From the NCBI GenBank assembly GCA_024195265.1, contig JAJLRJ010000001.1, positions 1,256,410-1,320,409 on the forward strand: DNA of 64,000 bases. The letters are read 5' to 3'. The position numbers and the translations under genes were made by a program. Below, in pieces: positions 1 through 64,000 of this stretch. Source of the DNA: Dendrophyllia cribrosa. Taxonomy: Eukaryota > Cnidaria > Anthozoa > Scleractinia > Dendrophylliidae. Below the pieces are notes generated by a model. The model saw only the letters and a program-made list of their open reading frames with translations, was not told where the DNA came from and did no database searches. Every line of letters begins with the position of its first letter. The first letter of the stretch is position 1.

Positions 1-1390
1 AAATACATCTCATTAGGCCACTGCTTAGAAATTATTCAACAATCATGTTTGTGTGTTGGGCCCTGCTGCAAGGTTGTAGATTCGTATACGAGTCGTACAA
101 TGGAGAAACAAATGGAGAAAAGAATTTTTGACCCCGGAAAAAGAGAATTGTCGATCCGAAAAATGCATCTCATTAGTAAGGGGACTTGGAAATTCCCACC
201 GGCGAGGGATCATCATTGTAGTATTGTGTTTGTTAAACGCTAAACCGGTTTCAATATGCTAGACGGAGGGATCCTTAGTTGATTGGGTTGGCTTGTTTCC
301 AAGCCTGCCCAATATATAAAATGGACGCTGTTTCGTAGTCACTTATTGACACGCCGGGGGGGTCCGCCATATGAAAATGACGGGGTGTCCTTTTAGAATT
401 TCGTTAGATGGGCATGGTTGAAAAGACGTTTTATCGTTAAGAGCTACTAATTGTAAATTTTAAGTGGAAGTCTCCACCCCCGCCCCCCGGATTTTGGAGA
501 TTTGAGAATAGATAAGTTAATATGTGGTGTAAATGGGGACGTGCGTAGGCTAATAAATTGATTAAAAGGTTGTTTGTGTAAAGGGTATTCGTTTATAGCG
601 GTGTGGGAGGAAAGGGTGAATTGTCTTGTGAGCGTTTAAAGAGGTTTTAAAAGACACTGACCTATTTCTTGTAGCTGGTATTAATAGATTAAAAAGGGTG
701 AAACCCGTACGAAATCAGTTATAGCCTGACATAGCGAGAATCCGGCCTGAAGTGATTTTTACAGCCTGCATTGAACGAGACAAAGTACGCCTAAAACGAG
801 CCATTCTTGTCCGGTCTCGGCGATAATCTAGCCTGCATAACAGGCGTTATTGGGGGCGCTCAAGCGGGTTTTGGCCGGGGGTTTTGGGGCGCGAGCGCGT
901 AGCGCGAGACACGAGCGCGAAGCGCGAGAACAAAGAGGTCTCGATTCTGCAGAGAAGAGAGATTCTACACTGGACAGAGCAGCCTAAATTAGTGGAAAGC
1001 TTTCTGCTTTGTAATACATGCAGAATTTGGGAAAGTATTCCCTCAATTTTGTTGGATCATATTGATCATTTGCAATATGATATTTCAACGAATTATGCTG
1101 ATGGGGCCGTTTCCAATAACCAAGGGTAGACATCTGCCGTTGGGATCTCTAGTCTGTTGGGAAAAAAAGGACTTATGGTTTATTTGATAACATAACGCCC
1201 CGAAGAGAGAGAAGAGAGAATTTGAGGTGAGCAACTACATTGTACATGGAACATTAATGAAACGTGATTTTCTTCTATCGTTCATTGTTCTTTCAGTGAT
1301 AAGATTTGCTGCTAAAAGCATAATCAATTTTGAATGACACAGGGTGGAAAACTTCAATTTTAATTAAATGAGAAATAGAACATGATGTAA
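1..1390. other. Gene-poor repeat-rich stretch
   Basis: I see no supported gene here. Short open frames (for example 49-243 and 884-1129) have no recognisable domain, splice context or codon pattern. The stretch near 881-930 is CG-rich, with the repeated word GCGAGCGCG/AGCGCGAG, and reads like the edge of an interspersed repeat. The words TAGCCTGCAT and AACAGGCG near 830-850 resemble termini of other short repeats in this window. Confidence 0.5.
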
Positions 1391-1534
1391 TATATCAAAC
1401 ACGAGGAACAGTGTTTCATCAGATTTCCAAACACCGCGAAGTGGGTGAGAAAAACGAGGCGCAGCCGAGTTTTTTTCACCCACTTCAAGGTGTTTGGAAA
1501 TCTGATGAAACACTGATTCGAGTGTTTGATATAG
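1391..1534. repeat. Hairpin MITE-like palindrome
   Basis: The left arm starting TATATCAAACAC and the right arm ending GTGTTTGATATA are reverse complements over about 60 bp with a few mismatches. They meet at a central core ACGAGGCGCAGCCGAGT (1454-1470). The same 17-bp core sits at the centre of a different palindrome at 7988-8162. This is the form of a non-autonomous hairpin DNA element. It also creates mirrored false ORFs on the minus strand. Confidence 0.8.
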
Positions 1535-1904
1535 CTTCTCAAACTGATTGTTAAATGCGGAGAAAACGAAGGAATAAAATCGCCAAAATCTATGCAAATT
1601 AAGAAACGATTTCCAAACCTCCTTCACGGTAGTGATTTCCTTTGTGTTCTCGTCATGAATTATTAATGAGTTTGAGAACTTTATGTCAACAATCACTTTG
1701 ACCGAGGTCATGTCAAGGATGCTTATATTAGTATTTGTTTTACACAGGAAAAAATGAAGTGGCATTTATTGAGATAACTTGTAATGCATTTGTTAAAGAT
1801 GTTATGGGTTACATGTTATAAGCTTATAAGTATTTTGTGAAAGAAGGGGTACGTGACTCAGACAAAGTTTGCTGTCAGCTCAAAGGCTTTGTATGAGCGT
1901 GACC

Positions 1905-2330
1905 CGGGGGGGTACTCCCTTATATGACCTATACGGGGACGTGCCGCTGGACAGGGTATGGTTTTTGGCATTTTTGTCCTGAAGGTATATAATTCAACGC
2001 GAGTCTCTCCTAAACAGGGTCTGAATCTGTCCTAAACAGAGTATGGTTCCAGTTAACGTAGCGCTTGTGGTGACTTCCCCTGTCGTGATTAGCATATTCA
2101 TGCGAAGGTGAAGTCGTTTTCGTTTCAGATCCGTCTACTATTTTTTAAGGCTCAGATTAATAACCACGCACGAGTCGTGTCCTAGACAGAGTCCTAAAAT
2201 AGAGGGTGTTGTTCTACACAGGGTACGTATTTTCGTTTCTTTTTTGTCCTAAACAGGGTCAGGGTCTCAGACCCTCAGCGGCACCCCTATACCCAAATAT
2301 TGGTCAAGTACCCCCCTCCCCCCTCCGGGA
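1905..2330 (+). repeat. Interspersed repeat, GTGCCGCTGGA family, copy 1
   Basis: The block starts with a G run followed by TACTCCCTTATATGACC, contains GTGCCGCTGGACAGGGTATG, then several diverged 'cctaaacaggg' units (about 2007-2255), and ends in a C/G-rich run. The opening motif recurs at 2790-2835. The internal units read as a degenerate tandem array about 20-40 bp apart. No coding content is seen. Confidence 0.6.
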
Positions 2331-2753
2331 GCGTGATGTGTTTTGGATATGAAAAATCGGTGAAATCAGCGGTAAACGTCATTTCAACGTTTTGCGGGCT
2401 TCAAATACAATAAATACAAGGCAATGTTACATTAGGGAGTGAAAAACTGATTCAAGAAATGTAAATTTTGACTTAAAATTCAACAAATTATGTGACGAGG
2501 CTGCACGGTGAAATCCGATCATCGGACTTCGAATCTATTAGCCCTCAAGCGATAAGAAAACATTTCATGACTTGTGCCCAGAGGCAAAGAGAAAAGTATA
2601 TTTTTTTGTATTCTTCTTATATGACTTAGGTGTTTGCATCGCTAGCTTGAAAAGAGATGCGTAAATAGGTTCCAAATGATCTGTATTATCCCAAATTAAC
2701 TGCCGTGTACCCAAATTTTAACTTTATACTAATTAGCAGTAGCTAAAAAAAAC

Positions 2754-2754
<1 letters not shown>

Positions 2755-2796
<42 letters not shown>

Positions 2797-3178
2797 CTCC
2801 CATATATAAGCTATACGGGTATGTGCCGCTGGATGAGGTCGGGTTTTTTACCTTCTAGGTCTGAGATGGGATACTTTTTCCGTTCAATTTTCGAATTAAG
2901 TGTTTTGTCATTTTTTTCCGGTACATTTTTCATCTGGAACCGTGCCTGTGGAAGTTTCACTCGATTCAATCAGCGTGTATGGGTTTGACGCCTAATTCTG
3001 TCAATTTGTGTAAACAAACCCCTTTTTTTGTATAAAGAGCCTTTTACCATATTTAACTGTTTGGTCTGACATGGGGTAGCGAAAATAGAAATTTTAGGTC
3101 TGAGATGGGGTAGAGGTTCTTAGGTCCCAGCGAAACACCCCCACCTAAAACATTGCGGAGTAACCCCTCCCCCCGGGC
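2755..3178 (+). repeat. GTGCCGCTGGA-family repeat, copy 2, with poly-G tract
   Basis: A run of about 38 G (2757-2794) is followed by TTCTCCCATATATAAGC and TGTGCCGCTGGATGAGG. The internal 'aggtctgagatgggg' unit occurs at about 2867 and 3096. The block ends in CCCCTCCCCCCGGG. It is related to the copy at 1905-2330 but diverged. The long homopolymer is prone to length errors in sequencing and assembly. Confidence 0.55.
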
Positions 3179-4060
3179 TAAACAACCGTATTTATATTAC
3201 CTAACAATTAATTACACGCCAACGTCTGATACCGGATGAATATTTTTAGATAAATCTTAACTTAAAGGGAGACTACTTTGTAAAAGCCCGCAAGGGTTTC
3301 TTTAGTCTTCCTCCCAATTTTCATTTAATTATTAAAAATCTACCTGTATACATTTATTATTATGGGAATAAACTGTTACTGTGCCGTTTATCGACACGCG
3401 TTCATACAACCAAAGCAGAACAAAAGGTCCTGAAGATGACAACGCGAATTTCTTTTTGAGCAAAAATTCTGTCTTTGAGTCTATATTCTGAGGGATACTC
3501 AGTATATATTGTGAAGTTTGGAGAGTATATAGGCTGCAATTGGATAAATTAGAGAGCTGCTTACTTTCGAGTATTCGTCCAACGGGTATAAACTTTACTA
3601 TTACTACCTGCGGCCGCATAAACAGCATTAATAAACGCATCCTTTCAGTAGAGCCGCAATGGACAGATTATCATTTGTTTTCACCATCATTGAAACCTGC
3701 CTTTTTTGGCCATGGACCACTTTACCGCTTGGTTTTATATGCTTCGTTTCTAACGGCTCAGTAGCCTGCGTGGCAAGCGTTCGAAGGAAAAGGGGGAGAA
3801 TTGAGGCGCGCGAGGAAGGGGGGAAGGGGTTTTGTGTGTCTTACCCTTGGTATCACTTGGAGTCTTATATCAATGCATTTGTCCCAAACAAAACAAAACA
3901 AAACAATCCTGGTCCATTTGGTGTAGATTCGTCTAAAACTATTTGTACTCCTTATAGCCAAGGAAATAGTGTTTTTTTGGTTCTAATGCGGGTAGTCAGT
4001 GTGTAGCGATGACAGAGTTTAACAGCTATATTGTATAATTTTAGTCGCATGATAACATGT
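3179..4060. other. No supported gene
   Basis: Overlapping open frames on both strands (3332-3640 minus; 3540-3764 and 3659-4006 plus) have no recognised motif and occupy the same DNA in opposite directions, so I do not call them. A short purine-rich repeat edge (GGCAAGCGTTCGAAGGAAAA) lies near 3770-3800. Confidence 0.45.
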
Positions 4061-4064
4061 GCGT

Positions 4065-4540
4065 CAGATCTTGTTGAAATTACGAATTTTGGTAATGAGT
4101 TGTATACTTATCTTTCTAATTTAACACAAAAAGAATGCCTTATGTTAACTGAAGTTCCTGATGTTGTTTGTACTGGGAGAGTTAACTTTCAATTTATTAG
4201 AGTATAGTGGAAGTTATTATGGAAATCGGTACATTATTCTGATTATTTAAATGACAGTATAATAGAAGAGAGCTGTTTACCTTTGTTTGAGGCTTATATA
4301 TCGTTATTACGTGATAATTATAAGTCATTTATTTTGACAATAATAATTTATACGGTCGCTATTTTTGAGACAAGGGATGGTGTATTCAAAGTGTTTGATT
4401 CACATAGTAGAGATCAGAATGAATGAATGGTCCATGTGGGACGTGTGTATTGACTGAAGTTAGTTCTCTTGAAGAGTTCGAAGAGTTTGAAGTAAAAGGA
4501 GTGAAGATATCCTTAACAGCCCAATCATAGTACTCGCAGA
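4065..4540 (+). pseudogene. Decayed transposon-type cysteine peptidase fragment
   Basis: Reading the plus strand from about 4068, one frame is open to 4423 apart from a single internal TAG (near 4205). It contains VAIFETRDGVFKVFDSHSRD, and after a stop and a frame change at about 4424-4430 it continues with GPCGTCVLTEVSSLEEF. The pair 'vFDSHSRD...G-GTcVL-ev' resembles the Asp/His part of OTU-like or ubiquitin-deconjugating peptidase domains carried by large invertebrate mobile elements; that is my recollection of the family and was not checked by search. The first part (4068-4200) has no clear match. No start, neighbouring exon or catalytic Cys region was found, so this is a fossil fragment. 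Confidence 0.45.
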
Positions 4541-4942
4541 GTTCTTGTTTTATATAGTTGCAGTTGTGTAGTCGTAGTTTACGATTAAGCACTTTTATTT
4601 GGATTTTGCGCTCAATTACGCGAAAGGCGAGGCCGCGAGTGAGTACGAACCGGTGCTAGGCCCTATAATTATTGTTCGCCGGCGAACGATGAAGACGTTC
4701 CCATCCAAACAATAACTGCAGTTTTCGATAGGAAATTCAACAAGCATCCAGAATATAAAGTTTGATAGGATTGGCTTTTGATAATGAGCTGCAAGTGGTC
4801 TTGGTTTCATGTTCGAGGCGGTGTTCGGGCAGCCTGCAGAATAGGTGTTATTTTTTATGCGTTTCAGGCGAGCGCGAGGAGGGAAAAAATTACGCGTTCC
4901 TCCCGTCGCGCTCCGCGCGCGCTTGCCTCAAAAACGCAAATA

Positions 4943-5064
4943 ATATAAATGCGAAGTTTACATTTCTTCACGCTTGTTGATACCTTTGTTGATACCTTTT
5001 TCTTCAAACCCTTGAACCCAAAGGTATCAACAAGCGTGAAGAAAGGTAAGCTTCGCATTTATAT
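4943..5064. repeat. Hairpin palindrome
   Basis: The sequence TATAAATGCGAAGTTTACATT and its near reverse complement flank a centre at about 5003. Within the arms, TTCACGCTTGTTGATACCTTTG pairs with AAAGGTATCAACAAGCGTGAA. The arms are about 50 bp. This is a small MITE-like hairpin that explains the mirrored ORFs at 4864-5167. Confidence 0.75.
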
Positions 5065-5649
5065 ATTTTACATATCGTCTTTCATTAATTTTATCTTTTT
5101 ATCTTATATTCTTTTGTTTCTTTTAAATTTGAATTGTGACGTTTCATCTTATATTTTTGAAATGTAACGTCTTTCCATTGTAATCTTCAGTATCCTTTTG
5201 TTTCTTGGCGATTTATATTGTAACGTTTTTCTTGTAGTCATTTTACTCTCTGAAGAAGTCAGGCCGTGCCTGACGAAATATTGGAAAGAATATTATAATC
5301 CCAGTTGTACAGTCAGCCTTGCTTTATTAGTTACTTCGTATTTATATCAAATTTGCTGACTAGATTCACCAGGATCCGACGCTTTTGCATTGTCCGTTGG
5401 CCCTTGCAGATATTTCCAAGTGTTCAAATAAAATTACAGTGTAAGCGCTTCCCATTTGTCAGATCAGGACTGGCCGGCCGGACCACACAATTCGTAAATA
5501 TTATACCATTATTTTTCAGAACTGGTCGACCAAACTGGTGAATTCGGAAGGGTATGCCCCCGTTTTGTTCTACTTGTAGGAACTACAATCATAGACAAAA
5601 GTGTTGGGAAGGTTGGCAGTTTTTACCGTTGGATTCAATTCTTTCTCTC

Positions 5650-5685
<36 letters not shown>

Positions 5686-6655
5686 TTTACAATGTTGGTT
5701 ATAACTGGACTTTTTTAATGCAAAATTGTTGGCTGAGGCCAACATTGGAAAGAGGGAGTGGGGGAGAAGAGTGATTGATAGTTGATCATTATTTAACGTT
5801 AAGAGAGCATCGGTGTAATTCAGCACTTATGCTATTCATTTTTACAACCTTCCCAACTACTTTCGTCTGCAATTGTAGGTCTCTCACTCTTATTTTCTCT
5901 TTTTTTTTTCTGCGCATGCTCCTGTCAAATGCCTCCAGAAAACATAAAACTAAATGATATCTTCTAGATAGTCGTGTTTAATATTTCCGAACACATAGAC
6001 TTTAACTTGAATGTTTTATAATTTAGTTGACTAATTAGGTTAACGTTAACTTTACAACATTCTCATACAACAGTTCTTTTATTTTTATTTTTTTGTTGTT
6101 TTAAAGTTTCCTTTCTTGCAACATGCTTGGTACAGAATAAAATAATTTAACAAAAATGAAACGGTTTAAATAATGTAACTATTATATGGAATGGAAAAAT
6201 GTTCTTTTATTTCCAGAAACTTAAAGATTCGTTAACTATAAAGTAGTTAACTAAAGTCAATAACTGTTATGCCTGCACAACTCCTTCTGCATGCACCAAA
6301 ACCGTCATCTTTTTATGTTTGCGGTAAAACTATACTAGCTAACAGACTAAAAACAAATGTCGTATCCTTTTCGGAGAGTCTTTGGAACTGACTTTTTTCT
6401 GTAACTAAAGATGGTAATTTTATTCTGTAATTAGAATACACAGCAAAATGACCGCACATCCCTTGAGTTATTGAAAAGTTGTGCATTTTTAAGAAGACTA
6501 TTCTTGTTCTGATTTATTCAAAGCACTCTTAATGTGTCTGCTCAGAAATGTTCCCGTGTGTTTGCCGAAGTCATCGTTAAGTTCGCTGTCATCTTAGTGA
6601 AGTGACACAACGCGCGAATAATATGTACTTCTTGATTAAGTGGGAGGGCTGGACA
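5065..6655. other. Intergenic DNA with poly-C tract
   Basis: No gene is supported. A run of about 40 C follows CTCTCTC at 5647-5685, next to imperfect repeats of the 'ttgggaaggttg' type on both sides (5607-5620; 5845-5860 reversed). Near 5240-5290 the words CTGAAGAAGTCAGGCCGTGCCTGACG form a small hairpin typical of repeat edges. The rest is unremarkable AT-rich sequence. Confidence 0.5.
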
Positions 6656-6738
6656 GGAAAATATTTGGCTCGAGGTCATGGTGAACAGACTGAGAGCAGC
6701 TCAGTCTGTACGCCATGACGTCGAGCCAAATATTTTCC
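6656..6738. repeat. Short hairpin MITE
   Basis: The sequence GGAAAATATTTGGCTCGAGG at 6656 pairs with its reverse complement ending at about 6737, with one or two mismatches. The loop contains a second small inverted repeat (CAGACTGAG / CTCAGTCTG). The element is compact, with no coding capacity. Confidence 0.75.
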
Positions 6739-7337
6739 CCTTCCGACTTTTTGCGGCCCTGCTCGCTCAAATGCGCAGGGCCCTCATATGGGACTTTCAT
6801 CGATCGATATTACAAAGAAAAGGCTCACATGGCCGTACAGATCATATGATATATAAATATATAGCCTGCATGGAACTACCTGAATAATCTGTATTTTCTC
6901 CAGTGGCGGCTAAAGGACACAGGCTTGCTTAGAAAGCTTTTTACAACGTTTGTTGGTACTTTTTATTATAACTGGTTGAATAATCTCCAACCTTTTTCGC
7001 TGATCGTTCAGGAAAATAAAATGATATATTTTAGCCAACGACTAGCAAACTCGCCTAAACCTAAATGTCAGCATTTGTGCCAGTGAAAAGAGAACAAAGT
7101 TACACGAATTTATGAAGGAAGGAACAAATATTCTTGAAAGACATCGGTAAACAAAATTATTGCCATGGCTACTCCTTGTTCACTGAATCCTTCTTGCGAC
7201 CACTCATTGCTGCAAAGAGAATATACGAAATTAGCTTTGGGACATCAATTACATTACACTTGCTATTAAACTTGAGTTGCAATGTGTTAAAAATTACTTT
7301 AATTAAAGATTGCAGACATTCATGCATTCATGGCGAG

Positions 7338-7425
7338 GGGGCGGGGGCAGGGTGGGCGGGGGCAGGGTGGGCGGGGGCAGGGTGGGCGGGGGCAGGGTGG
7401 GCGGGGGCAGGGTGGGCGGGGGGCA
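7338..7425 (+). repeat. 15-bp G-rich minisatellite
   Basis: About six near-perfect copies of the 15-bp unit GCGGGGGCAGGGTGG lie here. Each unit has two or more runs of three or more G, so the plus strand could fold into G-quadruplexes. The unit is a multiple of three, which creates false open frames on both strands. Confidence 0.9.
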
Positions 7426-7987
7426 AGGGGCAAGACAAAGTGCCCGCGCTGACTGAAAACTCCGCTGAAAATTCGTTGAACGTTTTCTAAAGCAAACAAC
7501 ACCAAAACTTTTTTTAATTTTTCTGAAACAATTAATTTCATTTGATATGACATTTTATTGTTCATGTGACTGGATTTGGTTACCTGTTAATGAAAAATTA
7601 TTATCGTCATATCCTCCATATTTTAATACCATTTACCGGTTTTAACTAGTTATGTTTGAGTCAATTTCGACGATTTTCTGATAAGGTTTTGGATAAGTGA
7701 AGAAATAAAAAATGGCGGATCCGAGATGGCGGCTGTGCAGAACGTAATACATAATTTATACGACATTTAACGTCATCGACCCATATTGCGCACCTCATAG
7801 CTTAAATGATCTTCAAGTTACGAAGGAGGAAACAGTGCGCCCCACCTCCAGGCTCAAGAAATAAAAAAAAGCTCAGGGTAAATATAGTAAACACAGGCTG
7901 AAAATCAGGCTGCGGCAAATGATTTCGCGCCTTTTGATAATCATGCCTATAAATAGATTCGTATACTAAATGTCTAATATTTAGCAA

Positions 7988-8162
7988 ATTTCCACCGGTT
8001 TTCCGTGGTGTGGACTCTTATTTACCACGATTTACGTCCTCACATGGTCAAAATGTTGTGGACTCACGAGGCGCAGCCGAGTGAGTCAGCAACAAATTTT
8101 TACCATGTGATGACGTAAATCGTGGTAAATAAGAGTCCACACCACGGAAAACCGGTGGAAAT
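7988..8162. repeat. Hairpin MITE with GCGCAGCCGAG core
   Basis: Arms of about 75 bp (outer end TTTCCACCGGTTTTCCGTGG, inner part ACGTAAATCGTGGTAAATAA in the right arm) are near-perfect reverse complements around the core ACGAGGCGCAGCCGAGT (8066-8082). A second inverted pair, TACCACAATTTTTA (8169) and GGTAATTGTGGTAAAAT (8340), lies just downstream and may be a related element, 8166-8360. Confidence 0.8.
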
Positions 8163-8534
8163 CTGTTTTTTACCACAATTTTTAGAAAAACCTACAAGGA
8201 AAAATCGAAGTTTCGTTACAAAACGTGATGCATTGCGTGAGCAAGCGTTGTCTATAACTTGCATTGCGTGATGTTAGCGTCAGCACCGTTGTCTGTACTC
8301 TCATTTACCACCCGCATCGACCAATCAGATTGCGAGATTACCGGTAATTGTGGTAAAATTATTGTTTTACAATTTGTCCTTGTTTCTTTAATTATGAAAA
8401 TAAATATTTACCTATTTGTTCATTTGTTTATTTATTTATAGCTTTTTTTTATAAAAATGCACTTTAGTGAGTTTTACATTGCCAACAGTTTTGATTTAAA
8501 TTCATTATTTTGTTTCTGTTGTTTCTACCTTAAT

Positions 8535-8880
8535 TATTATTGTTTAGTTTAGGTTTGGTTTGGTTAAGTTAGTTAACTTTTAATTAAGTAAGGGTTACGT
8601 GTGGCTAGTTAGGTTAGGTTAAGTTAGCCCTTCGCTCCGACGAAGGGCCAGCGCTCGAAACGTCAGCTATTTGAATCTTTTTACGGTGGTCAATTTACCT
8701 TATCGACTCAGTCGATAAAACTAAATTCTCGTGTTTGATTACGTTAGGTTAGGTTATAAGTTAAGTTAGGTTTAGTTAAAAGTTAACTTTTGGTTAAGTA
8801 AGGGTTACGTTTGGAATGGTTAGTTAGTTACTAAGGTTAGGTTAGGTTTGGTTAAGTTAGGTTAGGTTAGGTTAGGTTCA
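8535..8880 (+). repeat. TTAGG/TTAGGT-rich degenerate repeat
   Basis: Two blocks (about 8545-8625 and 8738-8880) consist of variants of GGTTAGGTTA/GGTTAAGTTA. They include about five exact TTAGG units near 8855-8878 and a shared phrase TTAAGTAAGGGTTACG at about 8584 and 8795. Between them (8626-8735) is a unique-looking segment with GAAGGGCCAGCGCTCGAAA that reads as another repeat family. Confidence 0.65.
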
Positions 8881-10317
8881 GTTTAGTTTGCTGATTTCCA
8901 TGCCACCAAAGCAAGAGAGACAAAAAATGTACCTGGTTCAGAATTAAACCTCTGAAAAAGTTTAAGCCTCGTTATTAATAGGTAACGTTCTTTTAGAAGG
9001 CGTATCTTCCTTAAATGGCGACATCTTCGGTTTGTTGACCAGACTTTTTCGTCTTGCCTGATGTCTCGCTTTCAACCCTCTTTGAGGATGTTGGGTTTTG
9101 CTGCCTACAAGTTAAATAATGTCGAATTTGTACATTTTGTAGAATAAAGATTTAGAAGAAATGAAAGTTGCCATGTATATTGCTGAAAAATGACCAGCAT
9201 AATGATCCCCTTCATATGCACTGATAAACAGGTAAATCACGTTTAACTCGATGTGTAAAACACTGGCCTCGTCCAGGGCCTCGTCAGTTGATGTTGTGTC
9301 TGATGTTTAGTAAAATTTAAAAATGTTAGTGTGTGAGATGATCTTTACCCGGTGTTAGGGTGTGAGATGATCTTCACTCGGGCTTTTCTTCGAATGCTTC
9401 ATTTTCTCACGATATGCCTTATTTTCAAAGATATAGCGAGTTTTATAACAACTAGCCTAATTTCATTCCTCTTCTCCAGCTTTTACTTCAAGATGCATTT
9501 TACCATGCATTCAAATGTAAGTTTATGGTAATATATTTTAAAGTTCAAACAAACGAATCATTATGATAGCTTATTGATTAAGTTTTAATAAAACGGTAAT
9601 TGTGCATGTTTTTCCGCTAGGGTACCGATTTCTCCAAGTTATCTCGTAGGTACGTTTTAACCTGTTTTTTTTTTTTGAATACGTAAAGTATTGATAAAAA
9701 CACACACAGCACCGTTAAGGGTTAGTGAATATCCAAGGTTATCTGTGTTAAACTGTCCGCTGATTTCTTAATTGAGGCGATGGAAATTAGGACAAGTCAA
9801 ATAGCAATAGGCCTTATGCATAGCCTCGTTTGTACGAAATTCCTTGTAAACCTTGTAAACCAAGTTCACGTTGTTTTTGAGTAGGTATTATTTTGAACAT
9901 TCCTCCTAGCTAGTTTGACGTAAACATGCATATCGTTATGGGGCTATTGAAAGTATTGAAATCACGTGATTACCACACAAGTTGCACGTGATCCCGCACG
10001 TTGTCCTCATACTGTTTGGAAACTTCTGGCAGTAGCCTCTGGACTTGACTGACTGGCATGAATTACTGTCATAAACATCTGCGCAGAAGGCTGGGAAAAA
10101 AAAAACAAAAAGCTCAACTAAAAAAGATCAGTTATGATTGAGAACTATACAATGTCAAATATCGGAAACTGTTTAACAAATGGGCTCCTGGTGTTGGCAA
10201 TCCGAGCCTAAGGACGTTTTGCAGGTGTCAGAAAATGTTTGATGGTCCTACTGCTTTCACTACCCAAGAGAAGATCGCGGCTTCTCACGCTCCACCATAA
10301 TTTGCCGTACTTGAACT
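8881..10317. other. No gene seen; 3' flank of the astacin array
   Basis: Nothing coding is supported in these 1.4 kb. One phrase, GTGTGAGATGATCTT, is repeated at about 9330 and 9360. The sequence ends where the last exon of ASTL-4 (minus strand) begins. I see no AATAAA on the minus strand close behind the ASTL-4 stop. Confidence 0.5.
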
Positions 10318-13300
10318 TCAGCAAAACGCTTCAACTGTTGAAAGTTTTATTCGCTGGCTGTGATTTCCTCCTTTTCCATTGGTGTCCATTAATCCGTTGG
10401 TCACAAAACAATCACATACACTACCTTCGGAACTTTGGTCGTTAATCTCGTTTTCGCTTTCCTCTTTAAGGTCCTCGATTTCTTCGTCAGACAACTTTTT
10501 CCTCCCTGAAAGAAATAAAAAACAGTTAGTTTTAAAAAAGTGCTTTTTTTATCATGAATAGAACTTCTTTGCGGTCATGTGTAGCATGTGGAATCGAGGG
10601 TAAGTTTTCACCCAGGTTGAAAAAGTTTCAGTTTTTGCATACAGCTCCGCTCTGCAAGTGAGCAAGGTAAACTAAATCCTGTGATTGTTCCAATGCACCC
10701 TCAAGATATATTAGTTTCCCATTATCATTAGCGGAACGTAAAGTCCAGCGTCTACGGTGACTCTCTCTATATTGGGCTAAATATCTACATTTTGCGCTAT
10801 AGAATGTTCATTTTCTTGCATCTAGTGAATTTCGCATGACTGCATCTACCGCGGAGCAGTTATTCGATACAACTGTATAAAAGCAACTTTGTATGCCCGA
10901 TAAATAATTGCAGTACATAATTTATATTCTCCCATTTCGAACCTACTATTAAAGTGCGTTACATATAGACACGAAACCAAAGATTCAAATGCATATATAA
11001 GCAATAGTCGCGACACATTCTTACCATCACACTGGTAGAGTAGGTTGGCTTGCAGGATATCAAACCTGCTGAGTGCTTTCCGCTGACCAACCTCCACATC
11101 TCTTTTCAGAGGTATTAGTGTGTCTAGCATAACAGGGAATCGAGAGAAGAAGGCTCTGTTGTAATGCATGATGGAGCCGTAATCGTACGGGACATCCTTT
11201 GAGTCGATCCATTTCCTGCCAAACCTGAAAAAGTTTCTTTCGTAACCTGAAGAACAATTAAACATAAACGTCATCTTTTAGGTTCAGTATAACAGCTGTT
11301 AATTTGTTACTGAAGAGAAATATACTCGATTGCTTTGTCGTGAAAATCCTCATTTTCTTATAGGACAGTTTCTTATGATGCAAACAACGACATTGTCTTT
11401 TATACATTACGAGCATGGTAACTTTTTAGGTGCCCTTAATTTTCTTCAGTTTTGCTTTTGCCATTCCCATAAATTGGATGCCACTCTATCGCAAGCTTGT
11501 CCCTAATCCTAAAGCATATTTTACTAGTTTTCCCCAATAGTTCAACAGTTATATTCGCTTCTACAACTTAACGAGCGATGACGTGGATAAGTGGCTAAGT
11601 GTCTTGTTGAAGGGTAATACACAAATGGCTGCGATGCATAAATGACAACTTTAACCACCGTGGGGTAGCTTTGACGGTTGACGGTTAAATTTTTTCCGAT
11701 ATTTACGGTTGACGGTTAAATTTTAGGGCTTTTGACGGTTAAATTTTAGGGCTTTTGACGGTTGACGGTTATCGAGGGGAAATTCCTTCTATGAATTGAA
11801 GTTAATATTAACTTTTGTATTTTTTTAATATTAAGTATTGTGTTTTGGTCTTTACCTGGTGAAATGAAGTGAAATTTTGCCAACGCACTCTACGACCTCT
11901 AACAATATATTTTGAAGATGTTTAATTTATACGATGAAGTGAAAATATTATATATATATATAATTTACAAATTAGTGTGGGAAGGGAGATATGGACAACT
12001 AATTGCCTCATAATCTTTGGATCACCAACCTATTCTCGTTAGGAAGGCGATTCACAGCGATTTCTGAAATATATACATAGACAGTTAAATTGAGAACAGA
12101 AATTTTCACAACAAAGATTACGAGTGAAAAAGTGCCTCAGTCGGGAGTTGAACCCGGGTCTCCTGATGACCGGACAGATGCCTTAACCACTAGGCCACTA
12201 AGACAACCACACTTACACAAACACAAACACAAACAACACATTTGTGGCTTTGCATCTATCCGGTCATCAGGAGACCCGGGTTCAACTCCCGGCTGAGGCA
12301 CTTTTTCACTCATAATCTTTGTTGTGAAAATTTCTGTTCTCAATTTAACTGTCTATGTATATATTTCAGAAATCGCTGTGAATCGCCTTCCTAACGAGAA
12401 TAGGTTGGTGATCCAAAGATTATGAGGCAATTAGTTGTCCATATCTCCCTTCCCACACTAATTTGTAATTTAATTTCCTTTGGGAGTGGACTGTGAATAG
12501 CTGAACGATTGGGTAAAAGATGGTCCTTGATGAGTAAGGAAGTCAAGAATCTATGCTGAACGGATAAGTCACACTTGTTTAATATGGAAACAATGCCTTG
12601 CCGTTTAACTCGCTCTCTCCGTCGCCGGTCACGAGGAGTGGCAGCTTTAGGTCAAGTTGTTGCTGTGTTACAGTAATTTTCAGTTTTTCCATTTAATTTT
12701 ACTAATCAAATGAGCCGAGACCAAATTTGTTTGCCAAATCGTTTATACCGAGGAAATCGATTAAATGTTGTTTGAAACTACCAATGCTTTTTGGGTCCTC
12801 ACCAATGGAAACTCACGTCTTATATTATCCGATTGGTTTCTCTTCTGCTTTACGATAAAAGCTTACCGTACCACGGCTTTCAGGGCCCTCTACATCGATC
12901 AGGAATGGCGCGGCTTGACGTGGTCAGAAACAAGTTATCAAATGAATGTAGTAAATAATTAATATTTTGAAACTGGAAGTATTTCAAGATAGAAGCCTGT
13001 TGTGATGTCGGTTTAGGCGCAAATTAGTAAAGAGCGTAAAGTGAGTATATTTGGGAACATGGCAACTGGTTTACCAGTTTAAAGGTTCTTTGTGAGCCAG
13101 AAGTACGTGATGGGCAGCTTGAAACCGTTTGTCGGTAAACATGTTTTGACGGTTGACGGTAAAAATTACCCTTTTTTGACGGTTGACGGTTAAATTTTAG
13201 GCCGTTTGACGGCTGACGGTTAACACCATTGAGACCCTCTAAATAGCCCGTTGCTTTTTCTACTACACGGCAACCTCTTCAGTAGTAATGGACTCTTCTT

Positions 13301-15042
13301 CTTCCATTAAACTTGCCTCCTTCACTTCTGAAGATTTTCTAGCTACATTTGGTTTTCTGGTACTTTATCCCAGAGGAACGTAGCAGTGTTCTCGCTCAGT
13401 CGCTTAATACTAAAGAAACTGGAACTATGCTCAAGCCCCTATGGCAAAACTGGTTCGTTTAATCTTTAATTTGGAGTGGACACGGTCTTTAATGACATCA
13501 GCATATTTATAGCCGGTTTAAGGTCCTTACCAGGAAGGATATTCTTTTTGAGAATTCTGACGAACTTGTTCCTGTCAGGGCGGCTGTGTTCATGAAAAAA
13601 GCCTACAGCATGACCAAGTTCATGGATGATATTTCCTACTTTGCACCTGAGTGCTGGGCTGCCTATCGTTAGTTTCTGCATTTTGTCGCCACCGCGACCA
13701 ACGCGAGAAGCACAACTATAAAGAGCAAACAAGAATAAGTAAAATCCAAGCCGCTGCGACTCTGTATCTTTTTTCTAAGATCGCTAGAAGGTGACTAACC
13801 ACCTATTGAGAATGAAAAACAAAATAAGAAGTTGATTTGGAACAGGAGGTCGCATCAGTTATCTCTCATTTAACTTATTTAAATAACAAACAATGCTTAT
13901 CTTTTTACATTACGAGCTGAAAAACAACTGAAAAATAACAATTGGGTAGAGGGATCCAACCATGATCGTGCATCCTATGGTCGACTTGTTAACGTCCCTA
14001 ATTCATCAATATACCTACCCTCCCTCGAACACAAATTTGATGTATCCAAAGTTGTCAGGTGAATTCTTAACACGTTTAAACTTGAGACAGGTGTGTTTCT
14101 GCCAATGACGCATGGCTGCACGAGCCCTTCGTCTGCCTATCCTATCTTGAATAAAAGGAAAAATAATAAATTAGCCAGTAAAAGGTACAATGTTGGGAAA
14201 AGAACTCTTCAGAAGAACACGTTTTTGAAGCTGTTTATAGTCTCTTGACAATTTCTTCGATGAAATTTGTATTTTGTTTCTCTTGTCATATTTCTGTCGC
14301 TTATAGGATTGAAAGGGTTAACAAGATATGTGTTTGCTTTGAAGAGGGACTGAACAATCCTTTACGTCTGTTTTAAATGAGGCCAGATCAAACCTTTAAT
14401 ATGAATATTACTTTTCATGCCCTAGTAATACAAATAATTTTCATGTGCAATGAAACCACTCATCCAAAATCACCACTATCAGCGAAAGAGACCAGTTATT
14501 GGCAGTCAGTACGTATCGTAAATGTTGTTTGATTTATTTTGACTTTGATTGTACATGTATTTTTAATAATAATTTTATAGACTAACCCACTCCTTTGTGA
14601 AAATCGTAGTAGACTTGACCTTTCGGCCAAAGGTACATTGTGTCCTTAATAAGTGCCCGTTTGGCTCCTTCTTGTGTGTCATCTTTGTTTTTTATGTTAT
14701 CCAGGTAAGCCTGTTGTTGTGGTGTCAGCATCATATCGCCTTCGAAGTAGTCTTTGCCTAAGTTCTCTTCACCTTAACAACAAAACAACACACACGACGA
14801 GTCATTATTATAGATCCACACATCTCTTCTCTCCAAATTGTGTTAATTTTACTTACTTTAATAAACGGAAATTCTTCCGAGCGTTAAAAGACATTGACAG
14901 CTTATAATTGTTGCGCATGCGTGCTTACCAATGTCGTCATTGTCCTGTTGCTGGACCGCATCCTCTTCTTCTTGAGCCAGCGTTGCTCGGTCAGTGGCAA
15001 GCTGATTCGGCGTTTCTGGAGCAATCACAGGTACACTAACAC
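10318..15042 (-). CDS. ASTL-4: astacin zinc metalloprotease, 5' end not found
   Basis: Six minus-strand exons are supported: 14929-15042, 14587-14772, 14019-14145, 13531-13715, 11025-11246 and 10318-10505 (stop TGA). They join in frame with GT-AG junctions and give 340 codons before the stop. The first exon encodes an acidic pro-segment. The second holds the pro-peptide Asp-switch motif YFEGD, then the mature-enzyme start region. The third has WQKHTC. The fourth carries the zinc site [18 protein letters not shown]. The fifth carries the Met-turn YGSIMHY and ends near the fourth conserved Cys (LLYQC). The last exon is an acidic tail (DEEIEDLKEESENE). The protein would be a secreted zinc endopeptidase zymogen if a signal peptide is supplied. 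No signal-peptide exon was found in the 0.4 kb separating it from ASTL-3, so it is either 5'-truncated or the second half of an ASTL-3 transcript. Intron 5 (11247-13530) holds repeats. Confidence 0.85.
11675..11770 (+). repeat. GACGGTT tandem repeat block 1
   Basis: Four or more copies of TTGACGGTTGACGGTTAAAT-like units lie in intron 5 of ASTL-4. A second block of the same family, in the same orientation, is at 13143-13222. The two blocks enclose the palindromic SINE, so the whole stretch 11.67-13.22 kb may be a composite repeat. Confidence 0.75.
11966..12467. repeat. Palindromic tRNA-SINE (head-to-head arms)
   Basis: Arms of about 216 bp (11966-12181 and 12252-12467) are almost exact reverse complements around a 70-bp centre containing ACACAAACACAAACACAAAC. 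Each arm carries the 3' half of a tRNA-like sequence with a B-box (GGTTCAACTCC). One full tRNA-like fold crosses the left arm and centre (12134-12204). It lies inside intron 5 of ASTL-4. It looks like two SINE copies in inverted orientation or an inverted duplication of one SINE. Confidence 0.85.
12134..12204 (-). tRNA. tRNA-like sequence (SINE head or tRNA pseudogene)
   Basis: On the minus strand the 71 nt begin GTCTTAG and end CTGAGGC, which pair over all seven acceptor positions allowing G-U. An A-box TGGCCTAGTGG and a B-box GGTTCAACTCC are present. The D-stem GCCT/AGGC pairs. The anticodon stem is imperfect; the loop would read GGT (Thr-like), but I do not trust the identity. The surrounding palindrome makes a SINE origin more likely than a working tRNA gene. 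Confidence 0.55.
13143..13222 (+). repeat. GACGGTT tandem repeat block 2
   Basis: Three to four units of TTTGACGGTTGACGGTTAAA-type sequence ending in GACGGCTGACGGTTAACACC. It belongs to the same family and orientation as the block at 11675-11770. Confidence 0.7.
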
Positions 15043-15442
15043 CTGTAGAGTTATTTTAAATAAATAAAATAACAAAATTAACTATTTTCACCCTAATTTC
15101 TTCTTAGATTCTTGTTTTGATAGCCTCCAGAGCATGAGTCTTGCTCAAAGATGGCTCATGAAATTGAATAGCAGGTTATGTGTGTTTGTCATTTCTACAA
15201 TACGACATAAAAATATATATTTAAGTAAAAAGTTGAATTTGACACGTTTTCTCACATTTTGAGATGCAAAAGCTGCCTTTGATATGTATTAATTTTTCGA
15301 CAAAAAAGTTCCAGAGGAATTTAGTGTAACAGTAATAATAATAAACACTTCCACAAGTCCAAGAAATAGCTAAAGAAACTAAACAAAATCAGTAATCAAG
15401 ATAATAAAATTTGCCATGCATGGCAACAGTCTCTACTAAGGA

Positions 15443-18400
15443 CTAAATAATTACTATTATTGTCGACAGCAAGCGCCTACCTCTTGAGTAAGAAATATTA
15501 TCATCTTCCTCGTCATCTCCTTCTAATATATCAGCAGTATCTCCACTGTATATTTTGTTTAACTGAGGTGTAATCTGATTTCCTTTAAACACTTCAGATC
15601 TGGAACCAGCCTTGTTATCATTGATCTTTTTGCCATTTGGCTCAGATTTATTTGATGGAATAAACTTTTTTGAGCCCTTTTTCCCCTTTAAAACCGTTTG
15701 TAGATGACTTCCTCTCTTTCCTGCCTTGTGAACTGCGCTGTCTTCTTGCTTTTTAGACTGCAGATGTTCATCTTCGTTGTGTTTGTGTTTATGTTGTTGT
15801 ACTTTGCTTTTCCTTAGGACCTTGATTTCCTTCTCATAGAGTGGTCGATCCCATAAGTCCTTGTCTGTAGATCCTCTTGTTGTCGAATCTGTTTTATTGT
15901 AGTAATCTGTGGTGAACACCAATGGTTAGTATGTACCTACTAAAACCACTGCCGTTGAGAGAGGACGTTCACACCCAACCTCCAACAAGGTTACAATCCC
16001 GGGGTCGGCATTAATATATATCCCGGGGTATTCGATATCATCGGTAACTGGTAGCTAACTGTTAGTATCTACACGTATAAGATGATTACAAAGAAAAGAC
16101 AAATTCCTTTTAAGATGAGTTAGAATAAAATTGAGGAGAATAACTAGAAATCCTTGTGTCTTCGATTTCTCTCAGCTAACTTTAGCTAACTGCTAATTTA
16201 CTACCATGTAAAGCACTAATTCTCGTTTGAATTTGTGTTTTTTTTTTATAAAACCGATCCCAGTTAATTAAAGGGACACTGTCCCGCCTTATTTTCATTT
16301 TTATATATTCACCCAATTCCACCAAATATACAACTTACTTAAACAAACAGATTCTATAGAATAAAACAGAAGCACTTGTTTGGAGTTTAAAGTGCAGGAT
16401 TGCAAGAATGGAAGTGGATTACAGTTCATCAAATTTGTTTTCTTGACCAAAGAGACAAAATAACCACTGAAAAGGTCAAAAATTCCCAAGGAATGACAAC
16501 GTAGATTTCTTGACAGGCGGCAGGAGCCCATCAATAGGGCTCCTGCCGCCTGTCAAGAAATCTACCTTGTCATTTCTTGGGAATTTTTTACCTTTTCAGT
16601 GGTTATTTTGTCTCTTTGGTTAAAATTTCTTTTCTTTCATCACTTTTGGCGATTTTCCTTCATATTTCAAGATAGCAAAGCAAGCTTAAAGCAAGTTCCT
16701 GGCCAGCCGGGACACCGTCCCTAAAGGAGACATATAAGTGGGTCAGTTCCAGTAGATAACTGCTTATTGCACTGATCTATACATACATGTCCTGATCTAT
16801 ACATATACATGTTTTCAATTTTTTCAGATTGAAATCCGTTTTAACCGAGGTTTTATTTAACACCGTCACTGGCTATTTAACCTTCAGAATCATTAAGCAC
16901 CATGCATTTCTGTGTTATCAGTAACGGTAACATACCTTGACTACCTGGGCAGTTGTACAGTAGGTTTCCCTGTAGGGCATCCTTTTGGCTAAGACCAATC
17001 CTTTGACCAATAGATGCACTGGAGTCCATGGGTTCTATGGTCTTTAAACTGGGCGATTTAGTGAAAAAGAACTCGCCGTAATGCAGGACAGAGTCATAGT
17101 CGTAGCCCACCTTACGAGAGTCGACAGTTTCTAGAGTTTCTTTTCTGAAGTTCTTCTCGTATCCTAAGGAAAAACATCTTTCGTGTGAAAATTTTAGGAT
17201 CACAACTTCTCACAAGAAGGGGGGGGGGGGGGGTGGGGGAGGGGGGGGGGGGAAGAGTGAGAGGGAGTGGATGGGGGGGGGGGGGGAGAGAAGGAGGGAG
17301 TGGATGCAACCCACCCCTATGGTTTTTCTCAGATGTTTTCAAGTGCATTTATTTCAGCATATTTTAGCCTGCGTGGCAGGCTAAAATATGCTGGGGGCGC
17401 TAAAAAGGAGAGGGGAGAAGGAAAGGATCACCTTTTATAAGAACCGGGCCATTCGCATTACGCCCACCGATTTCTTTGTAATCGAATTACGTCACGCGGG
17501 AATTTACTATGTTTACCGCCCAGCGCAAATTAGCCAATGAGAATTTTGCGGCCGCCAGCGACGGCAGAAATGAACAAATGGGGTCTTTATTGCAGGCGTC
17601 CTTTCCCTCTCTCCCCAGTTCCCTTCTCCCCGACGCCTGCATCGCAGGCTAGCACATCACGTCTTAAGGTGGCTCCATATAGTTTTTAACGCGCGAGGCA
17701 TGTTAACGAAAATGGCGAGAACGCGCGGTTTTTTATTTTGATGACGTTACGAACTTAAAGAGGTTTCTTTGGAAACTAAAATGTTTATTGCACGCATTCC
17801 ACACGGTAAATTTTGAAATTGGTAGAATTTTGTTTGTTCTCGATCACAAAAAAAAGACAACAATTTTTGTACATACACAAACCCAATAAACAATAAACTG
17901 CAGGGCTGATCTGACTACGTAAGAAAAGACTTTGCGAGACACCAACACGACAGAAACCGATAAAGTAGGATCGTAACCGTGGACAGCCGTTTCGTTGTTA
18001 TCGCAACTCATCAGCACGGTGTAGCGAACTAAATGCCGCCAGCAAGAAGCCAGCGCAAATAGAATTCACAATGACCCGTTCACGATATCAGGTTCCGTAC
18101 TATGTACTCACCTGTCACTCGAATCACGCGCTGCCACATCACGTGTGCCGAGGAACAAAGAGCCCATAGTGTCGCAAAGATGTCTCTCAAAGAACAATGT
18201 AGATGGACAAAGCTGGCTTCTTGCTGTCGACATTTAGTTCGTTACACCGTGCTGATGAGTTGCAATAACAAGGAAACGGCTGTCCACAGTTACGATCCTA
18301 CTTTATCGGTTTCTGTCGTGATGGTGTCTCGCAAAGTCTTTTTTTACGTAGTCAGATCAGCCCTGCAGTTTATTGTTTGTTTGTTCATTTTTTGGCTGGT

Positions 18401-20078
18401 TAGGTCTTCCGCAGATCCTACGTATACCGTTAGCAGCATTATCGTTTGCGGTCCTTTGCAGATTTCACAAACCCAATAAACGTAAAAAACGAAAAATGAG
18501 TAAATTGCCAAAAATTATGTACCGATTTTTTTTATGGCTTTGTTATATTAGACTTACTGAATATCCTGAGTATTTGCCATGTAAAATACCGAGAAAATCC
18601 GTTGAGAGTTTTGCTAGCCTTGAACTACAAGCCCAACAACTCAATCATTGGTTGCCATGGTAACGAGACAAGACTGTCAAATTAGACTTCTCCGTAAACG
18701 AGAAAGCCTAAGCTACGTGTATGCGTATATTATGCCTAGTATCGCGAAACAAAACTCTCGAAAGACAACAATATGTTCGTGTATATTTTATTTGGAAGAC
18801 TGGCCAAGTTCGTTTGTCCCACATTTTATCACACATTTTGGCAAAGTTTAGTGGCAACGAGATATGACGTCATAAGTTACATTAGGTCAAGCCATGTTTG
18901 AATAAAAATGTGCAGAAGCAGCCAAAGAAACAGATCTGGAGAAATGCCATCAATTCATTTTATAAACGTGCAGTACTCACCGCCTTCCACGTTGTCGAAG
19001 TTGATGCGGACATACTGATCACGGTCCGGTCGACTGTGTTCATGGAAGAATCCCAAAGAGTGTGCTATTTCATGCACAATGTTACCGTGTTTACAAGTAA
19101 CGCTTAAATCTGCGTTTCCTACTGAAATTGTTTGCCTGCCACCAATACGTCCCACATAGGAAGAGCATCTGAAAACAAAAAGAACAACAACAACTAACGA
19201 TGCGGTGAAAACAGCAGATGCCATTTGATAAAATATTTATCGATCCGATTTTTTCCCCAATCATGAAGGTGGCTTCCTAGAGTATTAGCAATTGCACCTA
19301 CACAAACTCTCATGAGTTACAGAATAACATAATTTTCTTGTGTTGCAATTTGGGCTCGCGAAATTAACTAGTAAGGATGCCAACATATTTTATTAGCTCA
19401 TTTGTGAGTTGTCACTCTTTTGCCAGAAGCCATTGCCATGGCAACAGTGCCTCTAAAAAATGGCAAATACTGTTCAAGAATTGAAATTAATTCTTTAATA
19501 TCTCGAGTTTCTTTTTCTTTAATTTATACAAAATGTTTGTCATTCGTACGTACCCTCCCTCGTAGACAAATTCCATGTAGTCTTCATCACTGTAAGTTTT
19601 TGGTCTAAATTGAAGGCACGTTTTTTTGCTCCACTCTTTAATTGCTGATTGGATATATTCCTTACTGATATAACCTGCAAACCATGCATCGGTGTCAGTT
19701 CTCCTTACACGTGGGTATGCAATTTACCCAAAACAGTGCGAAACACATTGCTCGTGATGCACAATTTAGTATGCTCGTGTTACGATGGGAAATCTGAGGG
19801 CGGGATGATATTTCAAGTTATCGGAATTAAATTATGGAACAGTATCCCTGTCGAAATACGGGACTGAAGACTCCATCGATTTATTCCAATTTATTTTAAA
19901 AACAAAATACTTACTAGACCTGGCACTAGCTTAAAGCATTGCTCTTCACTGTAATTGTTTTACTTCAATTGAATATATAATTTTTTACTATATTTGTAGC
20001 TTACGACAGGGATTCGTATTCTCTTAAGTAGTTTAACATTTTTAGCCACTATAGTTTATCAGATTTACAACTAGTTGA

Positions 20079-20109
<31 letters not shown>

Positions 20110-23100
20110 CCCTCTTAATTTAACAAGAACTCTACGAGAAGTAAAGTCGGGCTTTAGGGTGTTCTTTGCGGTCACACAAGGTGATCCGATCTGTCACGTA
20201 CGTTACTGCGTCATTTGAAACCTTTAATCAGTCTTTCGCAATCACTCGTGCATGCAAGGTCCATTCTGATCTGTTCCTCGAAAAGAAAAGAAAAGAAAAG
20301 GAAATCGTTATCGATTGGAACTCTCACCAAATCCGGCAATAATGTAAGTTGCTTTTACTTGATCATGATGTTTCGTTTCGTCATTTTCCTTTTTTTTATG
20401 TTGTGAATTGGTTTTCCGGCAGTTTTAGTTTCGTATTACAACTACGAAATAAAGAATAAACAGCCAATGGATTCTACAGTGTCACAGTGAATCTTCGATT
20501 GTGGAGCAGTTACACTACTGGCTATGGTTCGAATTCTTAATTTCTTATGTACGCTAAAAGCCCGGTTTCACAACTCGTAGAGTTCGTGTTTTCAATTAGT
20601 TGCTATCTGATCTCTTATGACCTTGAAGTTGCTATGTAAAGTGATATGACGTCATTTTGTGGTTATTTTTATCTGTGAATACGCGAAGCAATGTCTTTGA
20701 CTTCAAACTCAGTATGGAAAATAGAAATCGATCTGTGGACTTCAAATGGATTTTTCAAAACTTCGGTAAACGCAACAGCACGATATATGTTTCTAAATGT
20801 GAAGCCATTCGAGAAAGCGCCAACCTTTTTATCAATTCATCTAAACTCTTAATCTCAAAAACACTTGAAACAGAAACACTTTGCCGCTGGCTATAAACCA
20901 CTTGAAACAGACTTTTCTGATCGACTCAGAGTAAAACTGAATTTATAAGTCGGGTAGCCTTGGCATGCTGCCTGACTAATAATTAATTTGTCATCTACTT
21001 GCTTATATACCATATTTATTGAACAGCGCCCTTTTCGAATCAACACTCCCTTGAACTTAATAGATGTTTATTATAAACATTTTTGACTAGTGTAATAAAC
21101 AATGTGCGTGGTCAGGAGCCAAATCGGCTTTGTGCGTGGTGAAGTTGTTGAAATAATGAAGTTCTGTAGCTAGAGTTTCTATCAACAAGACTTGTTAGTA
21201 ATTAAGAACAAATGAAAAAAAAAAAGCTGAAAATTTGGACATTTCAGGCGCTACTTGAATAGAGGTCGTCAAAAACACCCCACCTACATGTAGTTTAAAT
21301 ATATATGTTTATATATATATTTACCTAAAACACTGCCCGCCTCGATTAGCTCTTGCTATCTGGGGTCATGTCAATGTAAATTGTAATTAAATTTAAATGA
21401 ATAAAGTTGTTGTTCCTTTGTTGTTGTAGAGCGTGAACTTAAAGTTCTTTTCAACAGATTAGTACTTACTAAGGCCGTCGGCAAGAACGTATGGTACTAC
21501 ACCATTAACCCATAATTTTCGAGTGTCTTTTATAAGAGCTCTCGCTTGAAGATCATTCTGGGATGCATCTATATAGTCTTTTTGTTGTGGTGTAAGTAAA
21601 ATATCTCCTTCAAAGTAATCCTTTCCAAGATTTAATTCGCCATACGTTGCTGGAACAAAAAAGTAACGCAACATCGTTAGAAAATGGTTCAATACAAATT
21701 TCATGTACAAATAGAGGCATAAGTTTCGAATCAGTTATAAGAATAGGCTTCTTTCATGGTTGCGGGAATGTTATTTGTAATTACCTTGTTGTAAAATGAA
21801 CTGTTGTTCCATTTCAAATCAAAGTTGGGAACTCTTGATAGTGTAAAGGGATACTGTCCCGCCGAAATAATAAAATTCCGGGTAGCTTATTTCTATGTTA
21901 TATCGTCAAATTCCATTAAATATACAACTAAATTGGATAAAAACATTCTATAGAGCAAACCAGAAGCATATTTTAGTTTGGAGATAAAGTGCAGGATTTC
22001 AAGGATGAAAGTGGATTACAATTCATCAAATTTGATTTTGTGACAGGCGGTCAAGAAATCAAAGTTTCCATTCTGGTGGAATTTTCACTGTTTTAGTGAT
22101 TTTGTCCCGTTTGTTAATATTTCTTTGCTTTCATCACTTTTGGCGATTTGTTCTTACTGTTTCAAGATAATAAAACAAGCCTAAAGTAAGTTCCTGGTTA
22201 TAACCATGACACGTTGTTATATAGCAGGAGTTTTTCTCAATACAACGCGGACGTTGATTGGTTGATTCATGGTCACATGACATCTAACAAAGAAACCGTT
22301 TTCCGCCAATTGTCCTAAGCAGGCAACAATTTTGTCGTCAGGAGTAACATTGCTCTGTTGCCCGCTAGCGCACGTGATCAGACCGTGACAAAAGGTGGCG
22401 TGATTATGATGCGATTAATCTTTACCTCGAGTGCTCGGCGCGTTTTTCAAACTGTGTTGTGTTGTGTTTTTTGTGTTGCTATATAACAAATCACTTACAT
22501 GTAATGATTGATCCCTCGGAAAACAGTGAATTTGTTTTCCTCGAATCTCGACTTCGTCTCGGGAAACATCGAGATTCTCTGGAAACAAAATTCACTGTTT
22601 CCCTCGGAGCCAGTCATTAAGTGTTTTATCAGCCTGGACGCTGTCCCTTTAAGGGTGGTCAGAATCTTAGTATTTTCCTTTTTATGTTATATTTAAAACC
22701 TATGTGCCATGTTTTTACCTGCATGTGCACAAACCTGGTCATGTAGCCATAGACTCGTTTAAGAGTGGCAAATGACTCACAATATATTTAACTGACTACT
22801 AGCTATACCTTCCCTCTCCTGGTCGTACATCTTAAACGATGTTGGATCTATCTTTGGATCAAACAATGTGGCGCTGCTTCCTGAAACTGTGCTGGAAACT
22901 GAAACCAAGAAGATCATCCTTACCAAGTTGGGTTTCAAATGGAGTTATAGGCTTCCCCTACCCTGTCACCTTGAAAGAAAAAATCCCGAGAGGCCCACGT
23001 CCAGAATCACATAAATCACCTCTTCGATTGCCATGTTGCCGGCATGATTGTCCTGATGGTGTAGTGGTGATCACATCTAACTAGTATGCAGGAGGACGTG

Positions 23101-23771
23101 GGTTCAAATCCCATTCAGGGCAAATTTTCTTTCAAATATTAAATATATAGATGCAATTAGGATGCCACTGGCTACCAGAGAATAGGGTTAACCAGGGTTA
23201 ACTAAGACTTTTAACGCTCAGATTTAACGTTGGCAATGTGCTTGTTAACCAGGGATGTAATGATTAGGTGGTCTCATACATCCAGCTTTTTAAAGCTGGA
23301 TGTATGAGAATCAAGGTATTAAAATCAAGGTATTAAAATACCTTGATTCCGAGTTAAACCATTATTGTCATTAGGTTCGATTCTGGAATGCCGGTATTGA
23401 GACCGATAAGTTAGACTTCGATATGAGGTTAAATGTTCAGTCTTTAGTTTAACTACGTGTTTAGCATCTATCTTGAACGTTTAAAATGTATAGATATATA
23501 TACGATTAAGACTACCTGGAATGGTAGTAAAGATTTTATTCCAAATATCACGCTGGGCTATTTCATGTGCATATTTTAAATTTTTCTATTAGCGAAATTC
23601 ATTTGCATCATTTTACTGCATTCTTTGGTTGGAATTCCCCTCATGCCAATCTCTTCGAAGACTGCTCACAAACTACAATGAACTGATGTACCTTTACTTA
23701 CCTCTACTTATCAAAAGTTGCTGTATAAATAGAATGACAGGAAAGCTGTAACCGTTCATCCTTCTTCTCAT
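15443..23771 (-). CDS. ASTL-3: secreted astacin metalloprotease with long basic tail
   Basis: Seven minus-strand exons: 23702-23759 (signal peptide; an upstream in-frame ATG would extend it to 23771), 22809-22898, 21470-21649, 19554-19674, 18981-19168, 16936-17163 and 15443-15906. Starting at 23759 they sum to 1329 nt, 442 aa plus stop, in frame throughout. I chose the second ATG because it gives a 58-nt first exon identical in length to ASTL-2. Order: hydrophobic signal (FPVILFIQQLLIS), short pro-segment with MYDQERE, Asp-switch YFEGD, catalytic domain with [18 protein letters not shown] and Met-turn YDSVLHY, closing Cys in LLYNC, then a tail of about 150 residues rich in Lys, Ser and Asp/Glu that starts with LWDRPL...[13 protein letters not shown]. 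The tail has no known domain. The role is a secreted zinc endopeptidase; the substrate is unknown. No minus-strand AATAAA or ATTAAA occurs in the 400 bp after the stop. Confidence 0.88.
16265..16730. repeat. GGGACACTGTCCCGCC-family MITE with internal hairpin
   Basis: The outer ends AAAGGGACACTGTCCCGCC (16270) and GGGACACCGTCCCTAAAGG (16709) are inverted repeats. The centre is a very tight palindrome, 16446-16529 against 16537-16620, with the outer part GACCAAAGAGACAAAATAAC and the inner part CAGGCGGCAGGAGCCC. A relative lies at 21846-22655. Both are in ASTL-3 introns. Confidence 0.8.
17219..17305 (+). repeat. Interrupted poly-G / GGGA tract
   Basis: G runs broken by GTGGGGGA and AGAGAGGGAGTGGATG occupy this piece of an ASTL-3 intron, including a duplicated AGGGAGTGGATG. 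The purine-only plus strand could form triplex or quadruplex structures and is liable to assembly error. Confidence 0.8.
17367..17655. repeat. Short TIR element with TAGCCTGC ends
   Basis: The left end TAGCCTGCGTGGCAGGCTA and the right end GACGCCTGCATCGCAGGCTA are inverted copies. The 290-bp interior is non-coding and contains GGCGCTAAAAAGGAGAGGGGAG near the left end, answered by CCTTTCCCTCTCTCCCC near the right. It is MITE-like and lies inside an ASTL-3 intron. Confidence 0.6.
17663..18890. repeat. Foldback element beginning TTAAGGTGGCTC
   Basis: The left end TTAAGGTGGCTCCATATAGTTT matches the ends of the TTAA-flanked elements at 31358-33621 and 53941-55883. Inside is a strong inverted repeat with 164-bp arms, 17891-18054 and 18212-18375, outer ends CAATAAACTGCAGGG / CCCTGCAGTTTATTG. 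I could not find a matching right terminus, so the right boundary is a guess. It lies between exons 5 and 6 of ASTL-3. Confidence 0.55.
19690..19925 (+). pseudogene. LINE ORF2 C-terminal fragment
   Basis: The plus strand encodes FQVIGIKLWNSIPVEIRD before a stop, then out-of-frame remains of a closing helix. The phrase 'G-x-KLWNSIP-x-EIR' is a common C-terminal signature of invertebrate non-LTR retrotransposon polymerases (CR1/L2-like), known from family knowledge. It sits antisense in an ASTL-3 intron and is 5'-truncated and decayed. No poly-A tail or target duplication was identified. Confidence 0.6.
20079..20117 (+). repeat. Poly-C tract
   Basis: A run of about 28 C (20079-20106) is followed by TCCCCCTC. 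It lies in an ASTL-3 intron. It has the same character as the tracts at 5647 and 35087 and may mark the end of a degraded repeat. Confidence 0.85.
21846..22655. repeat. GGGACACTGTCCCGCC-family element, expanded copy
   Basis: It begins AAAGGGATACTGTCCCGCC and ends GGACGCTGTCCCTTTAAGG. Positions 21.88-22.20 kb align with the 16.27-16.70 kb element (shared CATCACTTTTGGCGATTT and GTGGATTACAATTCATCAAA), but about 430 bp are added. The added part includes a separate hairpin at 22509-22604 (outer arm GATCCCTCGGAAAACAGTGA). It lies in an ASTL-3 intron. Confidence 0.7.
23050..23121 (+). tRNA. tRNA-like sequence (SINE head)
   Basis: The 72 nt begin GTCCTGA and end TCAGGGC, pairing over seven acceptor positions. 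An A-box TGGTGTAGTGG and a B-box GGTTCAAATCC are present. The anticodon arm pairs poorly, so the amino-acid identity is uncertain. It lies between exons 1 and 2 of ASTL-3, on the opposite strand. A tRNA-derived SINE is more likely than a functional tRNA. Confidence 0.5.
23272..23309. repeat. Perfect 38-bp palindrome
   Basis: TCTCATACATCCAGCTTTT is followed directly by its reverse complement, with no loop. A direct duplication of AATCAAGGTATTAAA follows (23310-23340) and ends in its own small inverted repeat ACCTTGATT. It is a possible footprint of a hairpin element inside an ASTL-3 intron. Confidence 0.8.
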
Positions 23772-25730
23772 TGTTCCTACCCTGTCATATAAACCAATTT
23801 AAATCGTTAAATAGCCATTTTGCTGTCCAAGCGGCAAAAAAATAACAATTTTATATTGCACCCATAAATGAAAAATAAACAGTACGAAATGAAATTACGG
23901 CAACGAGTGAAAAATGGGATATGTGATTTATTCACCGAGGGAGTAGCCCAAGGTCAATAATCAAATATCGATCCGCGAGGATTCTAAAAATAACCCTTAC
24001 TTTTGGCTCGTCAGTTGTCCGTTATTTTATTTTTTTTTTTTCTCAGTTGATTAGATTACCGGGGCTGAAGCTGACGCAATCAAAGCCGCCCCCAGATTTT
24101 CAGACAGTTGGCAGGTTTTTTCAATATAATCACCTGAGAGAACAAAAGAAAACGAGCCATGTGGAAAATAGTCGTCGAAATGCTACTTTTGTTACCGTCA
24201 AACGTCAAAGCTTATACGAACCCCCATTCATCTTATATCTTTTATCTTCTATCAATTGCTATCTTTTATCATTTTTTATACAATGTTTTCGAGCTCGAGC
24301 GTATTTGCCAACTGTTTATTCAGCATAAAGTCGGTTCAGCATATATAACAAACTTTGAAACGTTAGAGCTGTATGAATTGTTCAATAGAATAAGAAATAT
24401 CTGGCAGTTTAAGGGCATATAACAAATTATTTCTATAACATCGCCATTTTAAATACTTACTACTTTACTAAAATCAATTTCGCCCAGTGTTTGTAAATTT
24501 ATTTGTATAATTAGGAGTTAATATCTGCCCTGGTGTTTTTAATTTTTAATATGACCCCATGCCACAATGAAGAAAACGAAAAATACCAACAAATAGACTG
24601 GTAAAATATAAACTTTCAGAAATTAACGTTTTGGGCCCATTGGCTTTTTAGCACGCAAAGGAAAATGAAGATAAAGAAAAAGATTTTGTTAGGACCGAGG
24701 TGAAATAGGGACAAGAAATTGCATCGTGCCACTGAATTACTGCAATGCTGTGAGACTAAATTTAGTACCTGTTTAACCAACAAAAGGATGATAAAGTGCC
24801 CTAATGGTAAACCGTGTCTCGTTTACTTTAATCAGCTTAATTAAAATACGTATTACTTTATTTCTAAATTACTGAGAGAAATGCAATGATATAAAATGTT
24901 GTCGACTGGAAATTAGAAATTATAGTTTGACAAGAGTTTAAACTACATATATTTACCGACAATGCATTCATTGAAAAGCAAGCTCCAGTTAATATATATA
25001 TGTAAATACAAAGAATAAATCAAACATTACCTATTGTATTGTTCAGTGGTAGTCTATTCCGTGTGACTTGCTCCTATACAACCGATAAAAAAGTCTCACC
25101 GACGTTTCTGTTTTAAGCGATGGTCTGCCCGATCAAAGAGAGAGAGCGTGTAACGACATGCAAGCTGATTGGTGGAGCGGTTATGTTGTTAAGCAGGTAC
25201 TTGTCATTGTTGAGATCACTTAACTAAACGACGTTTGGACGTGGGTTTAACAAAACGCGGCCTAAACCGTTTATAATCTGGCTAGCCTGAAATTTTAGAC
25301 GTGACGTTAACTATTAACAGAGTCAAGATGGTATAAATTATAACACAAACAAAAACTCATTTATTTAAACTTATCCGCTCAAATTCCTTACAAAGTCCGC
25401 AGATTTCGCGTTAAAATTTGAGAACAGTCCTTAAGGTTTGTCGACTAAAATCTAAAACGCCTTGATTTTCGATGGTAGAAATTTAAACATAAAACTGATC
25501 AAGCTTCCACTTCCATATTTGGAAACATTAACCTATTAAAGTCTTCAAGTACGTCCAAACGTGAACGATAAGAAAAAAAAACATCAAAAGATTCGTTGTG
25601 AAAACTCCACTGAACGTTCACAAGGGTGCTCGCAAATAAATTGCCCTCTGTAAAAATACTAGACTGCGAGTAGTCCCATATTTTTCTTGTTGTTAGTCGA
25701 GCGAGTACGCGCGCGGTCTACAAGCGGCAA
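23772..25730. other. ASTL-3 upstream region, no gene seen
   Basis: This is the start of the roughly 4-kb spacer between ASTL-2 and ASTL-3. Open frames at 24047-24422 overlap and carry no motif. A TTTATATG box lies about 20-30 bp before the first ATG of ASTL-3, too close to call as a TATA box with confidence. Confidence 0.45.
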
Positions 25731-25913
25731 TACACCACTTTCATAATGGCGGCCGATTTATTTATTCTTTTATATGTATGTTAATTAGCCTTTCTGGCCT
25801 CGTTGGGGTGTGCAAAATTCAAAAGAATTTTTACTCTAAAACGAGGCCAGTGAGGCTAATTAACATACATATAAAAGAATAAATAAATCGGCCGCCATTA
25901 TGAAAGTGGTGTA
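25731..25913. repeat. Hairpin MITE
   Basis: Arms of 74 bp (25731-25804 and 25840-25913) are near-perfect reverse complements, with outer end ACACCACTTTCATAATGGCG and inner GGCCTCGTT / AACGAGGCC, around a 35-bp loop. It is compact and non-coding. Confidence 0.85.
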
Positions 25914-26484
25914 TAGGGACTTTAAGATACAGGAACGCGGACGCCGCCAGAGACGACCGGAAGTAATTATTAACTTTTGAAGTTCACTGCGCATGACAAA
26001 AAGCCCAATTTGTCGCGTTCTTGCTTGCGACGGACGTGACACAAAGAAGTTTCGCGTTTCTGGTAAAACGTGAGTATTTTTATGGTCTTTATGGGTTTTA
26101 TTCGACCTTTCATTTAACACTATTTGAGTTTTTCGAAACCTTGAACATTTCTTTTAGCAGTGTTAGTGATAAAACTGAACTTGGGCGCTTTTACTCTGAG
26201 GTAAACAAGCATATCCAGCGAAGCTCAGAGGATATCGATGCCGTGCTCAAAGCCCAAGTGCGTGTATAAGTCTTAAGCTTACTTGTCACTCGAAAAATTC
26301 TTCAGCAATCATTTTCTTTGTTTTTGTTTTGTTTTTTTGTATTTCTTCTTCATTTAAGAGTGTATTTAGAATTTGTTTGTATTTCGTGTAGAAATAAAAC
26401 CAGCACAAATGACAACATACTGAATATAATTGTACACGAGCGAAGCGAAATGAATAAAGCTTATAAGCTTAATTTTGCTTTAGG

Positions 26485-26885
26485 CTAATATTTTTGACAT
26501 AAGAGGCCTTCTGCTCCCTCGCAAACCGTTCCTTGTTGACATGTGAAGACGGCAGGAATGTCAAATGCATCTACTAGTCGGGAAATATGACTTTTCCACC
26601 CTAAAGTTGGCTTTAATTTGCACTCGGCTTCATTCTTGTCCTGCAAATGAAATCTCGGATATTCATCGTAAGGAAAATCCAAATTGTTGGATGTGTTTTC
26701 TTCGTAAAGCAGCATGAACTCCACATCGGTGATAAAACCGTTTCGAGATGACTTATAAGCAACGCTTCTCGAGTTTCTTTGAATGAAGCCGTAACTGGAG
26801 GAAACTTCGCGTTGCCGCTCGCAGACACAACACATTAGAGAGCTTAAGCAACGACGAGACAACGCCATGGAAAACGTCACTTGAA
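26485..26885 (-). pseudogene. PIF/Harbinger (HARBI1-like) transposase N-terminal fragment
   Basis: The minus-strand frame contains LDFPYDEYPRFHLQDKNEAE, then a stretch ending IPAVFTCQQGTVCEGAEGLL. The pattern 'F-R...I..L..A..IP..F.C.QGT.C.G.EGL' matches, in my knowledge, the region ahead of the DDE domain in HARBI1-like nucleases common in cnidarian genomes. The frame breaks right after EGLLCQKY, where the family continues with a conserved 'LCILLKR' stretch, so this is a truncated, dead copy. The catalytic DDE part is absent. Confidence 0.6.
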
Positions 26886-26929
26886 AAAAGGATTCGCGCT
26901 TTTTTAAACTACTTTGCAGTTGCTCCAAT

Positions 26930-27420
26930 TTGTTTAGTTTGTTTAATGTGACTGGATTGTCCAGCAGCTGAATTTGAAGGGATGGCTTTCCAGTTAAAAA
27001 AAAAAAGGAAAATTGACCGTCGTGTGTTCACGTTCTCCACAAAACCTATAATTTGATCATTTGACGTTGTTGTTTTGCAGGGAACGGCAAAGAAATGTAC
27101 GAAAATGTAAAACGCACGTGCAACACGTACAGAGGCATTGTTTTCGCTCATTAAACCTATTGTTTTGTGCCGTTCTCGCTGCCGTCGCCGTCGTGGTTGC
27201 TTAAGCTCCCTAATCTTAACTTAGTTTTCCCGCCGCGAACACCGTACACTCGACCCAGGCCCTCTTCGACCATGGCGTTCTTCACGGCGTCCGCGTTCCT
27301 GTATCTTAAAGACCCTAATGCTGCGTGGCGCGCACGAGGAACGAGAGCGCACGCCCGAGTGTTTTTCTCGGGCTTCTCCGCTCGCCACTATGGATCCCGC
27401 GAGCGCTCGGCTTAATGAGC
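26930..27420 (-). repeat. Interspersed repeat, GAACGGCACAAAACAATAGG type
   Basis: The minus strand shows TTAAGCAACCACGACGGCGA followed by GCGAGAACGGCACAAAACAA and a long AT-rich body. I recognise this as a frequent coral dispersed repeat, from memory and not searched. The GC-rich left part (27230-27410) reads on the minus strand like a fragment of a protein-coding gene, with RYRNADAVKNAMVEEGLG, which vaguely recalls an RNA-recognition motif, but the frame is broken. Unresolved. Confidence 0.4.
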
Positions 27421-27744
27421 TAAAAGAAAAGTACGAGATCGCTCGCAGTCTATAAAAAATACAGATTTGTTTAAAAGTGAGAGAACAGAAGAGAGAACTT
27501 ATAAACCTTTTATTTAAAATTGCACACAGTTTGCAGAGTGAAGACTAAAATACATTGTATGAAAAGAACTCAACTACAATTATAGGGATATAAAATATTT
27601 TGTATACAGGACATGTACAATATATAATTGCTTCACAGATTAATGCGGCTTTAAAGTTCTCAATCGATGACCACAATTGAACAATTATGCCACAATATTG
27701 TATTTTTTTCTATTTTCCCTGTTTATACGGATGCCAATCCTTCC

Positions 27745-27800
27745 GTCACATGCATTAAAAAGCAGTTGTACGTTTTCTCGTACATCCATAGCACTTAGTT
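27745..27800 (-). pseudogene. Relic of an astacin terminal exon
   Basis: On the minus strand, just behind the ASTL-2 stop, the sequence reads LSAMDVRENVQLLFNAC. This parallels LSALDVQKGQLLYQC, which ends the catalytic domain in ASTL-1; the nucleotides also match (AGTGCTATGGATGTACGAGA against AGTGCTTTGGATGTACAGAA). The zinc site and Met-turn are not seen nearby. It is best explained as the leftover 3' exon of a lost array member, or of an alternative last exon of ASTL-2. Confidence 0.6.
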
Positions 27801-27813
27801 AATTCTTTGTGTC

Positions 27814-30800
27814 TTATTTCCCTTTCTTGTTGATTGTTACGTCTTTGTTAAATGACTCCTCTGTCATTTGAGGATGTTTGCGTTTGTGTTGTTGTACTTT
27901 GCTTTTTCTAAGCACCTTGATTTCGTGTTCACGGAGTGGTCGATCCCATAACTTCTTCTCTGAAGATCCTTTCATTGTTGTATTTTGTCCTTTTAAGTTA
28001 TCATCGAAGTAACCTGCATGTGTAAGAGAAAAAAAGAAAATGATTAATGGATACGCCATGTGATGAAATAAGTCTGGCTTGCAACAATTGTCTTTTTTCG
28101 TTTTTGACCTCGGATACATCTTTGATATCAAAACTTTGATTTAATTTAAAACGATTCACAACGATGCCAAGAAGAAAGTTTTGCGAGCGTTCTTAAAATT
28201 CAGTAGTGCATATAAAGCAAAGAATATTAATACGAAAACTGCAAAGCGGGGTGGGAGACGAAGGGGAGGGGAGGAGAGGGAGAGGAGGGAGGAAGGGAGG
28301 GGGGGAGGGGGGATTGGCACAAGTACCTCTCATATACTTTCGCTTTAATCTACGATGTGACAACACTATGGAATTCTTCCATCTTTAACAATCACATCAC
28401 CACGATTTAAATAGAAAAAACACTTAAAACTGTAAAATATTATCAAAATTGCAGCACCATAAGAAGGTGCTGCCCTGTAAAGCTTTCATTTGAAAGGTCA
28501 GCCTTTAGAATTTTAGCAACCGTCGATCGGTTTCTGAGTTTGGACTGTAGATTTCACTCCAAGAGTCTAAGGTCTAGGTATTTAATTTCTGATTTGTCTG
28601 ATGCTACCATACTTTCGCAGTTGTACAGCAGGTTCCCCTGTTGGGCATCTAGCGCGCTGAGACCAACTCTTTGACCAACATATGCACTGGAGTCCTTTGG
28701 TTCTATCGTTTTGAGTCCTCTTTCTCTAGTAAAAAAGAATTCTCCATAATGCATGACAGAGTCATAGTCGTATTCCACATCACGAGAGTCTACAGTTTCA
28801 AAAGTTTCCTTGTCAAAGTTCTTCTCGTATCCTGTGAAAAAAGTGGGATAAACATTTGTGTGAGCGAAAATAGTTTAGGTGGTATGTGTTTCTTTTTTAA
28901 CTCGTGAAAACGTGTTGAACGAGTTGTTGCATGTGGAGACAAATTTCACTCAATCGCTCACTCGATCGGCTGTAGACACTAAGCCTGCGGTATGTAATGG
29001 TCACCTGCCTTACCCATGGGAACGTCGTTGGAGGGAGGGGATGGTGGGGAGTTGGACGCAGGGGTGGAGGTGTCGGAGCAAAACATCCAGGAGAGGGGAG
29101 GATCATAGCAGCCTTTAATTTGTATGAGAGATGAAGGTTCCTGTGGCTCATAGCAGCCTTTGATTTGTATGGGAGATGAAGGTTCCTGTGGCTCATAGCA
29201 GCCTTTGATTTGTATGGGAGATGAAGGTTCCTGTGGCTCATAGCAGCCTTTCATTTGTATGGGAGATGAAGGTTCCTGTCTTAACTTTAAGTAAGGTCAA
29301 TATGTCTCAAAATAATTCGCAGAAAACGATTCAATAGTTATTCATTGAATTCAGTCATAACTGACTACGATATAGCTTGTCATAGTCTCAGTAATTGCCG
29401 ACGAGAACAAGCTTCCGCCATGAACATTTTTAACTGAAATAATTGAAAGCGAAAACAATCAGTGTCCTTTTGTTTTTAACCCACTGAAAGAAGTCATGTT
29501 CATCATGTTTATCATTTCATTCAATCGCAATTATTCCAAAATGTGTTCCAGTACGTCATCTTGGCATTGACTTGAGAAAGCTTTTGCCGCGCGACAGGAT
29601 TCCAGTCAAATTGGTATAATAATGCATGTGGAGTTTGAAATCTGGACATCTAGCAAACAGACAAACAATACAAATTTAATAGGATTGAAAAATCTAAAGA
29701 TCTAAATGTTTTAAAAAGCGACTTATACTCAAGTAAATTAAGGCATGGGTCTCCTGCCATTTCACGCAAAAAGTGAGGGGGTGGTCTATCTTTTGAATCT
29801 TTATCCATAAGAACGAAACACTTTGGCAGAATAAACAGTTTGCAAATGTGGTAATTTTCGTAAGCAGAAAATATGGAAATTAAACCACGCGACTTGTCAG
29901 GGCTATTTTTAGCTGAAAAATCATCTTGTACACAAAATGGGAAAACTTTTTACTATTTCCTGGAGTCTGCCATCAGCTTTATGATTTTAAGGCCACAAGG
30001 TACATCATTTCTGTGCTTGGCAACTTTAAGATAATTTAAAAGAAAGGCAGGAAAAAAGAAATAACTGTTATGGGGGACTGGGCACTAGTACAAAGTACCG
30101 TTTATTTTCAAACGTAATGAAATATTCAACAATTGCCAAGTACAGATCTTTTGTTGCTCCTCTTAGGACTTATCTGGTAGTAGTGAAGTTTATTTACGGT
30201 TGTCATAAACTGTTCCCATCTTTGATTTTGGTTTTTGTGGCCGTATCAAGTCACGTGACCTAATTTACACATCTTCTATATGCTAAAATTACTGCGTTTA
30301 CAAACTCTTCAGTATTCCAAAGTTTTATGTTTTTATGGCTAAAGCCTCCGAAGATAGACCACCCCCTACCTTTTTTCGAAAATAACTGTTGACCCATGCC
30401 TTAATATACCTGAGTAAGTGACAAATCTTAGTACTTACCGATTTCAACATTGTCCCAGAGAACGGTGACATAGTCATCACGGTCTGGTCGACTGTGCTCA
30501 TGAAAGAAACCCAAGGAATGCGCAACTTCATGCACAATATTACCGTGTTTGCATACAATGCTACCATCTGAGTTTCCTACTGAAATTGATTGTCTGCCAC
30601 CAATACGTCCCACATACGAAGAGCATCTGAAGAAACAGACACGAATGAAAAAGCAGCAGCTGTTATTTTTAAAAATCTTCACCCAGCTTGTTTGCGATTT
30701 AAAGGGCTAGATCTCTCTAAAAAAACGATCAATAATCCAGTTTCCCAGACTAAACCAACTCGAGATTTACGTTTCAAATGAACGTTTCAAGATGACAGAC

Positions 30801-33800
30801 CGAAAATGGCGGCTTTACGCTTTAGTGACGCCAGTCACGTCATCTGTTGTCATTATAGACACATGGTTATCTTAATTTGTATAGGACACCTTGGAGTGTC
30901 AAGTCTCTCAACAAATAAGGCTGAAATATGAAAAGTGGTGGGCCGAGTTATGAAAGCGTTATAATAGCACAGGTCGTACGTACCCTATCTCGTAGATAAA
31001 CTCCATGTAATCTTCGTCATCATCAGTCTTTTCTCTAAATTGAATGCAAGTTTTGTCACTCCACTCACCTATTGCTGACTCGATATAACTACGACTTTCA
31101 TCGCCTGCAATAGCATACAGCTGTAGGTATAACTGATCCTTGCAGTAATATTGCAGTTTGAGCAAAAACAGTACACACGTTATGTAAGTTCAAATGCAAG
31201 TGCAATGGTCGAAGGTTATACTTGGCCTGCCGGGAAAAGGATAAGGGTCTGTACCAACTGATTGCAGAATATCACTTGTTAAGTAAGAGGAAACAAATGT
31301 GCTGAAGGAATGATCATTCATAGTTCTCTCACGAACATGGAAATTTAAAATCAAAGTTTAAGATGGCTCGATATAGTATTTTGGTTTCCCTGTATAGTAT
31401 ATTTGGAGGCAAAACAATTAGAGTTATACTTTGCGGATCGTCATCACATTTTACCCCGAAATCAAGATAATATTACAGTATTAATTTGCCATACATGTAT
31501 CGAGGTTGGCGTTGCCATGGCAACGCCATTGGGCTTTTAAGTAGGGCCTCAAAACAGACATATCTTCAATTATCTTTAAAATTCCACGGTGAATTCTGTT
31601 TAAATTTTGCATACGGCCTTCGACCCCTGTGTTCTACCCGAGTACCAACTTTAAAAAAAATCTGTCAGAAATTTTAAAGAAAAAACGCATTTTTTAGAAT
31701 TCGTTGGTAATTTTTTTCTCTGTTGACAGAATTTTTTGAAAATCGCGTAAAACGCACTTTGGATAGAACGAAGTCAACATGCAAAAAATGAAAAAAATTT
31801 ACCGAGCGGAAGCGGAAGTGTGGACTTCGAAAGTTTCAAATTTCTGAAAATTTTGACACGACAAGATCGGCAATTACGCATGCGTGGCAGTTGTCACGCC
31901 ACTCCTCCACGCAGATTTTGTGGTCGATTTGCGGATGTTATTCTTGTTTATTCATTTATAGACAAATCTCTTTCGCGCTGTGCAGCTTTTTGTGAGATAG
32001 AAACTGTTATCTTTTGGATGAATCGTGTCTAGTAATGGCTGGTACATCACTTGCCTTCGAAATGATTAACAATTCTGGCTAAAATCGCTGGATGCTTTGT
32101 TCCTTGTGGTGTGGATGGAATCGCTGCTGTCGGCGCTCTGCTCAAAATTGCGAGCCTCTCTAGGGACGCTGTAAGTCCTGGTAGGACAGGCCACTTTCTG
32201 CAATTTTTTGTGGGAGGCTTTGCTTTACCAGCCCATTATTACTCTGAGAAAAGATGTTATCCCTGAAATTGCACACGCTGGGAGCGTTCGTCTAAAAATA
32301 CCATGTCTTCGAAAGCGAAGGAGGCGGGATTTACATTGCCGTTGTTTACAACGACGGGGACTGAAATAATAATAAATACGCGATGGAGAGCAAAGACATC
32401 TTCCAAAGCATCATGTGCTAAAAAGCTCTTCATTAAAAACAGATTTTAAAACCGATGGAAGATTGCTTCCACAGGGCTTTCCTCCCGGATTGAGCGATTT
32501 ATTCGGGTGTTTTGACAAGGTGAAGACTGTCGGCGAATAGAATTTTTCATGGATGAAAGTGTTTCTTTGAACTCATGCCTAACTGATAGGAGCCTCTGCG
32601 GAGGAGAGAGCCTAAGACAGCGTAGCAATGTGGGAGTGTCAAAACAAAAGAATTGTGGCCGATCAAAACACTGTGGCAATTTGCGATAGCATTACTGGAG
32701 AGAAAAGTGGTGAAATCGCTCAGATGAACAGTATGCACTGGAACGTTTTCTTTGAGCAAAGTTTTCTGGCCATTTATCGATTCCACTGACAGTTTGTTAA
32801 ATCGAGAAGCGTAGTAGCTGATATTGCATTTTGGGAAAATGCACATAGTAATTGTAAGTGTTTACCTGTTTAGTTATAGCTGCTATTTTATCTAACGAAG
32901 TTGTCTCCGTGTCAAAAACTACAAATTGATAATCACTGTAGCCGTGTTGTTGTGTCTTTTCTTGAACGCCAGATCGAAGATTTCCTAATTTTCTCCTTTG
33001 AGTATTTCTGATTTGCTGCTTCATTAAAAGCCATACAACGTCTGCTTCCTGTTTGCTTTTTATTTCCTCTGGTGGTTCGTAGCTGGATAACCCTTTTTTG
33101 TGCATTTTCTTATATAATTGATGACGAGAATCGACCACAAATGTCATGCAGTGTGTGGGAACTTCGTCGCGCACACACTCTGTTGCTGTTTGTTCTTATT
33201 AGAAGATGAACTGTCTTTCCCAACACATTCTGCATTACCTTTTTTAATAGAGTTTAGATTAAGAAAATACACTGCCCCTAAAAACAGCCCAAAATAAACG
33301 GAGGAAAATTGCGTCGATGCGGGGCTGAGTTGTCGATCGAGAAACCATTCTTCACTGCATTCTTGTCAGGGAACTTTAACCGCCCTGTTTTCTTTTTCTC
33401 GGTAAATCACATTACCACCAAAGAAAGAAGAATGTAAACCTAGCTTGCATACACGCGAAAAACACAGTCAACCAGGCCGGCGCAAAAATAAAATTGCGAA
33501 AGGAGTGTTGCGGCCATGTTTGTTTATCTTTTTTCTTGCATGACTCAAATTTTTAAAAGTCCCGCGGGTAAATTAGAACCCAATCTGCGCGCGCCAAAAA
33601 AACTATATCGAGCCACCTTAATGTTTGTTCTCAGAGTTATTTGGTTCCACACCCTTCATTAATCAACGATCAACGAACGTACGTACTACATTGGCTGAAC
33701 ATTTCTAGGTGGACTAGAAGAGACAACATAGAAAGTATTATGTGCCTAAATACTGTTGGCCAGGATTACAGGTTTCATCATTAAAGCAGAACTTGTTTAG

Positions 33801-35223
33801 GGTACATTCTGGATGAGGAGTAAGTACAATAGATGATAATTGCCTTCCCCTTAGACCCTGCCATTCATAGGTTTCAACAAAGCCTATTCACCATCAGCCG
33901 TCTATTCCGCTTAATTTCTGAACCAGAATTGTTGAAAAAGAATTAAATACTTACTGAGGTCATCGGCAATTACATATGGTACTACACCATCTGTCCACAA
34001 TTTCGTAGTATCTCTTACAATTGCTCTCGCCTGAATGTCACTTCCATTCCGTGACGAATTTAACAAGTCTCTCTGTTGTTGTGTGAGTATAATGTCACCT
34101 TCGAAGTAATTCATTCCCAGATTTAACTCGCCATACGTTGCTGGAACAAAAATGTTTTATAAAATAAAGGCTGACAGTGCCAAAGGTAGAAAGTGAACCA
34201 ACATTCCAAAAAGCAGCAAAAACACGAATAACCAATGTAACGAAAGTATTCTGTAAATTGCTTAGTATGACTGTATGAATGAAAATAATAATTACCTTCC
34301 ATTTCTTCGTCGTACATCTTCAAGGATGTTGGGTCTATATTAAAATCTAACCCAGTGAAATTGCTTGTTGTCTTGGCACTAGAAACTGATGAAAAGAAAA
34401 AGTAAGCAAATTTTGAAAAGACGTTTTAAAAATGTTCTACGGAGTTCTCAACATTGATATTTAATTAAGCTTTTGTCTCCTGCTTCACAGCACCTATGCA
34501 GCCTTTTGAAACATTTTCTGCCAAGAAAATTAACACTTCTAGCGGAGCCTGTCCCTAGACTCCGCAAAATGGTAAATGTATTTTTTACCGGGCAGAGCTT
34601 TTCACAGTTTTTCCTTAAACCCACACCACACGAACACCGGCTTTGCCGAAGTTTCCGACTGTATCAATAAAGTGACGTGAATTCTAGGAATATGCATATA
34701 TTAAATCCACCTGTTACGTGCCAGAACTGAATTATAACTGGTATCTTGATATGGGCTGGATTCAACCTAATTGCGTATAATAATCAATGGTATATAGATG
34801 GAGTTTGCTTTCAACGATAACACGATAACACTACATTTTGTACAACATAGTTATCATCCATGTAGAGGGGTCATCCTAAATAATGAAGAGTTCAAGAGGG
34901 GTCACTTGATGAAAATAAATCAAAATTAACCTAAAAGGTACAATGGAGGTGTTATACTTAACTTTCACAAATAACGAGATAAGAAATATCTTGACTATCT
35001 TTAAACATTTTTGTGCAGGCAGTTTCCCCCACGAACAATCCCGTACATGAAATGGCCGACAAAAACGCGTGCAAGTTTTAATCCAACCCCCCCCCGCCTC
35101 CCCCCCCCCCCCCCCCCCCCCACCCGCCTCCCACAAAAACGTCCGTCCCTAATAAATATTCTCACCTTTACTTATGATGACGTGCTGAATGACCAGAATG
35201 GCAAAGAAGTTAAAACCTTTCAT
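27814..35223 (-). CDS. ASTL-2: secreted astacin metalloprotease
   Basis: Seven minus-strand exons: 35166-35223, 34296-34385, 33955-34140, 30984-31104, 30439-30626, 28613-28831 and 27814-28013 (stop TAA). They total 1062 nt, 353 aa plus stop, with every junction in frame. Order: signal peptide ([15 protein letters not shown]), pro-segment with MYDEEME, Asp-switch YFEGD that would cap the zinc in the zymogen, mature start near [10 protein letters not shown], zinc site [18 protein letters not shown], Met-turn YDSVMHY, closing Cys in LLYNC, then a 67-residue basic tail containing LWDRPL and [13 protein letters not shown], as in ASTL-3. Exon sizes 58, 90, 121 and 188 nt are identical in ASTL-3, which marks the two as close duplicates. 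A TTAA-flanked element occupies intron 3 and a 45-bp tandem repeat intron 5. The enzyme is a secreted zinc endopeptidase; digestive, developmental and venom roles are all known for cnidarian astacins and cannot be told apart here. Confidence 0.9.
28240..28316 (+). repeat. GGGA-rich purine tract
   Basis: A long purine-only run of GGGGAGG/GGGAGA units lies in the last intron of ASTL-2. It could form triplex or quadruplex DNA and is similar in type to the tract at 17219. Confidence 0.75.
29107..29279 (+). repeat. 45-bp tandem repeat, about four copies
   Basis: The unit starts TTTGATTTGTATGGGAGATG and closes GGCTCATAGCAGCC; copies are nearly identical. The 45-bp period is a multiple of three and produces open frames with a 15-residue period on the minus strand, which I do not regard as genes. 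It lies in intron 5 of ASTL-2. Confidence 0.92.
31358..33621. mobile_element. TTAA-flanked TIR DNA element carrying an exonuclease gene
   Basis: The left boundary is TTAA followed by GATGGCTCGATATAGT; the right boundary is ACTATATCGAGCCACC followed by TTAA. The inverted ends and TTAA duplication define a 2256-bp insert in intron 3 of ASTL-2. It contains a broken, intron-bearing exonuclease gene (32446-33174, minus) and no transposase that I can see. The same terminus starts elements at 17663 and 53941. TTAA targets are used by piggyBac and a few other superfamilies; the family here is not assigned. Confidence 0.75.
32446..33174 (-). pseudogene. DEDD-type 3'-5' exonuclease, broken, inside TIR element
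   Basis: The minus-strand first exon (32864-33174 approx.) ends with [20 protein letters not shown], which contains the exonuclease I motif D-x-E-T. A plausible GT-AG intron (donor GTAAAC, acceptor AATATCAG) leads to a second exon with [15 protein letters not shown] and SVLIGHNS. A frame change then gives [10 protein letters not shown]; together 'LIGHN..FD.P.L.R' is the second exonuclease motif. The last motif (H-x(4)-D) is not found. Because of the frameshift the copy looks inactive. The gene lies within the TTAA element as cargo. Confidence 0.6.
35087..35132 (+). repeat. Interrupted poly-C tract
   Basis: C runs broken by GCCTCC and ACCCGCCTCC lie in the first intron of ASTL-2, about 35 bp from its signal-peptide exon. 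The tract could form an i-motif or quadruplex; assembly length is uncertain. Confidence 0.85.
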
Positions 35224-35521
35224 ATCTTTTCATGTGCAGTGTTTTCGTCTGTCAAATAAAACATGTGTTCTCTTTTCAGCTGCTTTGGTCCATTCGCTTA
35301 AGGCCGAAATAGTTACAACGCTTGAGAAAAGTATAGCACTTTGAAATTAAATACGTTCAACATTGATCTTTACAGGCAATATAAAGAAAAAAGAATGACC
35401 AGTACTGAGTTGATTTATATAGATCGTCAGTGAAAGTATTAACATGACTGTACATTAAACGATATAAATATATTCCTAACCGTATTATAGGCTATATACT
35501 CATATTATTAAGTATTAAGTC

Positions 35522-35939
35522 TTTAAAGTGCACCTAACCCCCAATTTTTTTTCTTTTAATCAACTCAATGTACGTTAAAATATTTCTTGTTTTTAACGTC
35601 GCGTTAGAGAGTTATAGAGATTAATTGAATTTACAAAATGCTAATTAGATGACGTCAAATCAAGACTTTACCATTATTTCTACTTCAATTTAAGAAATAC
35701 TAAATAAAAACTGTTAATAGTCAATTGATTTGTAAAAATAATATTACTTGGAGGTGGAAACAAGTAGTTGTATAATAAACGAGTCTTAATTTGACGTTAT
35801 CTTATATTACATTTTGTAAATTCAAACCTCTATAATCACTAACGCAACGTTAAAAACAAGAAATATTTAACTATTCGACTTTCCAACGTACATAGAGTTG
35901 ATTAAGCGAAAAAAAATTGGGGGTTAGGTGTACTTTAAG
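35522..35939. repeat. Foldback element with TTAGGTGCACTTTAA ends
   Basis: The left end CTTTAAAGTGCACCTAACCC and the right end GGGTTAGGTGTACTTTAAG are inverted. Homology continues inward for more than 100 bp (TAACGTCGCGTTAG... against ...CTAACGCAACGTTA; TTACAAAATG against CATTTTGTAA). It is non-coding and lies in the spacer upstream of ASTL-2. Confidence 0.8.
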
Positions 35940-37205
35940 TATCTTAAGTTCGAGTAGCCATTTCCACTGTGTTAGAATTTCCATGGGCAATGACGGCTGG
36001 TGTACATTTCAACAGAAATAAATATTCCTTTAAATAGTTATATTTCTGTAATCTTTCAGTTATTGCTACATTTGACGGTGACAATATATATTTTGATGGC
36101 GCCCTACCGACACCTTTATCGCAATCCAATCTAATGTTTTGTCTGGGAACCGGCCGTTATAGTAATACAACTGCCGGCTAGGCGTTTAAAGTTATCTATC
36201 ATAAGAAGAAACTGGAATATATATAAAAGAACATACCCCTATAATCTGAGTTGCACGCCTTCTCCGTATCTAAACCGATAGAATGAATCTGAATTTGAAT
36301 CTGAAAATGAGACCACTGCTTTTTGTTGAAGTTTTCGCTCTGTGCGATGGTAAACTTGATAAAAGTCTTGCAGGTACGGGAGCGTGTAATGACAAACAAG
36401 CAAATAGATTTTAGACAGGTATTTGGTAACGGTTCAGAGCACTTAGTTGGTATTTCATTGCAAAATTGCTGTGTCTGTGACCGTTGGAGATCATTTGGAA
36501 ACGTCACGCTGAGCTTTTGTCACGTTTGCACAGATCACCCGTAAAAATTATCAACTAAAAATACTAGGGACTTTAACCAACCACAGCGGCAACGCCCAGA
36601 AAAAAACGTCATTTAAAAAGTAAGTTATTTCAACTTTTCTAATGTAGCCAACTATATGAAGGCCCAGAGCTAAAATTTCTAGCCTGGCGTCCTCATCTCA
36701 AATTGGTTCATTTTCCCTCAGTTGTGGCTGTGCAGAGAATGATACAGAAGTATACCAAGAAAGCACACATGCAGAAGCGTTGTATAGTTAGTGAAAGCCT
36801 GTTGTTTTGTACATTTCTCGTTGCCATAAGCCGTCCTGGTTGCTTACATTTCCTATTAATGCTGGAGAACGGTCATAGATTCTGGAATTCGATGGCTGGT
36901 TTCTGGATTAAAAGGCTAGACTCGGATTTTGGGGTTCATATAATTCAAGGAATGCGCTCCATTTACGCAAACAACCCGGTCATGCCGCGCATAAACATTG
37001 GACGAAAAAAGATACGAAATGTAGCCATTTTAGCTGGAAAGGATGAAAAGACCACAAAAATGCATCACCCCAATTATATTAATTCTCAAGCGCTGCAAAT
37101 TTTTAATTTCTCCATGTGAATGTATAAGTTCCCAAGATTTCCCTTTTCCATCACCTTCGGTAAAAGTAAATCTAACTTGGGAGAAACATGAAAAATCCGA
37201 TGTCT
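35940..37205. other. Spacer between ASTL-1 and ASTL-2
   Basis: I see no supported gene. A 138-codon open frame on the plus strand (36703-37119) has no recognisable domain or neighbouring exon and runs towards the ASTL-1 3' end, so I do not call it. Confidence 0.45.
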
Positions 37206-37211
37206 TTTATT
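37206..37211 (-). promoter_or_regulatory. Polyadenylation signal of ASTL-1
   Basis: The minus strand reads GAGGAATAAAAGAC, giving AATAAA about 55 bp after the ASTL-1 stop codon. The position is normal for a eukaryotic poly-A signal. Confidence 0.6.
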
Positions 37212-37265
37212 CCTCAGTTCCAAAAATACATGAACTGCATGCACTGCATTTTTTCTTTGTAATTG

Positions 37266-40200
37266 TCAATGATATTGTCCCAAAAGCTTTCGTGTGGCTA
37301 TTTTTCGGACTCCGTGGTTGATGCATTGATAAAGCAGTTGTCCTTTCTGTACATCCAAAGCACTGAGCTTTTCTCTTTGTCCAATTCGTACTCCTTTAAC
37401 ATTTGCGAGTAGAGTCCTCATTCCTCTTTCTCGAGCAAAGAAGAATGAACCAAAATGCATCATGGAATTGTAGTCGTATGGCACATCTAACAAATCAGTG
37501 TAAAGGGTTGTAAATCTTTCCTTTCTGAAATGAACTCTGCACCCTGTGGAATATAGAATTCAGGAAAGACATCAACAGTGTCAGTTCAAAGGAATAGCCA
37601 ACTTATAGGTTAATTCAGTTAATAACTCGCCAAGAAAACGGACCAATTTATTTGTGATTAAGATTAATGTTGACATCATAAACGATAGACGAAAGATGAT
37701 GGCACAGTAATGACATACAAAGATTTTACTAAAAAGTACAAAAATATTAAGTCAAACTTTCTTCAGTTTTATCAGATGTTATCAGCGATTCCAAAACGTC
37801 TTTTTATTTTAGCGAAGAATACTGATATAGAAAAAGAGAACCTCAAGACAGGAAGACTTGTAGCCGTAGGCCCAGACTTTGAAATAGATTTATCAAAAAT
37901 GAAGTGTAAGGACTATTATTTGTTGTTTATTGAAGCAAAATATGTGCGTCCAACAGGATTTCGAAAATGGTCGAATTATTTTGGTAGGGATGTCACAAAA
38001 GAGTGTGAAAACAGCTTAAAATTGACTAGAAGTATCTGTCAAGATACAAAAGTTATACAAACAACTTTTAAATTATTGCACCGCATTATCTTCACCAAAA
38101 AAGAATTGGAATTTTGTAGTATTGTTTCTGATGCAAAGTGTATATATCGTGCACAAGAAGACTCTATAGAACATTGCCTTTTTCAGTGTCCAATAGTGAC
38201 AGATTTTATCTCTAGCATATCCAATTGGTTTGAACGGGAGACTAACCAAAGCTTTGAATTAAATAACTACTATCTTCTTTTTGGGTCTGCAATTAACAAT
38301 GTAGAACATCTAAAAACCGATTATAAAAAACTTATAGAAAATCATCTTATCATATACTTGAGACATTATATTATATCTAACAAAGTGTGGGATAATAATC
38401 TTGTAGTAAAAGAATTTCGGAACAGTTTTCGAAAGTATTGCAAATCGCTTAGGATAAATAACCCTTTTACATAAATTTTGTAATTATAACTGATGAATTG
38501 CTCTGAACTGTATTTCAATTGTACTGTAGCATTTGGAAATATATTTCTAGTGTTAATGTTGTAATTAGTGTAATCAGTGTTAAACTAGTGTAATTAGTGT
38601 TTAATCAATGTTAAAGTTTCCCATCAAATAAAAAAAAATAAAATAAAATAAAAAATAAATAAACGATAACTTCCAAAACAATGTAGTGTCACACAATGGT
38701 CGACAGCATAGCCTGCGAAAAAATAGGCGCATGTTTTGTACTGCATGTTGCCTCCTGGTCGGAGCCTTATTGTATTTTAACAAAATCATTATATTTCAAG
38801 TCGAACTGCTCTACAACGGCTTGCCTCGGACAGCATCTTTCGACCAGAGAGAGTCAGGAAAACATTGATGGTCGTAGTAACAAGGTGGTCGCCTGGCTGA
38901 AGTGCAAGAATGTTACCGTTTGTGTGGGGTTTAACCGTATTTATTTATAATTACCAGGCATGACATTTTGCCAGACAACCATTAGGTATCGATCCCGATC
39001 AGGTCGGTTATGCTCGTGGAAGAAGCCGAGCGCATGCCCAATTTCGTGCAATATGTTCCCCTTGGTGCACGTGATGGTTACGTTGCTTCCAAACGGTGTG
39101 GGAGACCCGCACGACATGTCTGCAAATTCAGTTCCGGTGGATCCTACAGAAATGACTTGCCGACCTCCAGTACGGCCTATGCTTGACGAGCAACTGTAAG
39201 AAAATTAAAGAGAAAACAAATTAGTAAAATTATGGGAACGGGTGGCTTGTCGCCCAAAAAACTTACACCATTCACGATCGGTAAACTGTCACTGGCTATG
39301 GGTCTAATTAATCATAATATGAACTTTTAAAAATCACCAGAATTGGTTATTCGCAATTTACCGTGGGCTTCTCGTCCTCTCTGCAGAGGTAACTGACCGA
39401 TCTAACTGGAGGTTCCATAGCATCATCATTCCAATCCTGGTAATTGTCCTTATGCTATATTTTAGCTAGCAGTCACGTAATTACGTAACTCCAGACTTGT
39501 GAGCGAGCGAGCGAAGACCATGCGACCCCAGGCTCTCTCCCCCACAGCTTCGAAAAAGCTCGTTAATGCATGCTACCATGCTACCTAAAAGCAAACAATT
39601 CAGTATGTCTTCGTTGCCTTTTGTATACCATACCCTCCTTCGTACGTAAACTCGATGTAATCCTCTTCAAACGTTCTCTCTTTAAAAGTGATACAAATCT
39701 TATCTTGCCACTCTTGGATTGCTGAACGAATGTTTATTAGACTTATCGTACCTGTAATTCATAAAGCAACAAAACAAGAAATAATTATTTACGAAATGCA
39801 GATTGTCTCTATTTTGGGGAAAAGGGATGTTTTCTTTTATGGAAAGTTGTGTAGCTTAATAAAATTAATCTGTTTTTCAGATCCACACTACTCTTCCCCG
39901 CCCTCACTTCGACGAAGATATCGCGATCCCAACCGGCCTTTCCTGGACATGCTTTGCCGTGACGCGATCCCAACGGGCCTTTCCTGGACATGCTCTGCCG
40001 TGACGCGATCCCAACGGCCTTTCCTGGACATGCTCTGCCGTGACGTGATCCCAACCGGTCGGTTTTCCTGGACATGCTCTGCCGTGACGCGACCTCAACC
40101 GGCCGGTTTTCCTGGACATGCTCTGCCGTGGGACTGTTTGATTATTTTTTCGGTCACGTTTACATTTTTTTCAGACAAGATCGATTGACAAGGCGAAGTT

Positions 40201-42107
40201 AGCTGGAATCGCGGTCACATTTGACGAACTGGCTAGCTTGGATTTTTGGACATTTTATTGTCCTTACCAGTAAAGGGGGAGAAAATTCAACCTTGTATTG
40301 CCTTATGCGCTATTTCTTATTTGCCCACCTGGTTGCCAGGTCTCTCTCGGCTTCTCGTGGTTGCAATATCAGTGATCCCATGACGCTGACATAAGGCAGC
40401 GCTTAATTGTTCGAGGAAGGGCCCTTCATCGAGTGTCAGCGCTTTATGGTCCTTTGTCAATTCAAAGAAATTACGATATACACTGTATGTATTTTTCAGG
40501 AAGTGTACTTACGCAATCCTTTAGCTAAGGTATATGGTACCGTTTTGTTCAACCAAAGTTTTCGAAAGCTCAGTCCTCGCGCCGACTCTCTATTTTGTAT
40601 GGAGTCATCTTTCGGATGTTTCTGCACAATGTCACTCTGTTCTTCCGTTAACGCCAGGTCACCTTCAAAATACTGTTCACCAAGGTTTAACTCCCCAAAT
40701 GTTTCTGTTTCATCAATTAGAAAAAGCCAACAAGAGAAAGACAAATGAACAGAGGCAAGAATAAAGGGCCTTAGTTTTTAACGAAACTGGTGCTACGCCG
40801 GTGAGGGAGTTTAATCAACTGAGTTGATAAAGTAAATTGGCTACCGTTAAGAGATTGAAAAACTGATGTTTCGAGCCCTACTGTTGTGTAGGGAAATGCC
40901 GCAGATCGCCGTGGCTTTCTCTACACCAGGATAATGAAAAGCTATAAAAATCTAGAACAAAAATTCATCTTCCAAATCCGCACTATTATGATTTTACCTT
41001 ATTAACTCAGTTGATAAAACTAAATTTAAGAAGTAAGAATATAATAGTTCAGTAAGGCATGTTGTGTAGATGTTCGTCAGTCGCACTGTGTAAGTTAACA
41101 TTTCAAGTGTTTGCGATACGATACAAGCAAATAATATGAAACATGCAAAACAATGACAGAACCACCTGTAGGCGCACTATTAGCTACCATTTCAGTTTTC
41201 TACAAAACGCTATGGTTTTCAAAATATCGTTTAGATGAATAGATAAATAGACAAATGCATGACTTGGTGTGTATGTGGGTGGACTATATGGACTCCAATG
41301 TATAACCAATGCTAAAAATTATCATCGATCATCATATGGCGTAGCTAACGTTGGCAAACTTGTGTTGGCAGACTCAAGTTGCCGTGTGTGAACGTGACAT
41401 CAACAGCTAATTGGCAAACATGTTGGCAAGCTGCTGGCGACAATGGAAGTTGTTTTTATTTTTCACCATGTTAAACTCCTTTAAGTTGCAAACTGGCATC
41501 TTGACGTGTGAGCGTAAGCTGCAACTTCAGTATGTGCAACTTCGTTTCTCAAGGTCCTCGCTGATCTTCTTCTCTCGAGAAGAAAGACCCCGGAAAAGAA
41601 GGTTGAGGTTTGTGGAAGTTTGCCGAGAGAGCCAACGTTTTAGAGATTGCCAACTGCAGTTTGCCGAGATTGCCAACGTTTTAGAGATTGCCAACTGCAG
41701 TTTGCCGAGATTGCCAACGTTTTAGAGATTGCCAACTGTAGTTTGTCGTGTGAAGGGGCCTACAGATATTTATATTAGTTGCCTTACCTCTCATTTCTTC
41801 GTCGTACATTTCTAGCACCATCATGGGATCAGAATCACTGGTGTCGTCTTGTATCAGAATGGGACAACCGATTAGCACAATCGAATAGCACAAAAAACTC
41901 CCAACACTAGAATAGTACGTTGATTATCAAAGCATATTGAATTTGGTCGTTCAACTAATTAATTGCCATGCTTTCTATACAGCAGTACCTTTATGTTACA
42001 GATTTCTATCAGTGATTCTCTGCTGTCAACTTACCATTATTTGAAAAGACTGCACAAGCAATAACCATCATGGAAAAGAACATTAGGGTTGTTAGATAGA
42101 GCTTCAT
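37266..42107 (-). CDS. ASTL-1: secreted astacin metalloprotease, first of the array
   Basis: Six minus-strand exons: 42035-42107, 41788-41847, 40513-40704, 39634-39751, 38955-39193 and 37266-37543 (stop TGA). The sum is 960 nt, 319 aa plus stop, in frame at all five GT-AG junctions. Order: signal peptide (LYLTTLMFFSMMVIACAVF), acidic pro-segment with MYDEEMR, Asp-switch YFEGD, mature start near LWLNKTVPYTL, zinc site HEIGHALGFFHEHNRPDR, Met-turn YNSMMHF, closing Cys in LLYQC, and a short basic tail. The zinc-site exon is 239 nt rather than 188 because of an insertion ahead of the active site that adds at least one extra Cys. It lacks the LWDRPL tail of ASTL-2 and ASTL-3 and is the most diverged member. 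It has its own TATA box and AATAAA. Introns hold a LINE tail and two minisatellites. Confidence 0.9.
37688..38660 (+). mobile_element. 5'-truncated LINE insertion with target-site duplication
   Basis: The insert carries the 3' end of a LINE and an A/T-rich tail of AAAAT-type units (38627-38660). Both sides show AAACGATA (37680-37687 and 38661-38668), an 8-bp target-site duplication. It is inserted antisense in intron 5 of ASTL-1. The intact duplication and open frame suggest a fairly recent insertion. Confidence 0.75.
37710..38474 (+). pseudogene. LINE ORF2 C-terminal part (zf-RVT-like region)
   Basis: The 254-codon open frame has a central TTFKLLHRIIFTKKELEFC, then IYRAQEDSIEHCLFQCPIV and a closing helical region. 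The 'K.L.RI..T...L......C..C...EDSIEH.LF.CP' layout is the C-terminal zinc-binding region behind the reverse transcriptase in many non-LTR elements. The reverse transcriptase and endonuclease are absent, so the copy cannot move by itself. Codon use is AT-rich, unlike the astacin exons around it. Confidence 0.75.
39913..40133 (+). repeat. About 41-bp tandem repeat, five copies
   Basis: The unit contains TTTCCTGGACATGCTCTGCC and GTGACGCGATCCCAAC; copies differ by small indels around CCGGTCGGTT. It lies in intron 3 of ASTL-1. Open frames seen on both strands are a product of the repeat. Confidence 0.9.
40795..41030. repeat. Short element with CAACTGAGTTGATAA ends
   Basis: TCAACTGAGTTGATAAAGTAAATT near 40816 is answered near 41000 by TTAACTCAGTTGATAAAACTAAAT; the phrase 'gtttcgagccct' lies between. 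A similar phrase (TCGACTCAGTCGATAAAACTAAA) is at 8703-8725, so this is a dispersed repeat. It lies in intron 2 of ASTL-1. Confidence 0.5.
41618..41742 (+). repeat. 40-bp tandem repeat, three copies
   Basis: The unit GCCGAGATTGCCAACGTTTT + AGAGATTGCCAACTGCAGTTT is repeated about three times, the first copy diverged. It lies in intron 2 of ASTL-1, ending about 45 bp from exon 2. Confidence 0.88.
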
Positions 42108-42160
42108 TTTAATTCATTGATTCCTGCATGAGGCTGCATTCATTAGTAGAGGGTTGATTT

Positions 42161-42167
42161 TTTTATA
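42161..42167 (-). promoter_or_regulatory. Candidate TATA box of ASTL-1
   Basis: The minus strand reads CATTATAAAAAAATC, giving TATAAAA about 54 bp before the ATG. A start site about 30 bp downstream would leave a 5' leader of about 25 nt. It is supported by position and match only. Confidence 0.5.
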
Positions 42168-43379
42168 ATGAATACAAAAGACTACACGTGACGCCAATTT
42201 GAGAAAACTTCAGGTACCAGGCAGAAGCTGTCAGTTTGTTTGCGAGTTAAATTAAGTGACGCAAGGCACAATACATACAACGTGATAAAACTCGCCGTCA
42301 ATTTATACACAAGCCGCCGGGAACAAATCTAACTAGGGTCGTTTCGTAATCAAGACATTTTGCTTATTCAGAACATGAACGGCCAAGTCTTTTAATATAT
42401 CAAAGTTGCTTTTTGTTTTAAAACCAGACAATTTGACAAGGCTGGTGTTTATTTACCTTTCAACAAAGGCATTTTAGTACATATTGACAACCTCTTTCCC
42501 AGGGTTTTTCCCTTTTAAAATTGGGAGAAAAACCCTGGGAACGAGGTTGTACATATTGACTAAAGGAAAACCCGAGAGTGAAATATTCAATTTTCTCTTT
42601 GAACGTATATATATTATGTACCCAAAGCTTGGTTATCAAAGCCTATTCTTTAGCCAGAGTCTGACTCTACGAATTAAATTAATTAAACGTTTCCAACAAA
42701 TTATGTGGTTACTTTGATTATTTAGTCCTTTCTGTTGAGTCAAGATCGATCACTAATATGAAGCAACTAATTATCATAACCCTCGTACTTACAGGGGGGA
42801 GGGGAGTCAGGAGGTAAGGCCATTTTTGGATAGAAAATGTGTGTTTTTCATCTTTTTGCGGTGAAAAAATATATAAAATGCTACCAAAAGCAGTAAAAGG
42901 TTTAATTATATCATATTTTGCAACTAAATTGTATATATTTTACAGCGACAGCAACTACACGATAATGCAAGTTCCAGTTGCTTCAGGGTTTCCTGTCATA
43001 TATATAAGCTACGGAATAATTGTTTCTTAAATCGCAATTGCAAGCACAAGAAAAACGAATGAACCGTAAGCATGCTATAAGTATAACAACAAGTAAAGGG
43101 AAAGATCGCTATATTTTCCTTTTCTTTTTCTTGCTTTTTACTGATTTAATTTAGTTTACTTGAATCGTCACGTGTGCGTAAAAATACTCGATTCATTTTT
43201 TTTCTTTAATCAATGGGGTATTGTTATTTACGGTCAGAAGAAATCAGATAGTAAACTCAATTTCCGTAACCGTATACCATTAGTTCGCAAGTTTCCCAGT
43301 GTAAAAAAATAATATATTCATTATTATTTTAAGCCTGATAAACTGAAAAGAGTACTATATATATTGGATATACCACTCT
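42168..43379. other. ASTL-1 upstream region
   Basis: No gene is supported. An inverted repeat, AACCTCTTTCCCAGGGTTTT (42490) and AAACCCTGGGAACGAGGTT (42530-42548), is a compact hairpin of a type that recurs at 47.04 and 48.95 kb. The remainder is AT-rich with short (TA)n runs. Confidence 0.5.
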
Positions 43380-43515
43380 ACCAGTTGTAGCTTCATTTAG
43401 CAACCACTTGGCTAGAATCCACAAGATTAATTGTTAAAAATGTGTAAGGGTCTTTTGTTACTTGACTTTGTGTGATTGTTTGGTATTTGGATGTCGATGT
43501 TGTCCCCCAAAAAGC
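43380..43515 (-). repeat. Diverged duplicate of the 3' end of the 43600-44244 ORF
   Basis: Minus-strand phrases ACAACATCGACATCC, ACAAAAGACCCTTACACA and GGATTCTAGCCAAGTGGTTG align in order with ACAACACCGACA, ACAAAAGACTCTTACGCA and GGACTCTAGTCAGTGAGTTG at 43575-43690. It is a tandem partial duplication covering the last 30 or so codons and 3' flank, no longer in frame. Confidence 0.55.
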
Positions 43516-43599
43516 AATAGAATAATCCACTTTGCAGTAAATTCATAAACCACTCTATAATAAATCTACCATTCATAGTTTAATTCAGCAACTCACTGA

Positions 43600-44244
43600 C
43601 TAGAGTCCAATGCTTTGCGTAAGAGTCTTTTGTTGACTGGATGTCTGGTAATTTGTGTCGGTGTTGTCCAAACTCACTGTTTTCCGAAACGCATTTGCAC
43701 GGCGCAGATACGCCGGTTGATGTTCTTGTGACTGCCTCAACCAATCCCAGATTCTTTTCTTTGTTTCTTTGTATGTGGGATCCCGGTAGTCCTCAGGTAA
43801 TTTACACTTTATTTCCATTCGAATGTCTTTCTTCGTGCACATTATGGGCCCTTTGTTCGTTGAAGCTTTCTTACTTGCTTCTAGTCCTGTTGCTCGTGTC
43901 CCATCTACTTTTCCCAGCCTTGCGTTGCTGTACATGGGAGGCAGTTTTGTAAGCGTCCTTGCTTGGGATACTTGTTTCTCTGGTTTATTTGCCAGCGGCC
44001 TGTTACTCGAAAACATCGTAAATTCACAAATCGATGGAAGTGTGGGCAAAGTAATTATCTCTCTGTTGGTGATGTTGTTAGGCTCCTCAGTTAAATTTCC
44101 CTGATCTGGCAAAATAAACCGAACCGGTAATTGCTTTGCGTTTGGAGAGCTTTCTCCCTCTTTCTCTTCACACAGGTCAAAATTACTAGATTCCAAATTA
44201 TCTTGCTCCTGTGTTGTTTTCTTAAGACGTTTACTATTCCGCAT
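43600..44244 (-). CDS. Hypothetical protein, 214 aa, unknown function
   Basis: A single open frame without introns runs from ATG at 44244 to a stop at 43600. The N-terminal three quarters are polar and low in order (KRLKKTTQEQDNLESS; acidic CEEKEGESS). The C-terminal quarter holds a more structured-looking segment, DPTYKETKKRIWDWLRQSQE, followed by YLRRANAFRKTV. I do not recognise a family. There is no signal peptide or membrane segment. It lies divergently, 1.5 kb from the HMG20-like gene. Its length, and the duplication of its 3' end behind it, suggest a once-real coding sequence, either a single-exon gene or part of a repeat. The plus-strand frames over the same DNA (43641-44104) are shadows. 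Confidence 0.4.
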   Translation of the reverse strand: MRNSKRLKKTTQEQDNLESSNFDLCEEKEGESSPNAKQLPVRFILPDQGNLTEEPNNITNREIITLPTLPSICEFTMFSSNRPLANKPEKQVSQARTLTKLPPMYSNARLGKVDGTRATGLEASKKASTNKGPIMCTKKDIRMEIKCKLPEDYRDPTYKETKKRIWDWLRQSQEHQPAYLRRANAFRKTVSLDNTDTNYQTSSQQKTLTQSIGL

Positions 44245-45761
44245 TATTTAATTATTCCCTGCCCGTTGTGGCAGCTTCAACGACTCCATCATTGTTTGAT
44301 TAACGCAAAATTAAACTGTACTTTTTTACTTGGCGACAAAGCACGAGCAAACAAAAGAGTCGTTTCTAAGAAAACAGGATTAGTAGTGCCAACCTTTCTG
44401 CCAGTCAACAATGTTTACGTCCCAGAGGAGTAACCGTTTATTGAGACGCGAGAAAATTAATCAAACAACTCATTTACCACGCATGGACAACAATATGATC
44501 CGACATAAAAATCATTGAAAGTGAATTGATATTGACCAGTTTTGGAGTATTGTTTGTTTTTCATTTGTGGAAGGTAATCTCGGAGATTAAGTGTGAATGA
44601 GTTAATCAACAAAAATGTACATGATCGATCAAAAAACTGAGACTGATCACGACTTCTATAAATTGCTGAACTGAACGTAGTTATTACATGTATATATGAA
44701 GGTAAAAACAAGACCGTAATCGGAATTTTTAACCGTGTAAGACTGTCATAAGCCACCGTTTAATTTTCTCGCGGTGTCATTGAATAGCCAGCGTCGCTCG
44801 TATAGGTAACCGGTCATTTATCCCGTGATTTTATGACGTTTAGCCCCCAAATACAAAGTCGCTCCTAAATTGGACAATTAGCAACCCACGTAGTAATTTG
44901 AACAGTCGATCAATCGGTGTAGACCATTTCATAAATAAGTGCATCATGGGTAATCGCTGCAACATCAGTGGCGTAAGTTGGAAATTGAAAGCCAAAAACA
45001 GGGGCTAAAATCTGTACTCGAATGTATTTTTTTGGCACTTTATCCACCCAATGAACCTAACATTTGAGCTCGAAGAAGCAACAAAATAAATTTTGAGACA
45101 GAAACCATTTGTGAAAGTACGTTATTTCCGAGTACAGCCGAATTACAGAGAATATATGGGAGAAAAACGCGTTTGAGAATAAAATTTAAAGAAACGCCTT
45201 GGGTCTCGAAATTTATTCTGTTGCTTCTTAATTTGAACTCTTAGATTTTGAATGGAGAAAGTTAGCGGCAAAAATGTACATCAGCGAGGATATAATTTAG
45301 TGTTGGCTATCCCGTCCGTTTCTATAAACATTAAAAACGAATGACCATTATTTAATTCATATCGAGGATATATCAGAGACGTCTGCACACAGGCTATAAA
45401 AATCGTTGGCTTTCTTTCTGCATTGTGGCAATGAATCAGGAGAATTCTAAAATTAATCTGAAATCCAGCAGATATAGCCCGAAAAAGAAACGGTTGCCAC
45501 CAAAGAAGCTTCCAGGACAATTGCGAAATTTTGCGGACCATCTGTTCAGACAACGGTTGCCACAAATATAACATGAATTTAATATCAGGGAAAACCAGAA
45601 ATGCAGGAGAGACGCGATCACATCCTTCCTAAAAGAAGAATCAAGTCTCTCCTGAATTTGTACTGATGTCCCCATGAGTTTGGACATTATCTGCCTCATA
45701 CATAATGCTTCCATTACACCGCTGACCATAATGACTGCGGAATCATTCCACAGGTTTCAAA
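44245..45761. other. Upstream region of the HMG20-like gene
   Basis: No supported gene. The open frames at 44457-44756 and 45281-45729 (minus) lack motifs, and the latter run up to the HMG20-like start codon. Promoter elements were not identified. Confidence 0.4.
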
Positions 45762-48700
45762 ATGGACGGTGTAAACTCGCCTGTTGCAGCTTTGAGTTTT
45801 ATGCCGGCTTTTGCGTCTAATCAGGAATCAGAGGCTGATAAAACTAGCTTTGAAACGGCTACTTCTTCAGTGAATTGTTTTGCCGAGGTTGTTGTGACTC
45901 AGAATTACTCGGACATTTCAAGGTAGGAGTTTTTATGAACATCATTTTCTATTTTAATAGTAGTTTTTTCCTTCCTTTTGTTTTGTCCCTTTAGCTTAGT
46001 TTTGTGTCAATTTCAAATGTTCTCTAGAGGTGTAATAAAGAATAAACCGTCCAGAAAGTGTTACAAAAATTGTTTTTCTTCGCTCAGCTTTTGTTTTTTT
46101 TAGCGTGCTTTAATTTGCGAGTATGTATGAGCTACGTACAATGTATATGCCAACAATGGGCAAATTTGTACAGCTGAGGCCATAATTGTTCAGTAATAAA
46201 TCCTGTATTGAACTTATTCTTGTTCGATCCATACTGTGCTCGTTATTTTACAAATTTATGAACCGAGTCCAAAGTAAGCTAGTGCACTGAATAACAACTG
46301 CAGTACATATTGTAATATATCCCTACCAGCTTGAACACTGTTGCTCAAACTGTCTCAAACAGAAACATATTACTCTTGGACACTAGAAATATGTCTCGCA
46401 GAATCTCGCAAAGCTCAAGGGAGGTGCACTGCAAAATTTAGTGACAGGGAAGGGAAAGATAGAATTTCTGGTTTATTTTGGGAGGTTAGGTTTGCATGGC
46501 CACAGTGGCCCCAAAATTTGAAGTTTATACATTCTTGTTGCCAGACGATGTCACACTGGATGATGTCAATAGTATCTTTGTCATGGTTTTGTTGCTTATT
46601 AGGCAACTGCAGGACACTAACCCGAGATTCCACCGCCTCAAAGTGATCCATTTGCGACAAATTTATAAACCTGGGGCCGGATTCACGAAGCCCTCCTAAG
46701 TTAAGACATACACTGTATCCTAAGTATTGTTTTTTAACAATAGTCTATTGTCATTCTAACAATAGGCTATTGTTAAGAAACAATACTTAAGATATGTCTT
46801 GACTTAGGAGGGCTTCATGAATCCGGCCCCTGGCTTTTCAAGGAATTATTGTTTTGTACACAGTGATAAATCTACCTGCATGTCCCGCATCTCAGACGGT
46901 AAATTTCTTTACAGATGCACAAATTACGTTCCAGATGTGTCCCTCTGGACACACAAACTTCATTTCTGTCTATTATGATCATGATCTGTTGTCCTTTCTT
47001 CTCCTTTTATAAAAAAATTATGATATTTTTCGTTTTGAACTATGCACAACCTCGTACCCAGGGTCTCTCTTCTTCCAGCCCCCAAGAGCGAGAGAGAGAG
47101 AGACCCTGGTTGGGGCGGTCACGTGTCTAGTTGACATTTTTAAACCCAAGGGAGGGGTCGTTTGTATTCAAACCTTTTGTCGCATTTCTACTGTCCAAAT
47201 CAAAGCGAGGCTAGCTCTCGCGCACAACTCGCGAGGTTGACAAAGCACGATGTTCTTTAGCAGTCTTCAGTTCGCCGTTTCAAATAGCAGTTATTCAAGT
47301 ACAAATTTAAAGCCAAAACAAGTCAAGTGTATCGAAGCAATTTACTGTGGCCGAGACGTTGTAGCTGTGCTACCGACGGGTTACGGGAAATCCATGATTG
47401 TTGTTATGAAAGGTGACAGGCCTAGCACAAATCCTGCTTCGCTAAAAGCATTTTAGCCCAGCTTTAGAATAGGTCTACTCCAAGTACATATACGTGCCTG
47501 AGAGATTGTTCCTTTCAAATCAAAATAAAGATATAAGCGGCCTGTTTTTCTAAATGTCGTCGTTTCTTTGTTCTTAGCAGGGCCTCTGATATTACGCAAT
47601 AAAAAAATGGAAATTATGCGATTTTTTCGTGGCAAATTATGCGATAAGCAAGGACTATTATGCGGAAAATTATGCAAATTATGCTATTTTTTCTGGAACT
47701 TTTTTATGCATGTTTTACTAGGTTTCAGAGGAAGAAAACGAAAATACCTGTTTTAAAACGGTGCTCGCTATCTTTGTGGGACATTTTGAAGCTTTTAGCT
47801 ATGAAGGAACATCCAAAACGAACGACAGAATCAAAGAAAAGAGTCTGTAAACAAGCGGCCATCTTGGTTAACCTTAGTAACCAGGCTAAATGAAAAATGT
47901 GCTCAAGACATTTACGCGGTTACCAAGCTTGTTGTGGCCAAGAACGAACGCAGTTTCGATCGAAAGTGGCGGTTTGTTTATTTGATACAGGATAATTCAA
48001 TAGAAAAAAACAAATTTTAGCTTAAGTTTCTTAGCTAAAGCGATAGTGTATCGTGTGGTTTGTTCACATTATGCGATTTTGTGTGATTTTTTACGAATAA
48101 TGTGATTTTTCGTGAATTATGCGATCGGATGCGATTTGAGGCCGATTATGCGAAATCGCATCATCGCGTAATATCAGTGGCCCTGTCTTAGGAAAAAATC
48201 TCCAGCTGTGATACTGACAGGAGGAATTTATGCATTCCAGAGCCGTTACGAATATTTAGTTACACAGTCGTTTGTTTGCAAGCTCTTGGATAGCAATGGA
48301 GAGTTTCTTTGGCTCAATTTGAAAGAGTTGCAAGATCAGTAGTAGCCGCTTAAGTAGGAATTATGCGCTGCTTAGGATCAGTTCATTTCTCAGTCCGTGA
48401 CCCCGGGGTCCGTGATTTAATGTGAACGCAAGTCTGCGGTTAGCAATAACTTGCGATATAGTGTTTCTTCATCACGACTAAAAGATTCTAAGATCCAAGT
48501 CTTATGCGATAGTAACGGTCTATATTGGAATAGTGGCATCTTGCAATTGTTTTTAGTTCCTCGGAGTTTATTCTGCGTTTAAGTTCAGAGCTAGGTAGTA
48601 TCTCCATTGTTAGAAGCATAGCGTCATTGCATCCGGTTTGAAATATTTGAATCTACAGTACAGCATGATAGTTGTTTGGAATTGTTACAGATGCAAGTGG

Positions 48701-51700
48701 TTTCTTTTGTACACTCTTTTCGCCAACGACTAACATCTCCAACTGATTTACAGAGTCGACAGCAGCTCAAATTCACAGATTCGCTCGCTTTATATACTTT
48801 TTTGGAGGTTTCCGGATGACTAACACTGGACATGACCTTTTTTTTTTTTGATCGAGGCATATCTCCCTTCCTTGGTACGCTTAGTAGCGGCAAAATGACA
48901 CTTAACCGCCCCTCCCTCCAGTCATTTATTTGTAATATGGGAGACACGTGACCAGCCCCAACCAGGGTCTCTCTCTCTCTCGCTCTTGGGGGCGGGAAGA
49001 AGAGAAATCCTGGGAACGAGGTTGAACTATGCATTGATCTGGAAGTTGGGACGCCATTACAGGCTTGATGTCTGGTCAGCGGCGTTCTAAAAGTTTGACT
49101 CAGGCACTGGCTCAGATGCGGCACTTTCTGTAAGTCTCTCTCATCGACAACACAGAATTTTGGCATTGTTATTTAAATTTTTTGCGTGATCAATAAAATA
49201 TGTCACTGAAGACAAAACTTAAGCCCTTTCAGGGACAAACGTGGCTCACTTTTACAAAACCTAGTGAGAATCAACAACAACAGAATGGAATGAGAAAAGA
49301 AGTCCAGTGCAGAAATTTATTAGAGTTTGCATCAAAGCAAAAACAGTTTCTATTCAGTTGTTAATCCTAATTTTATTTTCAACTGAGGATTACATGAAAA
49401 ACAACTCAGCAGTTAAAGGGTACAGGACTCACATATATGGGTCTGGGACTCGCACATTTTGGCCTGGGACTCATAGTTTTGTGGCTAGGCGAGTCCCAGG
49501 ACTCACTACAGCCTGTTTCTAGATGGATCACTGAGTACAGTAAAATACAGTCTACTTCTGCTGTCTTGTTTGCTTATCTTAAATCTATTGCTGTCACTAA
49601 TAGACGTCATATACACTGTACTTTGCAGCCCTGGAATGTACAGTATTGTCCAAAAGTCTTGGATTCGAAACGCGCGAATTTCGTTCTTTGTTCTCGCGAA
49701 CAATTGTAAAACACTGCAATTTATTTTATATAAAAATCCTCACCCTGATTAACAAAGATCCAGTTTTTTGATCTTCCTGGTATTTTATATTAATACTACA
49801 GGATAAAAATTAATGCCATGCTTCATAAGGTGAACTAATATGTTTTTTCCTTAGGAGTGTCACATTGCCGGGTAATGGAGTGGCAACATTTGCTGTCAGT
49901 TCAAGCGGCGCTCTTACATGCCCAGGTAAAAAACATCTTTTTTATATATAGCAATACATGTTGTGGAAATTAATTAATAATAATAACAATAATAACTACA
50001 ATGAATTTATACCGCGTTATTTCCCCATGGTTCAATAACGCCTTACAATCGGATAAGAATTAAAAAATAAAATAAAGAAAAATTTAATTAATTAATTAAC
50101 TGTAAGCATGACAAAAAGAATAACAAAATGCTAGTGCTACTTATGATTATCGTATGCTTGTAAAAAAAGAAAGGTCTTAAGCTTGCGTTTAAAATTGTTC
50201 ACTGTGGTGCAGTTCTTTATATCGTCTGGCAAGGTGTTCCAAAGAGATGGAGCCGCAACTGTAAATGAACATCCACCATAAGTTTTCAAGTTGAATGCTG
50301 GTTTTACAAGAAGATTCTTGCTACAGGAACAAAGAACTCTTGATGGTTGATACTCTTTTAAGAGATCCATGATATAGCATGGCACTAAACCTTGATGTGC
50401 TTTATCATGGTATGTACAGTTAAATCATAATAATAAACAACCTATGGCCCTTTCTTGCTGGCAAGAAAAGGCAAGAAAGGGCTGCAGTTTATTTATTTAT
50501 TTATATATTTATTTGTTTGCATTTGTATTTTGATATTTACATGCTAATAATTCTCACAGCTGCCATTATCTTTCAATAATATACTGTCAATTTTCAAAAG
50601 TAACAGCACCCCTATAGTACTGATGCAATTTTTCGGCTGTTGGAAAATACTAAAAGTATCCACTCTCCTAAAATAATGATCAGTGATAGATTAGTATTAG
50701 GATTTCTATTTATTTTTATCCAATCATTGTTATGCGCATTTGAACATTGTTATGAAATTTGCGCAATACAAATTGTATTATTATGATTATCCCCAACAGT
50801 AATGATGAGCTGTGGAAATGTAGAAGGGAGCACTTCTGCCAACTATTCACCTGAAAGGCTCACAGTACATGTACTGTATATTCCAAGCTGCATAATTTAT
50901 GATTGATTTACAGTATATTCACACTGTACATACTTGCTTGCTTGCTTAGTTCCTTTTCCCCACATGGGGATAGGGCCAGAAATGAGGCGCCTCCACTTCA
51001 CTCTATCCCTGGCCACAACTGCCCGCTGTGGCCCACGATGCAAATCCCATTTTGGTAGTACCTTCTTTCTCCGCCGTCCTCCATGTCTCCTTTGGCCTTC
51101 CACGACTTCTCTTCCTTTCTGGTGCCAGTACATATATTCACACTGTACATACTATGAATTTGATTGCCTTGCAGTATATTCAGGTGCAGTGCTGTCCAGT
51201 CCAGTAGCAGTGGTTACAGTTCCTGAGAGCCAGCTATTTGCTGTCCAACAATCTCAACAGGTTGATTCCATTCAACATGAGGCAGATACATGTATACCTA
51301 CTGATGAAGAAATGACAGGCAGTGCAACAAATGTCACTGATGCACATGAGCTGACAATAAATGTTGATATCTCCTCTTCTGAAGCTGGTTTAACAGAAGG
51401 TGATGTAGTTGCTGAAGGGATACCAAGTGCTACCTCTGCTGATACAAAGGCAAGTAGAACAGCTGCAGTTTACATGTGGCAAGGTACTGCAGGATGCATA
51501 ATATGAGAATATTACTGAAGTAAAAATATTGTACCTACTTCACTGTATTACATGTTCATTTTCATAAATTACATGTTAAAATCAACAAAAGCAGGATTAG
51601 GATAGACATTACTCATCATCTTCATACAGTGTAGCAGGATTTTCAGCAGCTTTGTTGATTCTTTTGATTTAAATTGCAGAGCTCTAAGTTTTTTTCTTAT

Positions 51701-54700
51701 CCTTATTGCAGAAACGAAAAGGTGGTTGGCCAAAAGGGAAAAAGCGAAAGAGAGAATTTGGAGATTTGAATAAACCAAAAGCCCCAATTACTGGGTTAGT
51801 TTTCAGTTTTTGTACACTGTGTACACGTATAACATACAACATTCCATTGTCAATCTATTTTTTAATGGTGGTTACCTTTAGTGACAGTTAGTGTTTTCCT
51901 GAACATTGTTATTTGCTGTCGCTTGTTATTGTTGAATAAATCAAAGGTTCCATGTACATAATTATTTTGTATTAAAAGATACATTGTAATGGATATGCAG
52001 TTTTATCAGTCTGTAACTTTATTGCTTTTGATGTGATTATGGGTTTATTTTTCACAGCATCATTTGAGATCATTTTTGACCGTACATCTGGAAACATGTG
52101 GATCGACAATATCCTAAATTTGCAATAATTGCTCAGTGGAACCAAATTAAAACATACAGTGCATTTACTCAAATTAAATGTCATTGATTTCTCCCTTTAA
52201 TACAGGTATGTAAGATTTATAAACAGTCGCCGTGCTGAAGTCAAGCAACAGCATCCACATTTGACTTTTCCAGAAATAACAAAGATTCTTGGATTAGAGT
52301 GGAGTAATCTTCTAATGGAAGAGAAACAGGTGTGGAAAACATTCATGTACTACTCATACAAACTGTAGTTTAGTGCTTTAAAGTCCCAGCTACTGTTATT
52401 AAAAACAATTACAGGTGTAGGGTTACACTGTAGATAGGTACTCAACATAATGTTTATCTCCTTCTTTGAGCAGCTGCTGGAGCGCAGAACTCAACTTTTG
52501 AAAGATGTACATGTACCTTTGGAAATCACTTGTCTATATTCTAAACGCATTACTCATTTTTTTTTAATAAATGTTTTTTTTTTTAATCTTTATTAAGCTT
52601 TATGAAAATCTTGTTTGTTGGAGGTTTAATGAGGCACAAAGCAGTAAAAAGGCATGAAAGCAAAGCAGTTTTTTGGGGTACATGTACCCTTATACCTTAA
52701 GTCTCACTTTTTGTTTACATATTCTTTGGGGAAATTTAGAAATACTTAGACGAAGCAGAAGAAGACAAGAAGCGCTACGCCGAGGAGCTGAAAATCTACC
52801 AACAGTCAGAGCAATACCAGGCATTTGTGAAACGACAAAGTGCTAAGAAAATCAAGAACATTGTTGGTAAGGCACATCATGGGCACATCATACCCACCAA
52901 TTTAATTTGCAATAATTATATTATTTTACCTTTGCTGTTATTGAAGCGTGTGGTGTGTGACAACTGTATAAATGTCACTGATACAAGTAAATATGGATAA
53001 CATGACATCTGCATGTAATATATATAGTTAGGCTTAGCCTAACAGCGGCGCCCTCTGAAGACCCTCTGAAAAAGCTTAACTAAGATGAAACTTAACTAAT
53101 AGGTGAAAGGTCGGAAGCACAAGAATTAAGATTAATATTGACGACCGGGCTATTTTTCAATTTTAGCAATTCTCAAAAACAGTATTACCCGACCGTCTGC
53201 ACAGTACATTTAGACCGTACAAAAGTTCACAAAAACAACTTTTTCTCCGTCTAGAATAACTATTACGACTATTTTCCGAATAAAATACACTCGTTGCTTG
53301 TCACAAAATGCCCGAGAAACTGATTTGGAAACCAAAATTGCAAAAATACACAAACATATTTGCATAAGGCGACGCGAGTATAAAATCTAAGTCTTGTTTT
53401 GTTTACATAAAATCGCTTTTCTATCTATGTAATGAATGAACAAACACATAAAAATGGTCAACACAATCTTCTTTCGAAAAATTTTATTCAAATCTCCATT
53501 AGTTTATGTTTAAAAGCAAAACGCAAAACGCGCATCGAGGCCGAGCCGTGTCTTCGATGAAATTCAAGAAATTAATACAACTGAATTTAAGCTACACGTT
53601 TAAAAACAATTCTCCAAAACTAACGAGAACACATTAACAAAAAGTCAATCACAGATTGATATCAAGATAAATTCCCATCGAAAAATGTAATTTGTTTTAC
53701 CTTTAAGTCCCTCCGGCGACTACTGTGCTTGGAAATTCTTTAAATCTCCGCTTTGGTGCTGAAATCCGTAAAACGAACCCATCTCTCGCATTGCTAAAAA
53801 CGTATATAGTTCCTCGAAGCAAGATTTTATCCCTGAAAGCTCTTCTTTTTCCACTAAAGCGGCTTCTGAGTATCCCTTAATTAGTATCCCTGTCTTGAGT
53901 AGCAAACCACGAAAAAATGCAGGAAAATAACGACTTTAATTTAAGGTGGCTCGATGGTGTTTTTTTCTGTGCCGACCACTCTTTTTCAATCACGTATTTG
54001 GATATCTTATTCAGTATTTACCTAAATACTCATGGCACACACTTACTAGGGAAAAATTGAAGTTTCCATTTCAGTTGTATTTTTTGCGATCGAAGCGTCC
54101 TTGGCAACGATACGTTGCTAGGCGTAGTTTTACTTGTGAGGCCGCCGTCGGCCTGTATGAGAAATTTTGGTAACTCGCTCTTGGGGTCTTGGGGACTGAA
54201 AGAGTACCACAATGCACACATTTTAGCCAAGTTTGGTTAACTTCTGTGAGAGGATTTTTGAATGGCGCGAGTTTACTTATTTTAGGGTTAAATTTGGTAA
54301 AATATCAAAGTTTGTTGTATTTCACCCCAAACTGAGAGATCGAGGACCTAATGCCGATTTCAACTTTACTCATTCATAAGAACAACTATTGTACCTTATT
54401 TGTTTGGCTCTTTTGGCGGATTGACGGTTTTGGATTTTTCCCTGTGCCGAGTTATAATAATCGAAATTTACGATGTTTTTGCAACAAACGAGCAGAGAAT
54501 CTTATGACCTCGCTTATTTTAAAAATCTGAGATAGAATTTCCCAAGAATAAGCGAACTATAAATTTGGACCTTCTTTTACTTAGTCTCCAAATTTCGTGT
54601 TGGTTGAAATGCTGTGAGACTTGTACGCTGAACGTCGAGTTGGTAACATGCGCGCTAGTATTTTCAGAGATTTCTTGTTCTCCGAGATGTTTACAATTCA

Positions 54701-57658
54701 TGATCTATTCTGCATATTTCATTGTTCTGAAATGACACCTGTACGCGAATTCCAGTCTAGCACGGGCGGAACCAAAACGCTTGATTAACTTCCGAAGACC
54801 TGCCGATTATGGTAATTCATCAGTCCTGGCAATGTGTTCATGAAATAACAGGTGAGCTGTTGAACATCAACGTTAAACACGTAATTGACCTAAAAATAGC
54901 AAGAGCATGCCGCAAACAGAAAACAGAAATTTTTACTCACTGTCAAGGCAGCAATTATTTCCCTTATTAAAAGACGTGAAAAACGCTACAATAAGCGTGT
55001 CTAACAGAAGAGTTTATTACCATAATCGGCAGGTCTTCGGAAGTTAATCAAGCGTTTTGGTTCCGCCCGTGCTAGACTGGAATTCGCGTGCAGGTGTCAT
55101 TTCAGAACAATGAAATATGCAGAATAGATCATGAATTGTAAACATCTCGGAGAACAAGAAATCTCTGAAAATACTAGCGCGCATGTTACCAACTCGACGT
55201 TCAGCGTACAAGTCTCACAGCATTTCAACCAACACGAAATTTGGAGACTAAGTAAAAGAAGGTCCAAATTTATAGTTCGCTTATTCTTGGGAAATTCTAT
55301 CTCAGATTTTTAAAATAAGCGAGGTCATAAGATTCTCTGCTCGTTTGTTGCAAAAACATCGTAAATTTCGATTATTATAACTCGGCACAGGGAAAAATCC
55401 AAAACCGTCAATCCGCCAAAAGAGCCAAACAAATAAGGTACAATAGTTGTTCTTATGAATGAGTAAAGTTGAAATCGGCATTAGGTCCTCGATCTCTCAG
55501 TTTGGGGTGAAATACAACAAACTTTGATATTTTACCAAATTTAACCCTAAAATAAGTAAACTCGCGCCATTCAAAAATCCTCTCACAGAAGTTAACCAAA
55601 CTTGGCTAAAATGTGTGCATTGTGGTACTCTTTCAGTCCCCAAGAGCGAGTTACCAAAATTTCTCATACAGGCCGACGGCGGCCTCACAAGTAAAACTAC
55701 GCCTAGCAACGTATCGTTGCCAAGGACGCTTCGATCGCAAAAAATACAACTGAAATGGAAACTTCAATTTTTCCCTAGTAAGTGTGTGCCATGAGTATTT
55801 AGGTAAATACTGAATAAGATATCCAAATACGTGATTGAAAAAGAGTGGTCGGCACAGAAAAAAACACCATCGAGCCACCTTAAACCGTTTTCTCAGCTCA
55901 GTAAACACAGCAAAACATCAAAGTGTTTTCCCAGCTGACGTGACATTCGGCCGTGTAACCGCGCGAAAAAAAAAGCCTCGCTTTGGTTTCAACATGACGT
56001 CGTACGCGCATGTTTTGCGACGTCATACGCGCCCGCGAGCTAGTCCTGCGCGACGGAGCTACCTGCGCGACGGAGGGCGGAGGGCACACGCGCGCCCGCG
56101 AAACATTCCGCTAGCCATGACCATGAAAAATGACGGGCTAGGTTCTATGAGTATGGGGCTGCGCAGCCGGGCCTTCGGCCCGGCGAGTGCTCCGCTATGA
56201 ATATCTGCTGTTTGAGAGAGATTGTTTGAGATATATTACTTCACGATTCTATACCATTGTGAATCAGCTGTATGTCCTCAACCAATGAGAAAAAATTATT
56301 TTTCACAGGAGTGGACACTGCAGAGGAAGTGCCTTCTAGCTTACTATTAAACGACCAAGTGGTAAGAAAATTATTGATTTGTTTTGTTCTATTTGGGCTG
56401 TGTAACCGGTAACATTATGAGTCCAGAATAATAAAGTTAACAGAATGCATGTCGCATGTGGTGTTTTTTGTGCTTGGTAAAATCAAAGGACGGCTCCAGA
56501 AAAGGTCTTCCAGCTTCAACTCTCAGCTGCTCAACAGCCTACATGTAAGTTGTAACAGCCTACATGTAAGTTGTAACAGCCTACATGTAAGTTGTAACAG
56601 CCTACATGTAAGTTGTAACAGCCTGCATGTAAGTTGGGCCAGTAGTTAACTGACAGCTGGCGTTGCCCACTGTTGGAAAACTGACAGCAGGCATGTTTAT
56701 ATTGTTACTGACAGTATTTCGATAAAAGCGTTACTCATCTGTTGGCTTACTGTTGGTCAACAAGCAGGTAACTGTTGATTTAATGTTGGTCAATGGTGGG
56801 TAGTTAATAGACTATTGGTGATGGTTAAAAATCATGGATCTTCCCTATTAACTGTACCCTCAACGATTGCATCAGAAAGACGAAAATAATGATACTTAAT
56901 TGAACGTTAGTTTTTAGCTTGTTTTTATTTTTCCCTTTAGGAAGACGACGGTAATGAACTGTACTGCAGGGTGTGTAACCAGTTCTTTAGCTCGATGCAC
57001 AACAAGAAGGAACACCTCTTCGGTAAACAGCATCTTAGTCAGCTGACTGGAGAATTTGAACGTGAAGCGGAACAAAATGCCGGCGGCAATGAGAAAATAG
57101 TTCAGGACACTTGTGATATACCTGTTAACGCCGATACAGTGCACGTGGGACACGGTGGACATACCCTTATACCAACTGAAACTGAACCAATGCTTTCCAT
57201 CTCACAATTCACCGAGAAGTTCTTGGAACAGAACTTGAGTAAGTAAATGTATCAGTGGATGTTCCTTGATTGGGTTAAAACAAAGTTTGTTTGTTTGAAG
57301 AGGTGTTTGGAATTGAAAAGGTTTGTTGATAAACATTTCGTCAGCTAAAATCGACATAAACACGTCATGTTATTTATTGCTTCGTAAATTAAGGAAACAA
57401 ATGACTGCTGAAGAATAATCCACTTTGGCTGAATACAACTGACACTGAAGACGCATTTGTAAAGCGTTTGTCTCAATGTGAATTAAAATATTCACAGCTA
57501 TTTACAACTCTCAGACTGATCTGTGCATTGCTTAATTTGAACAGGGTTGCAACATGTCAGGAAATGGTTAGGGAAATTCACGGTCAGATCTGATACAGTG
57601 AAAATTGATATTTTGAAGAGAAGTTGGGGAATATGGAAATTTTAACCGTTGATTCGTT

Positions 57659-57690
<32 letters not shown>

Positions 57691-59060
57691 TATAATAATA
57701 ATAATAATAATAATAATAAGTAATGATTTTAAGTAATGATCCGCATAAGAAGGATAGCGCTGAACGGCAATGCACGACGGAATGTCAACTTTTTTCATTG
57801 TTACAACTAGTGATCTCATTGGCCTAGACTCAAAAACCGCTAAAAAGTTAAGCCTTAACTTTTTAGCGGTTTTTGGGTTCAAAGTGCATTTTGTCTAATT
57901 TTGTTAAGGTTTCAAGTAATTTGAGACCCAATCGCACAACATGCAATTTTTAAAAGATATTGTATTTGGGGAACTTCACCAAAGAAGCAAAATTATTAGC
58001 TATTGTCTTCTGCTATTCTGTTGGTTGAGCACGAGCATTTCCTAAAATTTATTTGACGCAAATGGATTTTCTTTATTTTTATAATGAAATAAAATTACCA
58101 ACCATCAGCTCCTCCTCTATTATTGAAATCAAAGAAGATATTCCATGTGGGAAAGAGCCAATGCCGCAGAACAATGAAGTTTGCTATCGTTCTTATGTGG
58201 AGCATTACTTAATAGTATTCGACGCTGCTATGGTGATTCATGTAATTTCAAATGATACAGTACATGCCATGTCACATGAAATAAAACAAATTGTATTCAG
58301 TATCCGGTTTCAATAAAAATAATTAATTCAGTACAAAAGAAAAAGTTTCTTGCAAAGCACTTTATAACGTCTTGTTTTTTGTTTGCGTTCATTTATTTTC
58401 TAACAGACCGTGAGCTTGAACTGAGGGAACTTAGAAAAATGGTTCTTTCATCACAGGAGGAGAACATTTCACTTAACAAAGAAATGGAAGAATTGAAGGT
58501 ATCTTTAACTCTCACTTTGTTAATAGTTGTTTGCTTGTTTGGGTCGATATGATTTTTTGTTAGTTAGGCGCTTTTATTGACTCTTCCAGTCACGAAAAAA
58601 GAAGGGATACCATTTTCCCTTTGTCACTATGTCTAGTTTCTAATGCAGGCAAACTAAGAGATCCCGCAACGAGTAACTATAAGCATGTTTAGTGTGCCCT
58701 CAAAAAATGACAACCCCATTTGGCATACATCTGTACTTCATGGTTAACGTTATGCATGAAGCACCCGCTAAACTGCAGGGCAGATAAGTACTTCCGATTA
58801 TTATTTAGTTTGCTGTTTGCCTATTTTTCTATTCATTCATTTTGTTATTTTTTGTTTACTTGTTTATTTGTACACGTTTTATTTTTGTGGTTCAAATATA
58901 AACACGATGCTGAATTTTCTTTTTATTTTCCTTGTTGTAGAACTTGCTTCAGAAGGTCGAGGATGATCTGGGTTCCGTAAAAGCGTACGGAGCGTCACTC
59001 ACAGCTCAACTTAACAGCCTCAGAATGGTTCCAACACTGTTTGGTGTAATAAACTTTTAG
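45762..59060 (+). CDS. HMG20A: HMG20A/B-like chromatin protein with added C2H2 finger
   Basis: Ten exons: 45762-45922, 49855-49925, 51175-51449, 51712-51794, 52206-52329, 52740-52866, 56309-56361, 56941-57238, 58407-58498 and 58941-59060 (TAG). They total 1404 nt, 467 aa plus stop, in frame throughout. Residues 1-169 are polar and probably disordered. Residues about 170-280 hold a basic lead [11 protein letters not shown] and an HMG box ([40 protein letters not shown]). Residues about 305-330 hold a U1/matrin-type zinc finger, YCRVCNQFF...H(5)H. Residues about 382-467 hold [13 protein letters not shown] and a Leu/Glu coiled coil. In vertebrates HMG20A/B bind the LSD1-CoREST complex through the coiled coil and act in neuronal gene control; that role is inferred here. 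Intron 3 uses a GC donor (AAAG|GCAAGT). The symbol could equally be HMG20B, as the gene probably predates their split. Confidence 0.88.
46672..46831. repeat. Hairpin MITE with GGGGCCGGATTC ends
   Basis: The left arm (GGGGCCGGATTCACGAAGCC, then CTCCTAAG) and the right arm (reverse complement, ending GGATTCATGAAGCC on the other strand) pair over about 75 bp around a short TCTATTGT loop. It is in intron 1 of the HMG20-like gene. Confidence 0.85.
47043..47128 (+). repeat. Left member of an inverted repeat pair with 48943
   Basis: The sequence CCTCGTACCCAGGGTCTCTC ... GAGAGAGAGACCCTGGTTGG is found reversed at 48943-49027 (CCAACCAGGGTCTCTCTC ... CTGGGAACGAGG). The two flank about 1.8 kb in intron 1 that includes helicase and finger fragments and so may mark the ends of one composite insertion. 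Confidence 0.6.
47250..47456 (+). pseudogene. RecQ-like helicase N-terminal fragment
   Basis: The frame reads [20 protein letters not shown] then [12 protein letters not shown]. 'L...Q..AI..G.DV.A.LPTG.GKS' is the motif 0 and Walker A region of RecQ-type DEAH helicases. The frame ends 18 codons later without motif Ia or the DEAH box, so only a stub is present. Such helicase pieces are common as repeat cargo in coral genomes (family knowledge). It lies in intron 1 of the HMG20-like gene, same strand. Confidence 0.65.
47578..48185. mobile_element. 608-bp TIR element with TCTTAG duplication
   Basis: The ends CAGGGCCTCTGATATTACGC and GCGTAATATCAGTGGCCCTG are inverted 20-bp repeats with one mismatch. 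TCTTAG flanks both sides (47572-47577; 48186-48191), a 6-bp target-site duplication. The interior is full of the word ATTATGCG in both directions, with a subterminal repeat-like layout, and has no transposase. It is non-autonomous. It lies in intron 1 of the HMG20-like gene. Confidence 0.85.
48624..48850 (-). pseudogene. Cys-rich (ZAD-like) finger fragment
   Basis: The minus-strand frame includes [20 protein letters not shown] followed by [10 protein letters not shown] and two further Cys clusters. 'CRLC' with nearby paired Cys resembles the N-terminal zinc-associated fold of proteins encoded by coral repeats, from memory. It is cut short and lacks the downstream half. It sits near the right member of the 47.04/48.94 inverted pair, so it may belong to the same insertion as the helicase stub. 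Confidence 0.4.
48943..49027 (-). repeat. Right member of the inverted repeat pair with 47043
   Basis: CACGTGACCAGCCCCAACCA and the following CT-rich run are the reverse complement of 47043-47128, ending GGAACGAGGTTG. The CT run length differs between the two members. Confidence 0.6.
49970..50460 (-). pseudogene. LINE C-terminal fragment with 3' tail
   Basis: The minus-strand frame 50137-50385 contains [20 protein letters not shown] followed by [13 protein letters not shown]. 'F.VAAP.LWN.LP..I......FK..LKT.LF' is a frequent C-terminal signature of CR1/L2-like LINE polymerases. The segment behind it (49970-50130) is an A/T-rich tail with AATAATAAC units. It is antisense in intron 2 of the HMG20-like gene. 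Confidence 0.7.
50934..51130 (-). pseudogene. RTE-like LINE C-terminal fragment
   Basis: On the minus strand the phrase [11 protein letters not shown] is followed, after a frame change, by [19 protein letters not shown]. 'GRP..TW.R....E.........A.DR..WR' closes many RTE/BovB-like ORFs (family knowledge). It is frameshifted and short. It lies in intron 2, ending just before exon 3. Confidence 0.6.
53022..56205 (-). repeat. Repeat X, copy 1 (interrupted by a nested palindrome)
   Basis: The 920 bp at 53022-53940 and the 320 bp at 55884-56205 together match, in reverse orientation, the copies at 60272-61434 and 61437-62560. One end is TATATATAGTTAGGCTTAGC and the other is CCGGCGAGTGCTCCGCT. Shared interior landmarks include AAGCGGCTTCTGAGTATCCC and GACCGGGCTATTTTTCAATT. 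The copy is split by the 1.94-kb palindrome at a TTAA. It lies in intron 6 of the HMG20-like gene. No coding region is recognised. Confidence 0.8.
53945..55879. mobile_element. 1.9-kb foldback palindrome with TTAA duplication
   Basis: Arms of about 870 bp (53945-54815 and 55017-55879) are nearly identical inverted copies around a 201-bp loop. TTAA borders both ends (53941-53944; 55880-55883). The termini GGTGGCTCGATGGTGTTTTT match those of the 31358 element. The same 60-residue open frame occurs in each arm (54519-54701 minus; 55131-55313 plus), with no known domain. It is inserted within repeat X copy 1. Confidence 0.88.
56538..56640 (+). repeat. 21-bp tandem repeat, five copies
   Basis: The unit CCTACATGTAAGTTGTAACAG is repeated almost without change, ending in CCTGCATGTAAGTTGGGCC. 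The 21-bp period is a multiple of three and gives a false ORF. Each unit contains GTAAGT, a perfect splice-donor-like word, within intron 7 of the HMG20-like gene. Confidence 0.92.
57658..57720 (+). repeat. (AAT)n microsatellite
   Basis: About 20 AAT/ATA units with one ATT interruption lie in intron 8 of the HMG20-like gene. The minus-strand poly-Ile frame over it is an artefact. Confidence 0.95.
57831..57878. repeat. Short perfect hairpin
   Basis: CAAAAACCGCTAAAAAGTTAAG is followed by a near-perfect reverse complement ending GCGGTTTTTGGG. The arms are about 22 bp. It lies in intron 8 of the HMG20-like gene. Confidence 0.8.
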
Positions 59061-59178
59061 AAAGGCTTTTGCAGCAACCAAACTTTAAATGCATGCATGT
59101 GACAAGGGCTGGGGACTTTTCGAGTCCCCAACGCCTTTCTTTGTTACATTCAGCTTATCAACAGCAGTAGGTACAGCA

Positions 59179-59184
59179 AATAAA
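59179..59184 (+). promoter_or_regulatory. Polyadenylation signal of the HMG20-like gene
   Basis: AATAAA lies about 120 bp after the TAG stop, in the context GCAAATAAATTGG. No other AATAAA is seen between the stop and the SINE at 59.4 kb. Confidence 0.5.
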
Positions 59185-59424
59185 TTGGCAGAATTAAAGC
59201 CGAATTGACGTTGTTCCAGTTTAACATAACGTTTAAGAATGGTTGTTGTCGTTCGGTATCCGGTGTTGGGAAGCAACGTTGTGGTCATTTGCTTTCTGGT
59301 TGATCAAAGGTCCAAAGAAAAGCCTTCCTTTACACGATCAATACTGAAACGAATGTTTGGCAGTTTCTTGGTGTTGTGGATGTTGCGATCATCAAATGAC
59401 GTAAAACAAAAGATTCAAAAGACA

Positions 59425-59610
59425 CTGAGGAGGCAGCTTGGTCGAGTGGTCGAGTAGTTAGGGCGCTGGACTTCAAATCGGGAGGGCCCGAGTTCAAGTC
59501 CCGCTATGACCGGTTAAACTGGAGTTGTTTCACGGTAGACCCGAATTCAATGACTCGGCCACGCTTGTAAAAATAGCTGACTGGTCTGCCTCCTGCCAGT
59601 TGGGATTTTT
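59425..59610 (+). repeat. tRNA-derived SINE
   Basis: The head GGCAGCTTGGTCGAGTGG has a tRNA A-box, and GAGTTCAAGTCCC (59490) a B-box about 55 bp later. The two form a leucine- or serine-tRNA-like head with a long D-arm duplication (GGTCGAGTGGTCGAGTAG). A non-tRNA body with CTGGTCTGCCTCCTGCCAG follows and ends in a T-rich stretch. It lies behind the HMG20-like gene. Confidence 0.65.
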
Positions 59611-60271
59611 TTACATCTTATGTTCAATTTGCAATATTTGTTTCCTTATTTGAGTGGCGTGCCTGTAAATTAGCTGCAGCAAATTCGCTGCTGGATAGCT
59701 AAGTGCTCGTCCACTAAAAACAATGTTTATATTTTTACTGAACAATACCCACAGCACAAAACAAACACTAACCAACAATAATTTCCGCAACATCGAGAAA
59801 TACCCGAATGTTTCTTACCCTCGAAAATATCAAACAGCAAAACGTTGATTTGTTTAATACTCTACCTCAGATAACTATCCTTATCGAATGTAAATAAATG
59901 AAAATAAACAACTGAATAAATGTAAAGAAACCCTTGATGGTGGTGACTTTAATTACCCTCGGTGTATGTAACACCCTCGGTGTACGTAACACCCGTTGAT
60001 TTTCTCGAAATTTTCAAACAGCACCTCGTATAATCAAATGCTTATCAATCTAACAGTTAAGTAATTAATTAATCGCATCAATTACTACTTGGGCAGTGAG
60101 TTTCTAAAACCTTAACAGGCTTAGAGTTTTATATATAATAGAAATAGAACAATAGTAAAAGTTTAACTACACCATTTGATCGTCTAGTGTGATCATCTAT
60201 GTAATGTTTTTTACATCACTGCTAAAAAAAAGATAATGGGTAGAATAAAGGTAGAAATTATTGTTTTTTTA

Positions 60272-61434
60272 GCGGAGCACTCGCCGGGCCGAAGGCCCGG
60301 CTGCGCAGCCCCATACTCATAGAACCTGTGCCCGTCATTTTTCATGGTCATGGCTAGCGGAATGTTTCTCGCGGGCGCGCCTCCGTGACGTGTGTCCGTT
60401 GGGCAGGGCTAATTCGCGGGCGCGTATGACGTCGCAAAACATGCGCGTATGACGCCACACGCGCGGCTACACAGCCGTCAGCTCGGTAAACACTTCAGTT
60501 AAAAGTTGGATCTTTCGCGGGGTTTAGTGGAGCAGTAAAGTCGTTATTTCCCTGCATTTTTTCGCGGTTTGCTACTCAAGACTGGGATACTAAATAAGGG
60601 ATACTCGGAAGCCGCTTTAGTGGAAAAAGAAGAGCTTTAAGGGATAAAATCTTGCTTCGAGGACCTTCATACGTTTATATCAATGCGGGAGATGTTTGTT
60701 TTTATTACGGATTTCAGAACCAACGCGGAGATTTAAAGAATTTTCAAGCAAGCGAGGGACCTAAAGGTAAAACAAATTACATTTTTCGATGGGAATTTAT
60801 CTTGATATCAATCTGTGATTGACTTTTTATTTGTGTTCTCGTTAGTTTTGGGGAATTGTTTATAAACGTGTAGCTTAATAATTCGGTTGTATTAATTTCC
60901 TGAATTTCATTGAAGACACGGCTCTGCCTCGATGCGCTACAAATGTACGCGTTTTGCTTTTAAACATAAACTAATGGAGATTTCAATAAAATTTTTCGAA
61001 AAAAGATTGTGTTATCCATTTTTAAGTGTTTGTTCATTCATTACATAGACTGAAAAGCGATTTTATGTAAACAAAACAAGACTTAGATTTTATACTCGCG
61101 TTGCCTTATGCAAATATGTTTGTGTATTTTTGATTTCCAAATCAGTTTCTCGGGCATTTTTTGACAAGCAACAACTGTATTTTATTCGGAAAATAGTCGT
61201 AATAGTTATTCTAGACAGAGAAAAAGTTGTTTTTGTGAACTTTTGTACGGTCTAAATGTACTCTGCAGACGGTCGGGTAATAACCTAACTGTTTTTGAGA
61301 ATTGCTAAAATTGAAAAATAGCCCGGTCGTCAATCTTAATTCTTGTGTTTCCGACCTTTCACCTTAGTTAAGTTTCACCTTTATAAGCTTGTTCAAAGTG
61401 CTACACTGTTATAGGCTCAGCCTATCTATATATA
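60272..61434 (+). repeat. Repeat X, copy 2
   Basis: It begins AGCGGAGCACTCGCCGGGCC and ends AGGCTCAGCCTATCTATATA. It has the same landmarks as copy 1 but in the opposite orientation, and is uninterrupted, giving the native length as about 1.16 kb. The GC-rich head contains a perfect small hairpin GCCGGGCCGAAGGCCCGGC. No coding region is recognised. Confidence 0.85.
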
Positions 61435-61436
61435 TT

Positions 61437-62560
61437 AGAACCCATGCTCGACATTTTTCATGGTCATGGCCAGCGGAATGTTTCGCGGGCGGCGTCTTTA
61501 CATGTGTGTTCGTCCGTCCGTCCGAGCGTACGCCACACGCGCGGCTAGCAGCTGTCAGCTCGGTAAACACTTTTTAAAGTTTTAAAAAAGTTGGATCTTT
61601 CGCAGTGTTTAGCTGAGCAGTAAAGTCGTTACTTCTCTACATTTTTTCGCGGTTTGCTACTCAAGACAGGGATACTAATTAAGGGATACTCAGAAGCCGC
61701 TTTAGTGGAAAAAGAAGAGCTTTCGAGGATAAAATCTTGCTTCGAGGAACCCTCATACGTTTTTATCAATGCGGGGAGATGCCTTGTTTTTATTACGGAT
61801 TTCAGGACCGAAGAAGCGGAGTTTTAATGAATTTCCAAGCAGTCTAGTGACTTAAAGGTAAAACAAAATACATTTTTCGATGGGAATTTATGCTGATATC
61901 AATCTGTGATTGACTTTTTCTTTGTGTTCTCGCTAGTTTTGGAGATTTGTTTATGAAACGTTCTCAAATTCACTCGTTTTGATTTCTTTCATCGAAGACA
62001 GCTCGGCCTCTATGAGCTATAAATATATGGTTCGCGTTTTGCTTTTCAACATAAACTAATGGAGATTTGAATAAAATTTTTCGAAAGAAGATTGTGTTGT
62101 CCATTTTTATGTGTTTGTTCATTCATTACATAGGTTGAAAAGCGATTTTATGTAAACAAAACAAGACTTGAATTTTATTATTGTTCTAACTTCACTCGCG
62201 TGGCCGTATGCAAATATGTTTGTGTATTTTTGGCAATTTTGATTTCCAAATCAGTTTCTCAGGCATTTTTTGACAAGCAACAACTGTATTTTTTTAACAG
62301 TAGTCGTAATAGTTATTCTAGACGGAGAAAAAGTTGTTTTTGTGAACTTTTGAACGGTCTAAATGTACTGTGCAGACGGTTGGGTAATACTGTTTTTGAG
62401 AATTGCTAAAATTGAAAAATAGCCCGGTCGTCAATATTAATCTTAATTCTTGTGCTTCCGACCTTTCACCTATAAGTTAAGTTTCATCTTGGTTAAGCTT
62501 GTTCAGAGGGTCTTCAGAGGGCGCCGCTGTTAGGCTAAGCCTAACTATATATATTAATTG
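61437..62560 (+). repeat. Repeat X, copy 3 (head shortened)
   Basis: It follows copy 2 directly, in the same orientation. It lacks the first hairpin part and starts at AACCCATGCTCGACATTTTT; the rest runs in parallel to GGCGCCGCTGTTAGGCTAAG CCTAAC and TATATATATTA. Copies 2 and 3 form a tandem pair. Confidence 0.8.
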
Positions 62561-62825
62561 TATGCCTCTTTGAACAATTGGACGAGTATGCTAAATTATG
62601 TAGATTTTCTTGTAGGAATACACTGTAGTACGCTGTATTATGTAGATTTATTTGTAGTACCTGAGCAATAAGTAAAAAAAAAAACACCAATGGTTTTCAT
62701 TTCAGCAAGAAAATATTCACGTGGTCTCTGAACAGATGGATTGCACATTATAACACAGTATACCCAAAACCATCCTCTAAATATATCTTACGAAATAATA
62801 GATCTTTAAAGAATAGATCTTTTAA

Positions 62826-62996
62826 GAAAAAAAATACCAAACAATGGATGTTTACTAAGGTTACTTGTCATGTATCCAGTATTCCATCGTATCGTTTATG
62901 CTTTATTCCGACGGAGATCTTTTAAGATTTGGTATTTAAAAATACCAAACAATGGATGTTTACAAAGGTTACTTGTCATGTATGCAGTATTAATAA
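62826..62996 (+). repeat. Direct duplication of 58 bp
   Basis: AAATACCAAACAATGGATGTTTAC followed by AAGGTTACTTGTCATGTATC occurs at 62826-62884 and again, with two changes, at 62938-62996. The spacer is about 54 bp. Confidence 0.85.
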
Positions 62997-63520
62997 TAAT
63001 TATAATAATAAGCAATTTTTATAGCACCATTTCCCAAAGTTCAATGACGCTTTACATAAAATCAATTAAAACTAAATACTCATTAAAAAAAACAAAGTAT
63101 CACTAAAAATTAATTATTTAAATATGCTTGTTTAAAAAGCCAAGTTTTCATTTTTTTTTTTTAAGTGTTAGTGGTTGTACATCGATTGGTAACATGTTTC
63201 ATACCCTGGGGTTCCATACCCTGGGATTCCATAAAGTTGGTGCACCAACAACAAAATATCGCCCACCATAAGTACTAAGATTGAATCGCGGCTTCTGGAG
63301 AACATTTTTTCCAGAAGATCGAAGGGTGGCTAGTAGGATAATATGGCATCAGAAGGTCCGTAATGTATTTAGGAGCTTTGCCATGGAGTGCTTTATGGGT
63401 GATAAGTAAAATTTTGAAAACAATCCTCTGTTCAATAGGCAGCCAGTGCAGACTCTTAAGTAGTGAAGTGACATGATCATATTTACCTTTGAGATAAATA
63501 AGTCTAGAGCACAGTTAAGA
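62997..63520 (-). repeat. Interspersed repeat, LINE-tail-like
   Basis: It begins with (AAT)n and GCAATTTTTATAGCACCATT, then continues through TTCATACCCTGGGGTTCCAT (a 20-bp unit repeated twice) and GAGTGCTTTATGGGTGATAA. The layout (A/T tail, then a reversed degraded coding-like body with CACCATAAG) parallels 49970-50460, so it is probably another LINE 3' piece. No readable frame remains. Confidence 0.5.
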
Positions 63521-64000
63521 ACAAGTTATCGTTTATGGTTTATGCTTTTTTTACGACGATTCCACATTTAGGTGGATATTCCCAGGGTGGCCAGTCGATA
63601 ATCGGTGTTTCAATCGATACTAACTGACATACTAATTAGTTAATTGATATCTATTGGTATCGCATGAAAAAATGTATGCTATCGATTGTCAAAACGTGAC
63701 AGTATAACTTCCAAGTTAGGCAACGTGCTTTTTAAATTGCCTTTATTTTTTATAACTGACGCATTTTGTTTTCAAGATTTGAAGTGTGTTACCGTTTCGC
63801 AGTTATGGAAAGTTTCTTGTTTTGCAAACCCGTCTTATGGTAGATCAAAGTACAGACCAGAGGATAGAATAAAGCGCAACAATCAAAACCAATATGACAA
63901 ATGAAAATCCTTTCCAATTTTACAAGCTGTGAATGATATTCAAAGTCGATGCCAATGGGTGAAAGGTCCCAAAAAATGTACCTCATTGATTGTCCGATGA
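63521..64000. other. No gene seen to window end
   Basis: The open frames at 63686-63904 (plus) and 63789-63986 (minus) overlap and have no motif. The phrase TATCGATTG/AATCGATAC occurs several times near 63590-63690 as short inverted words. Confidence 0.4.

Follow-up and report, generated by a model that had tools for sequence, protein, structure and literature searches.

A predicted double-astacin pro-protein encoded by one gene and shared among stony corals

Results

ASTL-3 and ASTL-4 as one predicted gene

Two neighboring astacin regions of Dendrophyllia cribrosa, ASTL-3 and ASTL-4, almost certainly belong to a single gene, judging from gene models and homologous proteins: splicing from 15481 to 15042 would drop the ASTL-3 stop codon and yield a secreted pro-protein of 825 residues. 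The preliminary description of this locus had suggested one transcript that skips the stop, an idea now supported by the same join in coral homologs and by the lack of a standalone ASTL-4 among the matches described below.

The 64,000-nt stretch of DNA that was analyzed (the window; 38% GC) carries four tandem astacin catalytic regions on its minus strand, with zinc motifs at 39048, 30532, 19074, and 13624. All four gene models were drawn by eye, not from RNA. In these models, ASTL-1 and ASTL-2 are complete single-domain genes, each with its own signal-peptide exon and stop, and AATAAA is found 55 nt past the ASTL-1 stop (37211) and 300 nt past that of ASTL-2 (27514). The fused ASTL-3/ASTL-4 model has 15 exons over 14.8 kb and an open frame of 2478 nt (Table 1). 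The previously estimated size of 2313 nt and 770 residues was not reproduced, as omitting one to three exons never gives 2313 nt; the 825-residue model includes the ShK-like exon at 10090-9974 and a last exon ending at 8962. Homolog searches, alignments, the Pfam scan, and conservation figures were based on an 809-residue version that is 16 C-terminal residues short, which leaves the junction unaffected.

Table 1. Predicted features of the fused astacin gene and its neighbors (window positions)
Feature	Position	Strand	Basis
ASTL-1 signal-peptide exon	42107-42035	-	gene model
ASTL-2 signal-peptide exon	35223-35166	-	gene model
Exon 1 (ASTL-3 signal-peptide exon): start codon and signal peptide (MRRRMNGYSFPVILFIQQLLISR)	23702..23771	-	hydrophobic core, phase-1 donor
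Exon 2	22809..22898	-	gene model
Exon 3: prosegment 1, FEGD latency motif, start of catalytic domain 1	21470..21649	-	model, motif
Exon 4: catalytic domain 1	19554..19674	-	gene model
Exon 5: zinc site 1	18981..19168	-	motif
Exon 6: region of Met-turn 1, which reads SVLHY, with Leu replacing Met at codon 17086-17084	16936..17163	-	motif
Exon 7: linker that starts basic and turns acidic (LEGDDEEDD..YSR); its first part is a paralogue of the last ASTL-2 exon	15481..15906	-	
38 nt ending in stop, read only without splicing at the 15481 donor	15443..15480	-	
Intron 7, 438 nt, GT..AG, phase 1, linking both halves	15043..15480	-	
Exon 8: strongly conserved stretch VSVPVIAPETPNQLATDRATLAQEEEDAVQQQDNDDIG	14929..15042	-	alignment
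Exon 9: prosegment 2, FEGD motif, start of catalytic domain 2	14587..14772	-	model, motif
Exon 10: catalytic domain 2	14019..14145	-	gene model
Exon 11: zinc site 2 HELGHAVGFFHEH	13531..13715	-	motif
Exon 12: Met-turn 2, SIMHY	11025..11246	-	motif
Exon 13: short spacer	10425..10505	-	gene model
Exon 14: ShK-like six-cysteine domain	9974..10090	-	Pfam ShK 19.8 bits, under the 20.9 cut-off
Exon 15: C-terminal tail and stop	8962..9104	-	gene model

The predicted protein contains two complete zymogen units

In the predicted protein, a signal peptide is followed by prosegment 1, astacin domain 1, a charged linker, prosegment 2, astacin domain 2, and an ShK-like tail. As had been proposed, the single frame holds two complete protease domains: two segments of the fused model matched the astacin profile PF01400, with a whole-protein score of 376.5 bits against a cut-off of 22.5, and two Astacin stretches were also found in all seven homologs scanned alongside. 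Both domains carry HExxHxxGxxH and the family-specific glutamate, and FEGD precedes each of them; in a horseshoe-crab zymogen, the aspartate of an FEGD-type motif blocks the zinc, according to the accessible part of PMC9629494. No CUB or EGF match was obtained for the fused model at an E value of 0.001 in Pfam. The six-cysteine ShK pattern of the tail was present in all six proteins checked (the window model and P0001-P0005). Among 250 gathered proteins, strict zinc motifs occurred twice in 13 and three times in two, counts to which merged annotations may contribute.

The Met-turn of domain 2 reads SIMHY, whereas that of domain 1 reads SVLHY in the window versus SVMHY in nine of nine homologs (P0001-P0009). 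According to the available portion of PMC9629494, the Met-turn methionine is strictly conserved and supports the metal site. Because leucine replaces this residue, domain 1 may be altered in the window species, and its activity is less certain.

A structure search with P0007 returned 20 distinct solved sequences, astacin-family entries by name. An AlphaFold model of the same protein, made with 10 sequences, had a mean pLDDT of 46 and a pTM of 0.34 and was too poor to be used.

Splice sites and poly-A signals at the junction

Exon 7 closes with the donor TCAAGAG/GTAGGC at 15481, and exon 8 follows the acceptor CTACAG/GTGTTAG at 15043/15042; without the splice, the in-frame ASTL-3 stop ends at 15443, 38 nt past the donor. 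These coordinates, given in the preliminary description as being in phase, were confirmed with phase 1 on both sides. Its warning that a phase match alone is weak was also borne out, since phase 1 applies to 12 of the 14 introns in the fused gene, and we rejected the match as evidence. Using a matrix built from the 24 donors of the four gene models, we observed a score for the 15481 donor that was within their range but low (5 of 24 score equal or lower). Between 15906 and 15044, two GT sites reached the score of the weakest of the 24 donors, and 15481 was the better one; donors of this strength turn up roughly every 1,067 nt on the minus strand. The junction is considered more than chance because it is conserved in relatives, and splicing from 15481 to 15042 would occur in the window species as in other corals.

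Neither AATAAA nor ATTAAA was found on the minus strand from 15442 to 15043, in agreement with what had been noted before. Weaker poly-A variants exist in this gap, including AATACA at 15290 and AATATA at 15221, and the first canonical hexamer past the ASTL-3 stop lies at 14862, inside the next intron.

We also scanned for signal exons, defined as an ATG, a hydrophobic core, and a phase-1 donor. The scan recovered the ASTL-1, ASTL-2, and ASTL-3 exons from their upstream regions. With thresholds of our own, which an atypical exon could escape, it detected no ASTL-4 signal exon either in the 1,892 nt that separate ASTL-3 exon 6 from ASTL-4 or in 22808-16936, consistent with the earlier observation that the gap lacks an ASTL-4 signal peptide. 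The scan of the ASTL-3 upstream region additionally yielded a single false candidate, which overlay exon 2.

Searches with each half alone

To have a secreted ASTL-4 of its own, the locus could splice exon 1 straight to 15042 and skip the first protease. This frame works and would give a 414-residue protein, but no such short form appeared among 80 matches to ASTL-4 alone, in a length range wide enough to include it, and we regard this route as very unlikely. The same search returned no standalone ASTL-4 orthologue: identity above 50% never coincided with coverage of more than one-fifth of the query, and a few short local matches reached 52-64% identity. The query was again 16 residues short at the C-terminus, lengths of 0.55-1.75 times the query were covered, and the search reached only relatives sharing short exact words, as a coral orthologue would.

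A second possibility is that the locus mainly produces the fused mRNA but also makes a 446-residue, single-domain secreted protease ending in ..SYSRGRRLLSTIIVII when the 15481 donor is unused. The frame is open up to the 15443 stop, the donor lies in the lower quarter of those scored, and the neighboring ASTL-2, with its related last exon, is a natural single-domain form. Searching with ASTL-3 ending at its own stop gave 254 matches, and the 120 listed included two relevant shorter models. Of these, P0181 from Porites lobata (374 residues, single domain) resembles the first half and thus favors a short form; by eye, however, its end is ASTL-2-like, and it may derive from a gene like ASTL-2 or be a short form. 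Both models, the closest shorter ones among the 120 of 254 matches listed, end differently from the predicted protein: P0181 stops early in the linker, while P0111 (Oculina, 367 residues) crosses the junction peptide. The lack of a canonical poly-A signal before 14862 also argues against the short product, which we consider rather unlikely.

The ASTL-2 3' region and the linker of the fused gene share a 104-nt paralogous stretch (84%), beyond which only 22-nt and 31-nt matches were found. Tracing the extended linker into this region was dropped, and these two matches were not interpreted.

The same join is found in other stony corals

The preliminary description had proposed looking for a double-astacin gene at orthologous loci, and full-length fused proteins were indeed found in other stony corals. 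Eight of the 104 homologs of the fused model matched it at 62-75% identity over 94-100% of its length. Six of these are from Porites lutea, Oculina patagonica, Montipora foliosa, Stylophora pistillata, Acropora palmata, and A. cervicornis, all of them predictions from database gene models; the others are P0003 and P0007. The join falls at the same residue, between YSR[G/D/A] and V, in seven of the eight, namely the Porites lutea, Oculina, Montipora, Stylophora, and Acropora palmata models, P0003, and P0007. YSR[G/D/A]V followed by APETPNQLATDRATLAQ, with the same two-domain order, was present in the window and in seven of the nine proteins P0001-P0009. P0008 (A. cervicornis) is also fused and keeps the sequence past the join but is missing the distal linker. 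P0009 (673 residues, 89% covered) has the same domain order, a different linker, and no apparent N-terminal signal.

P0003 (828 residues) comes from a contig of at most 3,888 nt and a cluster of 24 sequences, and P0007 (777 residues) from a contig of 2,518 nt and a cluster of 133. Both bear the source tag 'lgn', which we take to denote assemblies of public sequencing runs. Because these contigs exceed their reading frames by no great length, compared to 14.8 kb for the gene in the window, they are best read as spliced transcripts, with an intronless copy as the one alternative.

Fused homologs could in principle arise from annotation errors that merge two neighboring genes. Such merging probably happens, as a signal-like hydrophobic stretch can be seen by eye between the two domains of the Dendronephthya model P0011; for this reason, P0011 was set aside as support for a fusion. 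For the coral proteins, we give this explanation hardly any credence. The join is residue-exact in models of five named corals and in the transcript-sized contigs of P0003 and P0007, and a separate signal exon was not found in the window by our scan. In addition, within the window model and each of P0001-P0008, the N-terminal signal peptide exceeded the linker in peak 8-residue hydrophobicity, and the two values came closest in the window (2.01 for the linker vs 2.53).

Exon 8, just past the join, ranks with the better-conserved exons, with a mean identity of 87% and 29 of 38 columns invariant over nine rows. Between the window and the eight homologs, identity was 80-88% in the second half and 56-64% in the first. 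In weighing the one-gene reading, we counted against it the low donor score, the linkers of P0008 and P0009, P0181, the leucine in the Met-turn of domain 1, and the fact that the six named orthologues are database gene models.

The two domains come from different astacin clades

We placed 36 domains in a tree, leaving out P0008; due to long branches, deeper placements are unsure. Second domains from the window, seven of the eight fused homologs, and P0009 formed one clade (99/96), while first domains grouped with ASTL-1 and ASTL-2 in a separate clade (100/99). On this tree, the double astacin is a fusion of two distant paralogues, since its domains fall in different astacin clades, and an origin by internal domain duplication was ruled out on the same grounds. 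Porites and Acropora on the one hand and Stylophora and Oculina on the other represent the two main stony-coral lineages. As it is common to both, the join is, by its distribution, older than their split, and P0009 may point to an older date for the fusion.

Possible processing of the precursor

The gene would encode a single secreted precursor of two latent enzymes, in which each domain is kept latent by its own FEGD prosegment and freed by separate cleavage. The linker, which is basic at first and acidic later, contains no cysteines and has LEGDD in the window and in seven of nine homologs; it could either tether both proteases or be cut to release them. Furin cleavage was considered and rejected, as RX[KR]R is absent from the linkers of the window model and P0001-P0010. 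We tentatively suggest a built-in cascade, an idea we would sooner bet against than for, in which activated domain 1 cuts the linker or prosegment 2 and thereby frees domain 2, which evolves slowly, in active form. The chain would then be a self-processing two-protease precursor of stony corals. Example cut sites would be the conserved acidic LEGDD stretch or YSR.

Comparison with known systems

The coral orthologues are already public as uncharacterized proteins, and we found no description of a double astacin in the literature searched, a set with most subscription papers outside its coverage and with some articles accessible in part. LOC111329021 (Stylophora), LOC144643410 (Oculina), and LOC141871253 (Acropora palmata) share the architecture and junction as database predictions only, and no paper in our literature search named these loci. 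A 2023 family review (PMC9848320) gives a single core arrangement of signal, prosegment, and catalytic domain, and its accessible part makes no mention of two catalytic domains or of tandem or duplicated astacins. Two full zymogen units per chain, common to stony corals and joined by a conserved linker, represent an unusual protease architecture. Annotation may split or misname such a gene, one orthologue being called nematocyst expressed protein 6, and a test is needed before its two domains are tallied as individual genes or as components of venom. The architecture raises the question of whether the two proteases work while tethered, act one after the other, or function as enzymes set apart by cleavage of their common precursor.

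Among known families, the protein most resembles cnidarian ShKT-bearing astacins (M12A, PF01400), which have the same HExxHxxGxxHE, FEGD prosegment, SIMHY-type Met-turn, and ShK-like tail; the coral chain differs in having two complete prosegment and catalytic units. NEP-6 of Nematostella is likewise a secreted cnidarian astacin, and A. cervicornis P0008 bears its name in the source, but NEP-6 (P0112, 287 residues) has one zinc site and falls in a separate clade with two NEP-6-like proteins (100/100; PMC3627010, as far as its accessible text goes). In Tolloid/BMP1-like astacins, CUB and EGF domains follow the catalytic domain, whereas the fused coral model matched neither in Pfam. Isoform X2 of Nematostella LOC5521463 (P0010) resembles the coral protein in carrying two astacin domains, a basic linker, and a single hydrophobic N-terminus. 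By its tree position, however, P0010 is a different double astacin, because both of its domains fall in the coral first-domain clade; by eye, it also has little sequence past the second domain. Several protease domains per chain are also known from multi-domain trypsins, which differ in being serine proteases: the accessible part of PMC6767649 describes three trypsin domains in Nematostella NVJ_127465 and three in each of two human proteins. The domains of NVJ_127465 form one group that points to internal duplication, whereas the coral protein joins two distant paralogues.

Sequence features of the astacin domains

The Met-turn of the first catalytic domain, the ASTL-3 half of the fused ASTL-3/ASTL-4 gene, reads SVLHY in the window (codon CTG), whereas all nine homologs P0001-P0009 carry SVMHY at this position of domain 1. 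We also observed an insertion with an additional cysteine, GTEFADMSCGSPTPFGSNVTI, before the zinc site of ASTL-1, another astacin region of the tandem array, and very similar insertions were found in three single-domain proteins (P0183-P0185), including those from Oculina and Orbicella. Within the last ASTL-1 intron lies an antisense open frame of 261 aa that, judged by eye, looks like a retroelement fragment. Introns of the fused gene contain inverted repeats, and the two in ASTL-3 are possibly small mobile elements.

Features of the astacin cluster (window positions)
Feature	Position	Strand	Location	Details
Met-turn codon	17084-17086	minus	First catalytic domain
Large palindrome	11961-12472		ASTL-4 intron	Arms 221 nt, 98% complementary, spacing 70 nt
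tRNA-Thr-like gene	12133-12204		Inner end of one palindrome arm
Inverted repeat	16443-16623		ASTL-3 intron	Arms 87 nt, 95%
Inverted repeat	17885-18381		ASTL-3 intron	Arms 170 nt, 95%
Cysteine-containing insertion	39193-38955	minus	ASTL-1
Open frame	37689-38474	plus	Last ASTL-1 intron

Related predicted proteins

In Oculina patagonica, P0111 (ACROYT_G002170) is a shorter copy that has one protease domain and crosses the junction peptide, the residues around the splice join of the fused protein, before it ends, which suggests that the fused gene has been partly duplicated in this species. Two or three astacin zinc motifs occur in other predicted proteins, from Allacma fusca (P0017), Pocillopora (P0182), and Actinostola (P0012 and P0013), which could be either genuine multi-astacins or merged gene models.
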